A stretch of DNA of 64,000 nt. Origin: Liquorilactobacillus mali. Its GTDB lineage: Bacteria > Bacillota > Bacilli > Lactobacillales > Lactobacillaceae. Where the stretch lies: assembly GCF_001437155.1 (NCBI RefSeq), contig NZ_JQAR01000007.1, positions 1 through 64,000 of the forward strand, in the 5' to 3' direction. The notes under the pieces were generated by a model. It was not told where the DNA came from. It saw only the letters and a list, made by a program, of their open reading frames with translations, and did not search any database. Position numbers and translations under genes: made by a program. The first letter of the stretch is position 1; each line of letters opens with the position of its first letter. Shown here one piece after another: positions 1 through 64,000 of the stretch.

Positions 1-31
1 AAATTCGGTTTCTCGTCCTATTTGCTTATAC

Positions 32-60
32 AGAGGCTAGTTATGTCACAGCCTCTTTTA
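32..60 (+). terminator. Intrinsic terminator for a plus-strand gene left of the window
   Basis: Inverted repeat AGAGGCT (32-38) / AGCCTCT (50-56) followed on the plus strand by a T-rich run. In the minus direction there is no T-run, so it fits a gene entering from the left and converging on clpB rather than clpB itself. Its right arm resembles two other terminators in the window (24241-24276 and 46974-47012). Confidence 0.6.
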
Positions 61-92
61 TTTATTTTATCTTTATTCAAGAAACGGAGTTA

Positions 93-2690
93 CTATTCCT
101 TAATTTCTGTTGACTCAAAAATCAAGTTATGTTCTTTACCTAACGTAATTGTAACTAACGAATGTGGTAAGATTTTACCTGCAATTATCTCTTTGGCAAG
201 AGGAGTTTCAACGTTATTTGTGATAAATCTCTGAAGCGGTCTTGCTCCATAAGCAGGATCATAACCCTCTTTAGCAATCCACTGTTTAGCCTCATCGCTA
301 ATTTTAAGTTCAACTTCTTGTTCACTCAGTCGACTTGACAATAAATCAATGAACTTGGCCACAATTTCTTCAATTGCCCCAAGGCTCAATGGTGTAAACA
401 TGATGATATCATCGATCCTGTTCAAAAATTCTGGCTTAAAATGCTGCTGTGCCAACTTCATCACTAGCTGTTTGGTCTCAGCAGTGATCTTACCATCACT
501 TGCATTATCCAATAAAATACTTGATCCTAAATTTGAAGTCATGATTATGATGGTATTCTTAAAATCAACAGTTCTTCCTTGACCATCCGTCAAACGCCCA
601 TCATCGAATACCTGCAATAAGATATTAAATACATCTGGATGTGCTTTTTCAACCTCGTCTAGCAAAACAATCGTATACGGATTTCGTCTAACGGCTTCAG
701 TCAGTTGCCCACCTTCTTCATAGCCAACATATCCAGGGGCTGCACCAACCAACCGTGACACAGATTGTTTCTCCATATATTCACTCATATCAATTCTGAC
801 CATATGCTTCTCGGAATCAAACAAATTCTCAGCCAAAGCCTTAGCCAGTTCCGTTTTACCAACTCCTGTTGGGCCGAGAAACATGAATGTGCCAAGTGGC
901 TGATTAGGATCTTGCAACCCAGCACGCGCACGAATAACCGCATTAGCTACTGCATCCACAGCCTCATCCTGTCCAATTACACGTTTATGCAAGACAGTTG
1001 GCAGATTTAAGAGTTTTTCTCTTTCTCCCTGAACTAGCTTTGCAACAGGAATACCCGTCGTTCTGCTGACGACCTGGGCAATTTCGTTCTCAGTTACCGA
1101 TTCTTCAACTAACCAGTTATCAGGCCGTTCAACTTGTTCCAATTCCTTTAACTCTTTTTCAATTTGCGGAATCGTTGCATGCTGCAATTTAGCTGCTAAC
1201 TCTAAATCATAATTATTTTCAGCCTCTTCAAGGTCATGCCTTGCTTTATCCAATTCAGCCTTTTTGCTGCTGACTTTCTGGATATCTTCTTTCTCATTTT
1301 CCCAACGCATTTTCAATGTATTGGCTTTTTCACGCGTCTCCGCTAACTCACTTTGTAATTCTGCCAGTCTTTTTTTAGATGCTGCATCTGATTCTTTCTT
1401 CAATGCAGCCTCTTCAACTTCCTGTCTCATTAACAGACGCGTCACCTGATCAAGCTCAGTTGGCATTGAATTCATTTCAACTCTAATTGTTGCACATGCT
1501 TCATCTACAAGGTCAATTGCCTTATCAGGTAAATAACGATCTGTTACATAGCGATTTGATAGTGTAGCGGCAGCTACGAGTGCATTATCATGAATTCTAA
1601 CGCCATGATGAATCTCAAAACGTTCACGCAGCCCACGTAAAATTGAAATTGTATCTTCAACAGACGGTTCTTGCACCAAAACTTTTTGGAAACGACGTTC
1701 AAGCGCCTTATCTTTTTCCATATATTCTCGGTATTCATCTAGAGTAGTTGCACCAATTAAATGCAGCTCACCTCGCGCAAGCATGGGTTTTAATAGGTTA
1801 CCAGCATCCATACTTCCTTCGGTCTTTCCTGCACCAACGATGTTATGAATCTCATCAATAAAGAGAATAATCTGGCCTTCACTCTTAGTAACCTCTTTCA
1901 AGACAGACTTAAGACGCTCTTCAAATTCACCACGATATTTTGCTCCAGCGATCAATGCTCCCATATCTAAAGAAAAAATCTTCTTGTCCTTTAAGTTATC
2001 TGGGATATCCTTGCGTACAATTCTTTGTGCCAAACCTTCAATAATCGCCGTCTTACCGACACCAGGTTCACCAATCAACACAGGATTATTCTTTGTTTTG
2101 CGTGATAAGATCCTAACAACATCCCGAATTTCCTCATCACGTCCAATAACTGGATCTTGTTTGCCGCTTCTAACTTGTTTTACAAGATCAATACCATATT
2201 TTTCTAAAGCCTTATAATTTTCTTCCTGATTTTTTGATGTCACTCTTTCTCCTCCCCGCAAGTCATCGATCGTTTCTTTTAATTTTTTCTCTGTCAATCC
2301 TTGCTTTTCAAGATAAACCTTTAATGGGTGATTCTTAAGCTTCATAAGCGCTAAAATCACTGTATCTAAGGCAATATACTCATCGCCTTGCTTTTGTCTT
2401 AGCTGTTCTGCCTCTTGTATTAATCTGGCTAAATTCTGACTAAAGTTTTGACCATATGAAACTTGTCCTTCAACAACTGAAATTTTATCCAGCTGCTCAT
2501 CAATCTCTTTTTCAAACAAACCCACATTAATTCCAGTTCGCTGAAAAAGATCAGCTCCAAACTCACCAGGTTGTATAATCACTTTGAAAAATTCTGGAAT
2601 ATCAATTTCTTGATGATGTCTAGTTATAGCTACTTGTTGTGCCTCAGCAATCGCTGACTGAACAGCACTTGTTAATCGATCTTCTGGCAT
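93..2690 (-). CDS. clpB: ATP-dependent disaggregase ClpB
   Basis: Hsp100 AAA+ chaperone that, in the known family, works as a hexamer with DnaK-DnaJ-GrpE to pull apart aggregated cytosolic protein. Visible layout (numbering from the upstream GTG): Clp-N repeats about 1-145, first Walker A GEPGVGKT near 210, Walker B ending DE near 282, charged middle coiled coil about 410-530, second Walker A GPTGVGKT near 609 and Walker [10 protein letters not shown] near 679. The length of about 865 residues is usual for ClpB. An upstream GTG at 2699 is possible, but the ATG at 2690 has GGAG eight bases before it and is preferred. It follows pepT on the same strand with its own promoter inside the pepT end. 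No CIRCE or CtsR heptad (GGTCAAA) is seen upstream. Confidence 0.97.
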
Positions 2691-2720
2691 AAACTTCACT
2701 CCATTTCATCTTTTTACTCA

Positions 2721-2755
2721 CAAAATAAAACCGATTGAATAGTTACTTCAATCGG
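2721..2755 (-). terminator. Terminator-like hairpin in the clpB leader
   Basis: Stem CCGATTGA / TCAATCGG (2731-2755), then TTTTATTTT in the minus direction (2730-2722). It lies downstream of the best clpB promoter and upstream of the clpB ribosome binding site, so it may end pepT transcripts and also attenuate clpB. A second, imperfect hairpin (2769-2788, GTGTT/AACAC) precedes it. Confidence 0.6.
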
Positions 2756-2802
2756 CGTTTGTTTCTTTGGGTGTTCATAAAACACGCCTTTGTTCTACTA
2801 TT

Positions 2803-2831
2803 ATTATAATACGAACATAGGTTTGTGTTAA
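2803..2831 (-). promoter_or_regulatory. Probable sigma-A promoter of clpB
   Basis: Minus strand TTAACA (2831-2826), 17-base spacer, TATAAT (2808-2803). The -35 box overlaps the stop codon of pepT. This gives a clpB leader of roughly 100 bases containing two hairpins. Confidence 0.65.
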
Positions 2832-4075
2832 CTGTTTTGCTCACTAGTTAATTTAATAATTTCGAGAATTACATCCGTGGCTTTTTCCATAACTTGAACT
2901 GAAACATACTCGAAGCGTGAGTGCATATTCTCACCTCCGGCAAATAAATTTGGTGTCGGTAATCCCATAAATGAAATCTTAGAACCATCTGTCCCCCCGC
3001 GTACGGGATAAATTACAGGTGTGATATCCAAATTATTCATTGCTAATTTAGCAAGCTCAACTACAGTCATATCTTTTTCGATCACTTCACGCATATTATA
3101 GTACTGATCATTTAAATCTAAAATAAGTCTTGGCTCTGAAAATTGTACATTCATTTTGTTAATTATTTCTTTAAATAGTTCTTTCCTAGCCTCAAACTTT
3201 GCACGATCATGATCTCTTATAATATATGCCATTTGAGCTTCATCAACTGTCCCATCTAACTGCAATAAATGGAAAAAGCCTTGACGTCCTTCAGTTTTTT
3301 CAGGAACTTCGTCTTGTGGTAATTGATTATGAAAGTCAATCGCAAGCTGCAATGCATTGATCATTACGTTCTTAGCCGTGGCCGGATGAACATTTTTACC
3401 GATAATCTTTATTTTTGCAGCAGCAGCATTGAATGTTTCATATTCAAGTTCTCCCAACGGGCCACCATCAACAGTATAAGCAATATCAGCACCAAAACCT
3501 GCAACATCAAAATGGGCAGCCCCTGTTCCGATTTCCTCATCAGGCCCTATTCCCACTTCAATTTCACCATGTTTGATCTCTGGATGACTAACTAGGTATT
3601 CAACTGCTGTGATTATCTCGGCAACTCCTGCCTTGTCATCAGCACCTAATAATGTGCTTCCGTCAGTTGTAATCAAATCATGACCTTTATATTTTTTCAA
3701 ATTTGGAAAATCTTTGGGATCAAGTGTTAATGTGCCAGCCTTATCTAACTTAATTACGGACTCCCCATCATAGTTTTTTTGAAGTTGTGGAGAAACATTC
3801 TTTGCATTGAAATCCGCAGTATCCATATGGGCAATAAACCCAAGCCTTTTGACATCTTTATTTTTTATATTAGCTGGTAAAGTCGCAAATACGTATCCAT
3901 CTTTAGCAGAGATTCTAACATTTTCTAATCCAAGATTTTTCAATTCTTTTGCAATGTCCTTTGCAAATTCCACCTGTGTTGAGGTTGATGGAACAGTCGT
4001 TGAGTTCTCATCAGAACGAGTTTCTTTTTTAACATATTCTATAAATCTTGGAACCAACTTTTCATACTTTGCCAT
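2828..4075 (-). CDS. pepT: Tripeptidase T (M20B metallopeptidase)
   Basis: Cytosolic aminotripeptidase that removes the N-terminal residue from tripeptides; in lactic acid bacteria it is part of the final breakdown of imported peptides. Visible signs are the M20 metal-site motif AHMDTAD (His83, Asp85), the second metal motif around GADDKAG near 140-150, the [10 protein letters not shown] segment with the catalytic Glu, and HSRFEYVS near the C-terminus. At 415 residues it has the normal PepT length. ATG start with GGAG nine bases upstream. The downstream clpB promoter overlaps its stop codon, and nif3 ends 15 bases upstream, so pepT probably belongs to the trmK-nif3-pepT transcription unit. 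Confidence 0.96.
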
Positions 4076-4090
4076 TAATAACTTCTCCTT

Positions 4091-5206
4091 TTATATAAAC
4101 ATGAATGGATCCGTATTTATCTCAGATTGCATTACCTCAATCTGCCATCCATATTCATTATTCCATTTCTTGAATAAGCGCTGCAACTGTGGCTTGCAAA
4201 CTTGTTCAATATGGTGACCTGGGTCCATTGCCGTTAACCCACTTGCAATTATATCATGCCCTGTATGATAAGAAATATCACCAGTTACATAAACATCTGC
4301 TTTCTTCCGCAAAGCATCGGTGTAAAATTGACCACCACTTCCACCCAGAATTGCTATTCTTTTGATTTCTCGTGTCGGATCTGCTGTTACTACCCGCAAA
4401 TGCGCAACTTTGAATTTTGTCTTGCAATACTCAGCAAATTCACTGATAGTCATTGCATCTTTTAGGTTACCAACTCTCCCCATCCCATACTTAACTCCAC
4501 TTTCCATAATGGGAAACAAATCAAATGCCGGTTCCTCATAAGGATGAACTGCTCTCATTGTCCTCATTATTTTAGACAGTAAACTGTAGGGGAAAACAAC
4601 TTCTATTTTATCCTCAGAAACTTCCGTTGGCTCTAATAAATTACCAATAGTTGGATTAGCATCAGCTTGCGGTGTAAATCTTCCAGTTCCGCTGATTGTA
4701 TAAGAACAATCCCGATATTCTCCGATCGTTCCGGCCCCTGCCTCTGTCAGTGCATTTCTAACAGTTTCAGCAGAATCTTTAGGAACAAAGACTGCAAGTT
4801 TTAATAGACGTTCTTCGCGCTGCGGTAGAAGAATTTCAGTGCCTGTTAGTTCAAGCAAACCCGCGAGCCAATCATTCATTCCACCATTTGCATTGTCAAG
4901 GTTAGTATGTGCTGCGTAAACTGTAATGCCATGTTTGATTAACTCTGAATACATTTTATTTTGCGGAACGGCTAAGTCGAATTTTTTTATTGGCCGAAAA
5001 AGTGCAGGATGATGTGCAAAAATAAAATCAACATTGTTTTTAATTGCTTCAGCAACAACTTCTGGTCGAACATCCAACGTCACCATTAATTTGTGGACAT
5101 CTTGTTGCATACTACCCAATTGAAGACCGACCGGATCTCCTTTTTCTGCCCAGCTTTGTGGTGCGAATTGTTCGAAGCGTGCAACTATTTCACTAACATC
5201 AGTCAT
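4091..5206 (-). CDS. Nif3-like dinuclear metal-centre protein (YqfO type)
   Basis: NIF3/YbgI family, a toroidal hexamer with two metals per subunit; the molecular role is unsettled, although some annotations call it a GTP cyclohydrolase I type 2 homologue. The sequence shows the metal motifs AHHPALF (about 65-71), HTNLDNANGG (about 100-110) and the C-terminal TGDISYHTGHD plus DPGHHIEQ. At 371 residues it is the long YqfO form, with the extra central domain between the two halves. The ATG overlaps the end of trmK by 8 bases, implying translational coupling, and this trmK-nif3 pairing is widespread in Firmicutes. Confidence 0.92.
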   Translation of the reverse strand: MTDVSEIVARFEQFAPQSWAEKGDPVGLQLGSMQQDVHKLMVTLDVRPEVVAEAIKNNVDFIFAHHPALFRPIKKFDLAVPQNKMYSELIKHGITVYAAHTNLDNANGGMNDWLAGLLELTGTEILLPQREERLLKLAVFVPKDSAETVRNALTEAGAGTIGEYRDCSYTISGTGRFTPQADANPTIGNLLEPTEVSEDKIEVVFPYSLLSKIMRTMRAVHPYEEPAFDLFPIMESGVKYGMGRVGNLKDAMTISEFAEYCKTKFKVAHLRVVTADPTREIKRIAILGGSGGQFYTDALRKKADVYVTGDISYHTGHDIIASGLTAMDPGHHIEQVCKPQLQRLFKKWNNEYGWQIEVMQSEINTDPFMFI

Positions 5207-5897
5207 CTAATATTCCTTCTATCCGTTTAATCTTTGCTAACATTTTTTGTTCTTGTGCAACTGGAAACTCTCTTGCTTTTTTCATTTCTTCGAGAACATA
5301 TTTGATTTTCTGCAATTCTTCTTGCCATTTAGCAACAAACACCTTATTTTTTTGCTGTCGTAAAAAAGGTCCAAATTCCAAATCCTCTGCTGATAACTCA
5401 AAGGCGTTCTTATCGTACTTGGCAACAATTATCTCATAAATATGATGATCTTCTGATAAGATTTCTTCGGCAACGATCCTGTAACTATTAGTTAAGAGCC
5501 AGTTACGAACCTGTTTTTCGCCAACATTCGGTTGTAAAATCAGTAATGGGTGATTAGCCAATTTTGACTGTCCTTCTTCAAGAATCTCACTAATCAAAGG
5601 GCCTCCCATTCCACAAATTGTGATCACATTGATGTTGTCTTCAATATTGATAGCTGCTAGTCCGTCAGCATGACGAACCTTAATCAGATTATTCAATCCT
5701 TCTTTTTTTATTTCATTGACAGCATTCTGATATGGTCCTTCAACCACCTCACCAGCAATTGCAAAAGCAAGTTGGTTATTCAATCCAAGATATGCCGGCA
5801 AATAAGCATGATCAGATCCAATGTCAGCCAGTCTTGCATCCTCAGGTACATATGAGGCAATCCTCAAAAGTCGCTGTGATAAATGTCTTGCGTCCAT
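5199..5897 (-). CDS. trmK: tRNA (adenine(22)-N1)-methyltransferase TrmK
   Basis: SAM-dependent Rossmann-fold methyltransferase making m1A22 in the tRNA D-arm (established for B. subtilis YqfN). The SAM motif ADIGSDHAYLP lies at about 23-33, the ICGMGG motif follows near 95-100, and the C-terminus is a helical, Lys-rich coiled-coil tail, as in the family. The ATG at 5897 is chosen because AGGAG sits eight bases upstream; an in-frame GTG at 5906 is less well placed. It heads trmK-nif3-pepT. In many Firmicutes it follows rpoD directly, whereas here a sulfur/nucleoside block separates them. Confidence 0.93.
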   Translation of the reverse strand: MDARHLSQRLLRIASYVPEDARLADIGSDHAYLPAYLGLNNQLAFAIAGEVVEGPYQNAVNEIKKEGLNNLIKVRHADGLAAINIEDNINVITICGMGGPLISEILEEGQSKLANHPLLILQPNVGEKQVRNWLLTNSYRIVAEEILSEDHHIYEIIVAKYDKNAFELSAEDLEFGPFLRQQKNKVFVAKWQEELQKIKYVLEEMKKAREFPVAQEQKMLAKIKRIEGILDD

Positions 5898-5971
5898 TAA
5901 AAACACTCCTTCTTATAACTAAAGTATAGCGAAAATTCAGTAATAAAAAAAGATGAAAGAAAATGATATTT

Positions 5972-6017
5972 TGTGCAAAAAAAGACTGCCTTAAACAATT
6001 GTCTCGTCGCAGTCTTT
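5972..6017 (-). terminator. Intrinsic terminator after the nucleoside phosphorylase gene
   Basis: Stem AAAGACTGC (minus, 6017-6009) / GCAGTCTTT (5989-5981) with a 19-base loop region, then a continuing U-run in the minus direction. It lies about 105 bases past the phosphorylase stop and before trmK, closing the cysK-like/metB-like/phosphorylase block. Confidence 0.75.
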
Positions 6018-6121
6018 ACAATGAATTAATTCAAAAATTAAGTTTTAACCTATTCTCTTTGTTTATTCCATATATCGAAATTTTACTGATCTTCTCTGCA
6101 TCCTCTTTGTAAGTACACTGA

Positions 6122-6892
6122 TTATTTCAGTCTAATCCCAATCTCAAGTGCCAACTCAAAAAAGTCATAAACTGATGGAGCCTGTGCACGTTCATCACTT
6201 CTCCTATCCCAAACACCCGTTTCAATGTTCAAATGATCCGCTGTGTAAAAAAACTGATAAACGTTTTTATGCCGATAATGCGCCCAAGCAGCAACAGCCG
6301 AAGCTTCCATATCAACAACCGAGCAGCCCATCGCAATTCTTTCTTTTGCTTTTTCTGGCGTTTCACGGAAGAAAGCATCTGTCGTCCAGGTTTTAGCAGT
6401 CGTATAGCTAACATTCAATTCATCAAGAATTTTTATCAATTTCGCGACTGAGTTTGGATTCATCTGTATTTCATCACTCGCAGGTACATAGTGAAAGCTA
6501 GTTCCTTCATCCCTGATTGCACTAGTTGGAATAATTAGTTGATGTGCGGCAATATTTTTGTCCAAGACACCGCATGTCCCAAACAAAATCACATTTTCAA
6601 TTCCACCGGACATCAATTCTTCCAATCTGCCAATTAAAGCCGGAGCACCCAAGTCAGCACCTGCAATGGTAAACTTTTGCATGCCGCACTCATAACTTCC
6701 AATTACTGCATCTTGGACAATACTATGTTGAACACCAATTTCTTGATATCTTGGATCTTGGGTTATTTGCCAATTTATGTCCTTATCAAATGGCATAATC
6801 AATGTCTTGGGTAAAATCGGCACTGCCTTTTCTAAATCACTTTCCCAAGGTGTAATTATTCCTTCACTAGCATCAAAATTTTCCAACAACAT
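6122..6892 (-). CDS. Nucleoside phosphorylase (PNP/UDP family)
   Basis: Phosphorolytic cleavage of a nucleoside to base plus (deoxy)ribose-1-phosphate is the family reaction; the substrate cannot be fixed from sequence. Family signs are the Gly-rich GAPALIGRLEEL segment (about 81-92), the ILFGTCGVL strand (about 102-110) and the late CSVVDMEASAVAAW motif (about 190-203) with the ribose-binding Met-Glu pair. At 256 residues it is normal for uridine phosphorylase-like members. ATG start with a G-rich site (GGGG) nine bases upstream. It is the last gene before a strong terminator and lies 77 bases after the transsulfuration gene, so it may be read through from that operon. Confidence 0.85.
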   Translation of the reverse strand: MLLENFDASEGIITPWESDLEKAVPILPKTLIMPFDKDINWQITQDPRYQEIGVQHSIVQDAVIGSYECGMQKFTIAGADLGAPALIGRLEELMSGGIENVILFGTCGVLDKNIAAHQLIIPTSAIRDEGTSFHYVPASDEIQMNPNSVAKLIKILDELNVSYTTAKTWTTDAFFRETPEKAKERIAMGCSVVDMEASAVAAWAHYRHKNVYQFFYTADHLNIETGVWDRRSDERAQAPSVYDFFELALEIGIRLK

Positions 6893-6969
6893 AGTATAAC
6901 CCCCACAACAGAACTAATTATTCAGTTGATGGTAACACAAATCCTAGTTGTTAACAATATCGATGAATA

Positions 6970-8115
6970 TTACTTTGCAGCAGCATTTAACCCTCTTTGC
7001 AAATCATTTAGTAAATCTTCGGCCTGCTCAATTCCCACAGATAGTCGAATCAACTCATTTGAAATCCCATTTTCCAGCCGAATTTTCTCTGGTATGGAAC
7101 CATGCGTCATTATTGCTGGGACCTCGACCAAGCTTTCAACTGAACCAAGACTCTCAGCAAGCGTGATCAATTGCAGCGATTCAATAAATTTCTTAACCGA
7201 AAGTCCTTTTTTTAGTTCAAAAGAAAGCATCCCGCCAAATCCATTCATTTGGCTCTTGACTACTGCAAAATCTGCAGAGGTTTCATCACCAGGATAATAA
7301 ATTTTTGCAACTCGATCATCATCTTTTAAAAATTGGTAAATTGCTTCAGCATTGCGCTGATGAGCATCCATTCTAACTGCCAAGGTCTTAATCCCACGCT
7401 GCAGCAACCAACTATCCTGCGGTCCTAAAATTCCACCAATTGCATTTTGCAAGTAACCTACCTGCTCTGCTAGATCCTGATTATTGACTACCACTAAGCC
7501 AGCTATCAAATCACTATGTCCTCCCAAATACTTGGAGGCACTATGCACAACAATATCTGCACCCAAGTCTAGTGGACGCTGAATGTATGGTGTCGCGAAA
7601 GTATTATCAACAATTGTCAATAAATCATTTTTTTTTGCTAATTGCGATACTTTCTTGATATCAGTAATTCGCATCAAAGGGTTCGTTGGTGTCTCAAGAT
7701 AAATTGCTTTCGTGTTCTCTTTAATAGCTGCGGTAACCTCTGCAATATTTCGTGTATCAACTGTTGTGAATGTTAAGCCAAGCCTTGTCAAAACTGTATT
7801 AATTAGTCTGAAGGTTCCACCATAAACATCGTTACCTACGATGATATGATCACCTGCTGAAAAAAGTGTAAATACGGTGTGTATTGCAGCCGAACCTGAT
7901 GCAAAAGCAAAAGCCGCGGTTCCATTTTCCAGATCACGAACCAAGCCTTCAACAGCTTCTCTAGTGGGATTACCCGTCCTTGAATATTCATAAGCCGGTG
8001 TCCCACCTAATTCTTTTTGTGCGTACGTTGATGTTTGATAAATAGGTACAGTAACTGCGCCTGTTGCTTTGTCTTGACTGATTCCACCATGGATCAACTT
8101 TGTATTAAATTTCAT
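6970..8115 (-). CDS. PLP-dependent transsulfuration enzyme (cystathionine gamma-lyase/synthase family)
   Basis: Cys/Met metabolism PLP family, 381 residues. Visible: YSRTGNPTR (about 44-52), the FASGSAA phosphate-binding segment (about 71-77), ETPTNP (141-146), VDNTFATP (169-176) and the Schiff-base lysine in SASKYLGGH (Lys195). Members either cleave cystathionine to cysteine, oxobutanoate and ammonia, or make cystathionine from an acylated homoserine and cysteine; motifs alone do not separate these. It lies 15 bases after the cysteine synthase-like gene, the arrangement of mccA-mccB/cysK2-ctl reverse transsulfuration pairs, so a lyase role (MccB-like) is my inference. No cysE is adjacent. 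Confidence 0.9.
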   Translation of the reverse strand: MKFNTKLIHGGISQDKATGAVTVPIYQTSTYAQKELGGTPAYEYSRTGNPTREAVEGLVRDLENGTAAFAFASGSAAIHTVFTLFSAGDHIIVGNDVYGGTFRLINTVLTRLGLTFTTVDTRNIAEVTAAIKENTKAIYLETPTNPLMRITDIKKVSQLAKKNDLLTIVDNTFATPYIQRPLDLGADIVVHSASKYLGGHSDLIAGLVVVNNQDLAEQVGYLQNAIGGILGPQDSWLLQRGIKTLAVRMDAHQRNAEAIYQFLKDDDRVAKIYYPGDETSADFAVVKSQMNGFGGMLSFELKKGLSVKKFIESLQLITLAESLGSVESLVEVPAIMTHGSIPEKIRLENGISNELIRLSVGIEQAEDLLNDLQRGLNAAAK

Positions 8116-8130
8116 TTTTATTAACTCCCT

Positions 8131-9048
8131 TTAATCGTATATTTTTTGGCTTAAATAACGCTCACTGCTATCTGGAAAAACTGTTACGATGTTACTGCCA
8201 GTTGGTAATTTTTCAGCTAATTTCAAGCTGGCTGCTAATGCCGCACCGCTTGAACTTCCAGCAAAGATACCATAGTCTTTTGCAAGTTTCTTAACTAATT
8301 CAAATGCTTCTTGATCGCTAATTGTATAAATATAGTCAAGATTATTTTTTTCAAGAAATGGTGGAATAAACTCGACCCCGATTCCTTCAGTCCGATGAGC
8401 ATGTTTTGGCCCACCATTTAAAATCGAGCCTTCGGGTTCAACAATGGCCGTTTTGATATTCTTGTTTTGTTCTTTGAAATATCTTGCCATACCAACGAAT
8501 GTTCCACCACTACCAGCGCCGGCAACAAAACCATTGATCTGTAAATCATTGTTTTTCATTTCAGTATAAATCTCTGGGGCAATACTATGATAATAGGCAT
8601 CTGGGTTATCCAAGTTTTCAAATTGCATGGGAACATAGCTGTCTTCAGTACTTGCCTCTAATTCTCTTGCCTTTTTGATTGCACCTACAATACCATCTTC
8701 GCTGGATGTATGTACGATCTTCGCCCCAAGAGCTCGCATCAGTGTCTGTTTTTCTTGGCTGAATTTTTCCGGAACAACAAGTATAGTTCTCATTCCATAA
8801 TGTGATGCTGCCATTGCAACGCCAATACCGGTATTACCAGCAGTTGGTTCGATTACTGTCATTCCCTTTTTTAACTTATTCTCCTTGATTGCCTGTTCAA
8901 TCATATAAAAACCAAGCCGATCCTTAATACTTCCCCCTGGATTAGTTGACTCAATTTTTGCAAAAATATGAGAATCGTTAGCAACATTGATGTTTAGTTC
9001 CAAAAGCGGGGTATTTCCTACTAATTCTTCAACAGTATGATAAATCAT
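8131..9048 (-). CDS. Cysteine synthase / cystathionine beta-synthase-like enzyme (MccA type)
   Basis: Fold type II PLP enzyme, 305 residues. The PLP lysine is Lys42 in NPGGSIKDR, the phosphate loop is PTAGNTGIG (68-76) and the PLP-phosphate loop is GAGSGGT near 180. TAGNTG and GSGGT, with [12 protein letters not shown] further on, resemble O-acetylserine-dependent cystathionine beta-synthases (MccA) more than classical CysK; this reading is from memory of the families and is not decisive. ATG start with AGGAGG at 9060-9055. It is the first gene of a probable operon with the downstream transsulfuration gene and is preceded by a structured leader ending in an intrinsic terminator, suggesting attenuation by a sulfur amino-acid signal. 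Confidence 0.9.
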
Positions 9049-9070
9049 CGTAAATCCTCCTTATTTTTTG

Positions 9071-9107
9071 AAAAGAAAAAGGCACGAATCTTTATAAGAT
9101 TCGCGCC
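9071..9107 (-). terminator. Intrinsic terminator in the cysK-like leader
   Basis: Minus-strand stem of 12 pairs with one G-U: GGCGCGAATCTT (9107-9096) / AAGATTCGTGCC (9092-9081), then UUUUUCUUUU. It sits only 22 bases before the ribosome binding site of the cysteine gene and well downstream of the predicted promoter, the usual position of an attenuator. The 3' arm can alternatively pair with an upstream copy of GAATCTTT (9165-9158). Confidence 0.85.
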
Positions 9108-9276
9108 TCAGCCTGGAAAGCTCTTCAAATGGAATTTTTCTTAACTCAATCTACAAAAAAGATTCCAACCCAAAGTAGCCGTTTCATCCACACTAACACG
9201 CGGAATGAGACAGCAACATGCGTTATTCACTTTTTTAAAGTTAAGTGCAACCATCTGTCAAACCTCTTTTCTTGAT
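9081..9276 (-). promoter_or_regulatory. Structured 5' leader of the cysteine operon (candidate attenuator or riboswitch)
   Basis: About 190 bases between a predicted start near 9276 and the terminator at 9081. On the minus strand I see a GACAG/CTGTC closing helix containing CACTT/AAGTG; a hairpin TCAT-CCGC / GTGG-ATGA; and a GAATCTTT (9165-9158) perfectly complementary to the 3' arm of the terminator, which gives an antiterminator, while AATCT/AGATT nearby can form a competing local hairpin. It lacks the canonical T-box GGTGGNACCGCG and an S-box signature. A degenerate T-box reading (TTGGAATC bulge, UGC at 9249-9247) is possible but weak. Confidence 0.55.
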
Positions 9277-9283
9277 AAATTGA

Positions 9284-9312
9284 ATAATAAACCATTTGTT
9301 TCTAAAAAGCAA
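9284..9312 (-). promoter_or_regulatory. Probable promoter of the cysK-like operon
   Basis: Minus strand TTGCTT (9312-9307), 17-base spacer, TATTAT (9289-9284), directly after the rpoD stop codon. An alternative TTGACA at 9264-9259 has only a poor -10 (TTAAAA). Confidence 0.55.
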
Positions 9313-9319
9313 GTATATT

Positions 9320-10444
9320 TTATTCTAAAAAGTCTTTTAACTGTTTTGAACGTGAAGGATGACGTAACTTGCGTAATGCCTTTGCTTCGATTTGGCGAAT
9401 ACGTTCACGGGTAACACCAAAGACCTTCCCTACTTCCTCAAGAGTACGTGTACGGCCATCATCTAAACCAAAACGCAGACGTAATACGTTCTCCTCACGA
9501 TCAGTTAATGTATCAAGTACGCTCTCAAGCTGTTCCTTCAATAACTCATATGCTGCATGATCAGCGGGACTAGTAGCATCGTGGTCTTCAATGAAGTCAC
9601 CTAAATGCGAATCATCCTCTTCACCAATTGGTGTTTCTAGTGACACTGGTTCTTGCGCAATTTTCAAAATCTCACGAACTTTATCCGTTGGCATATCCAT
9701 TTCAGCACCAATTTCTTCTGGCACTGGCTCACGCCCAAGGTCCTGCAACATTTGTCTTTGAATTCTGATTAACTTATTAATTGTCTCAACCATATGAACC
9801 GGGATACGAATTGTACGGGCCTGATCCGCAATTGCACGCGTGATTGCCTGCCTAATCCACCATGTCGCGTAGGTAGAAAACTTGAATCCCTTACGATAGT
9901 CGAATTTTTCAACAGCTTTCATTAGCCCCATATTTCCTTCTTGAATAAGGTCAAGGAAAGACATGCCGCGACCAACATAGCGCTTAGCAATCGAAACAAC
10001 TAAACGTAAATTAGCTTCAGCCAAACGCTGTTTTGATTCCTCGTTGCCTTCCTCGATCTTCAACGCTAAAGCAACCTCTTCGTCAGCCGTTAACAAATTT
10101 ACGCGTCCAATTTCCTTAAGGTACATTCTAACTGGATCATTAATCTTAACCCCGGCAGGTGCCGATACATTCTTTTCACTTGATGCCTTTTCAGCAACGC
10201 CCGAAGCGGCCTTTAAACTATGTTCACTTGGTTCACCTTTTTCATCCACAACTGAAATACCAGAGTCTTCAAGTTTCTGAATAAGTTCATCCATCTGACC
10301 TGAATCCAAGCTATAGGGGGTAACTATTTTTTCACTCAAATCATCATAGTTAATTTCTTTTTGTGCCTTATATTCCTTAATTAACTCATTCACGGCTTTA
10401 GTATATGCTGCACTTTCAGTTTCTTTATTTACGTTCTCTGCCAT
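9320..10444 (-). CDS. rpoD: Primary sigma factor RpoD (sigma-A)
   Basis: Housekeeping sigma factor that directs RNA polymerase to -35/-10 promoters. Of 374 residues, the N-terminal about 85 are the acidic region 1.1; region 1.2 starts at [11 protein letters not shown]; regions 2.1-2.4 run through [20 protein letters not shown] and [16 protein letters not shown]; region 3 starts near the RIPVHM segment; and region 4.2 carries the helix-turn-helix [19 protein letters not shown] near the C-terminus. The length matches Gram-positive sigma-A, without the large non-conserved insertion of enteric sigma-70. It begins 11 bases after dnaG and is cotranscribed with it. I see no terminator of its own before the next promoter. 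Confidence 0.98.
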
Positions 10445-10455
10445 GTTGGGCCTCC

Positions 10456-12303
10456 TTATAATGATGCAGATTTATTCGTTTGCTGCTGTTGAAGTAATGA
10501 TACTAGTTTTATCGTCAAACTAGTAACAAGTTCATTATTATTAACTTTTTTTGCATCTGCTATTTTATGCTTTATTTCAGCAATTGACTGTTCAAGTGGT
10601 GATTCCTTGCTTATCACATTAATACAATCTTCAAATTCCTCATCACTTGATTCCAAGGCATAATTATCCAGTTCAAGACTTACGACAAGCTGTCTAGCTC
10701 GCTCATTATCCAAAAAATCTAGAAATCTAGCAGTCTCATATTCAGGATATGCATTAAAATACCCTTCTGAAATAGTGTAAACTAACTGATAATCATCATG
10801 AACAAACGAAAAGTCCGCATAATTTCTCAGTCTAATCCGTGTATTCTGTTCATGCAGTATCCGATATAATAAGAGTCTCTCTGCACGTTCAACCCGCGAA
10901 TATTTCTGTGAATTAGCAGTACTCCTACTGCTAAGAGCCCTTAAATTACTCTCTTTAGCAGCTCTGAATTGTTTTTGAGGCTTGAACTTTCCAATGTACT
11001 CACGCAACTGGAGTTTCAAACTATCCTTTTCAAGTGAAAAACGGCTTGCTAGTTGATTAAGATATAAATCCTGTTCCACCGGCGATTCGATAACTGCCAA
11101 TTTCTGCATCACATCTGCAATATAGGCAAGCTGATCACTCTCGTTTGCTAAGTTTCGATTTTGCTGATAATGCCGCATGTAAAAAGCAATCTTCGTCTCA
11201 TGTGCATCAGATATCAGCTGTTCAAAAGCGGGCTCGCCGTACTTTTGTACATATTCATCAGGATCTAATTTTTCAGGGATTCTGATGACTCCCAATTTTA
11301 ATTTGGTTACAGGTTCAAGCAATTCTAATGCGCGTGCTATCGCATTTTGGCCAGCCTCATCACCATCATAACACAGAAATAATTCATTCGTGGTTCTTTC
11401 AAGCAGATAAATTTGTTCATTAGTTAAACTTGTTCCCATAGAAGCAATTCCGTTTTTTACACCGGAACGATAAGCGGCCAAAACATCCATGAATCCCTCG
11501 AACAAAATAGCAAACTTTTTTTGCCTAATTTCACTTTTAGCCTTGTCGAAATTGAAAAGGACCTTCCGCTTATTAAAAAGCTCTGTCTCGGGACTATTTA
11601 AATACTTAGGCTGCTTATCATCCTTATGCAACAAACGCCCCGAAAAAGCGATAGTAGATCCTTGAGCATCTCTAATTGGAAACAAAACCCGATTGCGAAA
11701 GCGATCGTTCATGGTTCCATCGCCATATTCAACAAACAGACCAGATTTTCTTAGTAATTCGCCAGCAACTTTACGTTCCTTAAAGAAAGCCGCAAGTATT
11801 GCCTTTTCAGGTGCATATCCCAAATTGAACTCATTGATGAGATCGTCGTTTAAGCCTCGCTCATGCAAATAACTCAAAGCTTCTTCACCAATTTGAGTAT
11901 TAATCAAGATGTGATGGTAAAGTTGAGCCGCATCCGCATGAACCTTCTTTAGCTTTCTTGAATTGGAAGATTCCCCATCTGAAGAATCAAAATCATGCAG
12001 AATTTCCTTATCAATTTCAATATTACCCAACTCAGCTACTTTCAAAACTGCCTCAGGGAAGCTAACATTTTCAATCTCCATGATGAATTTAAAAACATTT
12101 CCGCCTCTATGACACGAGAAACAATGGAAAATCTGTTTTTCTTCTGATACCGAAAAAGACGGTGTTTTTTCTTCATGAAAAGGACAAAGGCCAAATAAAT
12201 TTCTGCCCGATTTGCTTAATTGCACGTACTGTCCCACAATATCAACAATATTAACATTATTTCTGACATTTTCAATCACCTGTTCAGGTATTCGTTGGCT
12301 CAC
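10456..12303 (-). CDS. dnaG: DNA primase DnaG
   Basis: Makes RNA primers at the replication fork with the DnaB-type helicase. Visible: N-terminal zinc-binding CHC2 domain with [11 protein letters not shown] and HCFSCHRGG, the catalytic core with the Toprim motifs [12 protein letters not shown] and [11 protein letters not shown], and a C-terminal helicase-interaction region. The GTG at 12303 (product begins [13 protein letters not shown], 615 residues) is preferred because GAGGTGA lies just upstream and this is the usual family N-terminus; a longer reading from 12345 adds 14 atypical residues. It forms the macromolecular-synthesis pair with rpoD, under a promoter at 12443-12470. Confidence 0.96.
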
Positions 12304-12606
12304 AAAATCACCTCGCTTAACTCTCCCAGTACACCGAAACATCAATTGCCTAAAAAACAGATTTAAAGAAATAATACCGATTGATTTTCATTAATCAACC
12401 GGCTATTTTTTCGTATAAACACTCTAAAAAGAATCATTTACAATTATACAATAATAAGGATAAAAATCAAAGAATAAAGAAATCTCGATTAAAATTAGTT
12501 ACGTCAAGTTTCTTTTCTTAGGAATAATGGTGTTGGCCTCAAAAATTAGATTTTGCTTTGATCTCCCAGTTTATTCAATATAAACATGTGCCATAATCAA
12601 TCAGCT
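12304..12606 (-). other. glyS-dnaG intergenic region: dnaG leader and promoter
   Basis: About 300 bases without a gene. It contains the dnaG promoter (12443-12470) and a hairpin in the leader (12377-12402, CCGATTGATT / AATCAACCGG) that is followed by a T-run only on the plus strand. Between 12480 and 12606 I see only a weak GTTTAT/ATAAAC repeat and no convincing terminator for glyS, so readthrough from glyQS into dnaG-rpoD is possible. Confidence 0.5.
12443..12470 (-). promoter_or_regulatory. Probable promoter of dnaG-rpoD
   Basis: Minus strand TTGATT (12470-12465), 16-base spacer, TATAAT (12448-12443). It is positioned about 130 bases before the dnaG start, giving a leader with one stable hairpin. 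Confidence 0.6.
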
Positions 12607-14682
12607 TTACTTAACGTTTAATTTCGTTAAGTCTCCCAACTTATAGGCAAATGAAGCATACAAACTTAACTGATACAAACGATTATTACGGATATCTGCG
12701 TCTTTTGCCATTACCATCGTTTCATCAAAGTAATTGTTAATAACAACACGCATCCCTCGTAATGCTTGGAATATTTCCTCAACATTATTGAAATTCTTTT
12801 CCTCAATCTCAGCTACTCTATCTGCTAAAACTTTCTCAGCATCATTTTCAAATAATTCAGGGTTAAGCTGAACATCTGCTGCCAAATCCGCTTTTTTAGC
12901 AAGTCGCAAGACACGTGTGGTCGCTTCGACCGTATCCTTGAAGTCTTTATCAGTGCTATGAGCCTTAAGAACCTTGGCAGCCTCAAGCATTTCCTTAAAG
13001 CCATTTGTTGTTTTAGCCGTTACCGTCTCAATCACATCAAAATTATAATGCTGTGCTTCAAGCATTTTCTTAATGCGTTCGACAATGAAAGTCGTAACTT
13101 CTGTTTCTGTATCAGCAGGACTAATCTTTTGATACAGTTCAGGATTTGCTACCGCATTTTTTTCTACAACATTGAATAGCTGAACTGCAGATAATGACCA
13201 ATTTTGATTCATCACTATCCGAGCTATCCCAGCGGCTTGTCGTCGAAGTGCATAAGGATCATTTGACCCAGTTGGAATCATTCCTGCCGCAAAAAACGCT
13301 GCTATACTATCTAGCTTATCAGCAACTGCTAATAAGGCCCCGACAGTTGTTTGTGGAAGTTCACCTTCTGCAGAAATTGGCATGTAATGTTCTTTGATTG
13401 CTGTCGCAACTTCTGGTTTCTCTCCCATTATAAGCGCATATTTTTCACCCATTACACCTTGTAATTCTGAAAATTCGCCGACCATTCCCGTTACCAGATC
13501 AAACTTATAAATTTGTGCAGCACGTTTCAAGTTAGCCTTACTCTCTTCATCAAAGTCCAAGTAATCTGCAAGAATAGCACTTAGTAACTGTACACGTTCC
13601 ATTTTTTCAAAAGTTGTTCCAATCTTGTCATGAAACATAACTTTCTTTAGACGTTCAACATAATCCGCAATTGAATTTTTTTGATCTTCATGGAAGAAGA
13701 ATGCAGCATCTTCAAGTCGCGCGGTCAAAACCTTTTCATTTCCTGCAATCACAGTGTCAATATTGTCTTTTACACCATTTCTAACAGAAACAAAATTAGG
13801 CAATAGTTTGCCATTTTCATCTTGCACGTAGAAGAAACGTTGATGATCTTTCATCGAAGTAATCAAAACTTCATCAGGAATCTCCAAATATTTTCTGTCA
13901 AAACTACCAGCAAAAACAGTTGGATACTCAACTAAGTTATTAACCTCTTCGAGCAAGTCATCATCAACAATGATCTTCCAGTCATTCTTAGCAGCTAAAT
14001 CCTTAATCTGTTGAACAATCAAGTTCTTTCTTTCCTGACTATCAGCAATCACATATTCTGAGACTAGTGCCTTAGGATATTCATCAGCATCTTGTATCGT
14101 AACATCCTTGCCCAGAAAACGATGCCCTTTCGTAACATTCCCAGATTTCACATCCAAAATACTGAATGGTATAACTTCATTATCCAATAGGGCAATAATC
14201 CATTTTAATGGACGTACAAATTTAAAATCATTGCTTCCCCAACGCATCATTGTAGGAAATACCATCGCAGTAACTGCAGTTTTAACACCGCTAAGAATCT
14301 CAATTGCCTTTTTACCAGCAATGAATTTGTTTACATAAGCATATTCAACACCCTTTAATTCTTTAAAGAAAATATCATCAGGTGTCATCCCCTGTCCACG
14401 AGAAAAACCAATTGCGGCCTTAGACCAGTTGCCCTCAGCATCTTGTGCAATCTTTCGAGCCGGTCCCTTTGCTTCCTCTTCAATATCTGCTTGTTGATCA
14501 GCCAAGTTCAAAACCTTAACTGCCAGTCGACGAGGTGTTGAAAATGTTTCAATACGCTCAAAAGACAAACGTTGTTCCTTTAGAAATGAACTGACACGTT
14601 CTGTTAGTTGTTGCGCACTTGGAGTTACAACATGTGCTGGAATTTCTTCCAAGCCAATCTCTAATAGAAATGTATGGGTCAT
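12607..14682 (-). CDS. glyS: Glycyl-tRNA synthetase beta subunit
   Basis: Beta chain of the bacterial alpha2-beta2 glycyl-tRNA synthetase, which charges tRNA-Gly in the cytosol. At 691 residues it is full length. The N-terminus TFLLEIGLEEIPAHVV is the standard family start, GSNDPYALRRQAAGIARI near 480-495 is the conserved HD-like region, and the C-terminus (about 570-690) is the helical anticodon-binding DALR-like domain. It begins one base after glyQ ends, so translation is coupled. Regulation is expected through the T-box before glyQ. Confidence 0.97.
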   Translation of the reverse strand: MTHTFLLEIGLEEIPAHVVTPSAQQLTERVSSFLKEQRLSFERIETFSTPRRLAVKVLNLADQQADIEEEAKGPARKIAQDAEGNWSKAAIGFSRGQGMTPDDIFFKELKGVEYAYVNKFIAGKKAIEILSGVKTAVTAMVFPTMMRWGSNDFKFVRPLKWIIALLDNEVIPFSILDVKSGNVTKGHRFLGKDVTIQDADEYPKALVSEYVIADSQERKNLIVQQIKDLAAKNDWKIIVDDDLLEEVNNLVEYPTVFAGSFDRKYLEIPDEVLITSMKDHQRFFYVQDENGKLLPNFVSVRNGVKDNIDTVIAGNEKVLTARLEDAAFFFHEDQKNSIADYVERLKKVMFHDKIGTTFEKMERVQLLSAILADYLDFDEESKANLKRAAQIYKFDLVTGMVGEFSELQGVMGEKYALIMGEKPEVATAIKEHYMPISAEGELPQTTVGALLAVADKLDSIAAFFAAGMIPTGSNDPYALRRQAAGIARIVMNQNWSLSAVQLFNVVEKNAVANPELYQKISPADTETEVTTFIVERIKKMLEAQHYNFDVIETVTAKTTNGFKEMLEAAKVLKAHSTDKDFKDTVEATTRVLRLAKKADLAADVQLNPELFENDAEKVLADRVAEIEEKNFNNVEEIFQALRGMRVVINNYFDETMVMAKDADIRNNRLYQLSLYASFAYKLGDLTKLNVK

Positions 14683-14683
14683 A

Positions 14684-15601
14684 TTATTTGTCCTCCTTTA
14701 ATAAACTTTGGCGCAACTTTTCATCCTTAATCAACGGAAATCCTAATTTTTTACGCTCTGCTACGAATGCTTTTGCCACATCTTTTGCCATGTTTCTAAT
14801 GCGTGCCAAATAACCAGCACGTTCTGTCACAGAAACGGCACCTCTTGCATCTAACAGATTAAAAGTGTGGCTGCATTTCAAAACATAATCGTATGCAGGA
14901 TGAACGAGTCCATTTTTAATCTGTTTCTTAGCTTCCTCTTCATATGTATCAAAGAAGTTAAACAGCATTTCTTGGTTACTCTCTTCAAATGAATACTTTG
15001 AATGTTCATATTCAGGTTCACCAAATATATCGCCATACTTAACACCATCTGCCCATTCTAATTCAAAAACAGAATTAACATCTTGAATATACGACGATAG
15101 ACGTTCCAAGCCATACGTAACTTCGGCTGCAACGGGACGAACCTCAAGCCCGCCAACTTGTTGGAAGTAAGTGAACTGTGTGATTTCCATTCCATCCAAC
15201 CAAACTTCCCAACCAACACCGGCACAACCCATTGAAGGATTTTCCCAATTATCTTCAACAAAACGAATATCATGTTCCTTAGGATCGAGTCCCAATGCGC
15301 GTAAACTATCAAGATAGAGTTCCTGAATATTGGAAGGTGATGGTTTCATGATTACTTGGAATTGATGATGTTGATACAGACGGTTTGGATTTTCACCATA
15401 ACGGCCATCTGCTGGTCTTCTAGATGGTTCAACATAAGCTGCATTCCATGGCTCTGGCCCAATTGCACGTAAAAATGTATATGGACTCATCGTTCCTGCA
15501 CCCTTCTCAGTATCATAGGATTGCATCAACATACATCCTTGTTTTGACCAAAATTGCTGCAAGGTCAAGATAATATCTTGTAAGGCTAACTTCTTTGACA
15601 T
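14684..15601 (-). CDS. glyQ: Glycyl-tRNA synthetase alpha subunit
   Basis: Catalytic alpha chain with the class II core; it activates glycine and, with GlyS, charges tRNA-Gly. Visible motifs are [14 protein letters not shown] at the N-terminus, [34 protein letters not shown] and [10 protein letters not shown]. The length of 305 residues is usual. ATG start with AGGAGG seven bases upstream. It is the first gene of glyQS, directly behind a T-box leader and terminator, so expression should respond to uncharged tRNA-Gly. Confidence 0.98.
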
Positions 15602-15650
15602 ATTCTTCCTCCTAATTTTACTATTTGGCTACTGAAAATGGTTTGGACAC

Positions 15651-15688
15651 AAAAAAGCCTATGCAACCACAATCAGCGGTTACATAGG
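15651..15688 (-). terminator. T-box regulated terminator before glyQ
   Basis: Minus-strand stem CCTATGTAACC / GGTTGCATAGG followed by TTTTTT. Its 5' side overlaps the region needed for the T-box antiterminator. Confidence 0.88.
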
Positions 15689-15870
15689 GACGACTTTCTA
15701 TTAATCGCGGTTCCACCCTATTTCTAGCATAGCTAGCAGCTTCATTCATGTTATGAAGATTCCAAAAACGCCAGTGTCAAACTTCTACTTGTCCGCTTAC
15801 ACTATCCGGACTCGCTGCTGAGCAAAATATCAGACACCCTTTTTCATCATTACCTTCACATTTATCTACC
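15651..15870 (-). promoter_or_regulatory. Glycine T-box leader of glyQS
   Basis: The conserved T-box GGGTGGAACCGCG is at 15718-15706 on the minus strand, where it can form the antiterminator that contacts the tRNA acceptor end. It is followed by the terminator at 15658-15688. A GGC glycine codon at 15772-15770, on the 3' side of an apparent stem I just after a GTGTC/GACAC helix, is the likely specifier. Uncharged tRNA-Gly would favour readthrough. Confidence 0.92.
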
Positions 15871-15875
15871 AAGTA

Positions 15876-15904
15876 AGAATAGTCGTTTATTTGTGTTTTG
15901 TCAA
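15876..15904 (-). promoter_or_regulatory. Promoter of the glyQS T-box transcript
   Basis: Minus strand TTGACA (15904-15899), 17-base spacer, TATTCT (15881-15876). The perfect -35 hexamer overlaps the recO stop codon. Confidence 0.75.
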
Positions 15905-16701
15905 TCCTTAGTTTTTTCATCCTGCGAATTATGCAGTATCTCTTTTGGCCATTTCCCCATCTCATCAATAAAATGCTTAGCCTTGATGTTAACACCGACC
16001 TCATTATTATATATTTGATCAAGAGCTGCCCGCAAATTCTTCTTTGTATCATCTTTAACACTAATATTGCCAATCTTTAAGATATCAACTGCGCTAAACT
16101 GTCTCAAAAAGAAAATGGTCCTTTTATCCAAGTGCATTCTCTGTGGATCCATATTCCAATGCTTTTGGCACAACAAACCACCCAGGCTCTGTGAAAAATC
16201 GAATTCACCATGATTTTCAGCGCAAACCACACAATTAACTAAATTTGGCTTGACACCAAAAAAACCAAGCATTTGCACTTCAACCATGTTTGTAAGAATT
16301 GCTGCATCAATTCCGCTATCAATTGCCTTCAACACATGCACTAACTTTTCGTACCAGAGGTTCAATGGAACAGCATCCCCAAAAGCAGCCTCACCAAGTC
16401 CAAGGACATACGAAGCATAAGCATTCAACACGATATCGTTACAAATAGCTTGAAACTGTTTAACTTCTTTCACTGCAGAGATAAAAGAAAGTCCGCTGTC
16501 ATTGATAGTTCCGATAAAAGTCGCTGAAGTAAATGGCAAAATAGCAGCGGCTAACTTAAAACCCCGTTTTCGTGCACCCCTAACAAAGAACATTTTGAAT
16601 CCATAGTGATCTGTCAAAATTTTAACCAGCATATCCCGTTCACGGTAATCCTTGCGATAAACAACGACTCCGGAAAATTCAGCCATTTTAGTGGTGCCCA
16701 C
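15901..16701 (-). CDS. recO: DNA repair protein RecO
   Basis: RecF-pathway mediator that loads RecA and anneals single strands. The N-terminal OB fold starts at AEFSGVVVYRKDYRERDMLV, a helical region follows, and a cysteine pair CVVC (about 178-181) with a later Cys-Gln-Lys-His forms the usual zinc-like site. Start choice is uncertain: GTG at 16701 has GAGGTG six bases upstream, GTG at 16710 overlaps that site, and ATG at 16686 gives the most typical N-terminus but has no close ribosome site. The gene begins 32 bases after era; the glyQS promoter overlaps its stop. Confidence 0.93.
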   Translation of the reverse strand: MGTTKMAEFSGVVVYRKDYRERDMLVKILTDHYGFKMFFVRGARKRGFKLAAAILPFTSATFIGTINDSGLSFISAVKEVKQFQAICNDIVLNAYASYVLGLGEAAFGDAVPLNLWYEKLVHVLKAIDSGIDAAILTNMVEVQMLGFFGVKPNLVNCVVCAENHGEFDFSQSLGGLLCQKHWNMDPQRMHLDKRTIFFLRQFSAVDILKIGNISVKDDTKKNLRAALDQIYNNEVGVNIKAKHFIDEMGKWPKEILHNSQDEKTKD

Positions 16702-16733
16702 AGATTTCACCTCGGTATTTCTAAAACTATCTT

Positions 16734-17636
16734 TTAATAATCATCTTGTTTATAACCAAGTGCTTGTAAATCAGCTTTCTTGTCTTTCCAGTTAGGCTGT
16801 ACCTTCACCCAAAGCTCAAGATAAATTTTATCACCAAGCATTGCTTCGATTTCCTTACGGGCTCTTGTTCCAATTGTCTTAAGCATTTTGCCGCCCTTGC
16901 CGATCAAAATACCTTTTTGCGATGAACGCTCAACAATAATGGTTGCTTGTACTAATACTTTCTCTTCATTTTCGCGTTTGATTCGTTCAACAATCACTGC
17001 GACAGAGTGAGGAACCTCTTCGTGAGTCAAATCTAAGACTTGTTCGCGAATCAACTCACCTGCAATAAAACGTTCTGGATGATCAGTCACCTGATCATCA
17101 GGATAAAATTGCGGGCCCTCCGGAAGTACATTACTGATTGCACTGACCAATTCTGGACAATTAATTCCTTGCAATGCAGAAATAGGATAAACCTCGGCAA
17201 AATCCAAATCCTCGCGATAACTATCGACGATTCCCAAAAGTGCATCTGGGTGAATTTTATCAATTTTGTTGATCACCAAGAAAATCGGCTGCTTGACCTG
17301 TTTCAACCGCTTAATGATGAACTCGTCTCCGCGTCCTTTTTTCTCGGTTGCATTAACCATAAATATCACAGCATCAACTTCATTCAAGGTTGATAATGCT
17401 GATTCAACCATGAAATCTCCCAAACGACTGTGCGGTTTGTGAATCCCTGGGGTATCGATAAATACAATTTGCGTATCATCAGTTGTATAGATTCCTTGAA
17501 TCTTGTTTCTTGTTGTCTGTGCCTTATCACTCATAATCGCAATTTTTTCACCAATTACTTGATTCAAAAAAGTTGACTTGCCAACGTTTGGCCGCCCGAT
17601 TATTGCAATAAAACCAGAATGTTTTTTTGTTTGCAT
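16734..17636 (-). CDS. era: GTPase Era
   Basis: GTPase that binds the 3' end of 16S rRNA and assists 30S assembly. G1 is GRPNVGKST (about 14-22), G3 is DTPGIH (about 61-66), G4 is NKID near 123 and G5 is a SAL segment near 152. The C-terminal KH domain shows [11 protein letters not shown] about 240-250. The length of 300 residues is standard. It lies in the conserved phoH-ybeY-dgkA-era-recO order, 12 bases after dgkA. Confidence 0.98.
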
Positions 17637-17648
17637 TTAATATCCTTT

Positions 17649-18050
17649 CTAAGAAAAAAATACATGCCATAAATAAGGCAAGAAAATTATGAGTCCAACA
17701 ATTAAGGAAAACAAAGAGGCAACTAAGACGGCTCCTGAAGCAATGTCTTTTGCTTTTTTTGCCAACTTATTGCTTTGATTTCCAACGACTAAATCAACAA
17801 CATTTTCGATTGCAGTATTAATTAGTTCACACACTAAAACAATGGTGATACTCAAACCCAGCCATAGCCATTCCATCACTGTGACCCTAAAGACTAAACC
17901 GACAAACAGCACCAAGATCGTCATGATAGAATGAAAACGCAAATTACGTTCTTCTTTCCAAGCTGTCTTCAATCCCTGACATGCATGACAAAAAGATACC
18001 CAAAAATGATGATGTTTCCACTTCGCAGCACGTTTATTTTTTAAGTCCAT
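17649..18050 (-). CDS. dgkA: Undecaprenol/diacylglycerol kinase DgkA
   Basis: Small integral membrane kinase; in Gram-positives this family phosphorylates undecaprenol, recycling the carrier lipid for wall synthesis. Three hydrophobic helices are visible, with the family motifs EERNLRFH near 34-41 and ELINTAIENVVDLV near 75-88, including the catalytic Glu and Asn. The ATG at 18050 gives 133 residues, the usual size, and overlaps the end of ybeY by 17 bases; a longer reading from 18122 would overlap ybeY by almost 90 bases and adds residues unlike the family. Translation is probably coupled to ybeY. Confidence 0.93.
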   Translation of the reverse strand: MDLKNKRAAKWKHHHFWVSFCHACQGLKTAWKEERNLRFHSIMTILVLFVGLVFRVTVMEWLWLGLSITIVLVCELINTAIENVVDLVVGNQSNKLAKKAKDIASGAVLVASLFSLIVGLIIFLPYLWHVFFS

Positions 18051-18513
18051 AGGCATCCAAAATCTCACGTTGTAGTCCAAACATAACTTCTTCATCTTCC
18101 TTACGCATGTGATCGTATCCATTCAAATGCAAAAAGCCATGAACGACTAAGAATCCAAGCTCTCGTTCTTCAGAATGTTCAAGATATTCTGCTTGCTCCT
18201 TGACTTTATCCATTGAAACCATAATATCACCGATATTTTTGGGAACGTTGAATTCTTCATCATCAGGCAAAATTATTGGGACATCATCCTCACTAGTTTC
18301 CTCAATTGCAAAACTAATAACATCAGTTGGTTTATCAACACCACGATACTTCTTATTTATTTCATGTATCCGCGCATTATCCATTAAAGTAACTGACATT
18401 TCCGTATTATCAGGCAGCTTGATGTATTTTCCTGCGTAATTCAATACATTCTTTACCAGTTCAATTCTTTCTCCAGAAACCTTCTCAGTTTCATCAAAAA
18501 TCTCTAAATCCAT
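18034..18513 (-). CDS. ybeY: Endoribonuclease YbeY
   Basis: Zinc-dependent RNase involved in 16S rRNA 3' maturation and ribosome quality control. The metal motif HGFLHLNGYDH, with three histidines, is near residues 124-134. The ATG at 18513 gives 159 residues and the typical N-terminus MDLEIFDETEKV; AGAGGG lies just upstream. A longer reading from 18609 runs back into phoH and is not supported. The start follows the phoH stop by 4 bases, so the two are tightly coupled. Confidence 0.96.
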   Translation of the reverse strand: MDLEIFDETEKVSGERIELVKNVLNYAGKYIKLPDNTEMSVTLMDNARIHEINKKYRGVDKPTDVISFAIEETSEDDVPIILPDDEEFNVPKNIGDIMVSMDKVKEQAEYLEHSEERELGFLVVHGFLHLNGYDHMRKEDEEVMFGLQREILDAYGLKK

Positions 18514-18517
18514 TAGT

Positions 18518-19495
18518 TTAACCCTCTTCTTCACCTTGTTTTGAATATGCATCAATGATTTCTGCAACCACAGGATGACGGACAATGTCAGCTGCGTCAA
18601 AATTGACAAAACTGATATGTGGTCGTCCCACTAAAATTTTCTCCGCATCTATGAGACCACTTTGACTATGTCCCTTAGGCAAATCAATCTGCGTCTTGTC
18701 ACCATTGACAACCATTTTGGATCCAAATCCGAGTCTCGTAAGAAACATTTTCATTTGTGCTCTTGTTGTATTTTGTGCTTCATCAAGAATTACAAAAGCA
18801 TTTTCAAGAGTACGCCCACGCATGTAGGCGAGTGGTGCAATTTCAATAACACCACGATCCAACAAACGTTCAGTGTGCTCCTTACCTAAAACACTGTAAA
18901 GGGCATCATAAACAGGACGCAGATATGGATCAACCTTTTCCTTCAAATCACCTGGCAAAAAGCCAAGGGACTCCCCAGCTTCAACTGCTGGTCTTGTTAG
19001 GATGATCCGTTCAACTTTATTCTTCTTCAATGCAGCCACCGCCATTACAACGGCCAAAAATGTTTTACCTGTTCCGGCAGGTCCAATTCCAAAAACCAAG
19101 TCATTATTAGTAATAGCCTGCACATATTGACGCTGACCATAATTCTTGACCCTAATCGGTTTCTTCTTTTGATCTCTCAAAAGTATATCGGTGTACAAAT
19201 CCTGAAAATATGTTAACGTACCACGATTAGCCATCTTAATAGCTGATAGAACATCCGTACTACTAACTGCAACACCTTGACTAAGCAACTCACTCAATTG
19301 TTTCAAAATCGCAATCGTCTTATCAACTGCCTCTGACGAACCGCTAATCTTGATAATTTCGCCAAAAGGCTTTACAACAACCTCTTCACTTTCTTCGAGC
19401 AACTTGATGTACTTATCATGAGTACCCAATAATGCAACACTTTGTTGTGGATCTTCTAACCTGAATTCTTTTTCAACTAATTGTTCTTCCGTCAA
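18518..19495 (-). CDS. PhoH-like ATPase
   Basis: Cytosolic P-loop ATPase of the PhoH/YbeZ family, functionally linked to RNA metabolism and to YbeY in other bacteria. Walker A GPAGTGKT near 137-144, TRPAVEAGESLGFLPGD near 166-182, and Walker B FVILDEAQN near 233-241. A short N-terminal KH-like segment precedes the ATPase. The start is a TTG at 19495 with AGGAG ten bases upstream; an ATG between them is out of frame. It is followed by ybeY in the conserved order. Confidence 0.94.
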   Translation of the reverse strand: MTEEQLVEKEFRLEDPQQSVALLGTHDKYIKLLEESEEVVVKPFGEIIKISGSSEAVDKTIAILKQLSELLSQGVAVSSTDVLSAIKMANRGTLTYFQDLYTDILLRDQKKKPIRVKNYGQRQYVQAITNNDLVFGIGPAGTGKTFLAVVMAVAALKKNKVERIILTRPAVEAGESLGFLPGDLKEKVDPYLRPVYDALYSVLGKEHTERLLDRGVIEIAPLAYMRGRTLENAFVILDEAQNTTRAQMKMFLTRLGFGSKMVVNGDKTQIDLPKGHSQSGLIDAEKILVGRPHISFVNFDAADIVRHPVVAEIIDAYSKQGEEEG

Positions 19496-19775
19496 TCCGC
19501 ATGGGCTCCTTCAAATAACCATATTATGCTTAAATCATAGCATAAAACCATTATCTAATAAAGTCTACTAATCCATCTAGGTAAAGGATAACCAATATAA
19601 AAAATGTCACTGTAAATGACAGGTAAAAAGAAGATTGCTGTAGAGAGCACAAAACTTCAAACATCACTTTAAAAATTAAGAATTTTTGAATTTACTTTTA
19701 CCGTTCATCCTCATCAAAGCCTAGTTTATAATGATACTTACCTATCCTATCCAAATTACTCAAAACACGAAAAAA
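19496..19775 (-). other. Region upstream of phoH: possible small RNA or leader
   Basis: The gap between phoH and yqeY has no gene above background. On the minus strand: a promoter-like TTGGAT (19754-19749) and TATAAA (19730-19725); a hairpin AAAAATT-CTT-AATTTTT (19687-19671); a short stem TGTCA/TGACA (19621-19605) followed by TTTTTT; and, nearer phoH, a hairpin TTATGCT/AGCATAA at about 19523-19545. This could be a roughly 115-base RNA or a phoH leader. An in-frame 12-codon reading (MRMNGKSKFKNS) is present but has only a weak ribosome site. Confidence 0.35.
19725..19754 (-). promoter_or_regulatory. Possible promoter in the yqeY-phoH gap
   Basis: Minus strand TTGGAT (19754-19749) with TTATAA (17-base spacer) or TATAAA (18-base spacer). 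It would start transcription about 220 bases before phoH. Confidence 0.4.
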
Positions 19776-19807
19776 GATTGTACCAAAACCAAAGTTTTAG
19801 TACAATC
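19770..19807 (-). terminator. Intrinsic terminator of rpsU-yqeY
   Basis: Minus-strand arms GATTGTAC (19807-19800) and GTACAATC (19783-19776), continued inward by AAAAC/GTTTT, followed by TTTTTTC. It lies about 20 bases after the yqeY stop. Confidence 0.85.
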
Positions 19808-19827
19808 CTCTCTACAATCTATATTAA

Positions 19828-20271
19828 TTAGTTTAACAATGATTTTACAACTGAGTTAACAATCTTCCCATCAGCTTGACCCTTGAGTTTAGGCATAACT
19901 GCGCCCATTACCTTACCGAAATCAGCCTTAGACGTTGCTCCAACCTGTCGAATCGTTTCTTCAACAATAGACTTTACATCGTCCTCACTAAGTTGCTCCG
20001 GCAAATAACGTTCGACAATCTCGATTTCCTTCTCAAGTGCAGGAACTAAATCGGTTCGGCCAGCTGATGTAAACTCATCAACTGAATCCTTACGTTGCTT
20101 TAGTTCACGAGACAAGACACTAACTTCTTCATCAGAGGTCAAAGTATGACCAACCTTAATCTGTTCATTAGTAACTGCAGCCTTCAGCATGCGAACAGTA
20201 CTTAAGGTCTCTTTATCGTGAGCCTTCATCGCAGTTTTCAAATCATTATTCAATGAATCAAGTAAGCTCAT
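19828..20271 (-). CDS. yqeY: GatB/YqeY domain protein
   Basis: Stand-alone helical domain of the YqeY family, homologous to the C-terminal tail of GatB, which contacts tRNA in the Glu/Asp-tRNA amidotransferase; the role of the free protein is unknown. At 147 residues it is the usual size, with MLKAAVTNEQIKVGH, the central VSVLSRELKQRKDS and the C-terminal GKVMGAVMPKLKGQADGKIVN motif of the family. It lies 22 bases after rpsU; this rpsU-yqeY order is common in Firmicutes. ATG start preceded by GGAGGGG. Confidence 0.93.
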   Translation of the reverse strand: MSLLDSLNNDLKTAMKAHDKETLSTVRMLKAAVTNEQIKVGHTLTSDEEVSVLSRELKQRKDSVDEFTSAGRTDLVPALEKEIEIVERYLPEQLSEDDVKSIVEETIRQVGATSKADFGKVMGAVMPKLKGQADGKIVNSVVKSLLN

Positions 20272-20293
20272 CAGTTCTACCCCTCCTTAGGAA

Positions 20294-20479
20294 TTAGAAA
20301 CGACGTTTATTCTTACGCTTTCTTGCTGCTTCTGACTTCTTCTTACGTTTCACACTTGGCTTCTCGTAAAATTCACGCTTACGGTATTCTTGTAAAGTAC
20401 CTGTTTTTGAAACGGTGCGTTTGAAGCGACGAAGAGCATCATCAAGAGATTCGTTTTTACGAACGACTGTCTTTGACAT
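20294..20479 (-). CDS. rpsU: 30S ribosomal protein S21
   Basis: Small basic protein of the 30S subunit, near the anti-Shine-Dalgarno region. The product of 61 residues starts [20 protein letters not shown], with the Arg/Lys-rich tail [18 protein letters not shown]. The ATG at 20479 has a GGAGGGAGGG-type site just upstream; an upstream in-frame start at 20536 adds residues foreign to the family. It has a strong promoter and leads the rpsU-yqeY unit. Confidence 0.97.
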
Positions 20480-20557
20480 ATTGTTTCCCTCCCTCCGAGC
20501 TTTAAAGTAACCGCCTAATCTTGTATAAATACACAAATTTAATAACAGTTCCTAACT

Positions 20558-20586
20558 ATTATACATAAAGGTTGACAAACCGTCAA
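20558..20586 (-). promoter_or_regulatory. Promoter of rpsU-yqeY
   Basis: Minus strand TTGACG (20586-20581), 17-base spacer, TATAAT (20563-20558): a near-consensus sigma-A promoter about 80 bases before rpsU. Confidence 0.8.
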
Positions 20587-20624
20587 TACACCAAATTTAA
20601 TATCTTAAAAAATACTGAAATCGT

Positions 20625-20664
20625 TTCCTTTACGTACATTATACTCATAATGTATAATCAAGTA
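20625..20664 (+). promoter_or_regulatory. Promoter region of ppsR
   Basis: Plus strand TTTACG about 18 bases before TATAAT (within ATGTATAATCAAG), with a second TATAGT a few bases later. Several overlapping -10-like boxes make the exact start uncertain. It is divergent from the rpsU promoter. Confidence 0.4.
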
Positions 20665-20695
20665 TAGTAGCATTTATTAAACTTAAGGGGAATTT

Positions 20696-21508
20696 ATGAT
20701 GACAAAAGATAAAAAAATGGCTATTTTTGTAATTTCGGACTCACTTGGTGAAACTGGTAATAATTTGGCCGAAGCCGCTACTGTACAATTTCCAAATGTA
20801 GAATTTGAGTATCATCGTTTTCCATTAATAAAAACAACTTCACTTTTGGCAGGAATCCTTGAGCAAGCAAAAAGGATGGATGCTTTTGTTGTGCACACGC
20901 TCGTCGGAGAAGGACTAGCCTCCTATGTCAACGACTATTGTGAAAAAAATAAACTGTTTGTGCTGGATGGAATGTCAAAGATTATCAATACGATTGAATC
21001 AAAAACTGGTGAGGTTCCTTTATATCAATCTGGAAGAAATCATAAGTTAAACAAAAACTACTTCAATCGCATCGAGGCTTTGGAATTTGCCGTTACCTAT
21101 GATGATGGGAAGGACCCTGCGGGCTTTGAGAAGGCCGATATTGTCCTCTTAGGGGTTTCTAGAACATCAAAGACGCCATTATCACTTTATTTGGCTAATA
21201 AGAATTATCGCGTTGCTAATCTTCCACTTGTTCCAAAGGCAGGTATTCCTAACGAAATTTGGAAGGTTGATCCAAAAAAAATTTTTGGTCTAACTAATGA
21301 TCCAACAGTCCTCAACAACATCCGCCGTGAGCGCATGATTACATATGGCCTGAATCCAGATACAAACTATTCTAACATGGAAAATATTGAAGCTGAATTG
21401 TCATACGCAAACGAACTCTATAAGAAGATCGGCTGCCTAATTATCAATGTCTCAAATAAGTCAATCGAAGAAACTGCAACCTTAATTATAGAGAGTCTAC
21501 CTCGCTAG
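20696..21508 (+). CDS. ppsR: Pyruvate phosphate dikinase / PEP synthase regulatory protein (bifunctional kinase/phosphorylase)
   Basis: DUF299/PpsR family. Known members use ADP to phosphorylate, and phosphate to dephosphorylate, a threonine on pyruvate phosphate dikinase or PEP synthase. The N-terminus IFVISDSLGETGNNLA and the P-loop-like GVSRTSKTPLSLYLAN (about 153-168) are diagnostic. At 270 residues it is the usual length. Two adjacent ATGs follow AAGGGGAA; either may be used. The likely target (PPDK) is not in this window, so the substrate is inferred from the family only. It is one of three plus-strand genes and is divergent from rpsU. Confidence 0.92.
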   Translation: MMTKDKKMAIFVISDSLGETGNNLAEAATVQFPNVEFEYHRFPLIKTTSLLAGILEQAKRMDAFVVHTLVGEGLASYVNDYCEKNKLFVLDGMSKIINTIESKTGEVPLYQSGRNHKLNKNYFNRIEALEFAVTYDDGKDPAGFEKADIVLLGVSRTSKTPLSLYLANKNYRVANLPLVPKAGIPNEIWKVDPKKIFGLTNDPTVLNNIRRERMITYGLNPDTNYSNMENIEAELSYANELYKKIGCLIINVSNKSIEETATLIIESLPR

Positions 21509-21567
21509 CTTCCGATTTACCGATTATAAAAAAAGTAGCATAATTGCATACATCTTTCTTTATTGCC

Positions 21568-21610
21568 AAAAAGGACTAGTTCAAAAGTTGATTTTGAGCC
21601 AGTCCTTTTT
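21568..21610 (+). terminator. Bidirectional terminator between ppsR and nfo
   Basis: AAAAAGGACT (21568-21577) / AGTCCTTTTT (21601-21610), with inner pairing of TTCAAAA to TTTTGAG. A- and T-runs on the outer sides let it work in both directions at this convergent junction. Its core resembles the terminator at 38079-38120. Confidence 0.85.
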
Positions 21611-21768
21611 GTTTTCATATAAGTGTACCTCGCAAGTCAAAATCTTCCATCTTATTTGAATTACTTTCGGCAAAAAACATGCTATGCTCGTCATTTTTCA
21701 TTAGTTCTCAAATTTTTTGCTTCACGTGGCACTCAACTTTATCATTACCTTTGGAATGGCAACTTTGT

Positions 21769-22671
21769 TTATTGTTTCCCCTTTTGTGCAAATACCTTTT
21801 CTTGCATTTGAGGATCAAAAGTCTGCTTTTCAAACATTTTAATCTCAAAACCATATGGAGCATACTGGTTCTTCTTGTCGGGTCCAACATACGGAGTCTC
21901 CATAATTTTTGGTATGTTAACCAGTGCTTCATGATGAACGATATAATTCAATGCTTCAAAACCAATCGTGCCAAATCCAATGTTTTCATGACGATCCTTA
22001 TGTGCTCCCATTTCGTTCTTCGAATCATTTACATGAACAACTTTTAACCGGTCAAGCCCAATTATTTTATCAAACTGATTCAAGACACCATCAAAATCTT
22101 CCTTGACATTGTATCCCGCATCATTTGTATGGCAAGTATCAAAAGTAACTGACAACTTTTCATTGTATGTTACACCCGAAATCATCTGTTCAATTTCTTC
22201 AAATGTTTTGCCGACCTCAGTTCCCTTACCAGCCATAGTTTCAATTGCAATTTGAAGTGTTTGTTCAGGAGTGATGACTTCATTAAGTCCCTTTATAATG
22301 TTTGCGATTGCGGCATCTGCTCCTGCACCAACATGTGCCCCTGGGTGGAAAGTCATTTGTGTTGCCCCAAGTGCCTCAGCACGTTCAACCTCTGCTCTAA
22401 GAAAATCAACTGCAAAAGCAAAATTCTCGGGTTTTTTAGTATTACCAAGATTAATAATATAAGGTGCATGAACGACAATATTACTCAAATTATGCTCTTT
22501 CATATATTCATGCCCAGCTTCAATATTCATTTCTGAAATAGGTTTTCTTCTAGTGTTTTGTGGTGCTCCAGTATAAATCATGAAGGTAGATGCTCCATAT
22601 GATTCAGCCTCTTTAGCTGATCCAAGAAGCATTTCTTTCCCTTTCATTCCAACGTGTGATCCAATTAACAT
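21769..22671 (-). CDS. nfo: Endonuclease IV (AP endonuclease)
   Basis: Metal-dependent TIM-barrel nuclease cleaving 5' of abasic sites in base excision repair. Metal-ligand motifs visible: [11 protein letters not shown] at the N-terminus, HPGAHVGAG near 108-116, a conserved Glu in [10 protein letters not shown] near 144, [10 protein letters not shown] near 177, and [21 protein letters not shown] near 213-233. The ATG at 22671 with AGGAGG is preferred over a start at 22707. The 300 residues slightly exceed many homologues. It is the last gene of msrA-yitT-like-nfo. Confidence 0.96.
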
Positions 22672-22690
22672 CCTAATCCTCCTCTTAAAT

Positions 22691-23566
22691 CTAAGGCTCG
22701 GGTTCATAAAAATGACCCATTATTTGTACATTTTCAGAAATACTTACAAATGCATATGGATCAGATTCTTCCATTGCAGCCTTTAGATCTGCTTGTTCAT
22801 ATCTTGAGATAACAGTAAACAAAATTGATTTTTCATCATGTCGATATGCACCTTCAGCACCATGTACGATTGTAATTCCCCGCCTCATATGACTCTGAAT
22901 GCAGTCAACAACACTCTTGGGCTTGTTAGTGACAATCATCACCTGCATCTTCTGCTGACGAGTATAAACCATATCCATAACACGTGCATTGATTACGATT
23001 CCCAATGCTGAATAGAATGCGTATGGCCAGCCATAGACAGCCCCTGCCGCAAATACTATAAACGCATTGAACATCATGTTGATCGTTCCAATACTCTTAC
23101 CGGTTTTCTTGCGTAAAGTCAGACCAATAATGTCTAGGCCACCAGTTGAGATACCATTTTTAAGAGCTAACCCCGTACCAAATCCATTGATTGCAGCCCC
23201 AAAAATTGCACAAATTATCGGATCCGTTGTCAAGGTAATTGGTTTCAGAGACTTAATCATAATACTTGAACAGACAACTGCCAAAAAAGTAAAAAAAGTA
23301 AACCGATGTCCAATATTCATCCAAGCAATCAAAAATAGTGGTAAGTTCAACAGCAAAAGAAGTATCGCAGTTGATAAATGAACTGGCCCATATTGACGTG
23401 TGAGAGTCTCAATCAACTGTGCCAACCCCGTAACACCAGATGAATAAATCTTACCAGGTGTCCAAAAGAAATTCATCGCAATCGAAACTAAGATCCCATA
23501 AATAAATGCTGTGGAAGCACGCGCAACATATTGGTGTCTTTTCCATATTCGCTGAAATTCATCCAT
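22691..23566 (-). CDS. YitT family membrane protein
   Basis: Integral membrane protein with the DUF161-type hydrophobic core (about five transmembrane segments between 18 and 190) and a cytosolic C-terminal DUF2179 domain (about 200-285), seen in [17 protein letters not shown] and [13 protein letters not shown]. Repeated Gly-rich signatures such as [10 protein letters not shown] and [13 protein letters not shown] are typical. The function of the family is unknown. It lies between msrA and nfo on the same strand, within 20-35 bases of each, which places it in a repair/stress operon but does not define its role. 291 residues. Confidence 0.9.
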
Positions 23567-23599
23567 TTAGTTTTCTCAATTCTCCTCTTAATTAAATAT

Positions 23600-24118
23600 T
23601 TATGAAAAATGACTCTTGTATTCCATTCTGCCGATTTCTTCCATTGCAAAGTGCTCCGGATTTTTCTTATAGAAATCCTGATGGTACTCCTCAGCCTTGT
23701 AGAATGGCTTGGCATCCTCAATCATCGTAACAATTGGCTTATCATACTTTCCACTCTTTGCAAGTTTTTCCCGTGAAGCAAGTGCTATTTTCTTTTGCTC
23801 ATTATTTTTTGTAAATATTACTGGACGATAGTTATCTCCACGATCTTGGAATTGTCCCATTGCATCTGTAGGATCTGTCTGCTGCCAATAGATTTCTACT
23901 AACTTCTCGTATGAAACAACAGTCGGATCAAAAGTTATTTCAACTGCTTCCGTGTGACCAGTGGTATGTGAACAAACCTGCTCATAAGTAGGATTGGGAA
24001 CATGTCCGCCTGTATATCCTGAAACTACCTTGATAATTCCAGGATATTCATCAAATGGTTTTACCATACACCAGAAACAACCGCCAGCAAATATTGCTGT
24101 ATCAATCTTTTCGCTCAT
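23600..24118 (-). CDS. msrA: Peptide methionine-S-sulfoxide reductase MsrA
   Basis: Reduces methionine S-sulfoxide in oxidised proteins. The catalytic motif GCFWC is at 13-17 (nucleophile Cys14), followed by the [16 protein letters not shown] segment and [11 protein letters not shown]. There is no MsrB domain or clear second resolving-cysteine tail, so it is a single-domain MsrA of 172 residues. The ATG at 24118 with AGGAGG is chosen over an upstream start at 24145. It heads msrA-yitT-like-nfo, under a promoter at 24150-24178. Confidence 0.96.
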
Positions 24119-24149
24119 TAAAATTCCTCCTAGTAAACATGTCAAATAT

Positions 24150-24178
24150 AAAATAGACTATTTATTTTTATACTTCAA
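24150..24178 (-). promoter_or_regulatory. Probable promoter of msrA-yitT-nfo
   Basis: Minus strand TTGAAG (24178-24173), 17-base spacer, TATTTT (24155-24150), about 30 bases before the msrA start. Confidence 0.55.
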
Positions 24179-24235
24179 GTGTTAGTACTCCTAATTATGC
24201 TTTTAAAAAGATAATTTGTAAAATAATTTACTGAT

Positions 24236-24276
24236 AAAAAGAGCTGTGACAAAAAAGATTCTTTTGTGACAGCCCC
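24236..24276 (-). terminator. Intrinsic terminator of hisS-aspS
   Basis: Minus strand GGGGCTGTCACAAAA pairs with TTTTGTCACAGCTC and is followed by TTTTT. It ends the hisS-aspS operon, and its right arm resembles those of the hairpins at 32-60 and 46974-47012. Confidence 0.88.
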
Positions 24277-24286
24277 ATAGTAATAA

Positions 24287-26047
24287 TTAATCTTCTGTTG
24301 TTTCTAGATGTAATTCGTCTAATTGTTTTGGTGCAACCGTGCTTGGTGCATTTGTAAGTGGTTCGGATGCTTTAGAATTCTTTGGAAATGCAATAACTTC
24401 ACGAATATTATCACGTTTGGCTAGCAGCATTGCGAAACGGTCTAAGCCAATTGCTAATCCGCCATGAGGTGGAAAACCATAATCAAGTGCATCAATGAAG
24501 AAACCAAACTGTTCCTCGGCTTTCTCCTTTGTAAATCCTAGAGCTTTAAACATTTTTTCTTGGACATCCCGTTGATGAATACGAATTGAACCACCGCCTA
24601 ATTCATAACCGTTCAACACAATATCATAACTCTGTGCGTGTGCCTTATGTGGATCAGTCTCTAACAGGGCAACATCTTCTTCATTAGGCATTGTGAATGG
24701 ATGATGAGCTGCAATGTATCTATGGAAGTCCTCGCTGTACTCGAATAATGGCCAATCAACGACCCATAAGAAGGCAAACTTACTTTCGTCAATCATGTTC
24801 AATTCCTTAGCAATACTTGTACGTAAGTATCCTAATGAAGCAGCAACAACGTCCTTAGTATCTGCTACAAACAAGATTAAGTCTCCCACTTTAGCTTCTG
24901 CTGCTTCGCAAAGAGTAGTGACACTTTCATTGAAAAACTTAGCAATAGGTCCAGAAAAACCATCTTCAGTTACTTTTAACCATGCCATTCCCTTTGCACC
25001 GAAACGCTTGATGTAGTCCTGCTTAGCATCAAGTTCTTTGCGAGAGTATCTATCTGCTCCACCTGGTACAGCAATTGCCTTGACTTGGCCGCCATTTTCA
25101 AGTGTGTTTTTAAATACCTTGAAGTCAACGTCCTTGACTGCATCCGCCATGTTTTTCAATTCCATGCCAAAGCGTACATCTGGTTTATCTGATCCAAAAC
25201 GATCCATTGCTTCATTCCAAGTAATCCGCTTAAGAGGAAGTTCAATATCAATATCCAGCGTATCCTTCATAACGCGCTTCAATAAGCCTTCTGTCAAATC
25301 TTGAATTTCTTCAGCCGTCATAAATGAAGTTTCCAAGTCAATCTGAGTAAACTCTGGCTGACGATCCCCACGCAGATCTTCATCACGAAAACAACGTGCA
25401 ATTTGGTAATAACGATCAAATCCGGCACCCATCAATAATTGTTTGAATAACTGTGGTGACTGTGGAAGTGCATAAAAATGTCCTGGATAAACACGGGAAG
25501 GTACGAGGTAATCACGTGCTCCTTCAGGTGTTGATTTTGTCAGATATGGTGTTTCAATATCAATAAATTTATTTTCATCAAGATAGCGATGAATTGATTG
25601 CGTAATCTTGCTGCGAAGAATCAACCCCTGCTGCATTTCTGGACGGCGCAAATCAAGATAGCGATACTTCAGGCGCAAATCGTCTGCAACATTGATCCCA
25701 TCTTCAATATAAAATGGTGGTGTCTTTGCCTTATTCAAAAGATTGATCTCATGAATTTCAACTTCAAACTTACCTGTCGCCATTTTTGGATTAATTGCAT
25801 CTTTTGCACGATTTACGACCTTACCAGTAACTTCGATTACATATTCGCTGCGTAATTCATCGGCTACCTTAAGGGCAGCCTCGTCAAAAGCTTGGCTAAA
25901 TACTAATTGAACGATTCCTTCACGGTCTCTTAGGTCAATAAAAATCAAATTACCAAGGTCACGACGTTTTTGAACCCAGCCTTTCAAAGTAACTTCTTTA
26001 CCCAAAAATGATTCATCTACTAATCCACAATAAACTGTTCTTTTCAT
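24287..26047 (-). CDS. aspS: Aspartyl-tRNA synthetase
   Basis: Class IIb synthetase charging tRNA-Asp. Visible: N-terminal OB anticodon-binding domain (about 1-105), motif 2 region [18 protein letters not shown] near 218-235, a bacterial GAD insertion domain (about 285-420), and motif 3 [13 protein letters not shown] near 530-542. At 586 residues it has the bacterial length. It follows hisS by 9 bases and shares its T-box leader. Discriminating versus non-discriminating type cannot be judged from sequence alone. Confidence 0.98.
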
Positions 26048-26056
26048 AGTTATTTA

Positions 26057-27358
26057 CTATTCTCCCTTTGCAGAGTTGAAGTTTTGTATAACTTCACCAA
26101 AATTTGTTTGAATATCTGAAAGACTGACTGCAATTTCCTGACCGCTTGCCATTTCTTTCAAATTTGCCTTGCCCATTGCTAGTTCTTCTTCGCCAACCGT
26201 AAGTGTGTACTTGGCACCCAAACGACTAGCTGCTTTGAATTGACCCTTGGGTTTGCGATCCAAGTAGTCACGTTCCGCACTAAAGCCTGCTTTACGAATT
26301 GCATGAACAAGCTTCATTGTCCCAGAAAGAGTGTCCTCTCCAATTCCAACTATATAAACATCTAAACCATTATCGGGTTTCAGATTGATTCCTTCCGCAT
26401 CCAAAACCAATAATAGGCGTTCCACGCCAAGGCCAAAACCAATTCCCGGTGTTTCCGGTCCACCTAATTGCTCAACAAGGCCATTATAGCGGCCACCAGC
26501 ACATACTGTTGTCCATTTGCCGCCAAAGGCTTTCGAGTCACTCATAATTTCAAAAATCGTATGATTATAGTAATCAAGACCACGAACCATATTTGAATCA
26601 ATTTCATATGATATTCCTAATGTATCAAGCAACATCTTGACTTTATCAAAATGCTGCTGTGCATCTGGTGTTAAATAATCAAGAATATCGGGTGCATCTG
26701 CAACGATTTTCTGGTCATTTTGATCCTTACTGTCAAGAACACGTAATGGATTCTTGTGAAGTCGTTCTTTTGAATCATCACTTAACTGTGTCTCGAATGG
26801 TTCAAGATACTCAACCAGAGCATTACGGTAATTCGTTCGAGATTCAATATCACCTAATGTATTGATTGCAAGTTTCAAATTTTTCAAGCCAAAGCTGCGC
26901 AAGAGCTCAACGGCCATTGACATCACTTCAACATCTAAAGCTGGATTATCAACGCCAAATGCCTCGACCCCAATTTGATGAAACTCTCTTAATCTACCAG
27001 CCTGTGGACGTTCATAACGAAACATTGGTCCCATGTAGAATGTCTTAAATGGCTTTTGAATCTCTGGTCCGTATAATTTGTTTTCAACGTACGCACGTAC
27101 CACTCCAGCAGTTCCTTCGGGGCGCAGTGTAATGTGCCGATCCCCCTTATCAAAGAAATCGTACATTTCCTTTGTAACAATGTCCGAAGTTTCACCCGAT
27201 GTGCGAGAAAAGACTTCAAAACTTTCAAATATTGGTGTACGGATTTCATTATAACGGTATTTGTTAAACAGCTTACGTGCTTTTTCTTCAACACTTTGCC
27301 ATTTTTCAGATTCTCCAGGGATAATATCTGTCGTACCCTTTGGACGTTGATATTTCAT
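26057..27358 (-). CDS. hisS: Histidyl-tRNA synthetase
   Basis: Class IIa synthetase charging tRNA-His. Motif 2 shows [21 protein letters not shown] near 113-133; the histidine motif [11 protein letters not shown] near 258 and [13 protein letters not shown] (motif 3) near 308-320 are clear; the C-terminal 95 residues form the anticodon-binding domain. 433 residues. ATG start with AGGAG eight bases upstream. It is the first gene after the T-box leader at 27395-27608. Confidence 0.98.
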
Positions 27359-27394
27359 TACTTACTCCTCCTAAATCATTTTTACATTTTGACG

Positions 27395-27426
27395 AAAAAA
27401 AACCTTGCCGAAGAAATTCGACAAGG
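27395..27426 (-). terminator. T-box regulated terminator before hisS
   Basis: Minus-strand stem CCTTGTCGAA / TTCGGCAAGG followed by eight Ts. Confidence 0.9.
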
Positions 27427-27608
27427 GTGCAAACAGCACGGTACCACCTTAACTAGCTACTCATTGGATAACGTTCCACAACGGTATGCATTTGTGCATA
27501 CACCTAAGAAGTGTCTTTCGCTGATTATCTTAGTGAAGCTCTCACCAATCGCCCACTCTCTGTTTAAGAATCTTCAGCTACTCCTCTTCCATTCGGCTCT
27601 AATATACT
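27395..27608 (-). promoter_or_regulatory. T-box leader of hisS-aspS with overlapping GAC/CAC specifier
   Basis: The T-box AAGGTGGTACCGTG is at 27450-27437 on the minus strand, followed by the terminator. On the 3' side of the apparent stem I lies GCGAAAGACACTTCT; GACAC (27515-27511) contains both GAC (Asp) and CAC (His), the two amino acids handled by this operon. The stem I start (AGAGAGTGGGCG) and apical loop region (GGTGAGAGCTTCAC) are in the expected order. Confidence 0.92.
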
Positions 27609-27614
27609 GTTACA

Positions 27615-27643
27615 AACATACTTTATTTTTACTATAAAGTCAA
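27615..27643 (-). promoter_or_regulatory. Probable promoter of hisS-aspS
   Basis: Minus strand TTGACT (27643-27638), 17-base spacer, TATGTT (27620-27615), just past the amidase stop codon. Confidence 0.6.
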
Positions 27644-27661
27644 GATACGCAGTCAAAATAA

Positions 27662-28519
27662 CTAATTCTCAAAATACTTTGTCAAGCTTGTCACAACATC
27701 TGATGAAATTGTATTTTGATAAGAATTGGATTTGATTTGTGCAAAATCTCGATCACTGTTAATATAACCCATTTCTAGCAATATTGCCGGAAACTCATTG
27801 TCCCGAATAACTTGAAAGTTACCTACATCAATTCCACGATTGTCTAAACTCAGTGTATTAAATTCTGAGTTTATAGTCTTAGCTAAGCGATAAGATAATT
27901 TTTGATGGTAATAATATGTAGTAACTCCTGAAGCATCGTTCGCGACCGGTGAGGAATCAAAATGAAAACTAATGAAAGCATCAGCATGCACTTTGTTTGA
28001 GAGTTCAGCTCTAGCAGCCAGCCCCACATATTTATTTGAATCTCTAGTCATATAGACTTTTGCACCCTTGGCGCGCAGTTTTGCGATTACTTTGCGTGCA
28101 ACCTTCAAAGTGTATGTCTTCTCCATCTTACCGGTTGTGGACAATGCGCCTGAATCTGCACCACCGTGTCCTGGATCAATTACAATCGTAGCATCTGAAA
28201 CGCTGCTTATCTTATTACGATATTTTTTTGCAACATTCCAATCAGCAATCCACCCAAGCTTATTGCTTGCATCTTTGATATAAATCCAGTGATACTTTCT
28301 TCGAATTATTGTGACCCTTTGCTCTTTTTTTAGCGTACTCTTACTCGAATACTCAATACCTGGTCCACTTCTCAAGGCTGTTTTCGGTGTCACAATGGTT
28401 ACTTGCTGCAGGTATTCAAATGTTTTAGCAGACAATATTAGAGCAAGAACAACTACAATTGCCAGTAAAATTAAATTGCTTCTATTTTCATATATAAAAG
28501 ATTTGTTTTGCTTTCTCAT
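27662..28519 (-). CDS. N-acetylmuramoyl-L-alanine amidase with SH3 domain (LytC/YrvJ-like)
   Basis: Wall hydrolase cleaving the MurNAc-L-Ala bond. With the ATG at 28519 (285 residues): an N-terminal membrane anchor about 15-32 acting as uncleaved signal or anchor, a bacterial SH3 domain about 44-100 (TALRSGPGIEYS, LGWIADWNV), and an Amidase_3 domain about 111-284 with zinc ligands in IDPGHGGADSG (His118), a later FHFDSS and catalytic Glu in LLEMGYI. An upstream TTG start would add 7 residues. Its place before hisS-aspS matches the relA-dtd-amidase-hisS order of related bacteria, here interrupted by two extra genes. Confidence 0.93.
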   Translation of the reverse strand: MRKQNKSFIYENRSNLILLAIVVVLALILSAKTFEYLQQVTIVTPKTALRSGPGIEYSSKSTLKKEQRVTIIRRKYHWIYIKDASNKLGWIADWNVAKKYRNKISSVSDATIVIDPGHGGADSGALSTTGKMEKTYTLKVARKVIAKLRAKGAKVYMTRDSNKYVGLAARAELSNKVHADAFISFHFDSSPVANDASGVTTYYYHQKLSYRLAKTINSEFNTLSLDNRGIDVGNFQVIRDNEFPAILLEMGYINSDRDFAQIKSNSYQNTISSDVVTSLTKYFEN

Positions 28520-28615
28520 CAGCAGTTCCCCATCAATCAAAATTACCCTTTATTATAACAGAATACTCACTTTTTTTGAAACTGTTCAAATGCTGCGTTC
28601 ATAAAACAAGCACAA

Positions 28616-28665
28616 AAAAATAAAAAAAGAGTAACTTTACCTAAATTACTCAATTCCTAAAGTTA
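28616..28665 (-). terminator. Terminator after the HAD gene
   Basis: Minus strand TAACTTTA (28665-28658) / TAAAGTTA (28639-28632), then CTC and a T-rich run. The first arm overlaps the HAD stop codon. It would close the rsh-dtd-esterase-HAD unit. Confidence 0.65.
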
Positions 28666-29277
28666 TATTATCTCACTGATTCTTACAACTCGCTTATCGC
28701 AGACTACAGATTCATCAATCAAGTTATCTGGATCAAATAAATAACCCTGCATCCCAGCATTATGCCCTGCTTCTACATCAAGTACCCGATCACCAATCAT
28801 AACCGCTTCTTTTGGATTAATTGAGAAGAGATCACATAAATGTAGCAAGGACTCTGGATCAGGCTTTCTGGGAAAGCTATCTTCAGAAGTTACAAAACCA
28901 GTAAAAAGTGAAAATAATCCATCTTTTTTCAATAATTTCAGTGAACTTTTATCCCTGTGCGTTAATAAGAAGTTTCGACCACCTGAAGAAGTTATTTTTT
29001 GACACACCTCTTCGACATCAGCAAAGGGCTGCGCATTTCTAGAAGCATTGTCTTCGCAAATACGATAACTTGCCTTAACTCTTTGTTGCAGCTCCTCCGA
29101 AATATCCAAAAAATATTCCTTGAAAGTCCTGCCAACCGAATATTTCCGCATTTTCCGATAAACGTCTCGACCATCAACAACAATACCGTTTTCTTCAAAA
29201 GCAGCTACAAAAGAAGCTACCATCCCTGGATAGGTATCATAAAGGGTCCCATCAAAATCCCATATAAAATCTTTCAC
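28663..29277 (-). CDS. HAD-superfamily hydrolase, subfamily IA
   Basis: Phosphoglycolate phosphatase-like HAD enzyme, 204 residues. Motif I WDFDGTLYDT (nucleophile Asp7, acid Asp9), a helical cap about 14-85, motif II LLTHRD near 108, motif III lysine in PRKPDPES near 143, motif IV VMIGDRVLDVEAG near 165-177. The substrate is not inferable. The start is a GTG with AGGTGA upstream. It lies 17 bases after the esterase gene and ends at a terminator; both genes look like an insertion between dtd and the amidase. Confidence 0.88.
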   Translation of the reverse strand: MKDFIWDFDGTLYDTYPGMVASFVAAFEENGIVVDGRDVYRKMRKYSVGRTFKEYFLDISEELQQRVKASYRICEDNASRNAQPFADVEEVCQKITSSGGRNFLLTHRDKSSLKLLKKDGLFSLFTGFVTSEDSFPRKPDPESLLHLCDLFSINPKEAVMIGDRVLDVEAGHNAGMQGYLFDPDNLIDESVVCDKRVVRISEII

Positions 29278-29294
29278 AGTAGACCTTCACCTTT

Positions 29295-30239
29295 CTACCT
29301 TCTCTTAATCCAATCGACAGCGGTATTCATCGCCAGACGGCATGTATTTGTCTTATCCAGTGCATTATGTACCATAAATTCGTGAATGGTTCCTTGGAAC
29401 CTAATTTGTGTTACGTCTCCGCCTGCATCACGCATCTTGCGTGCAAATGCTTCTGCCTCATCTCGAACAACATCAGCTTCAGCAGTAATTATCAATGTTT
29501 CTGGTAAATTACCAAGTGTCTCAAAATCAGCCTGCAAAGGAGAAATACTGCTGTCTTGTGCATCAGTGTTAGGTGCTAAGTATTGCTCCCACGACCATTT
29601 CATCTGTTCACGAGTCAGGTCGTAACCGCCAGCGAATTGATGATATGAATTTGTATCAAAAGCTGCGTTCATTACTGGGCAAAGCAACAAAATCTTATAA
29701 ATTTTTTGCCCTGCAATCTGGTGGACACGATAAGCCAGACAGGTTGCCAGAGTTCCTCCTGAATCATCTCCAGATAACATTATCCGTGACAAATCCAATG
29801 GGAATTGTTTTGCCAATTCAGGAAGTCGTCGGTAAACTTCCTCTAATTCAGTAAGTGCTGTAGGTGCCTTTGCTTCAGGTGCCAGTGAATATTCAGGAAA
29901 AATAATTGCAACATGTGCCCGGCAAGCCAGTTCTCGTACAATTTTATTGTGCGTTGCGATACCGCCTGAAATAAATTGACCACCATGAACATAAAAGAGC
30001 ACTGGGACTTTTTCATTTTCAATATCAGGCGGCAAAACTACATGAACTTGAATATCATCAGAACCGTTTACTGCCAAAGACCTTTTTTCAATTATTGCTT
30101 CATGCAAATAGACTTGTGTCCTTTGCTCTAATTCAAAACGTTCACGAATTACTTTAACCCCAAAAGTAGTCGGCACAAAAACATTTTCCCTTTTTTGGCT
30201 GAACTCTTGAGCTTCTTTTTCCAATGAAATTAGACGCAA
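29295..30239 (-). CDS. Alpha/beta hydrolase, hormone-sensitive-lipase type esterase
   Basis: Abhydrolase_3/HSL family, probably an acyl esterase with a short-chain or unknown substrate. The oxyanion motif HGGQFISGG is near 84-92, the nucleophile elbow is SGDDSGG near 153-159 (family usual GDSAGG), the acid Asp lies in ITAEADVVRDEA near 250, and the base His in GTIHEFMV near 285. 314 residues, no signal peptide. The start is a TTG with GGGGGAG upstream. It sits 12 bases after dtd, in the rsh-dtd unit. Confidence 0.88.
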   Translation of the reverse strand: MRLISLEKEAQEFSQKRENVFVPTTFGVKVIRERFELEQRTQVYLHEAIIEKRSLAVNGSDDIQVHVVLPPDIENEKVPVLFYVHGGQFISGGIATHNKIVRELACRAHVAIIFPEYSLAPEAKAPTALTELEEVYRRLPELAKQFPLDLSRIMLSGDDSGGTLATCLAYRVHQIAGQKIYKILLLCPVMNAAFDTNSYHQFAGGYDLTREQMKWSWEQYLAPNTDAQDSSISPLQADFETLGNLPETLIITAEADVVRDEAEAFARKMRDAGGDVTQIRFQGTIHEFMVHNALDKTNTCRLAMNTAVDWIKRR

Positions 30240-30251
30240 TAGACTCTCCCC

Positions 30252-30701
30252 CTACTTGAGATTATCTGTATCATAAATGATAGTTACTGGACCGTCATTC
30301 GTCAGTGCCACTTGCATATCAGCACCAAAAACTCCTTCCCTAACAACTATCCCTTCTTGACTCAAGGTTTTATTGAAAATCTCATAGTTTTTCTTTGCCT
30401 CTTCTGGATTCTGTGCCGCAGTGAAGCTTGGTCGGTTACCCTTTTTCAAAGCCGCATATAAGGTAAACTGCGAGATAGACAAAATCTCCCCTTGGACCTG
30501 AGCGATGCTGAGATTCATTTTACCTTCAGAATCAGAAAAAACGCGCAGCTGACTGATCTTATGAACTAAGTACTTGATCTCATCAGCCCCATCACCTTCT
30601 TCAAAACCAACAAGCAGTAAGAAACCATTAGATATTTTGTTATATATTTTATTATTGATTGTAACACTTGCCTGACTAACTCTTTGCACTACAACTCTCA
30701 C
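30252..30701 (-). CDS. dtd: D-aminoacyl-tRNA deacylase
   Basis: Trans-editing enzyme that hydrolyses D-amino acids (and glycine) from mischarged tRNA. The SQFTLYAALKKGNRPSF segment near 77-93 and the C-terminal NDGPVTIIYDT, with the Gly-cis-Pro pair that gives chiral proofreading, are diagnostic. 149 residues. The start is a GTG with AGGAG eleven bases upstream. It follows rsh by 15 bases, a near-universal pairing in Firmicutes. Confidence 0.97.
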   Translation of the reverse strand: MRVVVQRVSQASVTINNKIYNKISNGFLLLVGFEEGDGADEIKYLVHKISQLRVFSDSEGKMNLSIAQVQGEILSISQFTLYAALKKGNRPSFTAAQNPEEAKKNYEIFNKTLSQEGIVVREGVFGADMQVALTNDGPVTIIYDTDNLK

Positions 30702-30716
30702 TTGCTAGCTTTCTCC

Positions 30717-32942
30717 TTAATGAATTGTTCTCTTAACTACGTAAACATCTGGAACACGTTTAATATTATCAATAACCCTCTGCAAATGAATCCCATCACG
30801 AATTCCGACAGTCACATCCATCGTTGCAAGCTTATTATTATCCACTCGCCCATTGACTGAGTTCAATTGACGAGTACTATTATTAAGTGCTTGTAAAACA
30901 TCATTCAGTAAGCCTGAACGGTTGTACCCTTGGATTTGTAAGTCCGCATTATAAAATGTTTTGGCATCAGGAACAATATTCCAAGTAACATCGATAAAGC
31001 GGCTTCCAGACTGTTTGGCATTCTTCACATTTGGACAGTCTACACGATGAACAGAAACTCCGCGTCCCTTTGTAATATAGCCTACGATTTTGTCGCCTGG
31101 AATCGGATTACAGCAGTGACTCAACCTAACTAATAGGTTATCAACTCCTGCAATTATCACACCTTCATCGCTCTTGGGCTTTTGTGTACTTTGCCCATTT
31201 TCCTTCGTAAGTTCTTGGTGATCTTCCAACAAAGCCTTTTCTTCTTGCCGCTTACGGGTTGATTCTTGTTCAGCCCTAATTTTTTCGGTAAGAGTGTTAA
31301 TGACCCCAAGTGGTGCAACCTCACCAAAACCGATTGCTGCAAACAAATCATCTGCACTTGAAAATTTACGTTTCTTCAAAACCTTTGCAATGTTATCATT
31401 TGTCAAAACAGCCTTGGGCTCAAAACCCATTTCTAGTAAATTCTCATCAATAATTTCCTTACCCTTATCGATGTTTTCAACTCGATCCTGTTGCTTAAAG
31501 AAACGTTTTATCTTGTTACGTGCCTTATTTGTATGCACCAGCTTTAACCAGTCTTGACTAGGGCCTGCAGAGTTTGATGAAGTCAAAATATCAACAATAT
31601 CACCATTTTTAACCTGGTAATCAAGCGGTACCATCTTCCCATTGACCTTTGTTCCAACAGTCTTATTCCCAATTTCAGTGTGAATAGAATAAGCCATGTC
31701 TAGCGGGCCTGCACCCTTAGGCAACTCAAATACATCACCTTTAGGAGTAAATACGTAAACACGATCTCCAAATAAATCGCCTTTGACACTCTCAACAAAT
31801 TCAGCAGCATCACTGCTTTCATCCTGCAATTCAATTATTTCTTTAAACCAATTAAGTTTTGTTCCAGTATCATCATTGGCAACTGCCTCAGTCTTGCCTT
31901 CTTTATATGCCCAATGAGCAGCAATACCATATTCAGCAACCCGGTGCATTTCAGAAGTTCTGATCTGCACTTCAAAAGGTTGACCTTTCGGACCAATCAC
32001 AGTTGTATGGAGCGATTGATACATATTTGCTTTTGGCATTGCTATATAGTCTTTAAAGCGCCCTGGCATGGGTTTCCACTGAGTATGAATTGCTCCTAAA
32101 ACCGCGTAACAATCCTTGATAGAATGTACGATAACCCTAACAGCCAACAAATCATAAATCTGACTAAATTGTTTGTGCTGATCCTTCATTTTACGGTAAA
32201 TTGAATAGATATGCTTTGGGCGCCCATAAATTTCGCAATCAACATTTAAGTCCACAATTGATTTCTTGATATCAACAATTGCTTTATCGATATACTGAAC
32301 TCTCTCTGTTCTCTTCGAATTCATTAGATGCACAATTCGATAGTATTGCTGTGGATTGAGATAACGCAAAGAAACGTCCTCTAACTCCCACTTGATCGTG
32401 CTGATACCTAAACGATCAGCAAGTGGAGCATAAATCTCAAGTGTTTCATTAGCAATTCTGCGTTGCTTGTCAGGACGCAAATGAGACAAGGTCCGCATGT
32501 TATGCAAACGATCAGCAAGCTTCACGATAATAACTCTTAAGTCTTTGGACATTGCTAATAATAATTTACGGTGATTCTCAGCTAATTGCTGCTGATGTGA
32601 TTTATATTGAATCTTACTAAGCTTAGTAACCCCATCAACAATTATTTCGACATCCTTACCGAATAATTCAGCTAGATCTCCCAAAGTGACTGGTGTATCT
32701 TCGACGACATCATGAAGAAAACCAGCACAAACTGTCGCCGGATCCATTTTCAAGTCCACAAGTATTCCCGCAACCTGTATCGGATGAATAATGTATGGCT
32801 CACCTGACTGACGATGTTGATCTTTATGCACATAATTAGCAAAGTCATACGCCTTCTTCACTAATGCTACATGCTTTTCATTCATATATTTCTGGACACC
32901 TCTGATTACATCATCCGCACTCCAGTTAGTTTCTTTTTCCAT
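30717..32942 (-). CDS. relA: Bifunctional (p)ppGpp synthetase/hydrolase (Rel/RSH)
   Basis: Long RSH protein controlling (p)ppGpp in amino-acid starvation. From the N-terminus: HD hydrolase domain with LHDVVEDT (His77, Asp78) intact, synthetase domain with YRKMKDQHKQFSQIYDLLAVRVIV and the AYKEG end, TGS domain (VYVFTPKGDVFELPKGAGPLDMAYSIH near 395-421), a zinc-finger/CC region with LSHCCNPIPGD, and a C-terminal ACT domain. Intact HD residues suggest both activities. The ATG at 32942 with GGGAG eight bases upstream is chosen over a TTG at 32957. It heads rsh-dtd-esterase-HAD. Confidence 0.97.
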   Translation of the reverse strand: MEKETNWSADDVIRGVQKYMNEKHVALVKKAYDFANYVHKDQHRQSGEPYIIHPIQVAGILVDLKMDPATVCAGFLHDVVEDTPVTLGDLAELFGKDVEIIVDGVTKLSKIQYKSHQQQLAENHRKLLLAMSKDLRVIIVKLADRLHNMRTLSHLRPDKQRRIANETLEIYAPLADRLGISTIKWELEDVSLRYLNPQQYYRIVHLMNSKRTERVQYIDKAIVDIKKSIVDLNVDCEIYGRPKHIYSIYRKMKDQHKQFSQIYDLLAVRVIVHSIKDCYAVLGAIHTQWKPMPGRFKDYIAMPKANMYQSLHTTVIGPKGQPFEVQIRTSEMHRVAEYGIAAHWAYKEGKTEAVANDDTGTKLNWFKEIIELQDESSDAAEFVESVKGDLFGDRVYVFTPKGDVFELPKGAGPLDMAYSIHTEIGNKTVGTKVNGKMVPLDYQVKNGDIVDILTSSNSAGPSQDWLKLVHTNKARNKIKRFFKQQDRVENIDKGKEIIDENLLEMGFEPKAVLTNDNIAKVLKKRKFSSADDLFAAIGFGEVAPLGVINTLTEKIRAEQESTRKRQEEKALLEDHQELTKENGQSTQKPKSDEGVIIAGVDNLLVRLSHCCNPIPGDKIVGYITKGRGVSVHRVDCPNVKNAKQSGSRFIDVTWNIVPDAKTFYNADLQIQGYNRSGLLNDVLQALNNSTRQLNSVNGRVDNNKLATMDVTVGIRDGIHLQRVIDNIKRVPDVYVVKRTIH

Positions 32943-33089
32943 AATGTCCACTCCCAAAATCAGCTAATCTTCCTCTTTTTCTCCAATTCCGCTAAAACTC
33001 TGCAAATATAAAAAGAAATGTGATAAAAGTTTTCATCCCTCTCAAACACATTTTCCTCAAAAGCCAATTCTGCCATAATACTTTTTAAA

Positions 33090-33416
33090 CTAATCCTTAA
33101 CTGCACCATACGTTAAGAAACCGATTAAGAGATAAACAATGGCAATATAATATGCAAAACTCTCAAAAAATAACCTAACCCCAATAAGATATAAAATTGG
33201 AAAAAAGAACAAATAGATAAATGGCTGTTTCCTAATACCCACAATCAGTCCAGATATGATCGTAAACACTACGTTGATTCCAAAAAATGCAAAAGTATAT
33301 TGTTGAACATCTGTTAGGTTAATAAAACTAAAGATAATTGGAACGACAATTGCTACCGCAGTTGCAAATGCTAGATACCATAATGTTGTTAATGAAAATA
33401 TATTTTTCGAAGTCAT
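33090..33416 (-). CDS. Small integral membrane protein of unknown function
   Basis: 108 residues with four hydrophobic segments at about 12-32, 40-60, 66-84 and 88-105 and few charged residues, so almost all of it lies in the membrane. I do not recognise a family or catalytic motif. ATG start with AGGAT upstream. It follows rsmE by 34 bases on the same strand and probably belongs to the DUF3013-prmA-rsmE unit. A 170-base gap separates it from rsh. Confidence 0.75.
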   Translation of the reverse strand: MTSKNIFSLTTLWYLAFATAVAIVVPIIFSFINLTDVQQYTFAFFGINVVFTIISGLIVGIRKQPFIYLFFFPILYLIGVRLFFESFAYYIAIVYLLIGFLTYGAVKD

Positions 33417-33450
33417 TTTAAATCCTCACTTAATTATAATTGTCTATATT

Positions 33451-34209
33451 CTACCCTAATTCTATTGCGAATGAAAGTGCCGAGAGCAGATACAAAGGAG
33501 CCGTCTCAGCACGCATAATCCTTGGACCTAATCCTGCAAAAACAAAATTGTTTTTTCCCATATAATCCACTTCCCCGGGTGATATTCCACCCTCTGGTCC
33601 AAAAATGGCGAGTAATTCAGGCCTTTTTAAGTCTGTGATTTCCCTTTTCATCGATTCAGTTAATTCAAATAAGTTACTTTTTTCACCTTTTTTTGCTGAC
33701 TCCTCATAAGCAACTAATTTATAATCAAAACCTGACAGTTCAATTGTAGTCAGACTTTGATTGTATTGAACAGTAGGAACCTTGGTTCTATGAGACTGTT
33801 GAGCAGCATTCAGAGCAACTTTACTCAAACGTTCTACTTTTTTCGTCACTTTTTTTTGGTCCCATTTTGCAACAGAGAATTCTCCAGCAAAAAAAATAAA
33901 TTCACTGGCACCAAGTTCAGTTCCCTTTTGCACAATCCACTCGGCTTTATCACTTTTGGATAATGCACAGGCAATTGTCACATGAACAGGCAATTCAACC
34001 TTAGTTTCAATCCAATTGATCAGAACAGCTCTTGCCTCTTCTTTAGTAACTTGTATTATTCTCATCAATGCTACCTTTTGGGTCTTCAAAACAAGTTCAA
34101 AACGGCTATCCACATGCAATCTCATAACCCTAATTGCATGATGATAGATTTCTGCTGGTAGGACTAATTCATCAGCTATCTCGGACTTATCAATGAAATA
34201 ACGCTGCAT
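33451..34209 (-). CDS. rsmE: 16S rRNA m3U1498 methyltransferase RsmE
   Basis: SPOUT-class methyltransferase modifying U1498 in the 30S decoding region. An N-terminal PUA-like domain (about 1-75) precedes the trefoil-knot domain, which shows WIVQKGTELGASEFIFF, HRTKVPTV, IFGPEGGISPGEV and LGPRIMRAETAPLYLLSAL. 252 residues. The start is 3 bases after prmA ends, with GGAGGA across the junction; this prmA-rsmE pairing is common. Confidence 0.96.
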   Translation of the reverse strand: MQRYFIDKSEIADELVLPAEIYHHAIRVMRLHVDSRFELVLKTQKVALMRIIQVTKEEARAVLINWIETKVELPVHVTIACALSKSDKAEWIVQKGTELGASEFIFFAGEFSVAKWDQKKVTKKVERLSKVALNAAQQSHRTKVPTVQYNQSLTTIELSGFDYKLVAYEESAKKGEKSNLFELTESMKREITDLKRPELLAIFGPEGGISPGEVDYMGKNNFVFAGLGPRIMRAETAPLYLLSALSFAIELG

Positions 34210-34212
34210 TTC

Positions 34213-35109
34213 TCAATCCTCCAAATCTTTTTGAGCAATAATCGCGATCCATTTTCCATCGCTCAAAGTCTCAATAATCTTTAATCCCGTTGCTCGAACC
34301 TTTGCAACCATTTCCTCTTCCTTTTCAACAATGATTCCCGCCATGATAAGTTTGCCCTGTGGTCTCAAATGTTCCATTACCTGTGGTAGCAATAATGTCT
34401 GCACCTCCGGTAAAATATTGGCGAGTATAAGGTCTGCTTGTCCCTTTGATCCATCCAATAAACTATTCAATTCCAGCTTAACATTATCAATATCTTTATT
34501 TAATTCTAAATTTTTCCTTGCAGATATGATTGCTTCATCTTCGACATCACAAGCATAGACACTCTTAACACCCAGTAAACTTGCAGCAATACTTAATATT
34601 CCAGTGCCAGTGCCAACATCAAAAACAACTTCATTTCCACGTATATGGTCCTCTAGTGCACGCAAAGCAAGAACTGTCGTCGGATGTGTCCCAGTTCCAA
34701 ATGCTTGCTGCGGATCCAACCTAATGACAATTTCCGAATTTTGGTGTTTCTTGTATTCCTCCCAAAAAGGAACAACTGTCAAAAAACGAGTAATTCTTTG
34801 TGCGTGATAATACTTCTCCCACTCATTTTTCCAGGTTTGATCGTCTATGATACCATACTTGATAGAAACACCTTCAGTATCAAAGCCATACTCCTTAAGC
34901 TTGGTAATACGTGTCTTAATAAGGTCAACTTTGTCATTGATATTTTGCTGTAACTCAAAGAAGCCGCTGATAATAATGGAATGACTCCGGCCTGTCAAAA
35001 AATCGTCATCGTCCTTCTCAATTCCCTGTGCTTCTAAATCTAAAAAGATATTCTCAAGTGGTGCCTGCAATTCATTATTAGCCTTGATCGTCAATTTACC
35101 CCAGCGCAA
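34213..35109 (-). CDS. prmA: Ribosomal protein L11 methyltransferase
   Basis: SAM-dependent trimethylation of L11 is the known role. The SAM-binding motif VFDVGTGTGILSIAA is near 161-175, preceded by RLDPQQAFGTGTHPTT, and the catalytic-domain motif LILANILPEV is near 231. 298 residues. The start is a TTG (35109) with GGAGG seven bases upstream; no closer ATG is plausible. It is followed at once by rsmE. Confidence 0.96.
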   Translation of the reverse strand: MRWGKLTIKANNELQAPLENIFLDLEAQGIEKDDDDFLTGRSHSIIISGFFELQQNINDKVDLIKTRITKLKEYGFDTEGVSIKYGIIDDQTWKNEWEKYYHAQRITRFLTVVPFWEEYKKHQNSEIVIRLDPQQAFGTGTHPTTVLALRALEDHIRGNEVVFDVGTGTGILSIAASLLGVKSVYACDVEDEAIISARKNLELNKDIDNVKLELNSLLDGSKGQADLILANILPEVQTLLLPQVMEHLRPQGKLIMAGIIVEKEEEMVAKVRATGLKIIETLSDGKWIAIIAQKDLED

Positions 35110-35150
35110 ATGAAATCCTCCAAACCGATTTTATCTCTTATACTTATCTC

Positions 35151-35648
35151 TTAAACTTCATAAGGTAGTGTACCAGATATACTTTTTTGTTTCTCTCTGA
35201 CCAATTGCTCAAAGGTTTCTTCTGACCACTTTAATTCAAAATTCAGTAAAAAATCCAACTGGTCACTATTACTCAGAAAATGCTGCAAATTTTCGCGCCC
35301 AGATAACAATATTACTTTCAAGTACTCCAAAAAGGCTACTCCTCGGGCTCTCTCCCAACCAGATTTGCCATTATACGCTATACAAGCCAAGAAGTCGTCA
35401 CTCCAAGCCGGTTTAAAATTTTGCTTTGTACCGTCATATATAAGAATTGTGTCCACAAATTCTATCGGATTTTCTTTAGAGCTGTCACCGGTCATGTCCA
35501 ATAAGAAATGCTGTCCCTTTTGTTCAATACTAAAAGTGATGTCAACTGTAAAAGTATGACCATCTTTGTCCCAAAGTAAGTCTAAACCCCCATCGAATCC
35601 TAGATTAGCCAAACCTGTAGTCAAAAACTCATTTAGACTTTGTTTCAT
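35151..35648 (-). CDS. DUF3013 family protein
   Basis: Matches my recollection of DUF3013, a lactic-acid-bacteria family of about 160 residues and unknown role: N-terminal helix KQSLNEFLTTGL, then a beta-rich part with LDLLWDKDGHTFTVDITF and HFLLDMTGD, then a helical C-terminus with GWERARGVAFLEYLKVILLSGRENLQ. The ATG at 35648 gives 165 residues and the family-like start; a longer reading from 35741 adds 31 residues that do not look like the family. The gene lies upstream of prmA on the same strand. Confidence 0.8.
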   Translation of the reverse strand: MKQSLNEFLTTGLANLGFDGGLDLLWDKDGHTFTVDITFSIEQKGQHFLLDMTGDSSKENPIEFVDTILIYDGTKQNFKPAWSDDFLACIAYNGKSGWERARGVAFLEYLKVILLSGRENLQHFLSNSDQLDFLLNFELKWSEETFEQLVREKQKSISGTLPYEV

Positions 35649-35895
35649 CACTTCACCATCCTTATCAAGTTGAGAGTGTGCCATAGGCTGGTAAAATTCA
35701 AGTACTAACCTAAAATTACGGACATAATGCAACTTCATCATGAGTAATTTAAAGTTAAACAGAAAACTTTGACTTATGACCCAACCTCAATAAATAGTTG
35801 AAAAGTTATTACTATAATTAATAGTAATATTTCATCTTGTTTGTGACAACATATTTATTCATATATTTCCTCATTTAACCTTATTTAAACTTTTT
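35649..35895 (-). other. Gap between the DUF3013 gene and the TetR-type regulator
   Basis: It holds a near-perfect AT-rich palindrome TATTACTAT-AATTA-ATAGTAATA (35807-35829). On the minus strand a TTGTCA lies 17 bases before TACTAT inside the palindrome, so it could be an operator over the DUF3013 promoter, or a weak terminator for the regulator gene. The upstream in-frame extension to 35741 has no typical protein features. Confidence 0.4.
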
Positions 35896-36516
35896 TTAAC
35901 TTAATTCTGCACTTATCATGCTAGATAACAGCTTATAGCCACTCTGCAATATCAGTTGGCTCTTTTCGGGGTTGCCAAGTGCCTTCTGTGCTGTTCCTAA
36001 AGTGAACTGCCATATTAAATCGCTTTTTATTCTAACTACATCGTTCTTACTTTCAAAAAACTCCAACAGACTATCAGTCAATTCTTTTTTTAATTGTTCG
36101 TATTCAGAAATCTTGTAACTATCCTGCACCTGTCCGTTGTGAATTTCAAAAAAAATAATTGCATTCAAATAACCCTCGTAGGTGTTCAAAAAATTCTCAA
36201 ATACCTTCCAAAAGACTGTAAATTGTTGTGTAGAATTTAAAGGATGACTTTCTTGCAGTTGAAGCTGTATCAATTCTAACAGTTGTTTGTACCCACGCAA
36301 CATTATTTCAAAATATATCTGATTCTTACTATCGAAGTAGGTATAAAGCGTCTTCTTACTAAATTCTGCTTCCTTGGCAATTTCAGCAATGCTAGTTGCC
36401 TCAAAACCTTTTTTAAAGAACTTGTTTTCAGCAGCATCTAACAAGTCTTGTTTTTTTAATTCACGAATTTCAAATCGCCGTTCAATTTGCCCCAAAGTCA
36501 TCACACCTACACTCAT
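35896..36516 (-). CDS. TetR/AcrR family transcriptional regulator
   Basis: 206 residues. The N-terminal helix-turn-helix is clear: KKQDLLDAAENKFFKKGFEATSIAEIAKEAEFSKKTLYTYFDSKNQIYFEI at about 20-70 (described here in parts: AAENKFFKKGFEATS, AKEAEFSKKTLYTYF). The helical ligand-binding C-terminus shows no assignable effector. No ribosome site fits the first ATG at 36516; a second ATG at 36501 has AGGTG very close. It is divergent from the nucleoside hydrolase gene, with a palindrome at 36539-36565 just upstream that may be its own operator. The target genes are unknown. Confidence 0.9.
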   Translation of the reverse strand: MSVGVMTLGQIERRFEIRELKKQDLLDAAENKFFKKGFEATSIAEIAKEAEFSKKTLYTYFDSKNQIYFEIMLRGYKQLLELIQLQLQESHPLNSTQQFTVFWKVFENFLNTYEGYLNAIIFFEIHNGQVQDSYKISEYEQLKKELTDSLLEFFESKNDVVRIKSDLIWQFTLGTAQKALGNPEKSQLILQSGYKLLSSMISAELS

Positions 36517-36538
36517 ATTTTATAAAAGGTAACTCTAA

Positions 36539-36565
36539 GTATACTTATTATCACTATAAGTATAC
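36539..36565. promoter_or_regulatory. Candidate operator palindrome for the TetR-type regulator
   Basis: Perfect inverted repeat GTATACTTA (36539-36547), 9-base spacer, TAAGTATAC (36557-36565), starting 23 bases upstream of the regulator's first ATG. Its size and position fit a TetR dimer site controlling the regulator, and perhaps the divergent gene. Confidence 0.6.
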
Positions 36566-36692
36566 CGCAATAAACTTTTAGTTTCAATTATCTTTATCTT
36601 TATTCAACAACCGGACATCTAGTCACTTTTACTATTATTTGGTAAGATATGGGTAAATAACAAATACATATTTGAAATTCTGGAGGCAGCAA

Positions 36693-37652
36693 ATGGCTAA
36701 ATATAAAATGATATTGGACTTAGATACAGGTATTGATGATGCACTAGCATTGGCATATGCACTAGCAGATCAGGACTGTGATTTAATTGGAATCATCGGT
36801 TCTTACGGAAATGTTCTCATTGAGCAAGGAACGCAAAATAGTCTTGACTTGCTTTCATTGCTTGGAGCTAGTGATGTTCCCGTCTATGCAGGACTCTCAC
36901 ATTCGTCAACTACTTCAAGCTTCACTGTGCAACCAGTTAGTGCTCGAATTCATGGAAACAACGGTGTAGCAAACTTGAAAATTGATCGTGCCTCGACAAA
37001 GGTCGAAAGACAGTCTGGTGTCGATTTCCTAATTGATGCTGTCCACAAATACCAAAAGGACCTGCTGCTAGTTCCAACTGGTCCACTTACTAATCTGGCT
37101 GCTGCAATTAAGAAGGATCCTACAATTACAAAATTAATTGGTCATGTCACGCTGATGGGCGGAGCACTAACAGTTCCTGGCAATGTTAGTCCGGTTTCAG
37201 AGGCAAATATTCATCAAGATCCAGAGGCAGCAAATGATGTATTCCAATCCGATATTCCCTTAACAATGGTCGGTTTAGATGTTACTACTCGAACACTCTT
37301 AACTAATAAAGAAACTGCGATTTGGCGTAATCTTAAGACAAAATCTGGGGATGTTTATGCTGATCTAGTTGATTACTATATTGATGCTTATAAAGAAACA
37401 AACCCTCATCTAAACGGATGCGCTCTTCACGATCCTCTTGCTGTGGCAGCTGCACTTGAGCCAAAACTCCTTGAGACAATTTACTTAAATATGAAAGTAG
37501 ATACCACAAAGCCTTATGAAGGGCGTACAATTGGGGATGAAACTCGTTTGAACTTGCCTGCGACAACAACACAAGCAGCTGTTAATGTCGATGTTGAGCG
37601 TTTCGTTACAAAATTTATGGAGCGGCTAACAACATTATTCGAGAAACACTAA
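36693..37652 (+). CDS. Inosine-uridine preferring nucleoside hydrolase family protein
   Basis: Hydrolyses the N-glycosidic bond of ribonucleosides in the known family; the substrate here is unknown. The calcium-binding DLDTGIDDALALA motif is at 9-21 (usual DxDxGxDD retained), with GPLTNLAAAIKKDP near 130, LMGGAL near 150 and a C-terminal HDPLAVAAAL whose Asp is another calcium ligand. The ATG at 36693 with GGAGG seven bases upstream gives 319 residues; a start at 36672 would precede that site. It is divergent from the TetR-type regulator and followed 13 bases later by a small membrane protein gene. Confidence 0.92.
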   Translation: MAKYKMILDLDTGIDDALALAYALADQDCDLIGIIGSYGNVLIEQGTQNSLDLLSLLGASDVPVYAGLSHSSTTSSFTVQPVSARIHGNNGVANLKIDRASTKVERQSGVDFLIDAVHKYQKDLLLVPTGPLTNLAAAIKKDPTITKLIGHVTLMGGALTVPGNVSPVSEANIHQDPEAANDVFQSDIPLTMVGLDVTTRTLLTNKETAIWRNLKTKSGDVYADLVDYYIDAYKETNPHLNGCALHDPLAVAAALEPKLLETIYLNMKVDTTKPYEGRTIGDETRLNLPATTTQAAVNVDVERFVTKFMERLTTLFEKH

Positions 37653-37665
37653 TTGAGGTGATAAA

Positions 37666-38010
37666 ATGACAAAAGTTGCTTTAGGACTGTATATCTTCTG
37701 GATAATTTTGTTGATACTCAAATATATCTCGATGGAAAAAGATGAGTCTTTTTCTTATTTTCGCGTCTTCTTTGGAAGAATTGCCTGGTATCGAAATTCA
37801 AGGGTTCTAATATTATTGATCAGCTTGTTCCTAGTCGAAATCTTTCTTCCACTTAAACAGATATACCTTCTCTTTTTCATCACAGGATGTATAACCATTC
37901 TTATGCCATTTGCTAATTTCAAGTTTAGGGCAGGCAAAATTTGGTCAAGTCTGATTGTACTGCTAATCGGTATTTGCGTAACTGGATTTTCAAGCCTGTT
38001 CATTTTCTAG
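37666..38010 (+). CDS. Small membrane protein of unknown function
   Basis: 114 residues with hydrophobic stretches at about 4-20, 44-60, 63-84 and 93-113, joined by a basic loop (RVFFGRIAWYRNSR). I recognise no family. GAGGTG lies 5 bases before the ATG, and the gene starts 13 bases after the nucleoside hydrolase stop, so the two are probably cotranscribed. A bidirectional terminator follows. Confidence 0.7.
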   Translation: MTKVALGLYIFWIILLILKYISMEKDESFSYFRVFFGRIAWYRNSRVLILLISLFLVEIFLPLKQIYLLFFITGCITILMPFANFKFRAGKIWSSLIVLLIGICVTGFSSLFIF

Positions 38011-38078
38011 AATTGTTTAGGTTTATTGAAAAGAAATAAGTTGATTGCTCTAGTACTATTTTATTGTTCACAAAAATG

Positions 38079-38120
38079 AGTCAGGTCAAAAGTTAGCTCT
38101 TGACCTGACTTATTTTTTTT
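38079..38120 (+). terminator. Bidirectional terminator between the plus-strand pair and lepA
   Basis: AGTCAGGTCAA (38079-38089) / TTGACCTGACT (38100-38110), then TATTTTTTTT on the plus strand; on the minus strand the stem is followed by CATTTTTG. It serves the convergent membrane-protein and lepA genes. Confidence 0.85.
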
Positions 38121-38156
38121 CATTCATCCATCGGTACCTTAATGACATAAGGTATA

Positions 38157-39980
38157 TTATTCCTCATTTGTTTTTAGAACTGCCATAAATGCTTCTTGTG
38201 GTACTTCGACGGTCCCAACTGATTTCATCCGTTTTTTACCACGCTTTTGCTTATCCAATAGCTTAGCGCGTCGATCCGGATCACCTGTATGGATTCTAGC
38301 CGTAACATCCTTACGGTATGCCTTAATATTTGTCCTAGCTATAATTTTCGCTCCAATTGCAGCTTGAATTGGAATCTCAAAATTTTGCCGTGGAATTATT
38401 TCCTTTAATTTGCTCGTAATCACACGTGCTCTTTGTGGTGCGAACTCGCGATGGGCAATAAAGCTGAGTGCATCAACCTTGTCACCGTTCAATAAAATAT
38501 CAATCTTCACCAAGTCACCCGCGCGGGCACCATCTAAGTCATAGTCAAGAGAAGCATATCCCTTTGTACTAGACTTCAGCTTATCAAAGAAATCAAAGAT
38601 TATTTCTGAAAGTGGCATCTCATAGATTACATTCACGCGATAATCATCAAGATATTCCATCGTCACAAACTTCCCCCGCTTTGCCTGACAAAGCTCCATA
38701 ACAGACCCTACATAATCATTGGGAACCATAATTGTTGCCTTCACAAATGGTTCATTAATTGCCTTTATCGCAGTCGCTTCTGGCATTTCCGCAGGATTAG
38801 AAACAGTTTTATGACTTCCATCAGTTAACTCAACATCATAGGTTACAGATGGAGCAGTTGTGATCAAATCCATATTAAACTCGCGTTCAAGTCTTTCTTG
38901 GACCACATCCATATGCAAAAGCCCTAAAAAGCCACAGCGAAATCCAAAACCTAATGCTGTTGAAGTCTCGGGTTCAAACTCCAATGCTGCATCATTCAAT
39001 TGTAACTTTTCAAGCGCTTCTCTTAGATCATTGTACTTAGCGTTATCAGTCGGATAAAGCCCAGAATAGACCATCGGATTCATCTCACGATAACCTTCTA
39101 ACGCCTTTTCTGCTGGGTTGTCCGCACTAGTTACTGTATCACCTACACGCGTATCTTGAATGTCCTTGATACTTGCAGTCAAATACCCAACATCACCTGC
39201 CATCAATAGGTCCCTCTTAATCGGCTTAGGCGAATTGACTCCCACTTCAACGACCTCATATTCCGTTTGACCATTCATCAAACGAATCCGGTCACCTGCT
39301 TTAACAGTCCCTTCAAAGACACGGATACTCAAAACAACTCCACGATAATCGTCATATACAGAATCAAAAATCAACGCCTTCAATGGACCATCATTGTTAC
39401 CCTCTGGAGCAGGAATGTCATGAACAATTTTTTCAAGCATTTCTTCAATTCCAATTCCCTGCTTTGCACTCGCTAAAACCGCCTCTGATGCATCGAGACC
39501 AATCACATCTTCAATCTCTTGCCGAACCACTTCAGGCTGCGCAGAAGGTAAGTCAATCTTGTTAATCACGGGCACAATTTCTAGATCATCATCTAAAGCC
39601 AAATAAACATTGGCCAGTGTCTGAGCTTCAACACCTTGTGCAGCATCAACAACTAAAACCGCACCTTCACACGCAGCAAGACTTCTCGAAACCTCATATG
39701 AGAAGTCCACATGACCTGGGGTATCAATCAAATGGAAGATATATGTTTCACCATCCTTTGCATGATAATTAAGTTCTACAGCGTTCAATTTGATTGTAAT
39801 TCCGCGTTCGCGTTCTAGTTCCATGGAATCAAGAAGCTGTGCCTGCATTTCTCTTTTTGATACCGTCTCGGTTAATTCTAAAATTCGATCTGCTAAAGTA
39901 GATTTACCGTGATCGATATGCGCTACAATTGAGAAATTGCGAATTCTTTTTTGGCGCTCCTTTAATAATTCAACATCCAT
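38157..39980 (-). CDS. lepA: Elongation factor 4 (LepA)
   Basis: Translational GTPase that acts on the ribosome (back-translocation or initiation quality, depending on study). G1 AHIDHGKST near 19-27, G3 DTPGHVDF near 86-93, G4 NKIDLP near 140. It has EF-G-like domains II, III and V and the LepA-specific C-terminal domain with [23 protein letters not shown]. 607 residues. It lies 147 bases downstream of dnaJ and is separated from it by a terminator, so it is probably transcribed separately. Confidence 0.98.
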
Positions 39981-40070
39981 GCATTAATTCCTACTTTCTT
40001 ACTCGAAATGTTCTTAGATTCAATTATAGCAAGCCGCCATACTAAATACAACGCACCAAGAAATTACATA

Positions 40071-40117
40071 CAAATAAAGCCTAGCTTAATTTAGTAATAC
40101 TAAAAATCAAGCTAGAC
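40071..40117 (-). terminator. Terminator of the hrcA-grpE-dnaK-dnaJ operon
   Basis: Minus-strand AGTCTAGCTT / AAGCTAGGCT with inner ATTT/AAAT pairing, followed by TTATTTG. Position about 10 bases after the dnaJ stop. Confidence 0.7.
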
Positions 40118-40127
40118 TATATTTATT

Positions 40128-41270
40128 TTATTTCTTGTGTTTCTTTAACCTATCAAAAATTGATTCGTTTTGTGTTTTTTCTCCGCTGGCTTCAGCAAAA
40201 GCACGCAACGCTTCTTTTTGTTTCTGGTTCAAACCCTTTGGAGTTCGAATCTTAACAGTAACTTGCTGATCACCATTACCGTTGCCACGAAGATATGGTG
40301 CCCCTTTACCGCGCAGCCTAAAGACCGTTCCTGATTGAGTTCCAGCTGGAACCTTCATCTTTACGTCACCATGAACAGTTTTGACCGTAACTTCATCTCC
40401 AAGTGCTGCCTGAACAAAACTAATTGGCATTTCAAAGAAGATATTAGCTCCATCTCGCTTAAAGATTTTGCTTGGAGCAACATTGAAGATAACATATAAA
40501 TCACCATAAGGTCCGCCGTTCTCACCGGCTTCACCTTGTCCTTGCAGACGCATCTGGTTCCCATCCTCAACTCCTGCTGGAATTGAAACTTCAACCTCAT
40601 GTCTTTCATGAACGTGACCGTCACCATGACAAGTCTCACACTTATCTTTGATGATCTTACCTGTACCATGGCACACATCACATTCTTGCTGCGTGACAAC
40701 TTGTCCAAGCGGTGTTGACCTCTTAACACGAACTACACCACTACCACCACAGTGAGAACAATTTTCTGGGGTAGTTCCAGGTTTAGCACCACTTCCACCA
40801 CATGTCTTGCAAAGAGCTTCCCTAGTATATTGAATACTTGTCTTCTTACCAAAGATTGCCTCTTCGAAAGTCAAATCCATCTCGTATTGTAGATCACGTC
40901 CTTGCCTTGGAGCGTTGGGATTGCGTGATGCAGAACCACCGCCGCCAAAGAAGGAACTGAAAATATCCTCAAATCCGCCGCCACCAAAGTCGCCGAATCC
41001 ACCACTAAATCCACCGTTTTGTCCTGAGAATCCGCCAAAACCTTGTTGACCACCAGTCGAACCATACTGATCAAATTGGGCTTTCTTTTGAGGATCACTA
41101 AGAATTTCATACGCTTCATTAATCTCTTTGAATTTCTCTTCTGCACCTGGTTCTTTGTTCAAGTCTGGATGATACTTCTTAGATAGCTTACGATAAGCTT
41201 TCTTAATATCAGCGGCAGAGGCATCTTTGGATACACCCAAAACCTCATACGGATTTCTGATTTCTGCCAT
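40128..41270 (-). CDS. dnaJ: Chaperone DnaJ (Hsp40)
   Basis: Co-chaperone that delivers clients to DnaK and stimulates its ATPase. J domain with KYHPDLN (His-Pro-Asp near 34-36), a long Gly/Phe-rich linker (about 70-118), and four zinc-binding repeats [24 protein letters not shown] and CETCHGDG between about 150 and 215, then the two C-terminal substrate-binding domains. 380 residues, class A. ATG start with GGAGGG. It is separated from dnaK by a hairpin terminator that may lower its expression. Confidence 0.98.
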
Positions 41271-41331
41271 TTTTACCCTCCATCATAAATAAGATGTTTG
41301 TTTAGCCTAGCGTAACATAGTAATAGCTAAA

Positions 41332-41364
41332 TAAAAAGCCAAAGTCCAAACATGGTCTTTGACT
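41332..41364 (-). terminator. Internal terminator between dnaK and dnaJ
   Basis: Minus strand AGTCAAAGACC (41364-41354) pairs with GGACTTTGGCT (41347-41337; one G-U), followed by TTTTATTT. It probably allows partial readthrough into dnaJ. Confidence 0.7.
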
Positions 41365-41380
41365 TCTTATCAGCTAGCGA

Positions 41381-43243
<1,863 letters not shown>

Positions 43244-43259
43244 TCAAAAATTTTTAATT

Positions 43260-43910
43260 TTATTGTGCAACGACTACCATTGCAGGTCGTAATACACGAT
43301 CCTTCAACATATAGCCATCTTGGAATACTTCAATAACAGTCTCAGCTTTCTGGCCCTTTTCAGCCGGAATAGATTTGACAGCTTGATGAAGCGTTGGATC
43401 AAAGACGTGTCCAAGTGCTTCGATTTTTGTCACATTATTTGCCTTCAATGCCTTTTCCATATCATTGAAGACAAGTTCAATGCCTCTTTTTAACTGCTTA
43501 GAAGCATCATCAGTGACTTCAATTTGCAATGCACGATTTAAGTTATCAATGACTGGAAGAACATCCTTAGCAAGACTCTGACCGTCATAACGCAATAACT
43601 TTTCCTGCTCTTTTTTGAATCTTGTATGCATATTAGCCATTTCAGCCTCAGCTCTCAAATACTTATCTTCAAAGTCATTACACTTTTTTTGAAGTTCTGC
43701 TACTTTTTGTTTTAATTCATCTTTTTCAGAATCTTCATCATCAGTAGCAGGTTCTTCAGAAGATTCTTCCTTTACTTCTTTTTCATCAACTTCTGCAGTT
43801 GCTTTCTTCTCATCAACTTCAGGAGTCGTTTTGTTTTTGACAGGTTCTTCTGAAACTTCTTCGTTAGTCTTCAGAGTTTGTTTTTCTTCGCTTCCCTTTT
43901 GTTCTGACAA
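43260..43910 (-). CDS. grpE: Nucleotide exchange factor GrpE
   Basis: Releases ADP from DnaK. The first about 70 residues are highly acidic and Lys/Glu/Thr-rich with no fold evident; a long coiled coil follows (about 70-135), then the beta domain with FDPTLHQAV and DGYMLKDRVLRPAMVVV. 216 residues, on the long side because of the acidic tail. The start is a TTG at 43910 with GGGGTG just upstream. It lies 15 bases after hrcA and 31 before dnaK. Confidence 0.96.
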   Translation of the reverse strand: MSEQKGSEEKQTLKTNEEVSEEPVKNKTTPEVDEKKATAEVDEKEVKEESSEEPATDDEDSEKDELKQKVAELQKKCNDFEDKYLRAEAEMANMHTRFKKEQEKLLRYDGQSLAKDVLPVIDNLNRALQIEVTDDASKQLKRGIELVFNDMEKALKANNVTKIEALGHVFDPTLHQAVKSIPAEKGQKAETVIEVFQDGYMLKDRVLRPAMVVVAQ

Positions 43911-43925
43911 ACAGACACCCCTTTT

Positions 43926-44960
43926 CTAATCATCATAAAAACTATAGTAATCTAATAATTTACGTGCCAATTCTTCTTGGAATGTCTGAACCAAACCAAT
44001 CATCTTTGAATATGGCATATTTGTCGGACCAAGCAGAGCAATCAATCCTTGTCCATGCTGTGCTACATCATAAGTGGTTGAAATCAAGCTATAATTACTT
44101 AACGAACTATTAGTTAGCTCATCTCCTATTTTCACTTGAATTGTACCTGTTGAATCACCAATCAGATTATTGATATCCTCAGAATGTTCAATCAGAGAAT
44201 AAAGTTCTTTAATCTGACTAACATCTGCCTCACCAACAAAATTCAGTAAGTTCAACTTGCCACTCACAAAAAATTGCTCACGTGCCGATCGCTCTAGGAT
44301 ATTCCCGAAAATATCAAGAAACCCCACAGGCCTTTGAACATAATGCAACAATAGAGGAATTGTCTCATGCAGTCTTTCAATCACTTGATCAAGAGGCAAT
44401 CCAACAATTCTATCATTGACCACACGAATCACTGCTTCGATTTCATCGCCACCCAATCCTCTAGGAACATTAAAGAGTTGACTTTCAACGTTTCCGTCAC
44501 TAGTGACCAACATCATCATCAGCTGTTGGTTACCAAGCGGAAGAACTTTGAAGCCTTGAAACTTAATATTTTTTGCCTCGGGCTTAAAAGCAATCGCAGT
44601 ATAGTTGGTCATATCAGAGAGTATTTTCGCGGACTCAGCAACAATCTCATCAATTTTGTAGAAATTATTGCCGAATGACGAACGGATATCCTCTAGTTGT
44701 TCTTGATTAACAGCATCAGGCTTAACAAGATTATCAATATAGTAACGATAACCCTTCAAAGTTGGTACCCTGCCCGAAGAAGAATGTTCCTTGTTAATAA
44801 ATCCTAAGTGCTCCAGTGCCACCATCTCGTTACGAATAGTCGCAGAACTGACTTGCATCGGTAACTGTTCACCTAAGGACTTCGAACCAACAGGTCTTCC
44901 AACAGTCGTGTAATCCTGAATTATTGCCTCAAGAATTAACAATTGTCTCTCAGTAAGCAT
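43926..44960 (-). CDS. hrcA: Heat-inducible transcription repressor HrcA
   Basis: Represses class I heat-shock genes by binding CIRCE; its folding needs GroEL in known cases. N-terminal winged helix with TERQLLILEAIIQDY and SKSLGEQLPMQVSSATIRNEM, a GAF-like central part and C-terminal LIALLGPTNMPYSKMIGLVQ. The ATG at 44960 with GAGGTGA gives 344 residues. It is the first gene of the operon, with CIRCE overlapping the transcript start, so it is autoregulated. Confidence 0.97.
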   Translation of the reverse strand: MLTERQLLILEAIIQDYTTVGRPVGSKSLGEQLPMQVSSATIRNEMVALEHLGFINKEHSSSGRVPTLKGYRYYIDNLVKPDAVNQEQLEDIRSSFGNNFYKIDEIVAESAKILSDMTNYTAIAFKPEAKNIKFQGFKVLPLGNQQLMMMLVTSDGNVESQLFNVPRGLGGDEIEAVIRVVNDRIVGLPLDQVIERLHETIPLLLHYVQRPVGFLDIFGNILERSAREQFFVSGKLNLLNFVGEADVSQIKELYSLIEHSEDINNLIGDSTGTIQVKIGDELTNSSLSNYSLISTTYDVAQHGQGLIALLGPTNMPYSKMIGLVQTFQEELARKLLDYYSFYDD

Positions 44961-44974
44961 TTCAATCACCTCGA

Positions 44975-45001
44975 TTAGCACTTAATGTCCTAGAGTGCTA
45001 A
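44975..45001. promoter_or_regulatory. CIRCE operator
   Basis: TTAGCACTT (44975-44983), 9-base spacer, GAGTGCTAA (44993-45001). This matches the CIRCE consensus TTAGCACTC-N9-GAGTGCTAA except for one base in the left arm. It lies just downstream of the hrcA -10 box. Confidence 0.95.
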
Positions 45002-45011
45002 GTCAATTATT

Positions 45012-45040
45012 AATATACAAGAAGTGCTTAAATAAGTCAA
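45012..45040 (-). promoter_or_regulatory. Promoter of hrcA-grpE-dnaK-dnaJ
   Basis: Minus strand TTGACT (45040-45035), 17-base spacer, TATATT (45017-45012). The CIRCE begins 10 bases after the -10 box, so HrcA would block initiation. Confidence 0.85.
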
Positions 45041-45059
45041 GAAATGACGCCCAATTATC

Positions 45060-46010
45060 TTATATTTCTCTTGTTTTCTTAAAATAATTTCGTGTATTTT
45101 CTTCATCTTTTTTCAGCTGTGCTATCAATCCTGCCGCTCCATTATACTTAACTTGTCCTCTTAACTTCTTGTACCAATCAACCACTACATTTTCACCATA
45201 TACCATCTGTGAAAAATCAAGTAAATTAATCTCAATGGTCACCTCTCTGCCTTCACCAAAGGTTTCATTGCGTCCAATTGATGCCATTCCTAAAACATTT
45301 TTACCAACGATTGCAACCCTAACAGCATATATTCCTTCTGCTGGAAGCATTTCTTGCGGATCTACCGCAACATTGATCGTAGGAAAACCCAGCTCACGAC
45401 CTCTTTGTTCACCATGAACAACTTTACCGTTATTTTGGTAATGGTAACCTAAAAGTTCATTTGCACATTCAATTTTTCCATTCAAGAGTGCCTTGCGAAT
45501 TCGTGTCGAACTAATCTTTTGATTCTTATCATTTAAGTGTTTTACTTCAATAACTTTAAAGCGTTTTTTTGCATATTCTGGAAGAATTTGCATATTTGCG
45601 ATATCTTGCTTGCCATACGTATAATCTGAACCCGCAACAATCGCCTGTGCATTCAACCCTGCCATATATTTATCAACAAATTCTTGTGGCCCCATCTTGA
45701 CCAGTAAATCATTCAATGAGACTACGTATACTATATCAGCACCCAGTGCTTCAAAAAGTTTATTTTTTTGTGCTAAACTAGTCAGATATTTAATATCTTG
45801 CGGTTTCACTCCCTTAAAGGGGATTGAGGGATGCATGTCTAGTGTCATTACGGCTAATTTTACATTCCGTTTTCTGGCCTCAGCTTTTGCACGGTGGATA
45901 ACCGCTTGGTGTCCACGGTGCACACCATCAAAAAAACCTAGTGCCAAAACAATATCTCCTGTGGGCAATATTGACTTGTTAAAAGGTTCTACTAAGTTGA
46001 TTACTTGCAC
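45060..46010 (-). CDS. ribF: Bifunctional riboflavin kinase / FAD synthetase
   Basis: Makes FMN and FAD from riboflavin. N-terminal nucleotidyltransferase with LGFFDGVHRGHQAVI near 25-39 and the SSTRIRKAL motif near 168; C-terminal flavokinase with GKVVHGEQRGRELGFPTINV near 194-213. 316 residues. The start is a GTG at 46010 with GAGGAG eight bases upstream. It follows truB by 13 bases, the usual truB-ribF pair. Confidence 0.97.
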   Translation of the reverse strand: MQVINLVEPFNKSILPTGDIVLALGFFDGVHRGHQAVIHRAKAEARKRNVKLAVMTLDMHPSIPFKGVKPQDIKYLTSLAQKNKLFEALGADIVYVVSLNDLLVKMGPQEFVDKYMAGLNAQAIVAGSDYTYGKQDIANMQILPEYAKKRFKVIEVKHLNDKNQKISSTRIRKALLNGKIECANELLGYHYQNNGKVVHGEQRGRELGFPTINVAVDPQEMLPAEGIYAVRVAIVGKNVLGMASIGRNETFGEGREVTIEINLLDFSQMVYGENVVVDWYKKLRGQVKYNGAAGLIAQLKKDEENTRNYFKKTREI

Positions 46011-46023
46011 TTTCTATTCTCCT

Positions 46024-46932
46024 CTAAGTTAAATCAATCATTTGTTCAGGTTGATATCTTTTTTTCTCTTCATTGTAACGATAGATACATCTAGCTCTAT
46101 TTTGGTACATCAAAACTATTTTTTCAGCTGTACCATCAACTTCATCGGGAAATAAGAAACCACCATTTCTAATGATTTCCCATTGTTTCTCATTTAATTC
46201 AATATGAAAATATTTTTGTAAGGCATAATCAACTGGATAAAGTCGACCCTCAAGATTACCGTTCTCTGCAGCCTGTTCCAACTCACTAATTTTAACAGCT
46301 TGTCCAATTGTGAAACCACCACTTGATAAGCGTGATAAATCAGACATAACAGCTGGAACACCTAGCTTGCGGCCTAAGTCGACAGCCAAAGTTCTGATAT
46401 ATGTTCCCTTTCCACAACCGACTTCAAAATAGATTTTCTGACACCCGCTTTTAGAATCAAAAACGGTTTTGTTAGTCTGTTTGAAATACTCAATATGAAC
46501 ATTTCTTTCAGGACGTTCCACTGGATCTCCAGAACGTGCATAGTCATATAATCTACGGCCTTTAACCTTAATTGCAGAATACATCGGCGGAATTTGAATC
46601 AAGTCACCAGTTAACTCGTCCATTTTATCATTAATTTCTTCACTAGTGAATGGTTCGTCCAATAATCTTTTATCAACAATTTCACCATCAAGATCCTCAG
46701 TTGTTGTTGAAAATCCTAATGTAATTTCCCCAATATAGACTTTGCCTGAATCCATTAAATAATTAACTACTTTCGTTGCTTTGCCAACACAAATAGGCAA
46801 TACTCCGTCAACATTCGGATCAAGTGTCCCACTATGTCCGACTCGTCTCATTTTAAAGATTTTTCTGCATTTAAAAACACAGTCAGTACTTGTCATCCCA
46901 CGTTCTTTATATACTGGAATAATTCCGTCCAT
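46024..46932 (-). CDS. truB: tRNA pseudouridine(55) synthase
   Basis: Forms pseudouridine 55 in the T-loop of tRNAs. The catalytic Asp is in GHSGTLDPNVDGVLPIC near 34-50 (most homologues have DPxATG; here NVDG), with YSAIKVKGRRLYDYAR and KGTYIRTLAVDLGRKLG later, and a C-terminal PUA-like domain. 302 residues. ATG start with GGGAGGA. It begins the truB-ribF unit, after the terminator at 46974-47012. Confidence 0.96.
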   Translation of the reverse strand: MDGIIPVYKERGMTSTDCVFKCRKIFKMRRVGHSGTLDPNVDGVLPICVGKATKVVNYLMDSGKVYIGEITLGFSTTTEDLDGEIVDKRLLDEPFTSEEINDKMDELTGDLIQIPPMYSAIKVKGRRLYDYARSGDPVERPERNVHIEYFKQTNKTVFDSKSGCQKIYFEVGCGKGTYIRTLAVDLGRKLGVPAVMSDLSRLSSGGFTIGQAVKISELEQAAENGNLEGRLYPVDYALQKYFHIELNEKQWEIIRNGGFLFPDEVDGTAEKIVLMYQNRARCIYRYNEEKKRYQPEQMIDLT

Positions 46933-46962
46933 TTTCTTCCTCCCAAAATACTATAAAATCAT

Positions 46963-47012
46963 TAAAAAGAAAGGGGCTGTAACAAAACAAACGTTTTGTG
47001 GCAGCCCCTTTC
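46963..47012 (-). terminator. Terminator of the rimP-to-rbfA operon
   Basis: Minus-strand arms AAAGGGGCTGCCACAAAAC and GTTTTGTTACAGCCCCTTT with a short loop, then CTTTTT. The T-run occurs on both outer sides. About 155 bases past the rbfA stop. Confidence 0.88.
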
Positions 47013-47168
47013 TTTTAAACGTATTTCAAAAGTCGGTCCTCATTATACCTAATCACTCATGTCAACAAAAAAATATTTTGTTTGTAATTTTATGACAGCA
47101 CAGCAGACTCTAACCCTTGTTACGCTTCTTTTAATTTCAAAGCCATCAACGCTCAAAAAAACAACTTC

Positions 47169-47525
47169 TTAATCTTCGGGATGATTTAACTTATTTAAAA
47201 GTTCATCAATATGATCTCCATATTGAACTGAGCGATCTCGTTCAAAAATCAGCTCAGGAGTCACATAGATACTCAACCTAGAACCTAATTCTCGACGAAT
47301 CAGTCCCTTGGCTTTCTCCAAACCAATCTGTGTTTTTTCACCATCAGATGCAAGTTCAGACAGAATACTATAATAAATGGTTGCTTGCTGCAAGTCACCA
47401 GTAACTTCGACCCCCGTAATTGTAATTCCTTGAACTCGTGGATCGCGAACTCTTTTCATCAAAATATCTGTTACTTCTCGTTGGATTTCTTGAGATAAAC
47501 GACCAACACGATAATTTTGTGCCAT
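47169..47525 (-). CDS. rbfA: Ribosome-binding factor A
   Basis: KH-fold protein binding 30S precursors for late 16S processing and cold adaptation. AQNYRVGRLSQEIQREVTDILMKRVRDPR at the N-terminus (in parts YRVGRLSQEI, VRDPRVQGIT), then the strand pattern of the KH domain and LIFERDRSVQYGDHIDELL. The ATG at 47525 with GGAGGA gives 118 residues. It is last in the operon after infB (30-base gap). Confidence 0.96.
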   Translation of the reverse strand: MAQNYRVGRLSQEIQREVTDILMKRVRDPRVQGITITGVEVTGDLQQATIYYSILSELASDGEKTQIGLEKAKGLIRRELGSRLSIYVTPELIFERDRSVQYGDHIDELLNKLNHPED

Positions 47526-47555
47526 TGCGTTCTCCTCCATCTAATTCTTAATTAA

Positions 47556-49925
47556 CTATTCGACCGGAACTTCTTCCATGATAAATGCCTCAATCTGGTC
47601 ACCAATCTTAATATCATTATAATTTTCAACCATTAGACCACATTCGAAGCCTTGCTTAACTTGTTTAACATCATCCTTGAAGCGTTTCAAAGATGCTAAT
47701 TTACCTTCATAGATAACAATTCCATCACGAATTACACGTACTCCACTATCACGCTGAATATAACCATCAGTCACATATCCACCACCGATTGTTCCAACTT
47801 TAGAAACCTTGTAAGTCTCGCGAATTTCGACCTGACCGATAATTTTTTCTTCAAAGACGGGTTCAAGCATTCCCTTCATAGCCGTCTCGATCTCATCAAT
47901 TGCCTTATAAATGACACGATGCAAACGAATATCAACGTTGTCACTTTCAGCCTGTGACTTGGCTTGTGGTGTTGGACGAACATTGAATCCTACAATAATA
48001 GCATTTGATGCTTCAGCAAGTGTTACATCACTTTCATTGATAGCACCAGCGGCCTGATGAATGATGTTAACACGTACGCCTTCGACCTCAATCTTCTTTA
48101 AACTACCGGCAAGAGCCTCGACAGAACCCTGTACATCCGCCTTAATGATAACATTAACTTCCTTCAATTCGCCTTCTTTAAGCGAATCAAATAATGTATC
48201 CAATGTAACATGCTGGATGTTGCTATGTTCTTTCAACAATGCACGCTTTGCACGTTCCTCACCAGCAGCACGAGCGGTTTTCTCATCGCTAAATACAATG
48301 AACCGATCACCTGAATCTGGAACCTCATTCAAACCAGTAATCTCAACTGGTGTAGCGGGTAAGGCCTCAGAAATCTGTTGTCCCTTATCATTAATCATTG
48401 TCCGAACACGACCAAATGTATTTCCAACAACAATCGGATCACCAACATGCAATGTTCCTTGTTGAACCAGCAATGAAGCAACCGTTCCTTTTCCTTTATC
48501 CAAGCGAGCCTCGATAACGGAACCTGCACCATGCTGCTTAGGATTTGCACGTAACTCAAGAACTTCAGCCTGCAACAAAATCATATCCAGCAATTCGTCA
48601 AGATTCTTGCCAAACTTAGCTGATAATTCAACAAAGATTGTATCACCGCCCCAATCTTCAGGGATAAGTTCATATTCAGTTAATTGTTCCATTACATGAT
48701 TAGGATTTGCACCTGGTTTATCAATTTTATTAACGGCAACAATAATTGGAACCTCTGCGGCCTTAGCATGGTTAATAGCCTCAATTGTTTGTGGCATCAC
48801 ACCATCATCTGCAGCAACAACCAGTACCGTAATATCAGTAATATCGGCTCCACGCGCACGCATATTAGTAAACGCCGCATGTCCTGGTGTATCTAAGAAA
48901 GTGATTGTCTTACCATCATGTTTTACTTGATAAGCACCGATATGCTGTGTAATTCCGCCAGCTTCACCCTCTGTAACATGAGTATGGCGTAATTTATCAA
49001 GCAGCGTTGTCTTACCGTGATCAACATGACCCATGATTGTTACAACTGGAGGACGAGTTTCGAGATGTTTTGTATTTTCTTGTTCATCTTCAAAGAACTT
49101 ATCAATATCAGCTACATCCACTTCTACTTTTTCTTCTGCCTTCATCCCATAATCGTCAGCTAAAATCTCAATTGTATCTTTATCCAAAGATTGATTTTGA
49201 TTAACCATTACGCCCATCATGAATAACTTTTTGATAATTTCTGCTGGTTCACGATGAATCTTCTTGGCTATATCAGCTACATTCATTCCTACTGTATAGA
49301 CAAGTGTTTCTGGAAGCGGTCTATCCTTACGCGGTGGAACTGCGGGTTTCTTGGTTTCTTGATAACGGCTGTTCTTTCTGTTTCTACGCTTCTTTTTATT
49401 GCTATATCTATTTTGTGAATTAGAATTTTGACCAAATCTATTTTGTCCAAAATTATTCGAACGTGTATTGTTGTTATTAGATTTGTTTTCAAAACGTGAA
49501 TTGCTCTTCTTAGCAGAATTGTTTGTAGTTGAACTCTGTTTACTACTTGCTGCTTGGTTTCTGCTACTTTGTGTAGTACTTTTCCCTTGTACTTTGTTAT
49601 TGTTATGCTGAACTTTATTATTGTTGTTAGTTGTTTTATTCTGAATTGGTCCGGCCTCTTTACTATTATTATTTCGTTGAGAACGTTTTGGTTGATTTGA
49701 AATCTTCGAATTTTTTGGTCCGTTCACTGCAGATTTTTTAGCAGTGTTTTCCTTTACCTTGTCCGTAGTCTTCTTAAGTGCTTCTTTTACTTGGCGTTCT
49801 TCATTGTCTCCAATTGTCGACATGTGATTATTAACAGCAAAACCTTTTTTTCGTGCTGTTTCAATCACCACCTTGCTACTGACATTCAATTCTTTTGCTA
49901 ATTCGTAAATTCGCTTTTTTCCCAT
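47556..49925 (-). CDS. infB: Translation initiation factor IF-2
   Basis: GTPase that places initiator tRNA on the ribosome. The ATG at 49925 gives 789 residues: a short N-terminal IF2_N domain (1-52), an Asn/Ser/Lys/Gln-rich disordered linker about 60-190 with runs of Asn, a second IF2_N domain (205-260), G1 GHVDHGKT 299-306, G3 DTPGHAAF near 345, G4 NKIDKP near 399, then domains II-IV with [13 protein letters not shown] and [19 protein letters not shown]. The Asn richness of the linker is notable. It sits in nusA-ylxR-ylxQ-infB-rbfA. Confidence 0.98.
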
Positions 49926-50001
49926 GTATTCACGCTCCAATCTCAACTATACAATTTATATCCCTACAGATTGCATAGTCCAAACCTTTATGGTAAAAGC
50001 A

Positions 50002-50307
50002 TCAGCTCAACAGCATCATAATTTTCTTACTGAAACCCAAATCATCAATTGCTAGCACAGTTCTATTTGCTCCAATTGCTAAACTAAGTTCCTGATGTGT
50101 AAAATCACAATTTATGTTGATTTGATAGCTCTTACACTTGTCTATAAACTTCTTTTTAGTTCCTTCTGAGCCATCACTGGCAACAAAAACAATCTGTACC
50201 TTTTGCGCTCTGACTTTCTTAAGAACGCCTTCTTCACCAGTGATCAACTTACCAGCTCTTCTAGCAAGTCCAAGCATCTGCAAAGCTCTTTGTCTTTTAT
50301 CGAGCAT
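50002..50307 (-). CDS. ylxQ: L7Ae-family ribosomal protein-like YlxQ
   Basis: Small L7Ae/L30e-fold RNA-binding protein, K-turn binder in the family; its cellular role is unclear. RALQMLGLARRAGKLITGEEGVLKKV is typical (in parts MLGLARRAGKLITGE), followed by VFVASDGSEGTKKKF. The ATG at 50307 gives 101 residues and overlaps the ylxR end by 11 bases, with GGAG ten bases upstream. A longer reading from 50346 would overlap ylxR by 50. Confidence 0.93.
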   Translation of the reverse strand: MLDKRQRALQMLGLARRAGKLITGEEGVLKKVRAQKVQIVFVASDGSEGTKKKFIDKCKSYQININCDFTHQELSLAIGANRTVLAIDDLGFSKKIMMLLS

Positions 50308-50599
50308 CGCCAAAAAGCTCCTTGCGTGCTGCTTGATGATCAACAAATGCTACTAATTCATCATAAAACTCATCAGGTACTTTTACTCCGAAAGCCTTAT
50401 TGAATGTATGCTCTTCTTTTGCCTTTTTGGCTACTGCAACATCTAGTGAAATATAAGCTCCACGACCCGGCTTCTTACCAGTTGGGTCAATGCTGACCTC
50501 GCCTTCCTTATTCTTCACAATTCGAACGAGTTCCTTTTTGGGCTTCATCTCTCCTAAAACAATATCCTTGCGCATAGGTATCTTACGTTGTTTTACCAT
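50297..50599 (-). CDS. ylxR: YlxR family RNA-binding protein (DUF448)
   Basis: Small basic protein of the YlxR family, encoded between nusA and infB in most Firmicutes; reported nucleoid or RNase P links in some species are not testable here. RKIPMRKDIVLGEMKPKKELVRIV and the GKKPGRGAYIS motif near 43-53 are the family signs (in parts MRKDIVLGEMKPKKEL, KPGRGAYIS). 100 residues. The ATG is preceded by GGGAG. Confidence 0.94.
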   Translation of the reverse strand: MVKQRKIPMRKDIVLGEMKPKKELVRIVKNKEGEVSIDPTGKKPGRGAYISLDVAVAKKAKEEHTFNKAFGVKVPDEFYDELVAFVDHQAARKELFGDAR

Positions 50600-50630
50600 C
50601 TAATCATCTCCCTTGTCCAAGAATTTATAA

Positions 50631-51716
50631 TTAGTCTTCTTCGGTATCAGAATTTGCAGTATCTGAAGTATCAGAAATCTTCGCAAATTCTGATTCAGAT
50701 TTAATATCAATTTTAAAACCAGTTAATTTTGCTGCTAAACGTGCATTTTGTCCTCTTTTACCGATTGCAAGCGACAACTGGTTGTCTGGAACAATCACAG
50801 TACAAGCACGTTCGTTTTCTGGATTAAACTGAACGTCAATAACCTCAGCTGGATTAAGTGCATTGCTGATGAACTCAGCTGGATCTTCACGCCATTCCAC
50901 AACATCCATGTTTTCACCCTTGAGTTCATTAACGATTGTCTGAATTCTTTCGCCTCGGGGACCAACACAAGTTCCAACAGGATCAACGCCTTCACTGTGC
51001 GAACGAACAGCAACTTTAGCACGGTCGCCTGCTTCACGCGCAATTGAAATAATCTCAACAGTTCCATCAAAAATCTCTGGGATTTCCTGTTCAAACAATC
51101 GTTTTAACAAATCCGGATGTGAGCGGCTTACAAAAACCTGAGGACCCTTCGATGTATTCTCAACCTTATAAATGTAGACCTTGATGCGATCATGTGACTT
51201 GTATTCTTCACCAGGGATCTGATCTTGATGAGACAATACAGCCTCAACCTTGCCAAGATTGACATATACATAACGATGATCATGTCGTTCCACTTCACCA
51301 GTTACAATCTCATTTTCATATTGAATATATTCATCATAAATGATTCCACGTTCAGCTTCACGTACACGCTGCATAATAACCTGCTTTGCAGTCTGTGCAG
51401 CAATTCGTCCAAAGTTCTTAGGTGTCACTTCAAATCTAATCGTATCACCAATTTCATAAGCACGATTAATTTGAACTGCTTCTTCGAGACTGACTTCAAG
51501 GCGTGAATCAAAAACTTCGGCAACAACTTCTTTGACTGCAAAAACATGAATATCGCCACGAGTTTTGTCAAATTCGACTTCTACATTCTGTGCCTGCCCA
51601 TAGTTACGCTTGTACGCAGAAACAAGTGCTGCTTCAAGTGCTTCTATGACAACATCTTTCTTAATTCCCTTCTCGACTTCCAATGCATCTAACGCATTTA
51701 GTAATTCCTTACTCAT
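50631..51716 (-). CDS. nusA: Transcription termination/antitermination factor NusA
   Basis: Binds RNA polymerase and nascent RNA to modulate pausing and termination. N-terminal polymerase-binding domain (about 1-125), S1 domain with [26 protein letters not shown] near 135-160, two KH domains with [19 protein letters not shown] near 245 and [20 protein letters not shown] near 315. It ends in a short acidic tail and lacks the C-terminal acidic repeats of enteric NusA, as is normal for Firmicutes. 361 residues; 22 bases after rimP. Confidence 0.97.
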
Positions 51717-51738
51717 CTAAATTTTCTCCTTAACAAAT

Positions 51739-52212
51739 CTAAAATTTAATAGCTAGTCTTGCCTTTGCAATCTTATCACGCGGTATCTCAATTTCTTTAC
51801 GGCGTGTTTTATCCATGTACTCAAGCTTCAAGTGACTCTTTGACAGCTCAACCATTGTTCCCTCAAAGACCTTTGAACCTGCAAGCTGCTGATAAAGTGA
51901 AACGTGAATATATTTGTTTAATGCACGTTCATAATCACTCTCTTTTTTCAGTGGTCTTTCCGCACCAGGTGAAGAAACCTCAAGGTAATAAGCCTGTTCA
52001 ATAGGATCTGGATCACATTCATCCAATTTTTCACTCAACTTATCACTTATTAATGCACATTCTTCAATGTTAATACCATTTTCTTTGTCAACAAAGACTC
52101 TCAGATACCAATTCTTTCCCTCTTTAACAAACTCAATATCCACCAATTCGAAATTACCAGCTTCTAAAATTGGCGTAACTAGTTCAGTAACTGTTTCAAC
52201 TACAGTACTCAC
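51739..52212 (-). CDS. rimP: Ribosome maturation factor RimP
   Basis: Needed for 30S subunit assembly. [22 protein letters not shown] near 19-40 (in parts [22 protein letters not shown]), [15 protein letters not shown] near 80-94 and a C-terminal SH3-like domain. 157 residues. The start is a GTG at 52212 with GGAGG seven bases upstream. It is the first gene of rimP-nusA-ylxR-ylxQ-infB-rbfA. Confidence 0.96.
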
Positions 52213-52262
52213 AAGTCAACCTCCTTTTTTATTACTTCAAAGTACAGCCCTAGTGGTTGCAA

Positions 52263-52290
52263 TAAAAAGAGCGAGCATCACTGCTCACTC
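52263..52290 (-). terminator. Terminator of polC
   Basis: Minus-strand stem GAGTGAGCA / TGCTCGCTC with a 4-base loop, then TTTTTATT. It lies about 70 bases after the polC stop and before rimP. Confidence 0.88.
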
Positions 52291-52358
52291 CCAACGAGTT
52301 ACTTAATAACGTCTTTATTGTACCATGGATAGTCTGTTTTGACAAATAAACACTTATA

Positions 52359-55300
52359 TCAAAATAATGATTCAAATAAACTCAGTTGATTCTCATCCGG
52401 CAACTCATCAAGCACATGATTTTCCGTCATAAACTCAATCAGAGTCTTCGAAACTTTACCTCGTTTTGCTAAATCCTCTTTTGAAAGGAACTCCTTTTCT
52501 TCACGTGCCGCAACGATCTGCTTAGCAACGTTGGTTCCTAAACCTGGCATCGCATTAAATGGTGCAATCAGCGTTTTACCGTCAATTAACCAGTCAGAAA
52601 CAGCAGATCGGTGCAGATCAACCATTTTGAATTGATAGCCACGTTCAAGCATCTCATTAGCAATTTCAAGCACAGTCAACAGATTCTTCTCTTTTGTAGA
52701 GGCATCCATTCCCTTGTCATTTATTTCCTTCATTGCTGCCTTAACTGCCTCACTTCCGCGAGACATTGCAACAAGATCAAAATCATCCGCTCTGACACTG
52801 AAATAGGCAGAATAATATACAAGTGGGAAATACACTTTAAAATAAGCAATTCGTAATGCCATCAAAACATATGCAGCAGCATGTGCCTTAGGGAACATAT
52901 ACTTTATTTTAAGACAAGCACCTATGTACCATTCAGGTACCTTGGCTTCACGCATTTCAGCTTGCCAATCTTCAGGGATTCCTTTCCCTTTACGGACACT
53001 TTCCATTATTTTAAATGCTCGATCGGCTTCAACGCCCATATGAATTAAGTCCATCATAATATCATCACGACAACCAATAACCTCAGGCATCGTAACAGTT
53101 CCATTCTTGATCAATTCTTCTGCGTTGCCAAGCCAGACATCTGTTCCATGTGAAAGTCCTGAGATCTTAAGCAATTCTGCAAAAGTCTTTGGTTTAGTCT
53201 CCTCAAGCATTCCCCTAACAAATCTCGTCCCGAACTCGGGAATTCCAAGTGTCCCTGTATTAGAACCAATCTGCTCAGAAGTCACACCTAAAATGTCCGT
53301 CCCTGAAAAGAGCTTCATAACACCGGGGTCATCTGTCGGAATCGATTGTGGATCAATCCCTGACAGATCTTGCAACATTCTGATCATCGTTGGATCATCA
53401 TGACCAAGTATATCAAGCTTCAAAATATTATCATGAATTGAATGAAAATCAAAATGTGTCGTTTTCCAAGTAGCTGATAAGTCATCGGCCGGATATTGGA
53501 TAGGAGTAAAATCATATATGTCCATGTAATCAGGTACAACCAAAATTCCCGCAGGATGCTGTCCGGTTGTTCGCTTTACACCCGTTGCACCCTTTGCCAA
53601 TCGATCAACTTCAGCGCCACGGAATGTTTGTTCAGTATCGCGCTCATAGGCTTTAACATAACCATAAGCAGTCTTATCGGCAACTGTACCAATGGTCCCT
53701 GCTCGAAAAACATTATTTTCCCCAAACAATACCTTTGTATAATTATGAGCGATTGGCTGATAATCACCGGAAAAGTTCAAATCTATATCTGGTACTTTAT
53801 TCCCATAAAATCCTAGGAAAGTCTCAAAGGGAATATCTTGCCCATCCTTGATTAACTTCGTTCCACAATTTGGGCAATCCATATCAGGTAGATCGAAACC
53901 TGAACCATACTCCCCTTTTTCATAAAACTTACTCCATCTGCACTTAGGACAGCGGTAATGAGGTGGTAAAGGGTTAACCTCTGTTATCCCCGTCATCGTA
54001 GCCGCTAAACTAGAACCAACAGAACCACGCGAACCTACCAAATAACCATCTTTATTGGACTTAAAAACAAGTTTTTGTGAGATCAGATAGATTACCGAAA
54101 ATCCATTTCCAATGATACTCTTAAGTTCCTTATCCAGCCTTTCTTGGACAACCGCCGGAAGTTCATCTCCATAAAGTTCATGTGCTTTATTCAGCGCAAG
54201 ATTACGAATTTCATCTTCAGCACCATCCATTTTAGGTGTATACAGTTTATCTTTAACAGGTGAGATCTCATCAACCATATCGACTACTTTTTGAGGATCA
54301 GTCACCACCACTTTTTGAGCCCGTTCTTCACCCAAAAAGCTTAGGTCTTCCAGCATTTCATTGGTTGTTCTAAAATGAGCATCAGGCAGTTCCTTCAGAC
54401 GATTAAGCGGATTAGCACCCGCTTGTGAATGAATTAGAATCTTACGATAGATTGCATCTTCTTTATTCAGAAAATGAACATCACTAGTCGCAGCGACAGG
54501 CATCTGCAGCTCTTCTCCCAAGTCAACCATGTTCTTAATGATTGTCTCAAGATTTTTATTATCTTTAATCAGTTCTTGCTCAATCAGTGGTGCATACAAC
54601 GGTTTTGGCTGAATCTCTAAATAATCATAAAAACGTGCCTTTTTCTTAGCTTCATCAAAACCCTTTTGCATCATTGCTACAAAAACTTCACCACTGGAAC
54701 AAGCCGAGCCGACCAGCAGACCTTCACGGTACTTCACAAGTTCCGAGCGTGGAATTCGAGGCATGCGATAATAATATTTGACCATCGATAATGATGCTAA
54801 TTTAAACAAGTTTTTTAAACCCTTTTGTGTTTGAGCAATAATCGTAGCATGAAACGGAAATCCATGTTTGTATGCATCAACCTCACCTGCATGCTTATTA
54901 AAATCATCTTGAAATTCAATCTTAAATTGTTCATTAGCTTCCTTGAGCATCGCAAAGTATATGTACCCAGTCGCCTCAGCATCAAAAATTGCACGATGAT
55001 GGTGCTCTAAATCAACATTAAGTAATTTAGCAAGGCGATTCAGCCGAAAGCTCTTGAGTTCTGGATACAACAGGCGCGCCAAAGGCAAAGTATCGATCCA
55101 GGGATTCTTGATCTCTGGTAAGCCATGGCGTTCATAGCCAATATTCATGAAGTCGACATCAAAAGTTGCATTATGACCAACAATAATGCTGTCTTTGCAA
55201 AAATCTTGAAATAACTGGAAAACTTCCTTTTCAGACTTAGAATTTCTAACCATGTCATCAGTAATACTAGTCAAATTAATGGTTGTCTGTGACAAAGGAT

Positions 55301-56696
55301 GTCCTGGGTCAATAAACATATCGAACTTTTCTAAAACCGCTCCTTGTTTCATCTTGACAGCTGCAAGTTCAATTACTTTATCAAATCGCGCAGATAAACC
55401 TGTTGTTTCAGTATCAAAAATTACATATGTAGCATCTTTTAAAGCTACATGTGCTTCATTATAGGCAATTGGAATACCATCATCTACAACATTAGCTTCA
55501 ACACCGTAAAGGACCTTGACACCATTTTTCTTCCCAGCGGCGTATGCTTCAGGAAAAGCTTGGAGTGTGCTGTGATCAGTGACAGCAATTGCTTTTTGTC
55601 CCCACTTTGCCGCCTGCTTGATGTAATCTGTGATACTGTTGGTAGCATCCATCATACTCATATTCGTATGTACATGCAGCTCCGAATGTTTTTGTCCTTC
55701 CGGCGCCGTGTCCTTACGAACTTCATGAGAAATTTGATTAATGTCAAACGCGTTGATGGCAAGGTCGCGCATGAAGCTATCTTCTTGAACACTTCCTCTG
55801 ATTCTTACCCACTGACCTTCATCAATTGCATCAAAGCAGGCTTCATCCTCTTCATTTCGCGAGAATTTTTTTACAATAATTGATGAACTATAATCAGTCA
55901 CCTTTATAATTAACAGTTTACGGGAAGAACGTAATGTCCGCACCTCTTTATCAAAGATATATCCCTGAACAGTGACGGAACGCTCTTCTTCGGTGATGTT
56001 AATCATCTGGGTAATTTCGGCTCTGTCATCAATCTTCTTTCCCATGACGACTAAACCTTCAATTTTTGGAAGAGACTTCTCTTGTTTATGTTGATTCTGC
56101 TGTTGAATTGCCTGAATCGCTTTTTGCGCTAACTGCTCATCGTCTTTTGCCTTTTGTGCTTTAAATTCAGCAATTTTCTTTTGCGATTTTGATTCATCAA
56201 TTATTGTATGGATAGCAAATTTTGGAAAACCCATCTGGCGATAGGTCTCTTCGATAGGTCCTAACGCTTGGTTAACAAGGAATTGCTTTAGAATTTCATT
56301 CTCAGCTTCAAGTATTACCCGCTGGTCATCTAAATAAGGTACTTTACCAAAAGTCAATTCCTGCACAAACGGTGAAGTAACACCGCAGTGTTTAAGTACC
56401 CAGTTCCAATATTCACCAAGATTACGTTTGTTCATTTGCGGTTCTTCTATGTTAAAGAAGATTTTGACATGGGCAATATTTCTAAAGCTTTCTTCCAATC
56501 TCTGCGAAAATTCTTCAAATAGCGGAAATGGCCAAATATCGTCTGTCTTAAATACGAAATCCCATCTTTGCGAAATATGATGTAATTCCACATCTTCAAT
56601 TTGAGTGCTGTCAAAAATTATTTTTTCTTCATCTTTTATATTCCAATTTAATTGCAAAAGTAATTTTTGAAATAGTGTTTTCTTATCAATTCCCAA
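52359..56696 (-). CDS. polC: DNA polymerase III alpha subunit, PolC type
   Basis: Gram-positive replicative polymerase with built-in proofreading. N-terminal domain about 1-210; OB domain about 215-330; PHP domain starting at [12 protein letters not shown] (341) and split by the 3'-5' exonuclease, whose FDTETTG (427-433) carries the metal-binding Asp and Glu; polymerase core with [12 protein letters not shown] near 985 and [13 protein letters not shown] near 885; a CPKC/CPNC zinc cluster near 905-935. 1445 residues, full length. The start is a TTG with AAAGGAAG upstream. It has its own promoter and terminator. Confidence 0.98.
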
Positions 56697-56746
56697 ATTG
56701 AACTTCCTTTCTTTTCATAATCATTCAAAATAACTACAGTACCTAA

Positions 56747-56776
56747 ATTCTATCACTAAAAGCAATTATCTGTAAA
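56747..56776 (-). promoter_or_regulatory. Probable promoter of polC
   Basis: Minus strand TTTACA (56776-56771), 18-base spacer, TAGAAT (56752-56747), about 50 bases before the TTG start. Confidence 0.5.
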
Positions 56777-56811
56777 AGCTTCTAGTGCTAGTCTGTAAAA
56801 CTAGGAAATAC

Positions 56812-56851
56812 AAAAGACGAAAGCGATAAAAAACAATCACCTCCGTCTTTT
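56812..56851 (-). terminator. Terminator after proS
   Basis: Minus-strand AAAAGACG (56851-56844) / CGTCTTTT (56819-56812), loop about 24 bases, followed by GTATTT. It lies 30 bases after the proS stop; the long loop makes it less certain. Confidence 0.55.
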
Positions 56852-56878
56852 ATTCAAACAAGCCAAAACCCATTTAAA

Positions 56879-58627
<1,749 letters not shown>

Positions 58628-58650
58628 TCACAATGGACTGCAATATGTTC

Positions 58651-59934
58651 TTAATTAAAGAAATAACGTTGAATATCATTCCATGTCACCAGTACCATCA
58701 ACAACATTAAAAAGCCAAAACCAATTAAAGTGATAATACCTTCTTTTTCCGGTGACAACGGTTTTCTTCTGATTCCTTCTATAATATTCAAGACGATCTT
58801 CCCACCGTCCAATGCTGGAATAGGGAAAAGATTTACAATTCCCAAATTAATAGAAAGAAATGCCAACAGACCAATCACACTTGTTAGTCCATATTGTGTG
58901 GCTTCAGAGGTGTAAGAATAAATTGCAACCGGTCCACCAAGATCATTTAAACTGAATCCATGCGTGAAAATTCCACCAATAGCCGCGAACAATGCCAACA
59001 TTGTTGTCCATGTTTTCGTAAAACCATAAGTCGCGATTGCCATAAATGAAGAATCGGTATGCGTTTTAGCAGTAATTCCGATCAAACCGATTTTCTTACC
59101 ATTTTGGTTCTGGGTCCTAGGAGTCATCGCAACAGTTTTTCTTTGATTATTACGGCTATAGGTAACATTAATTTTTTCACCTGGAGCAGCATTAACATAT
59201 GTTGAAAGTTTCTGCCAACTAGTAGTTTTATGACCGTTAACGGCTACAATTTTATCGCCAACCTTCAAGCCAGCCTTCTTTGCAACAGAACTCGTAGCAA
59301 AGCCACCAATTTTTGTGGAATTTTCAGTAGTTACTACACCACCTTGAATGACTGCAATCAAGGTAAAAGCAACGATTGTCAATATGAAATTATTGAGCGG
59401 TCCAGCAAAATTTGTCAACATTCTCTGCCAAAGTTTAGCAGATTGGAATTGAACATCAATTGGTGCAATCCTAACCTTTGTTCCATCTTCTTCAATGATT
59501 GATGCATCATGCAAAACTGAAAATCGACGGTACTTGTCTTCTTCGCCGTTCTCATAGCCTTCAATCCAAAGTTCTTTTTCAAGATCCCATTTGACAATTT
59601 CAACAGGTACTCCAGAAATCAACGTCTTCTTCTTGCTTGCATTGATTGTTTCAACAACATCATCCTGATTCAAAAGTAAACTAACTGTAGCACCTGGTTT
59701 CAATGAATCGTCATCATCTTCAAGGCCTGCCATCCGTACATATCCACCCAAAGGAAGTATCCGAATTGTATAAGTTGTGCCGTTTTTTTGGTGTGCAAAA
59801 ATCTTGGGACCCATGCCAATTGAAAATTCACGTACTAAGATACCAGCACGTTTTGCAAAATAGAAATGCCCAAATTCATGAACAACTACCAGAATCCCAA
59901 AAACAATAATAAATGTCACGATTGTAATTAGCAT
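58651..59934 (-). CDS. rseP: Site-2 intramembrane metalloprotease RseP/RasP
   Basis: Membrane zinc protease that clips anti-sigma factors and signal-peptide remnants in regulated proteolysis. The HExxH motif VHEFGHFYFAKRAG is near 18-31 in the first transmembrane segment; a PDZ domain lies about 190-275 (KIGGFATSSVAKKAGLKVGDKI, in parts SVAKKAGLKVGD); the second metal motif NLFPIPALDGGKI is near 370-382. About four transmembrane segments. 427 residues, normal. It follows cdsA by 29 bases. Confidence 0.96.
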   Translation of the reverse strand: MLITIVTFIIVFGILVVVHEFGHFYFAKRAGILVREFSIGMGPKIFAHQKNGTTYTIRILPLGGYVRMAGLEDDDDSLKPGATVSLLLNQDDVVETINASKKKTLISGVPVEIVKWDLEKELWIEGYENGEEDKYRRFSVLHDASIIEEDGTKVRIAPIDVQFQSAKLWQRMLTNFAGPLNNFILTIVAFTLIAVIQGGVVTTENSTKIGGFATSSVAKKAGLKVGDKIVAVNGHKTTSWQKLSTYVNAAPGEKINVTYSRNNQRKTVAMTPRTQNQNGKKIGLIGITAKTHTDSSFMAIATYGFTKTWTTMLALFAAIGGIFTHGFSLNDLGGPVAIYSYTSEATQYGLTSVIGLLAFLSINLGIVNLFPIPALDGGKIVLNIIEGIRRKPLSPEKEGIITLIGFGFLMLLMVLVTWNDIQRYFFN

Positions 59935-59963
59935 GTTAGCTTCCTTTCAAAATAGAATGATTT

Positions 59964-60749
59964 TCAAATTAATCCTATAAAATGTGCAACCGGTAAAACA
60001 AACAATAATGAATCAAAACGATCTAAAATCCCCCCGTGACCAGGTAAAATTTTTCCGGAATCTTTTACGCCATAAAACCGTTTAAGCGCTGATTCAACTA
60101 AATCTCCCATTTGACCAACAATTGATAAAATCAGCGTTATAAGCAACATTGAGAAGAATCCCATGTTCTGTGGATAAATCAATGTAAAGCCACCTGCAAT
60201 CACCATTGCGATAATTACACCACCAATTGAACCTTCCCAAGTCTTATTGGGGCTGATGTGTGGCGCTAGTTTATTCTTGCCTAACTTGCGTCCAACTAAA
60301 TAGGCACCGCTATCCGTAGACCAAACGATCAATAATAGATAAAAAACGGTTGAAATCCCCACGTTTCTCGCCTGCATCAAATAATGAAAGCCCACAGATG
60401 AGTATATTATCCCAAGAATCAACATTCCCGCATCATCAAAAGAAAAACGATTCTTTGTGATTACAGTATAAGTCAGTAAAAGTAATACAAAAAAGTAAAA
60501 AACAGTAAATTGTGTTGTATCACTAGGTAAAAAATCCAACCAACTTTGTGGGATAAGTACTGCTAAGGCTGCTAGCATTGAGATAACAGCTTCTGGAGAT
60601 ATCAATAATTTTTTACGCATTATCAAGACTTCAGATAATGCAATTAGACCAAGCAGGATAGCTAATATATCAAACAGTGCTCCACCTAACCATACTAAGG
60701 GAACAAAAATGATTAGAGCAACTACTGCCGTAATTAAACGTTGTTTCAT
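59964..60749 (-). CDS. cdsA: Phosphatidate cytidylyltransferase
   Basis: Makes CDP-diacylglycerol from phosphatidate and CTP, the branch point to anionic phospholipids. Highly hydrophobic, about seven or eight transmembrane segments, with the family signature SPNKTWEGSIGGV near 166-178 and the C-terminal KRFYGVKDSGKILPGHGGILDRFDSLLF (in parts KDSGKILPGHGGILDR). 261 residues. It starts 6 bases after uppS ends. Confidence 0.96.
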   Translation of the reverse strand: MKQRLITAVVALIIFVPLVWLGGALFDILAILLGLIALSEVLIMRKKLLISPEAVISMLAALAVLIPQSWLDFLPSDTTQFTVFYFFVLLLLTYTVITKNRFSFDDAGMLILGIIYSSVGFHYLMQARNVGISTVFYLLLIVWSTDSGAYLVGRKLGKNKLAPHISPNKTWEGSIGGVIIAMVIAGGFTLIYPQNMGFFSMLLITLILSIVGQMGDLVESALKRFYGVKDSGKILPGHGGILDRFDSLLFVLPVAHFIGLI

Positions 60750-60755
60750 GATAAC

Positions 60756-61532
60756 TTACCCTTTCTTCAGACCGCCAAAACGGCGATCACGTTTCTGATA
60801 TTCTATAATATTTTCACATAAATCTTCAGGTGTATAATCTGGCCACAGAACATCACTGAAAATAAATTCGCTATACGCAAGCTGCCAGAGTAAAAAATTA
60901 GAAATTCTTTGTTCTCCGCTTGTACGAATCAATAAATCGGGATTTGCAAATTTCTTCAAATTACTCGTCATTAATGCATCTGAAATCATGCTCTCATCAA
61001 TTGAATCAGCCGTTAATTCCTTTTTCTCAACCTTTGCTGCCAGTCTTCTCACAGCCGTCACTATCTCATCGCGTCCACCATAATTAATGGCAAAGTTCAA
61101 AATCATTCCTGTACAATGGCTTGTTTGCGTAATTGCACGATTGACAGCCGCTAATGTTTCAGTCGGAAGTTCACTCAATTCTCCCATCGCAGTAACTTGA
61201 ATATTATTTTCAATTAATTCAGGAACGAAGGTATCAAAAAAAGTAATTGGCAGACTCATTAAAAATTCAACTTCTTTTTTGGGACGCTTCCAGTTTTCTG
61301 TCGAAAAAGTATATAATGTTAAAACCTTGACACCAAAATTACTTGCAGCTTTAGTAACCTCTTTAACCGTTGTTAGAGCAGTCTTGTGTCCTGCAATTCT
61401 TGGTAAATGTCTTTTTTGGGCCCAGCGTCCATTACCATCCATAATGATAGCAATGTGCTGAGGAATGCGTTCATCATCCATTTCCTGAACTATTTTCCCC
61501 AGATTATTATTCTTAATAAATTTTGAGAACAA
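60756..61532 (-). CDS. uppS: Undecaprenyl diphosphate synthase
   Basis: Cis-prenyltransferase making the C55 carrier lipid for wall polymers. IIMDGNGRWAQKR near 29-41 holds the catalytic Asp, HKTALTTVKEV follows, and the C-terminal RISNFLLWQLAYSEF and WPDYT are conserved. The start is taken as TTG at 61532 (product MFSKFIKNNN, 258 residues) because GGAGGTG lies five bases upstream and homologues start similarly; TTG at 61556 precedes that site. It heads uppS-cdsA-rseP-proS after a large hairpin. Confidence 0.96.
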   Translation of the reverse strand: MFSKFIKNNNLGKIVQEMDDERIPQHIAIIMDGNGRWAQKRHLPRIAGHKTALTTVKEVTKAASNFGVKVLTLYTFSTENWKRPKKEVEFLMSLPITFFDTFVPELIENNIQVTAMGELSELPTETLAAVNRAITQTSHCTGMILNFAINYGGRDEIVTAVRRLAAKVEKKELTADSIDESMISDALMTSNLKKFANPDLLIRTSGEQRISNFLLWQLAYSEFIFSDVLWPDYTPEDLCENIIEYQKRDRRFGGLKKG

Positions 61533-61561
61533 GAGTTCACCTCCACTAAAGTTCAAAACTT

Positions 61562-61661
61562 ATTTTAACAAAAAAGTAACAACGGAGCAAAAAAGCATTG
61601 CCTCTCAGGAAATTGATTAATAAAAAATTAACATCAATTTCCAGCATGCCACTCCGTTGTA
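61562..61661 (-). repeat. Nested hairpin between frr and uppS
   Basis: On the minus strand ACAACGGAG (outer), GCAT and GGAAATTGAT (inner) pair in order with ATCAATTTCC, ATGC and CTCCGTTGT, giving a three-level imperfect stem about 90 bases long, followed by TACTTTTTTG. It could be a terminator of tsf-pyrH-frr or an RNase III-type processing site. Confidence 0.6.
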
Positions 61662-61685
61662 CCCTGTGACTAACTACGCTGTCGG

Positions 61686-62249
61686 TTAAACATCAAGAAT
61701 TTCTTTTTCCTTTTCAGCTTGAATGTCATCAATGCTTTTTACTGAAGAATCTGTAAGCTTTTGTGCTTGCTCTTCCAAATTATGTAAATCGTCTTCAGTT
61801 AAATCGCCTTTTTTTTGTGCCTTTTTAAAATCATCGATTGCATCACGACGAATATTACGAACTGCTACTTTTGCTTTTTCAGCCTCCGCCTTAACTTCCT
61901 TTGCAATTTCCTTACGACGCTCCTCAGTTAGTTGTGGAATCACTAATCGAATTGCTGAACCATCATTGGCCGGAGAAATGCCCAAATCGGAAGCCAAGAT
62001 AGCATGTTCAATATCCTTAAGTGAGGACTTGTCATAAGGAGTTACCATTAAAACACGAGCCTCTGGAATAGAAATCTGAGCTATCTGGTTCAGTGGTGTT
62101 GGTGCACCATAATATACCACCATAATTCTATTTAAAAGACTAGCATTTGCACGACCTGCACGAATATTCCCAAGTTCGCGCTGCAATGCTTCTTGTGCTT
62201 TTTTCATCTTTTCTTGTGCGCTTTTTAAAATCGGATCATTTATTTTCAT
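61686..62249 (-). CDS. frr: Ribosome recycling factor
   Basis: Splits post-termination ribosomes with EF-G. The family N-terminus with [34 protein letters not shown] and [16 protein letters not shown] are visible (in parts [26 protein letters not shown]), and [19 protein letters not shown] in the C-terminal bundle. 187 residues. It starts 3 bases after pyrH, translationally coupled. Confidence 0.97.
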
Positions 62250-62252
62250 CGC

Positions 62253-63005
<753 letters not shown>

Positions 63006-63081
63006 TCATACCTTGAATACACTCATAGTACATTCTATCATACTTAGGCAGCATTGAATATCTTAAAAAAGTAGTTTGCTG

Positions 63082-63122
63082 TATATAAATAGGGGTATTA
63101 AAACTAATTAGTTTCAATCCCC
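63082..63122 (-). terminator. Intrinsic terminator after tsf
   Basis: Minus strand GGGGATTGAAACT (63122-63110) pairs with AGTTTTAATACCCC (63105-63092 side), then TATTTATATA. The T-run is imperfect. A preceding hairpin GACAACA/TGTTGTC (63163-63129) lies between the stop and this stem. Confidence 0.7.
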
Positions 63123-63172
63123 CAACTTGACAACAGACATAGAAAACTGAATAACTTGTTGTCTAATATATA

Positions 63173-64000
63173 CTAGTCTTTAACTTGACTCATAACTTCT
63201 TCTACAAAGTTATCTTCTTTTTTCTCAATACCTTCGCCAACTTCATAACGGGTAAATGAAATAACCTTTCCACCCTTTGAAGCAACATATTTTGCAACAG
63301 TTTGATCTGGATCTTTAACAAATTCTTGGTCTGTCAAACTAATTTCAGCCAAGAACTTATTCAAGCGGCCTTCAACCATTTTTTCAACAATTTTCGCAGG
63401 CTTGCCTTCGTTCAAAGCTTCTTGTGTCAGAACTTCTTTCTCATGTGCAAGTTCTGCTGCAGGTACCTCAGTACGATCAACATACTTAGGATTGATTGCT
63501 GCAACATGCATAGCAACATCTTTGGCGGTTGCTTCATCTGCACCTTCAACAAGCACTAGTGAAGCAATCTTACCACCCATATGAAGATATGAACCGAAGT
63601 TTTGTGTTTCTGTTTTCTCAACTAATGTAAAACGACGTAATGTAATTTTTTCACCAATAACTTGCGTTGCTTCAATGATTTCATCATTAATTGTACCCTT
63701 GTCTGTAGAAATTTTGAGTGCTTCTTCAACATTTGCTGGTTTTGCTTCAGCAATATTGCTGGCAATAGTCTTCACCAGTTCTTTAAATTGTGCATTTTGT
63801 GCGACAAAATCAGTCTCAGCGTTAACTTCGACAACGGCTGCAACATTACCAGAAATCTCAACATCAGCTAAACCTTCAGCTGCAACACGATCACTTTTCT
63901 TAGCAGCTTTTGCAATCCCTTTTTCACGAAGAAAGTCAACAGCCTTTTGCATGTCACCCTCGACAGCTACTAAAGCTTTTTTAGCCTCCATCATACCTAC
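63173..64000 (-). CDS. tsf: Elongation factor Ts (5' end outside the window)
   Basis: Guanine-nucleotide exchange factor for EF-Tu. The visible part begins in the N-terminal UBA-like domain, just after the usual TGVGMM motif (here [21 protein letters not shown], in parts [14 protein letters not shown]), so about 20 residues lie beyond the right edge. [10 protein letters not shown] near 79 and the C-terminal dimerisation domain are present, ending VMSQVKD. The reading frame stays open to the window edge, so the ATG at 63994 is internal. It heads (rpsB-)tsf-pyrH-frr by family convention; rpsB is not seen. Confidence 0.97.

Follow-up and report, generated by a model that had tools for sequence, protein, structure and literature searches.

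The leader of the hisS-aspS operon of Liquorilactobacillus mali raises the question of whether a single riboswitch can respond to two different tRNAs. In the window, i.e., the whole stretch of 64,000 nucleotides of contig NZ_JQAR01000007.1 that was analysed, the specifier region of this T-box reads GACAC, in which an aspartate codon (GAC) and a histidine triplet (CAC) overlap and match the two genes of the operon. The preliminary description proposed that a small change of register presents either codon. In a fuller form of this proposal, considered here as a rival reading, a two-base slip of the specifier loop would let uncharged tRNA-Asp read GAC and uncharged tRNA-His read CAC, such that either shortage would induce both synthetases. 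The pentamer as such is already known and not new, as the preliminary description had allowed: GACAC in the specifier loop is described as characteristic of hisS-aspS T-boxes, that of L. parabuchneri included (PMC5313534, citing Gutierrez-Preciado et al. 2009). According to the same paper, Gutierrez-Preciado et al. suggested that GACAC mainly interacts with tRNA-Asp; PMC4342826 cites their work for two alternative structures that sense both tRNAs. The hisS-aspS T-box of MRSA has been termed a histidine T-box (PMC7927825). As far as these citing accounts describe them, the hisS-aspS leaders of Bacilli from the 2009 study precede the same operon, carry the same GACAC, and show no essential difference from the leader considered here. 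The literature searched, which took in a minority of subscription journals, yielded no experiment in which tRNA-His was tried on a GACAC leader.

The leader aligns with the T-box model over its full length (Rfam RF00230, model positions 1-219 of 219, 79.8 bits, E 7.4e-18; Table 1). Of the 33 T-box matches in the genome, 24, this leader among them, fall short of the gathering score of 93, and a scan at that score returned nothing for this reason. The element comprises a stem I with a specifier loop (AGUA / GAA) that carries a codon for a downstream gene, a UGGN bulge within the antiterminator, and a terminator that overlaps antiterminator bases. The T-box, the hisS-aspS operon and both triplets of the preliminary description are confirmed by the Rfam match, the open reading frames with their NCBIfam assignments, and the sequence itself (GACAC at 27511-27515, minus strand). 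The span first assigned to the element, 27437-27515, reaches from the specifier to the T-box bulge but omits the 5' half of stem I and the terminator. The minimum free energy of the whole-leader fold was not better than that of shuffled sequences (z -0.31) and the fold was not that of a T-box; it was not used as evidence. The promoter-like hexamers upstream are only a suggestion for the promoter of the leader.

Table 1 Features of the hisS-aspS leader and of the synthetase genes in the window.
Feature	Position	Strand	Basis or remark
T-box leader RNA, stem I to antiterminator	27420..27602	-	Rfam RF00230
GAC, Asp specifier codon, canonical register (GAA-A-GAC-A)	27513..27515	-	Rfam alignment; Asp codon in family leaders
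CAC, overlapping His triplet, two bases out of register	27511..27513	-	Rfam structure line; pairing probability
A following specifier, usual stacking purine	27512	-	Rfam alignment; purine role from PMC7583486
GAA, specifier loop 3' side	27517..27519	-	Sequence and model alignment
AGUA, specifier loop 5' side	27579..27582	-	Sequence and model alignment
GAAG, helix under specifier loop, 5' strand	27586..27589	-	Pairs with CUUC 27508-27511
CUUC, helix under specifier loop, 3' strand; contains last C of CAC	27508..27511	-	Rfam alignment; pairing probability
UGGU of T-box bulge; variable base U (27443)	27443..27446	-	Sequence; family comparison
Antiterminator (AAGG...CCUU); 27423-27426 common to terminator	27423..27450	-	Rfam alignment, limits by eye
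Intrinsic terminator hairpin, then U run	27403..27426	-	10 pairs, 4-base loop, 8 T
Promoter-like hexamers TTGACT-17-TATGTT	27615..27643	-	3 such sites vs 2.0 expected in shuffles
hisS, histidine--tRNA ligase	26057..27358	-	433-aa ORF; TIGR00442, 504 bits, cut-off 287
aspS, aspartate--tRNA ligase, 9 bases after hisS	24287..26047	-	586-aa ORF; TIGR00459, 806 bits, cut-off 374
glyQ	14684-15601		Downstream of second T-box; NCBIfam
glyS	12607-14682		Downstream of second T-box; NCBIfam

A second T-box of the window lies upstream of glyQ and glyS (15683-15859, minus strand, 52.5 bits, bulge UGGA). Elsewhere in the same genome, T-boxes occur in tandem (G000:C3:46976-47199 with 47293-47553, and G000:C26:9602-9860 with 9971-10204) and as a divergent pair (G000:C14:20031-20256 and 20422-20659).

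Both triplets are present in the specifier region, but only GAC occupies the canonical register. The Rfam model sets GAAAGACA on the 3' side of the specifier loop, with GAC as the specifier followed by A, and with the second C paired. With this last base of CAC begins the CUUC strand, which pairs with GAAG in the helix under the loop. In an isolated stem I its pairing probability is 0.99; the C of GAC also pairs in this fold, with a probability of 0.68. Exposing GAC in the L. mali stem I costs 0.4 kcal/mol and exposing CAC 3.4 kcal/mol. Across all 104 GACAC leaders of the survey described below, mean costs are 0.69 and 1.85 kcal/mol; CAC is the costlier triplet in 67 of them, and the two cost the same in 23. 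The pairing probabilities of this set are less distinct, at 0.77 for base five of the pentamer and 0.26-0.35 for the bases of GAC. An attempt to derive the pairing of the fifth base from the AGUA motif was abandoned in favor of these probabilities: the motif was found in 148/208 leaders, seemingly often misplaced, and pairing of the fifth base with its presumed AGUA-based partner was feasible in 74/125 GAC leaders. The overlap itself arises because the specifier ends in C, the usual purine A follows, and the next stem starts with C. The preference for a purine after the specifier is explained by stacking in a review (PMC7583486). The CAC overlap is real, but from the letters it seems largely a side effect of ordinary T-box sequence.

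Conservation among relatives bears directly on the two-codon proposal. We searched hisS in genomes of the family, order and class, fetched 160 further stretches, and examined 246 hisS loci, 215 of which have an adjoining aspS. A T-box core GGUGGNAC[C/A] was required in the leader and found at 208 loci; the other 38 were left uncounted, at least four of which (L139, L298, L308, L310) carry a GGUGGCAAC core instead. The aligned specifier pentamers of the 208 leaders are GACAC (104), GACAU (26), AACAC (24), GACAA (9), GACAG (8) and GACCC (7), with five or fewer of each remaining form. Within the Lactobacillaceae, 116 loci were examined and 10 without the core dropped, and 99 of the resulting 106 have aspS beside hisS. 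All 99 carry an Asp codon (98 GAC, 1 GAU): 97 were called GAC by script, and two were read by eye (L245, GAC; L217, GAU). At L217 the synonymous GAU replaces GAC and CAC is lost. Seven further family loci lack aspS in the fetched stretch; two of them read GAC (L183, L185) and five CAC after GAA or GA (L238, L239, L242, L243, L246). Four of the family's GAC calls relied on a one-base shift from the aligned column. Adding the former two yields 101 family leaders with an Asp codon. CAC is present in 69 of these, all GACAC, and missing in 32, such that the two codons are not conserved jointly. Within the family, this is the outcome that the preliminary description had named as refuting its proposal, namely relatives in which a single codon is conserved.

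GACAC is nevertheless the commonest form in the family (69/99), which favors the reading of both codons, and visual inspection of 18 leaders in records titled Liquorilactobacillus, Ligilactobacillus or (two) Lactobacillus showed it in every case. The near relative L153 has GACAU. On a hisS protein tree, built by a quick method and with some long branches, the presence of CAC requires 13 changes, at least 11 of them forced by well supported branches; this is clustered relative to shuffled labels (27.3 changes on average). Outside the family, GACAC accounts for 25/50 GAC leaders in other Lactobacillales and 10/29 in other Bacilli.

The same out-of-register triplet occurs in T-boxes for other amino acids. 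The controls were 30 tyrS and 30 pheS loci. The tyrS loci were those with the best scores in 61 family genomes, a choice that leans to nearer relatives and in which 29 specifiers were readable by eye. A-C follows the NNC specifier in 12/29 tyrS leaders (TACAC) and 17/30 pheS leaders (TTCAC), pooled 29/59, and an out-of-register CAC is therefore expected about half the time. By eye, the leuS (CUCAC) and tyrS (UACAC) leaders of the L. mali genome also contain it. With kinship ignored throughout, the 69 GACAC among 99 GAC leaders differ from the pooled control at p 0.012, from tyrS alone at p 0.008 and from pheS alone at p 0.19, and a comparison of hisS and tyrS within the same 26 genomes (17 vs 11) gives p 0.15. 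A mild excess of GACAC is possible, and it needs no histidine function. Histidine biosynthesis was considered as a driver of CAC and rejected: GACAC is found in 28/31 genomes with a hisZ hit vs 41/70 without (p 0.0012), and the association was lost, i.e., not significant, on independent tree pairs. The pheS leaders show a similar odds ratio with hisZ (6/7 vs 11/23, p 0.10).

The base that would meet the acceptor end of the tRNA provides a second line of comparison. In this genome tRNA-Asp ends in G73 and tRNA-His in C73, the latter paired with G-1. U pairs with G73 by wobble and not with C73; A does not pair with C73. In the family, the variable base of the UGGN bulge is U in 101/101 hisS leaders with an Asp codon, whereas the five with a His codon have A (4) or G (1). 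In hisZ leaders of the family, where CAC stands beside GAA in or near the canonical register, it is A in 16, G in 7 and U in 5 of the 28 that were readable; the set comprised 30 loci, from which L479 and L496 were dropped, and its weakest hits may be other HisRS-like proteins. Asp-codon hisS leaders and hisZ leaders differ in this base at p 6e-21 (Fisher, kinship ignored), a contrast that weighs against sensing of tRNA-His. One such T-box resides in the L. mali genome itself, before a hisZ-like gene (L003; best NCBIfam match hisZ, 232 bits, below the cut-off of 272). It has the same architecture as the hisS-aspS leader and an available CAC, but differs in that CAC is canonical (GAA-A-CAC-A) and the bulge base is A. 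As A also fails to pair with C73, the bulge U marks a difference from His leaders and is not proof of pairing. U is the commonest bulge base in the other T-boxes of the genome too, which makes it better evidence against His than in favor of Asp. For His, the authors of TBDB likewise left the discriminator base out of consideration (PMC7778990).

Genomes in which the operon is split allow the leaders of the two genes to be read separately. aspS lies far from hisS in G045, G077, G062 and G025, and on another contig in G104. The T-boxes before aspS alone read GACAC (L498 and L502, in G045 and G104), GACCC (L499, in G077) and GACAG (L500 and L501, in G062 and G025), and their bulge base is U in all five. 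GACAC thus precedes aspS alone in two of the five genomes read, so CAC occurs without hisS, which argues against a switch read by both tRNAs. G045 and G077 have a separate hisS leader with CAC and a bulge base A or G (L503, L504). In G062 and G025 the leader of hisS alone reads GAC and holds no His codon (L183, L185), which misfits a simple rule. Second hisS copies without adjoining aspS were observed at L242, L243 and L246, in genomes that possess the hisS-aspS pair as well; the leaders of these copies carry CAC, and their bulge base is A.

A set of leaders that lost GAC and kept CAC points in the other direction. Alignment gave 24 AACAC leaders; by eye, L242, L243 and L246 proved to be misregistered canonical CAC before hisS without adjoining aspS, leaving 21 (L136, L137, L140-L143, L148, L284, L287, L290, L297, L299-L301, L306, L307, L309, L326, L333-L335), 18 of them outside the Lactobacillales. 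In L335, aspS is found about 550 bases after hisS. The bulge base of the 21 leaders is A in 7, C in 7 and U in 7; those of family f11 have A, as in most hisZ leaders. In strict register AACAC presents AAC, a codon for Asn. An Asn reading through loss of AsnRS was rejected: 17/20 tested genomes have asnS over the curated cut-off, the exceptions being G323, G412 and G124, with the genome of L326 outside the 20. The His triplet, although two bases out of register, may therefore be the one that is read in these genomes and, by extension, in GACAC leaders. For some lineages, these sequences point to a possible role of the downstream triplet.

Taken together, we consider the hisS-aspS leader to be a standard transcription-attenuation T-box that reads uncharged tRNA-Asp, with a probability of roughly three in four. 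In this mechanism uncharged tRNA-Asp would pair its GUC anticodon with GAC, and its G73-CCA end would pair with UGGU through a U-G wobble. Binding of the tRNA would stabilise the antiterminator and allow read-through into hisS-aspS. A weak response of the leader to tRNA-His is possible but unneeded to explain the sequence.

Sensing of either tRNA by one switch, as first proposed, appears unlikely. The 21 leaders that keep CAC without GAC favor it, as do the two-structure model proposed for hisS-aspS (PMC4342826) and the report of a two-codon T-box in the transamidation operon of Clostridium acetobutylicum (PMC4052509), but only the Asp codon is kept throughout the family, and the same CAC turns up often in tyrS and pheS leaders and also before aspS alone. 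The paired last C of CAC and the contrast in bulge base with hisZ leaders count against it as well. The C. acetobutylicum T-box (Saad et al. 2013) has two overlapping codons in its specifier loop and a multi-gene operon; the hisS-aspS leader resembles it in having both triplets before such an operon, although the last C of its CAC is paired in the model. According to PMC4052509, both tRNAs bind there in vitro and in vivo, whereas binding of both tRNAs would be hypothetical for the hisS-aspS leader, across whose family relatives only one codon is kept. GACAC could also be an evolutionary hinge, a doubtful reading and no likelier than the former: most lineages would use the Asp codon, some Bacilli (AACAC) the out-of-register His codon, and GACAC leaders would answer both tRNAs unequally. 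That CAC is the working codon and GAC incidental is highly improbable, since the order of genes (hisS first) and the AACAC leaders of other Bacilli are opposed by an Asp codon in every family leader with aspS beside hisS, by the inconstancy of CAC, and by family hisZ leaders that have CAC in or near the canonical register and a bulge A or G in 23/28.

The frequency of CAC in tyrS and pheS leaders warns against calling any NNC-A-C specifier region dual. Should dual sensing be true, the reading of two codons by a T-box could be studied readily by pairing GACAC leaders with relatives that naturally carry GACAU or GACGC. If the leader senses tRNA-Asp only, the expression of hisS in these lactobacilli would track the supply of aspartate and not that of histidine, as has been argued for L. 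parabuchneri (PMC5313534).
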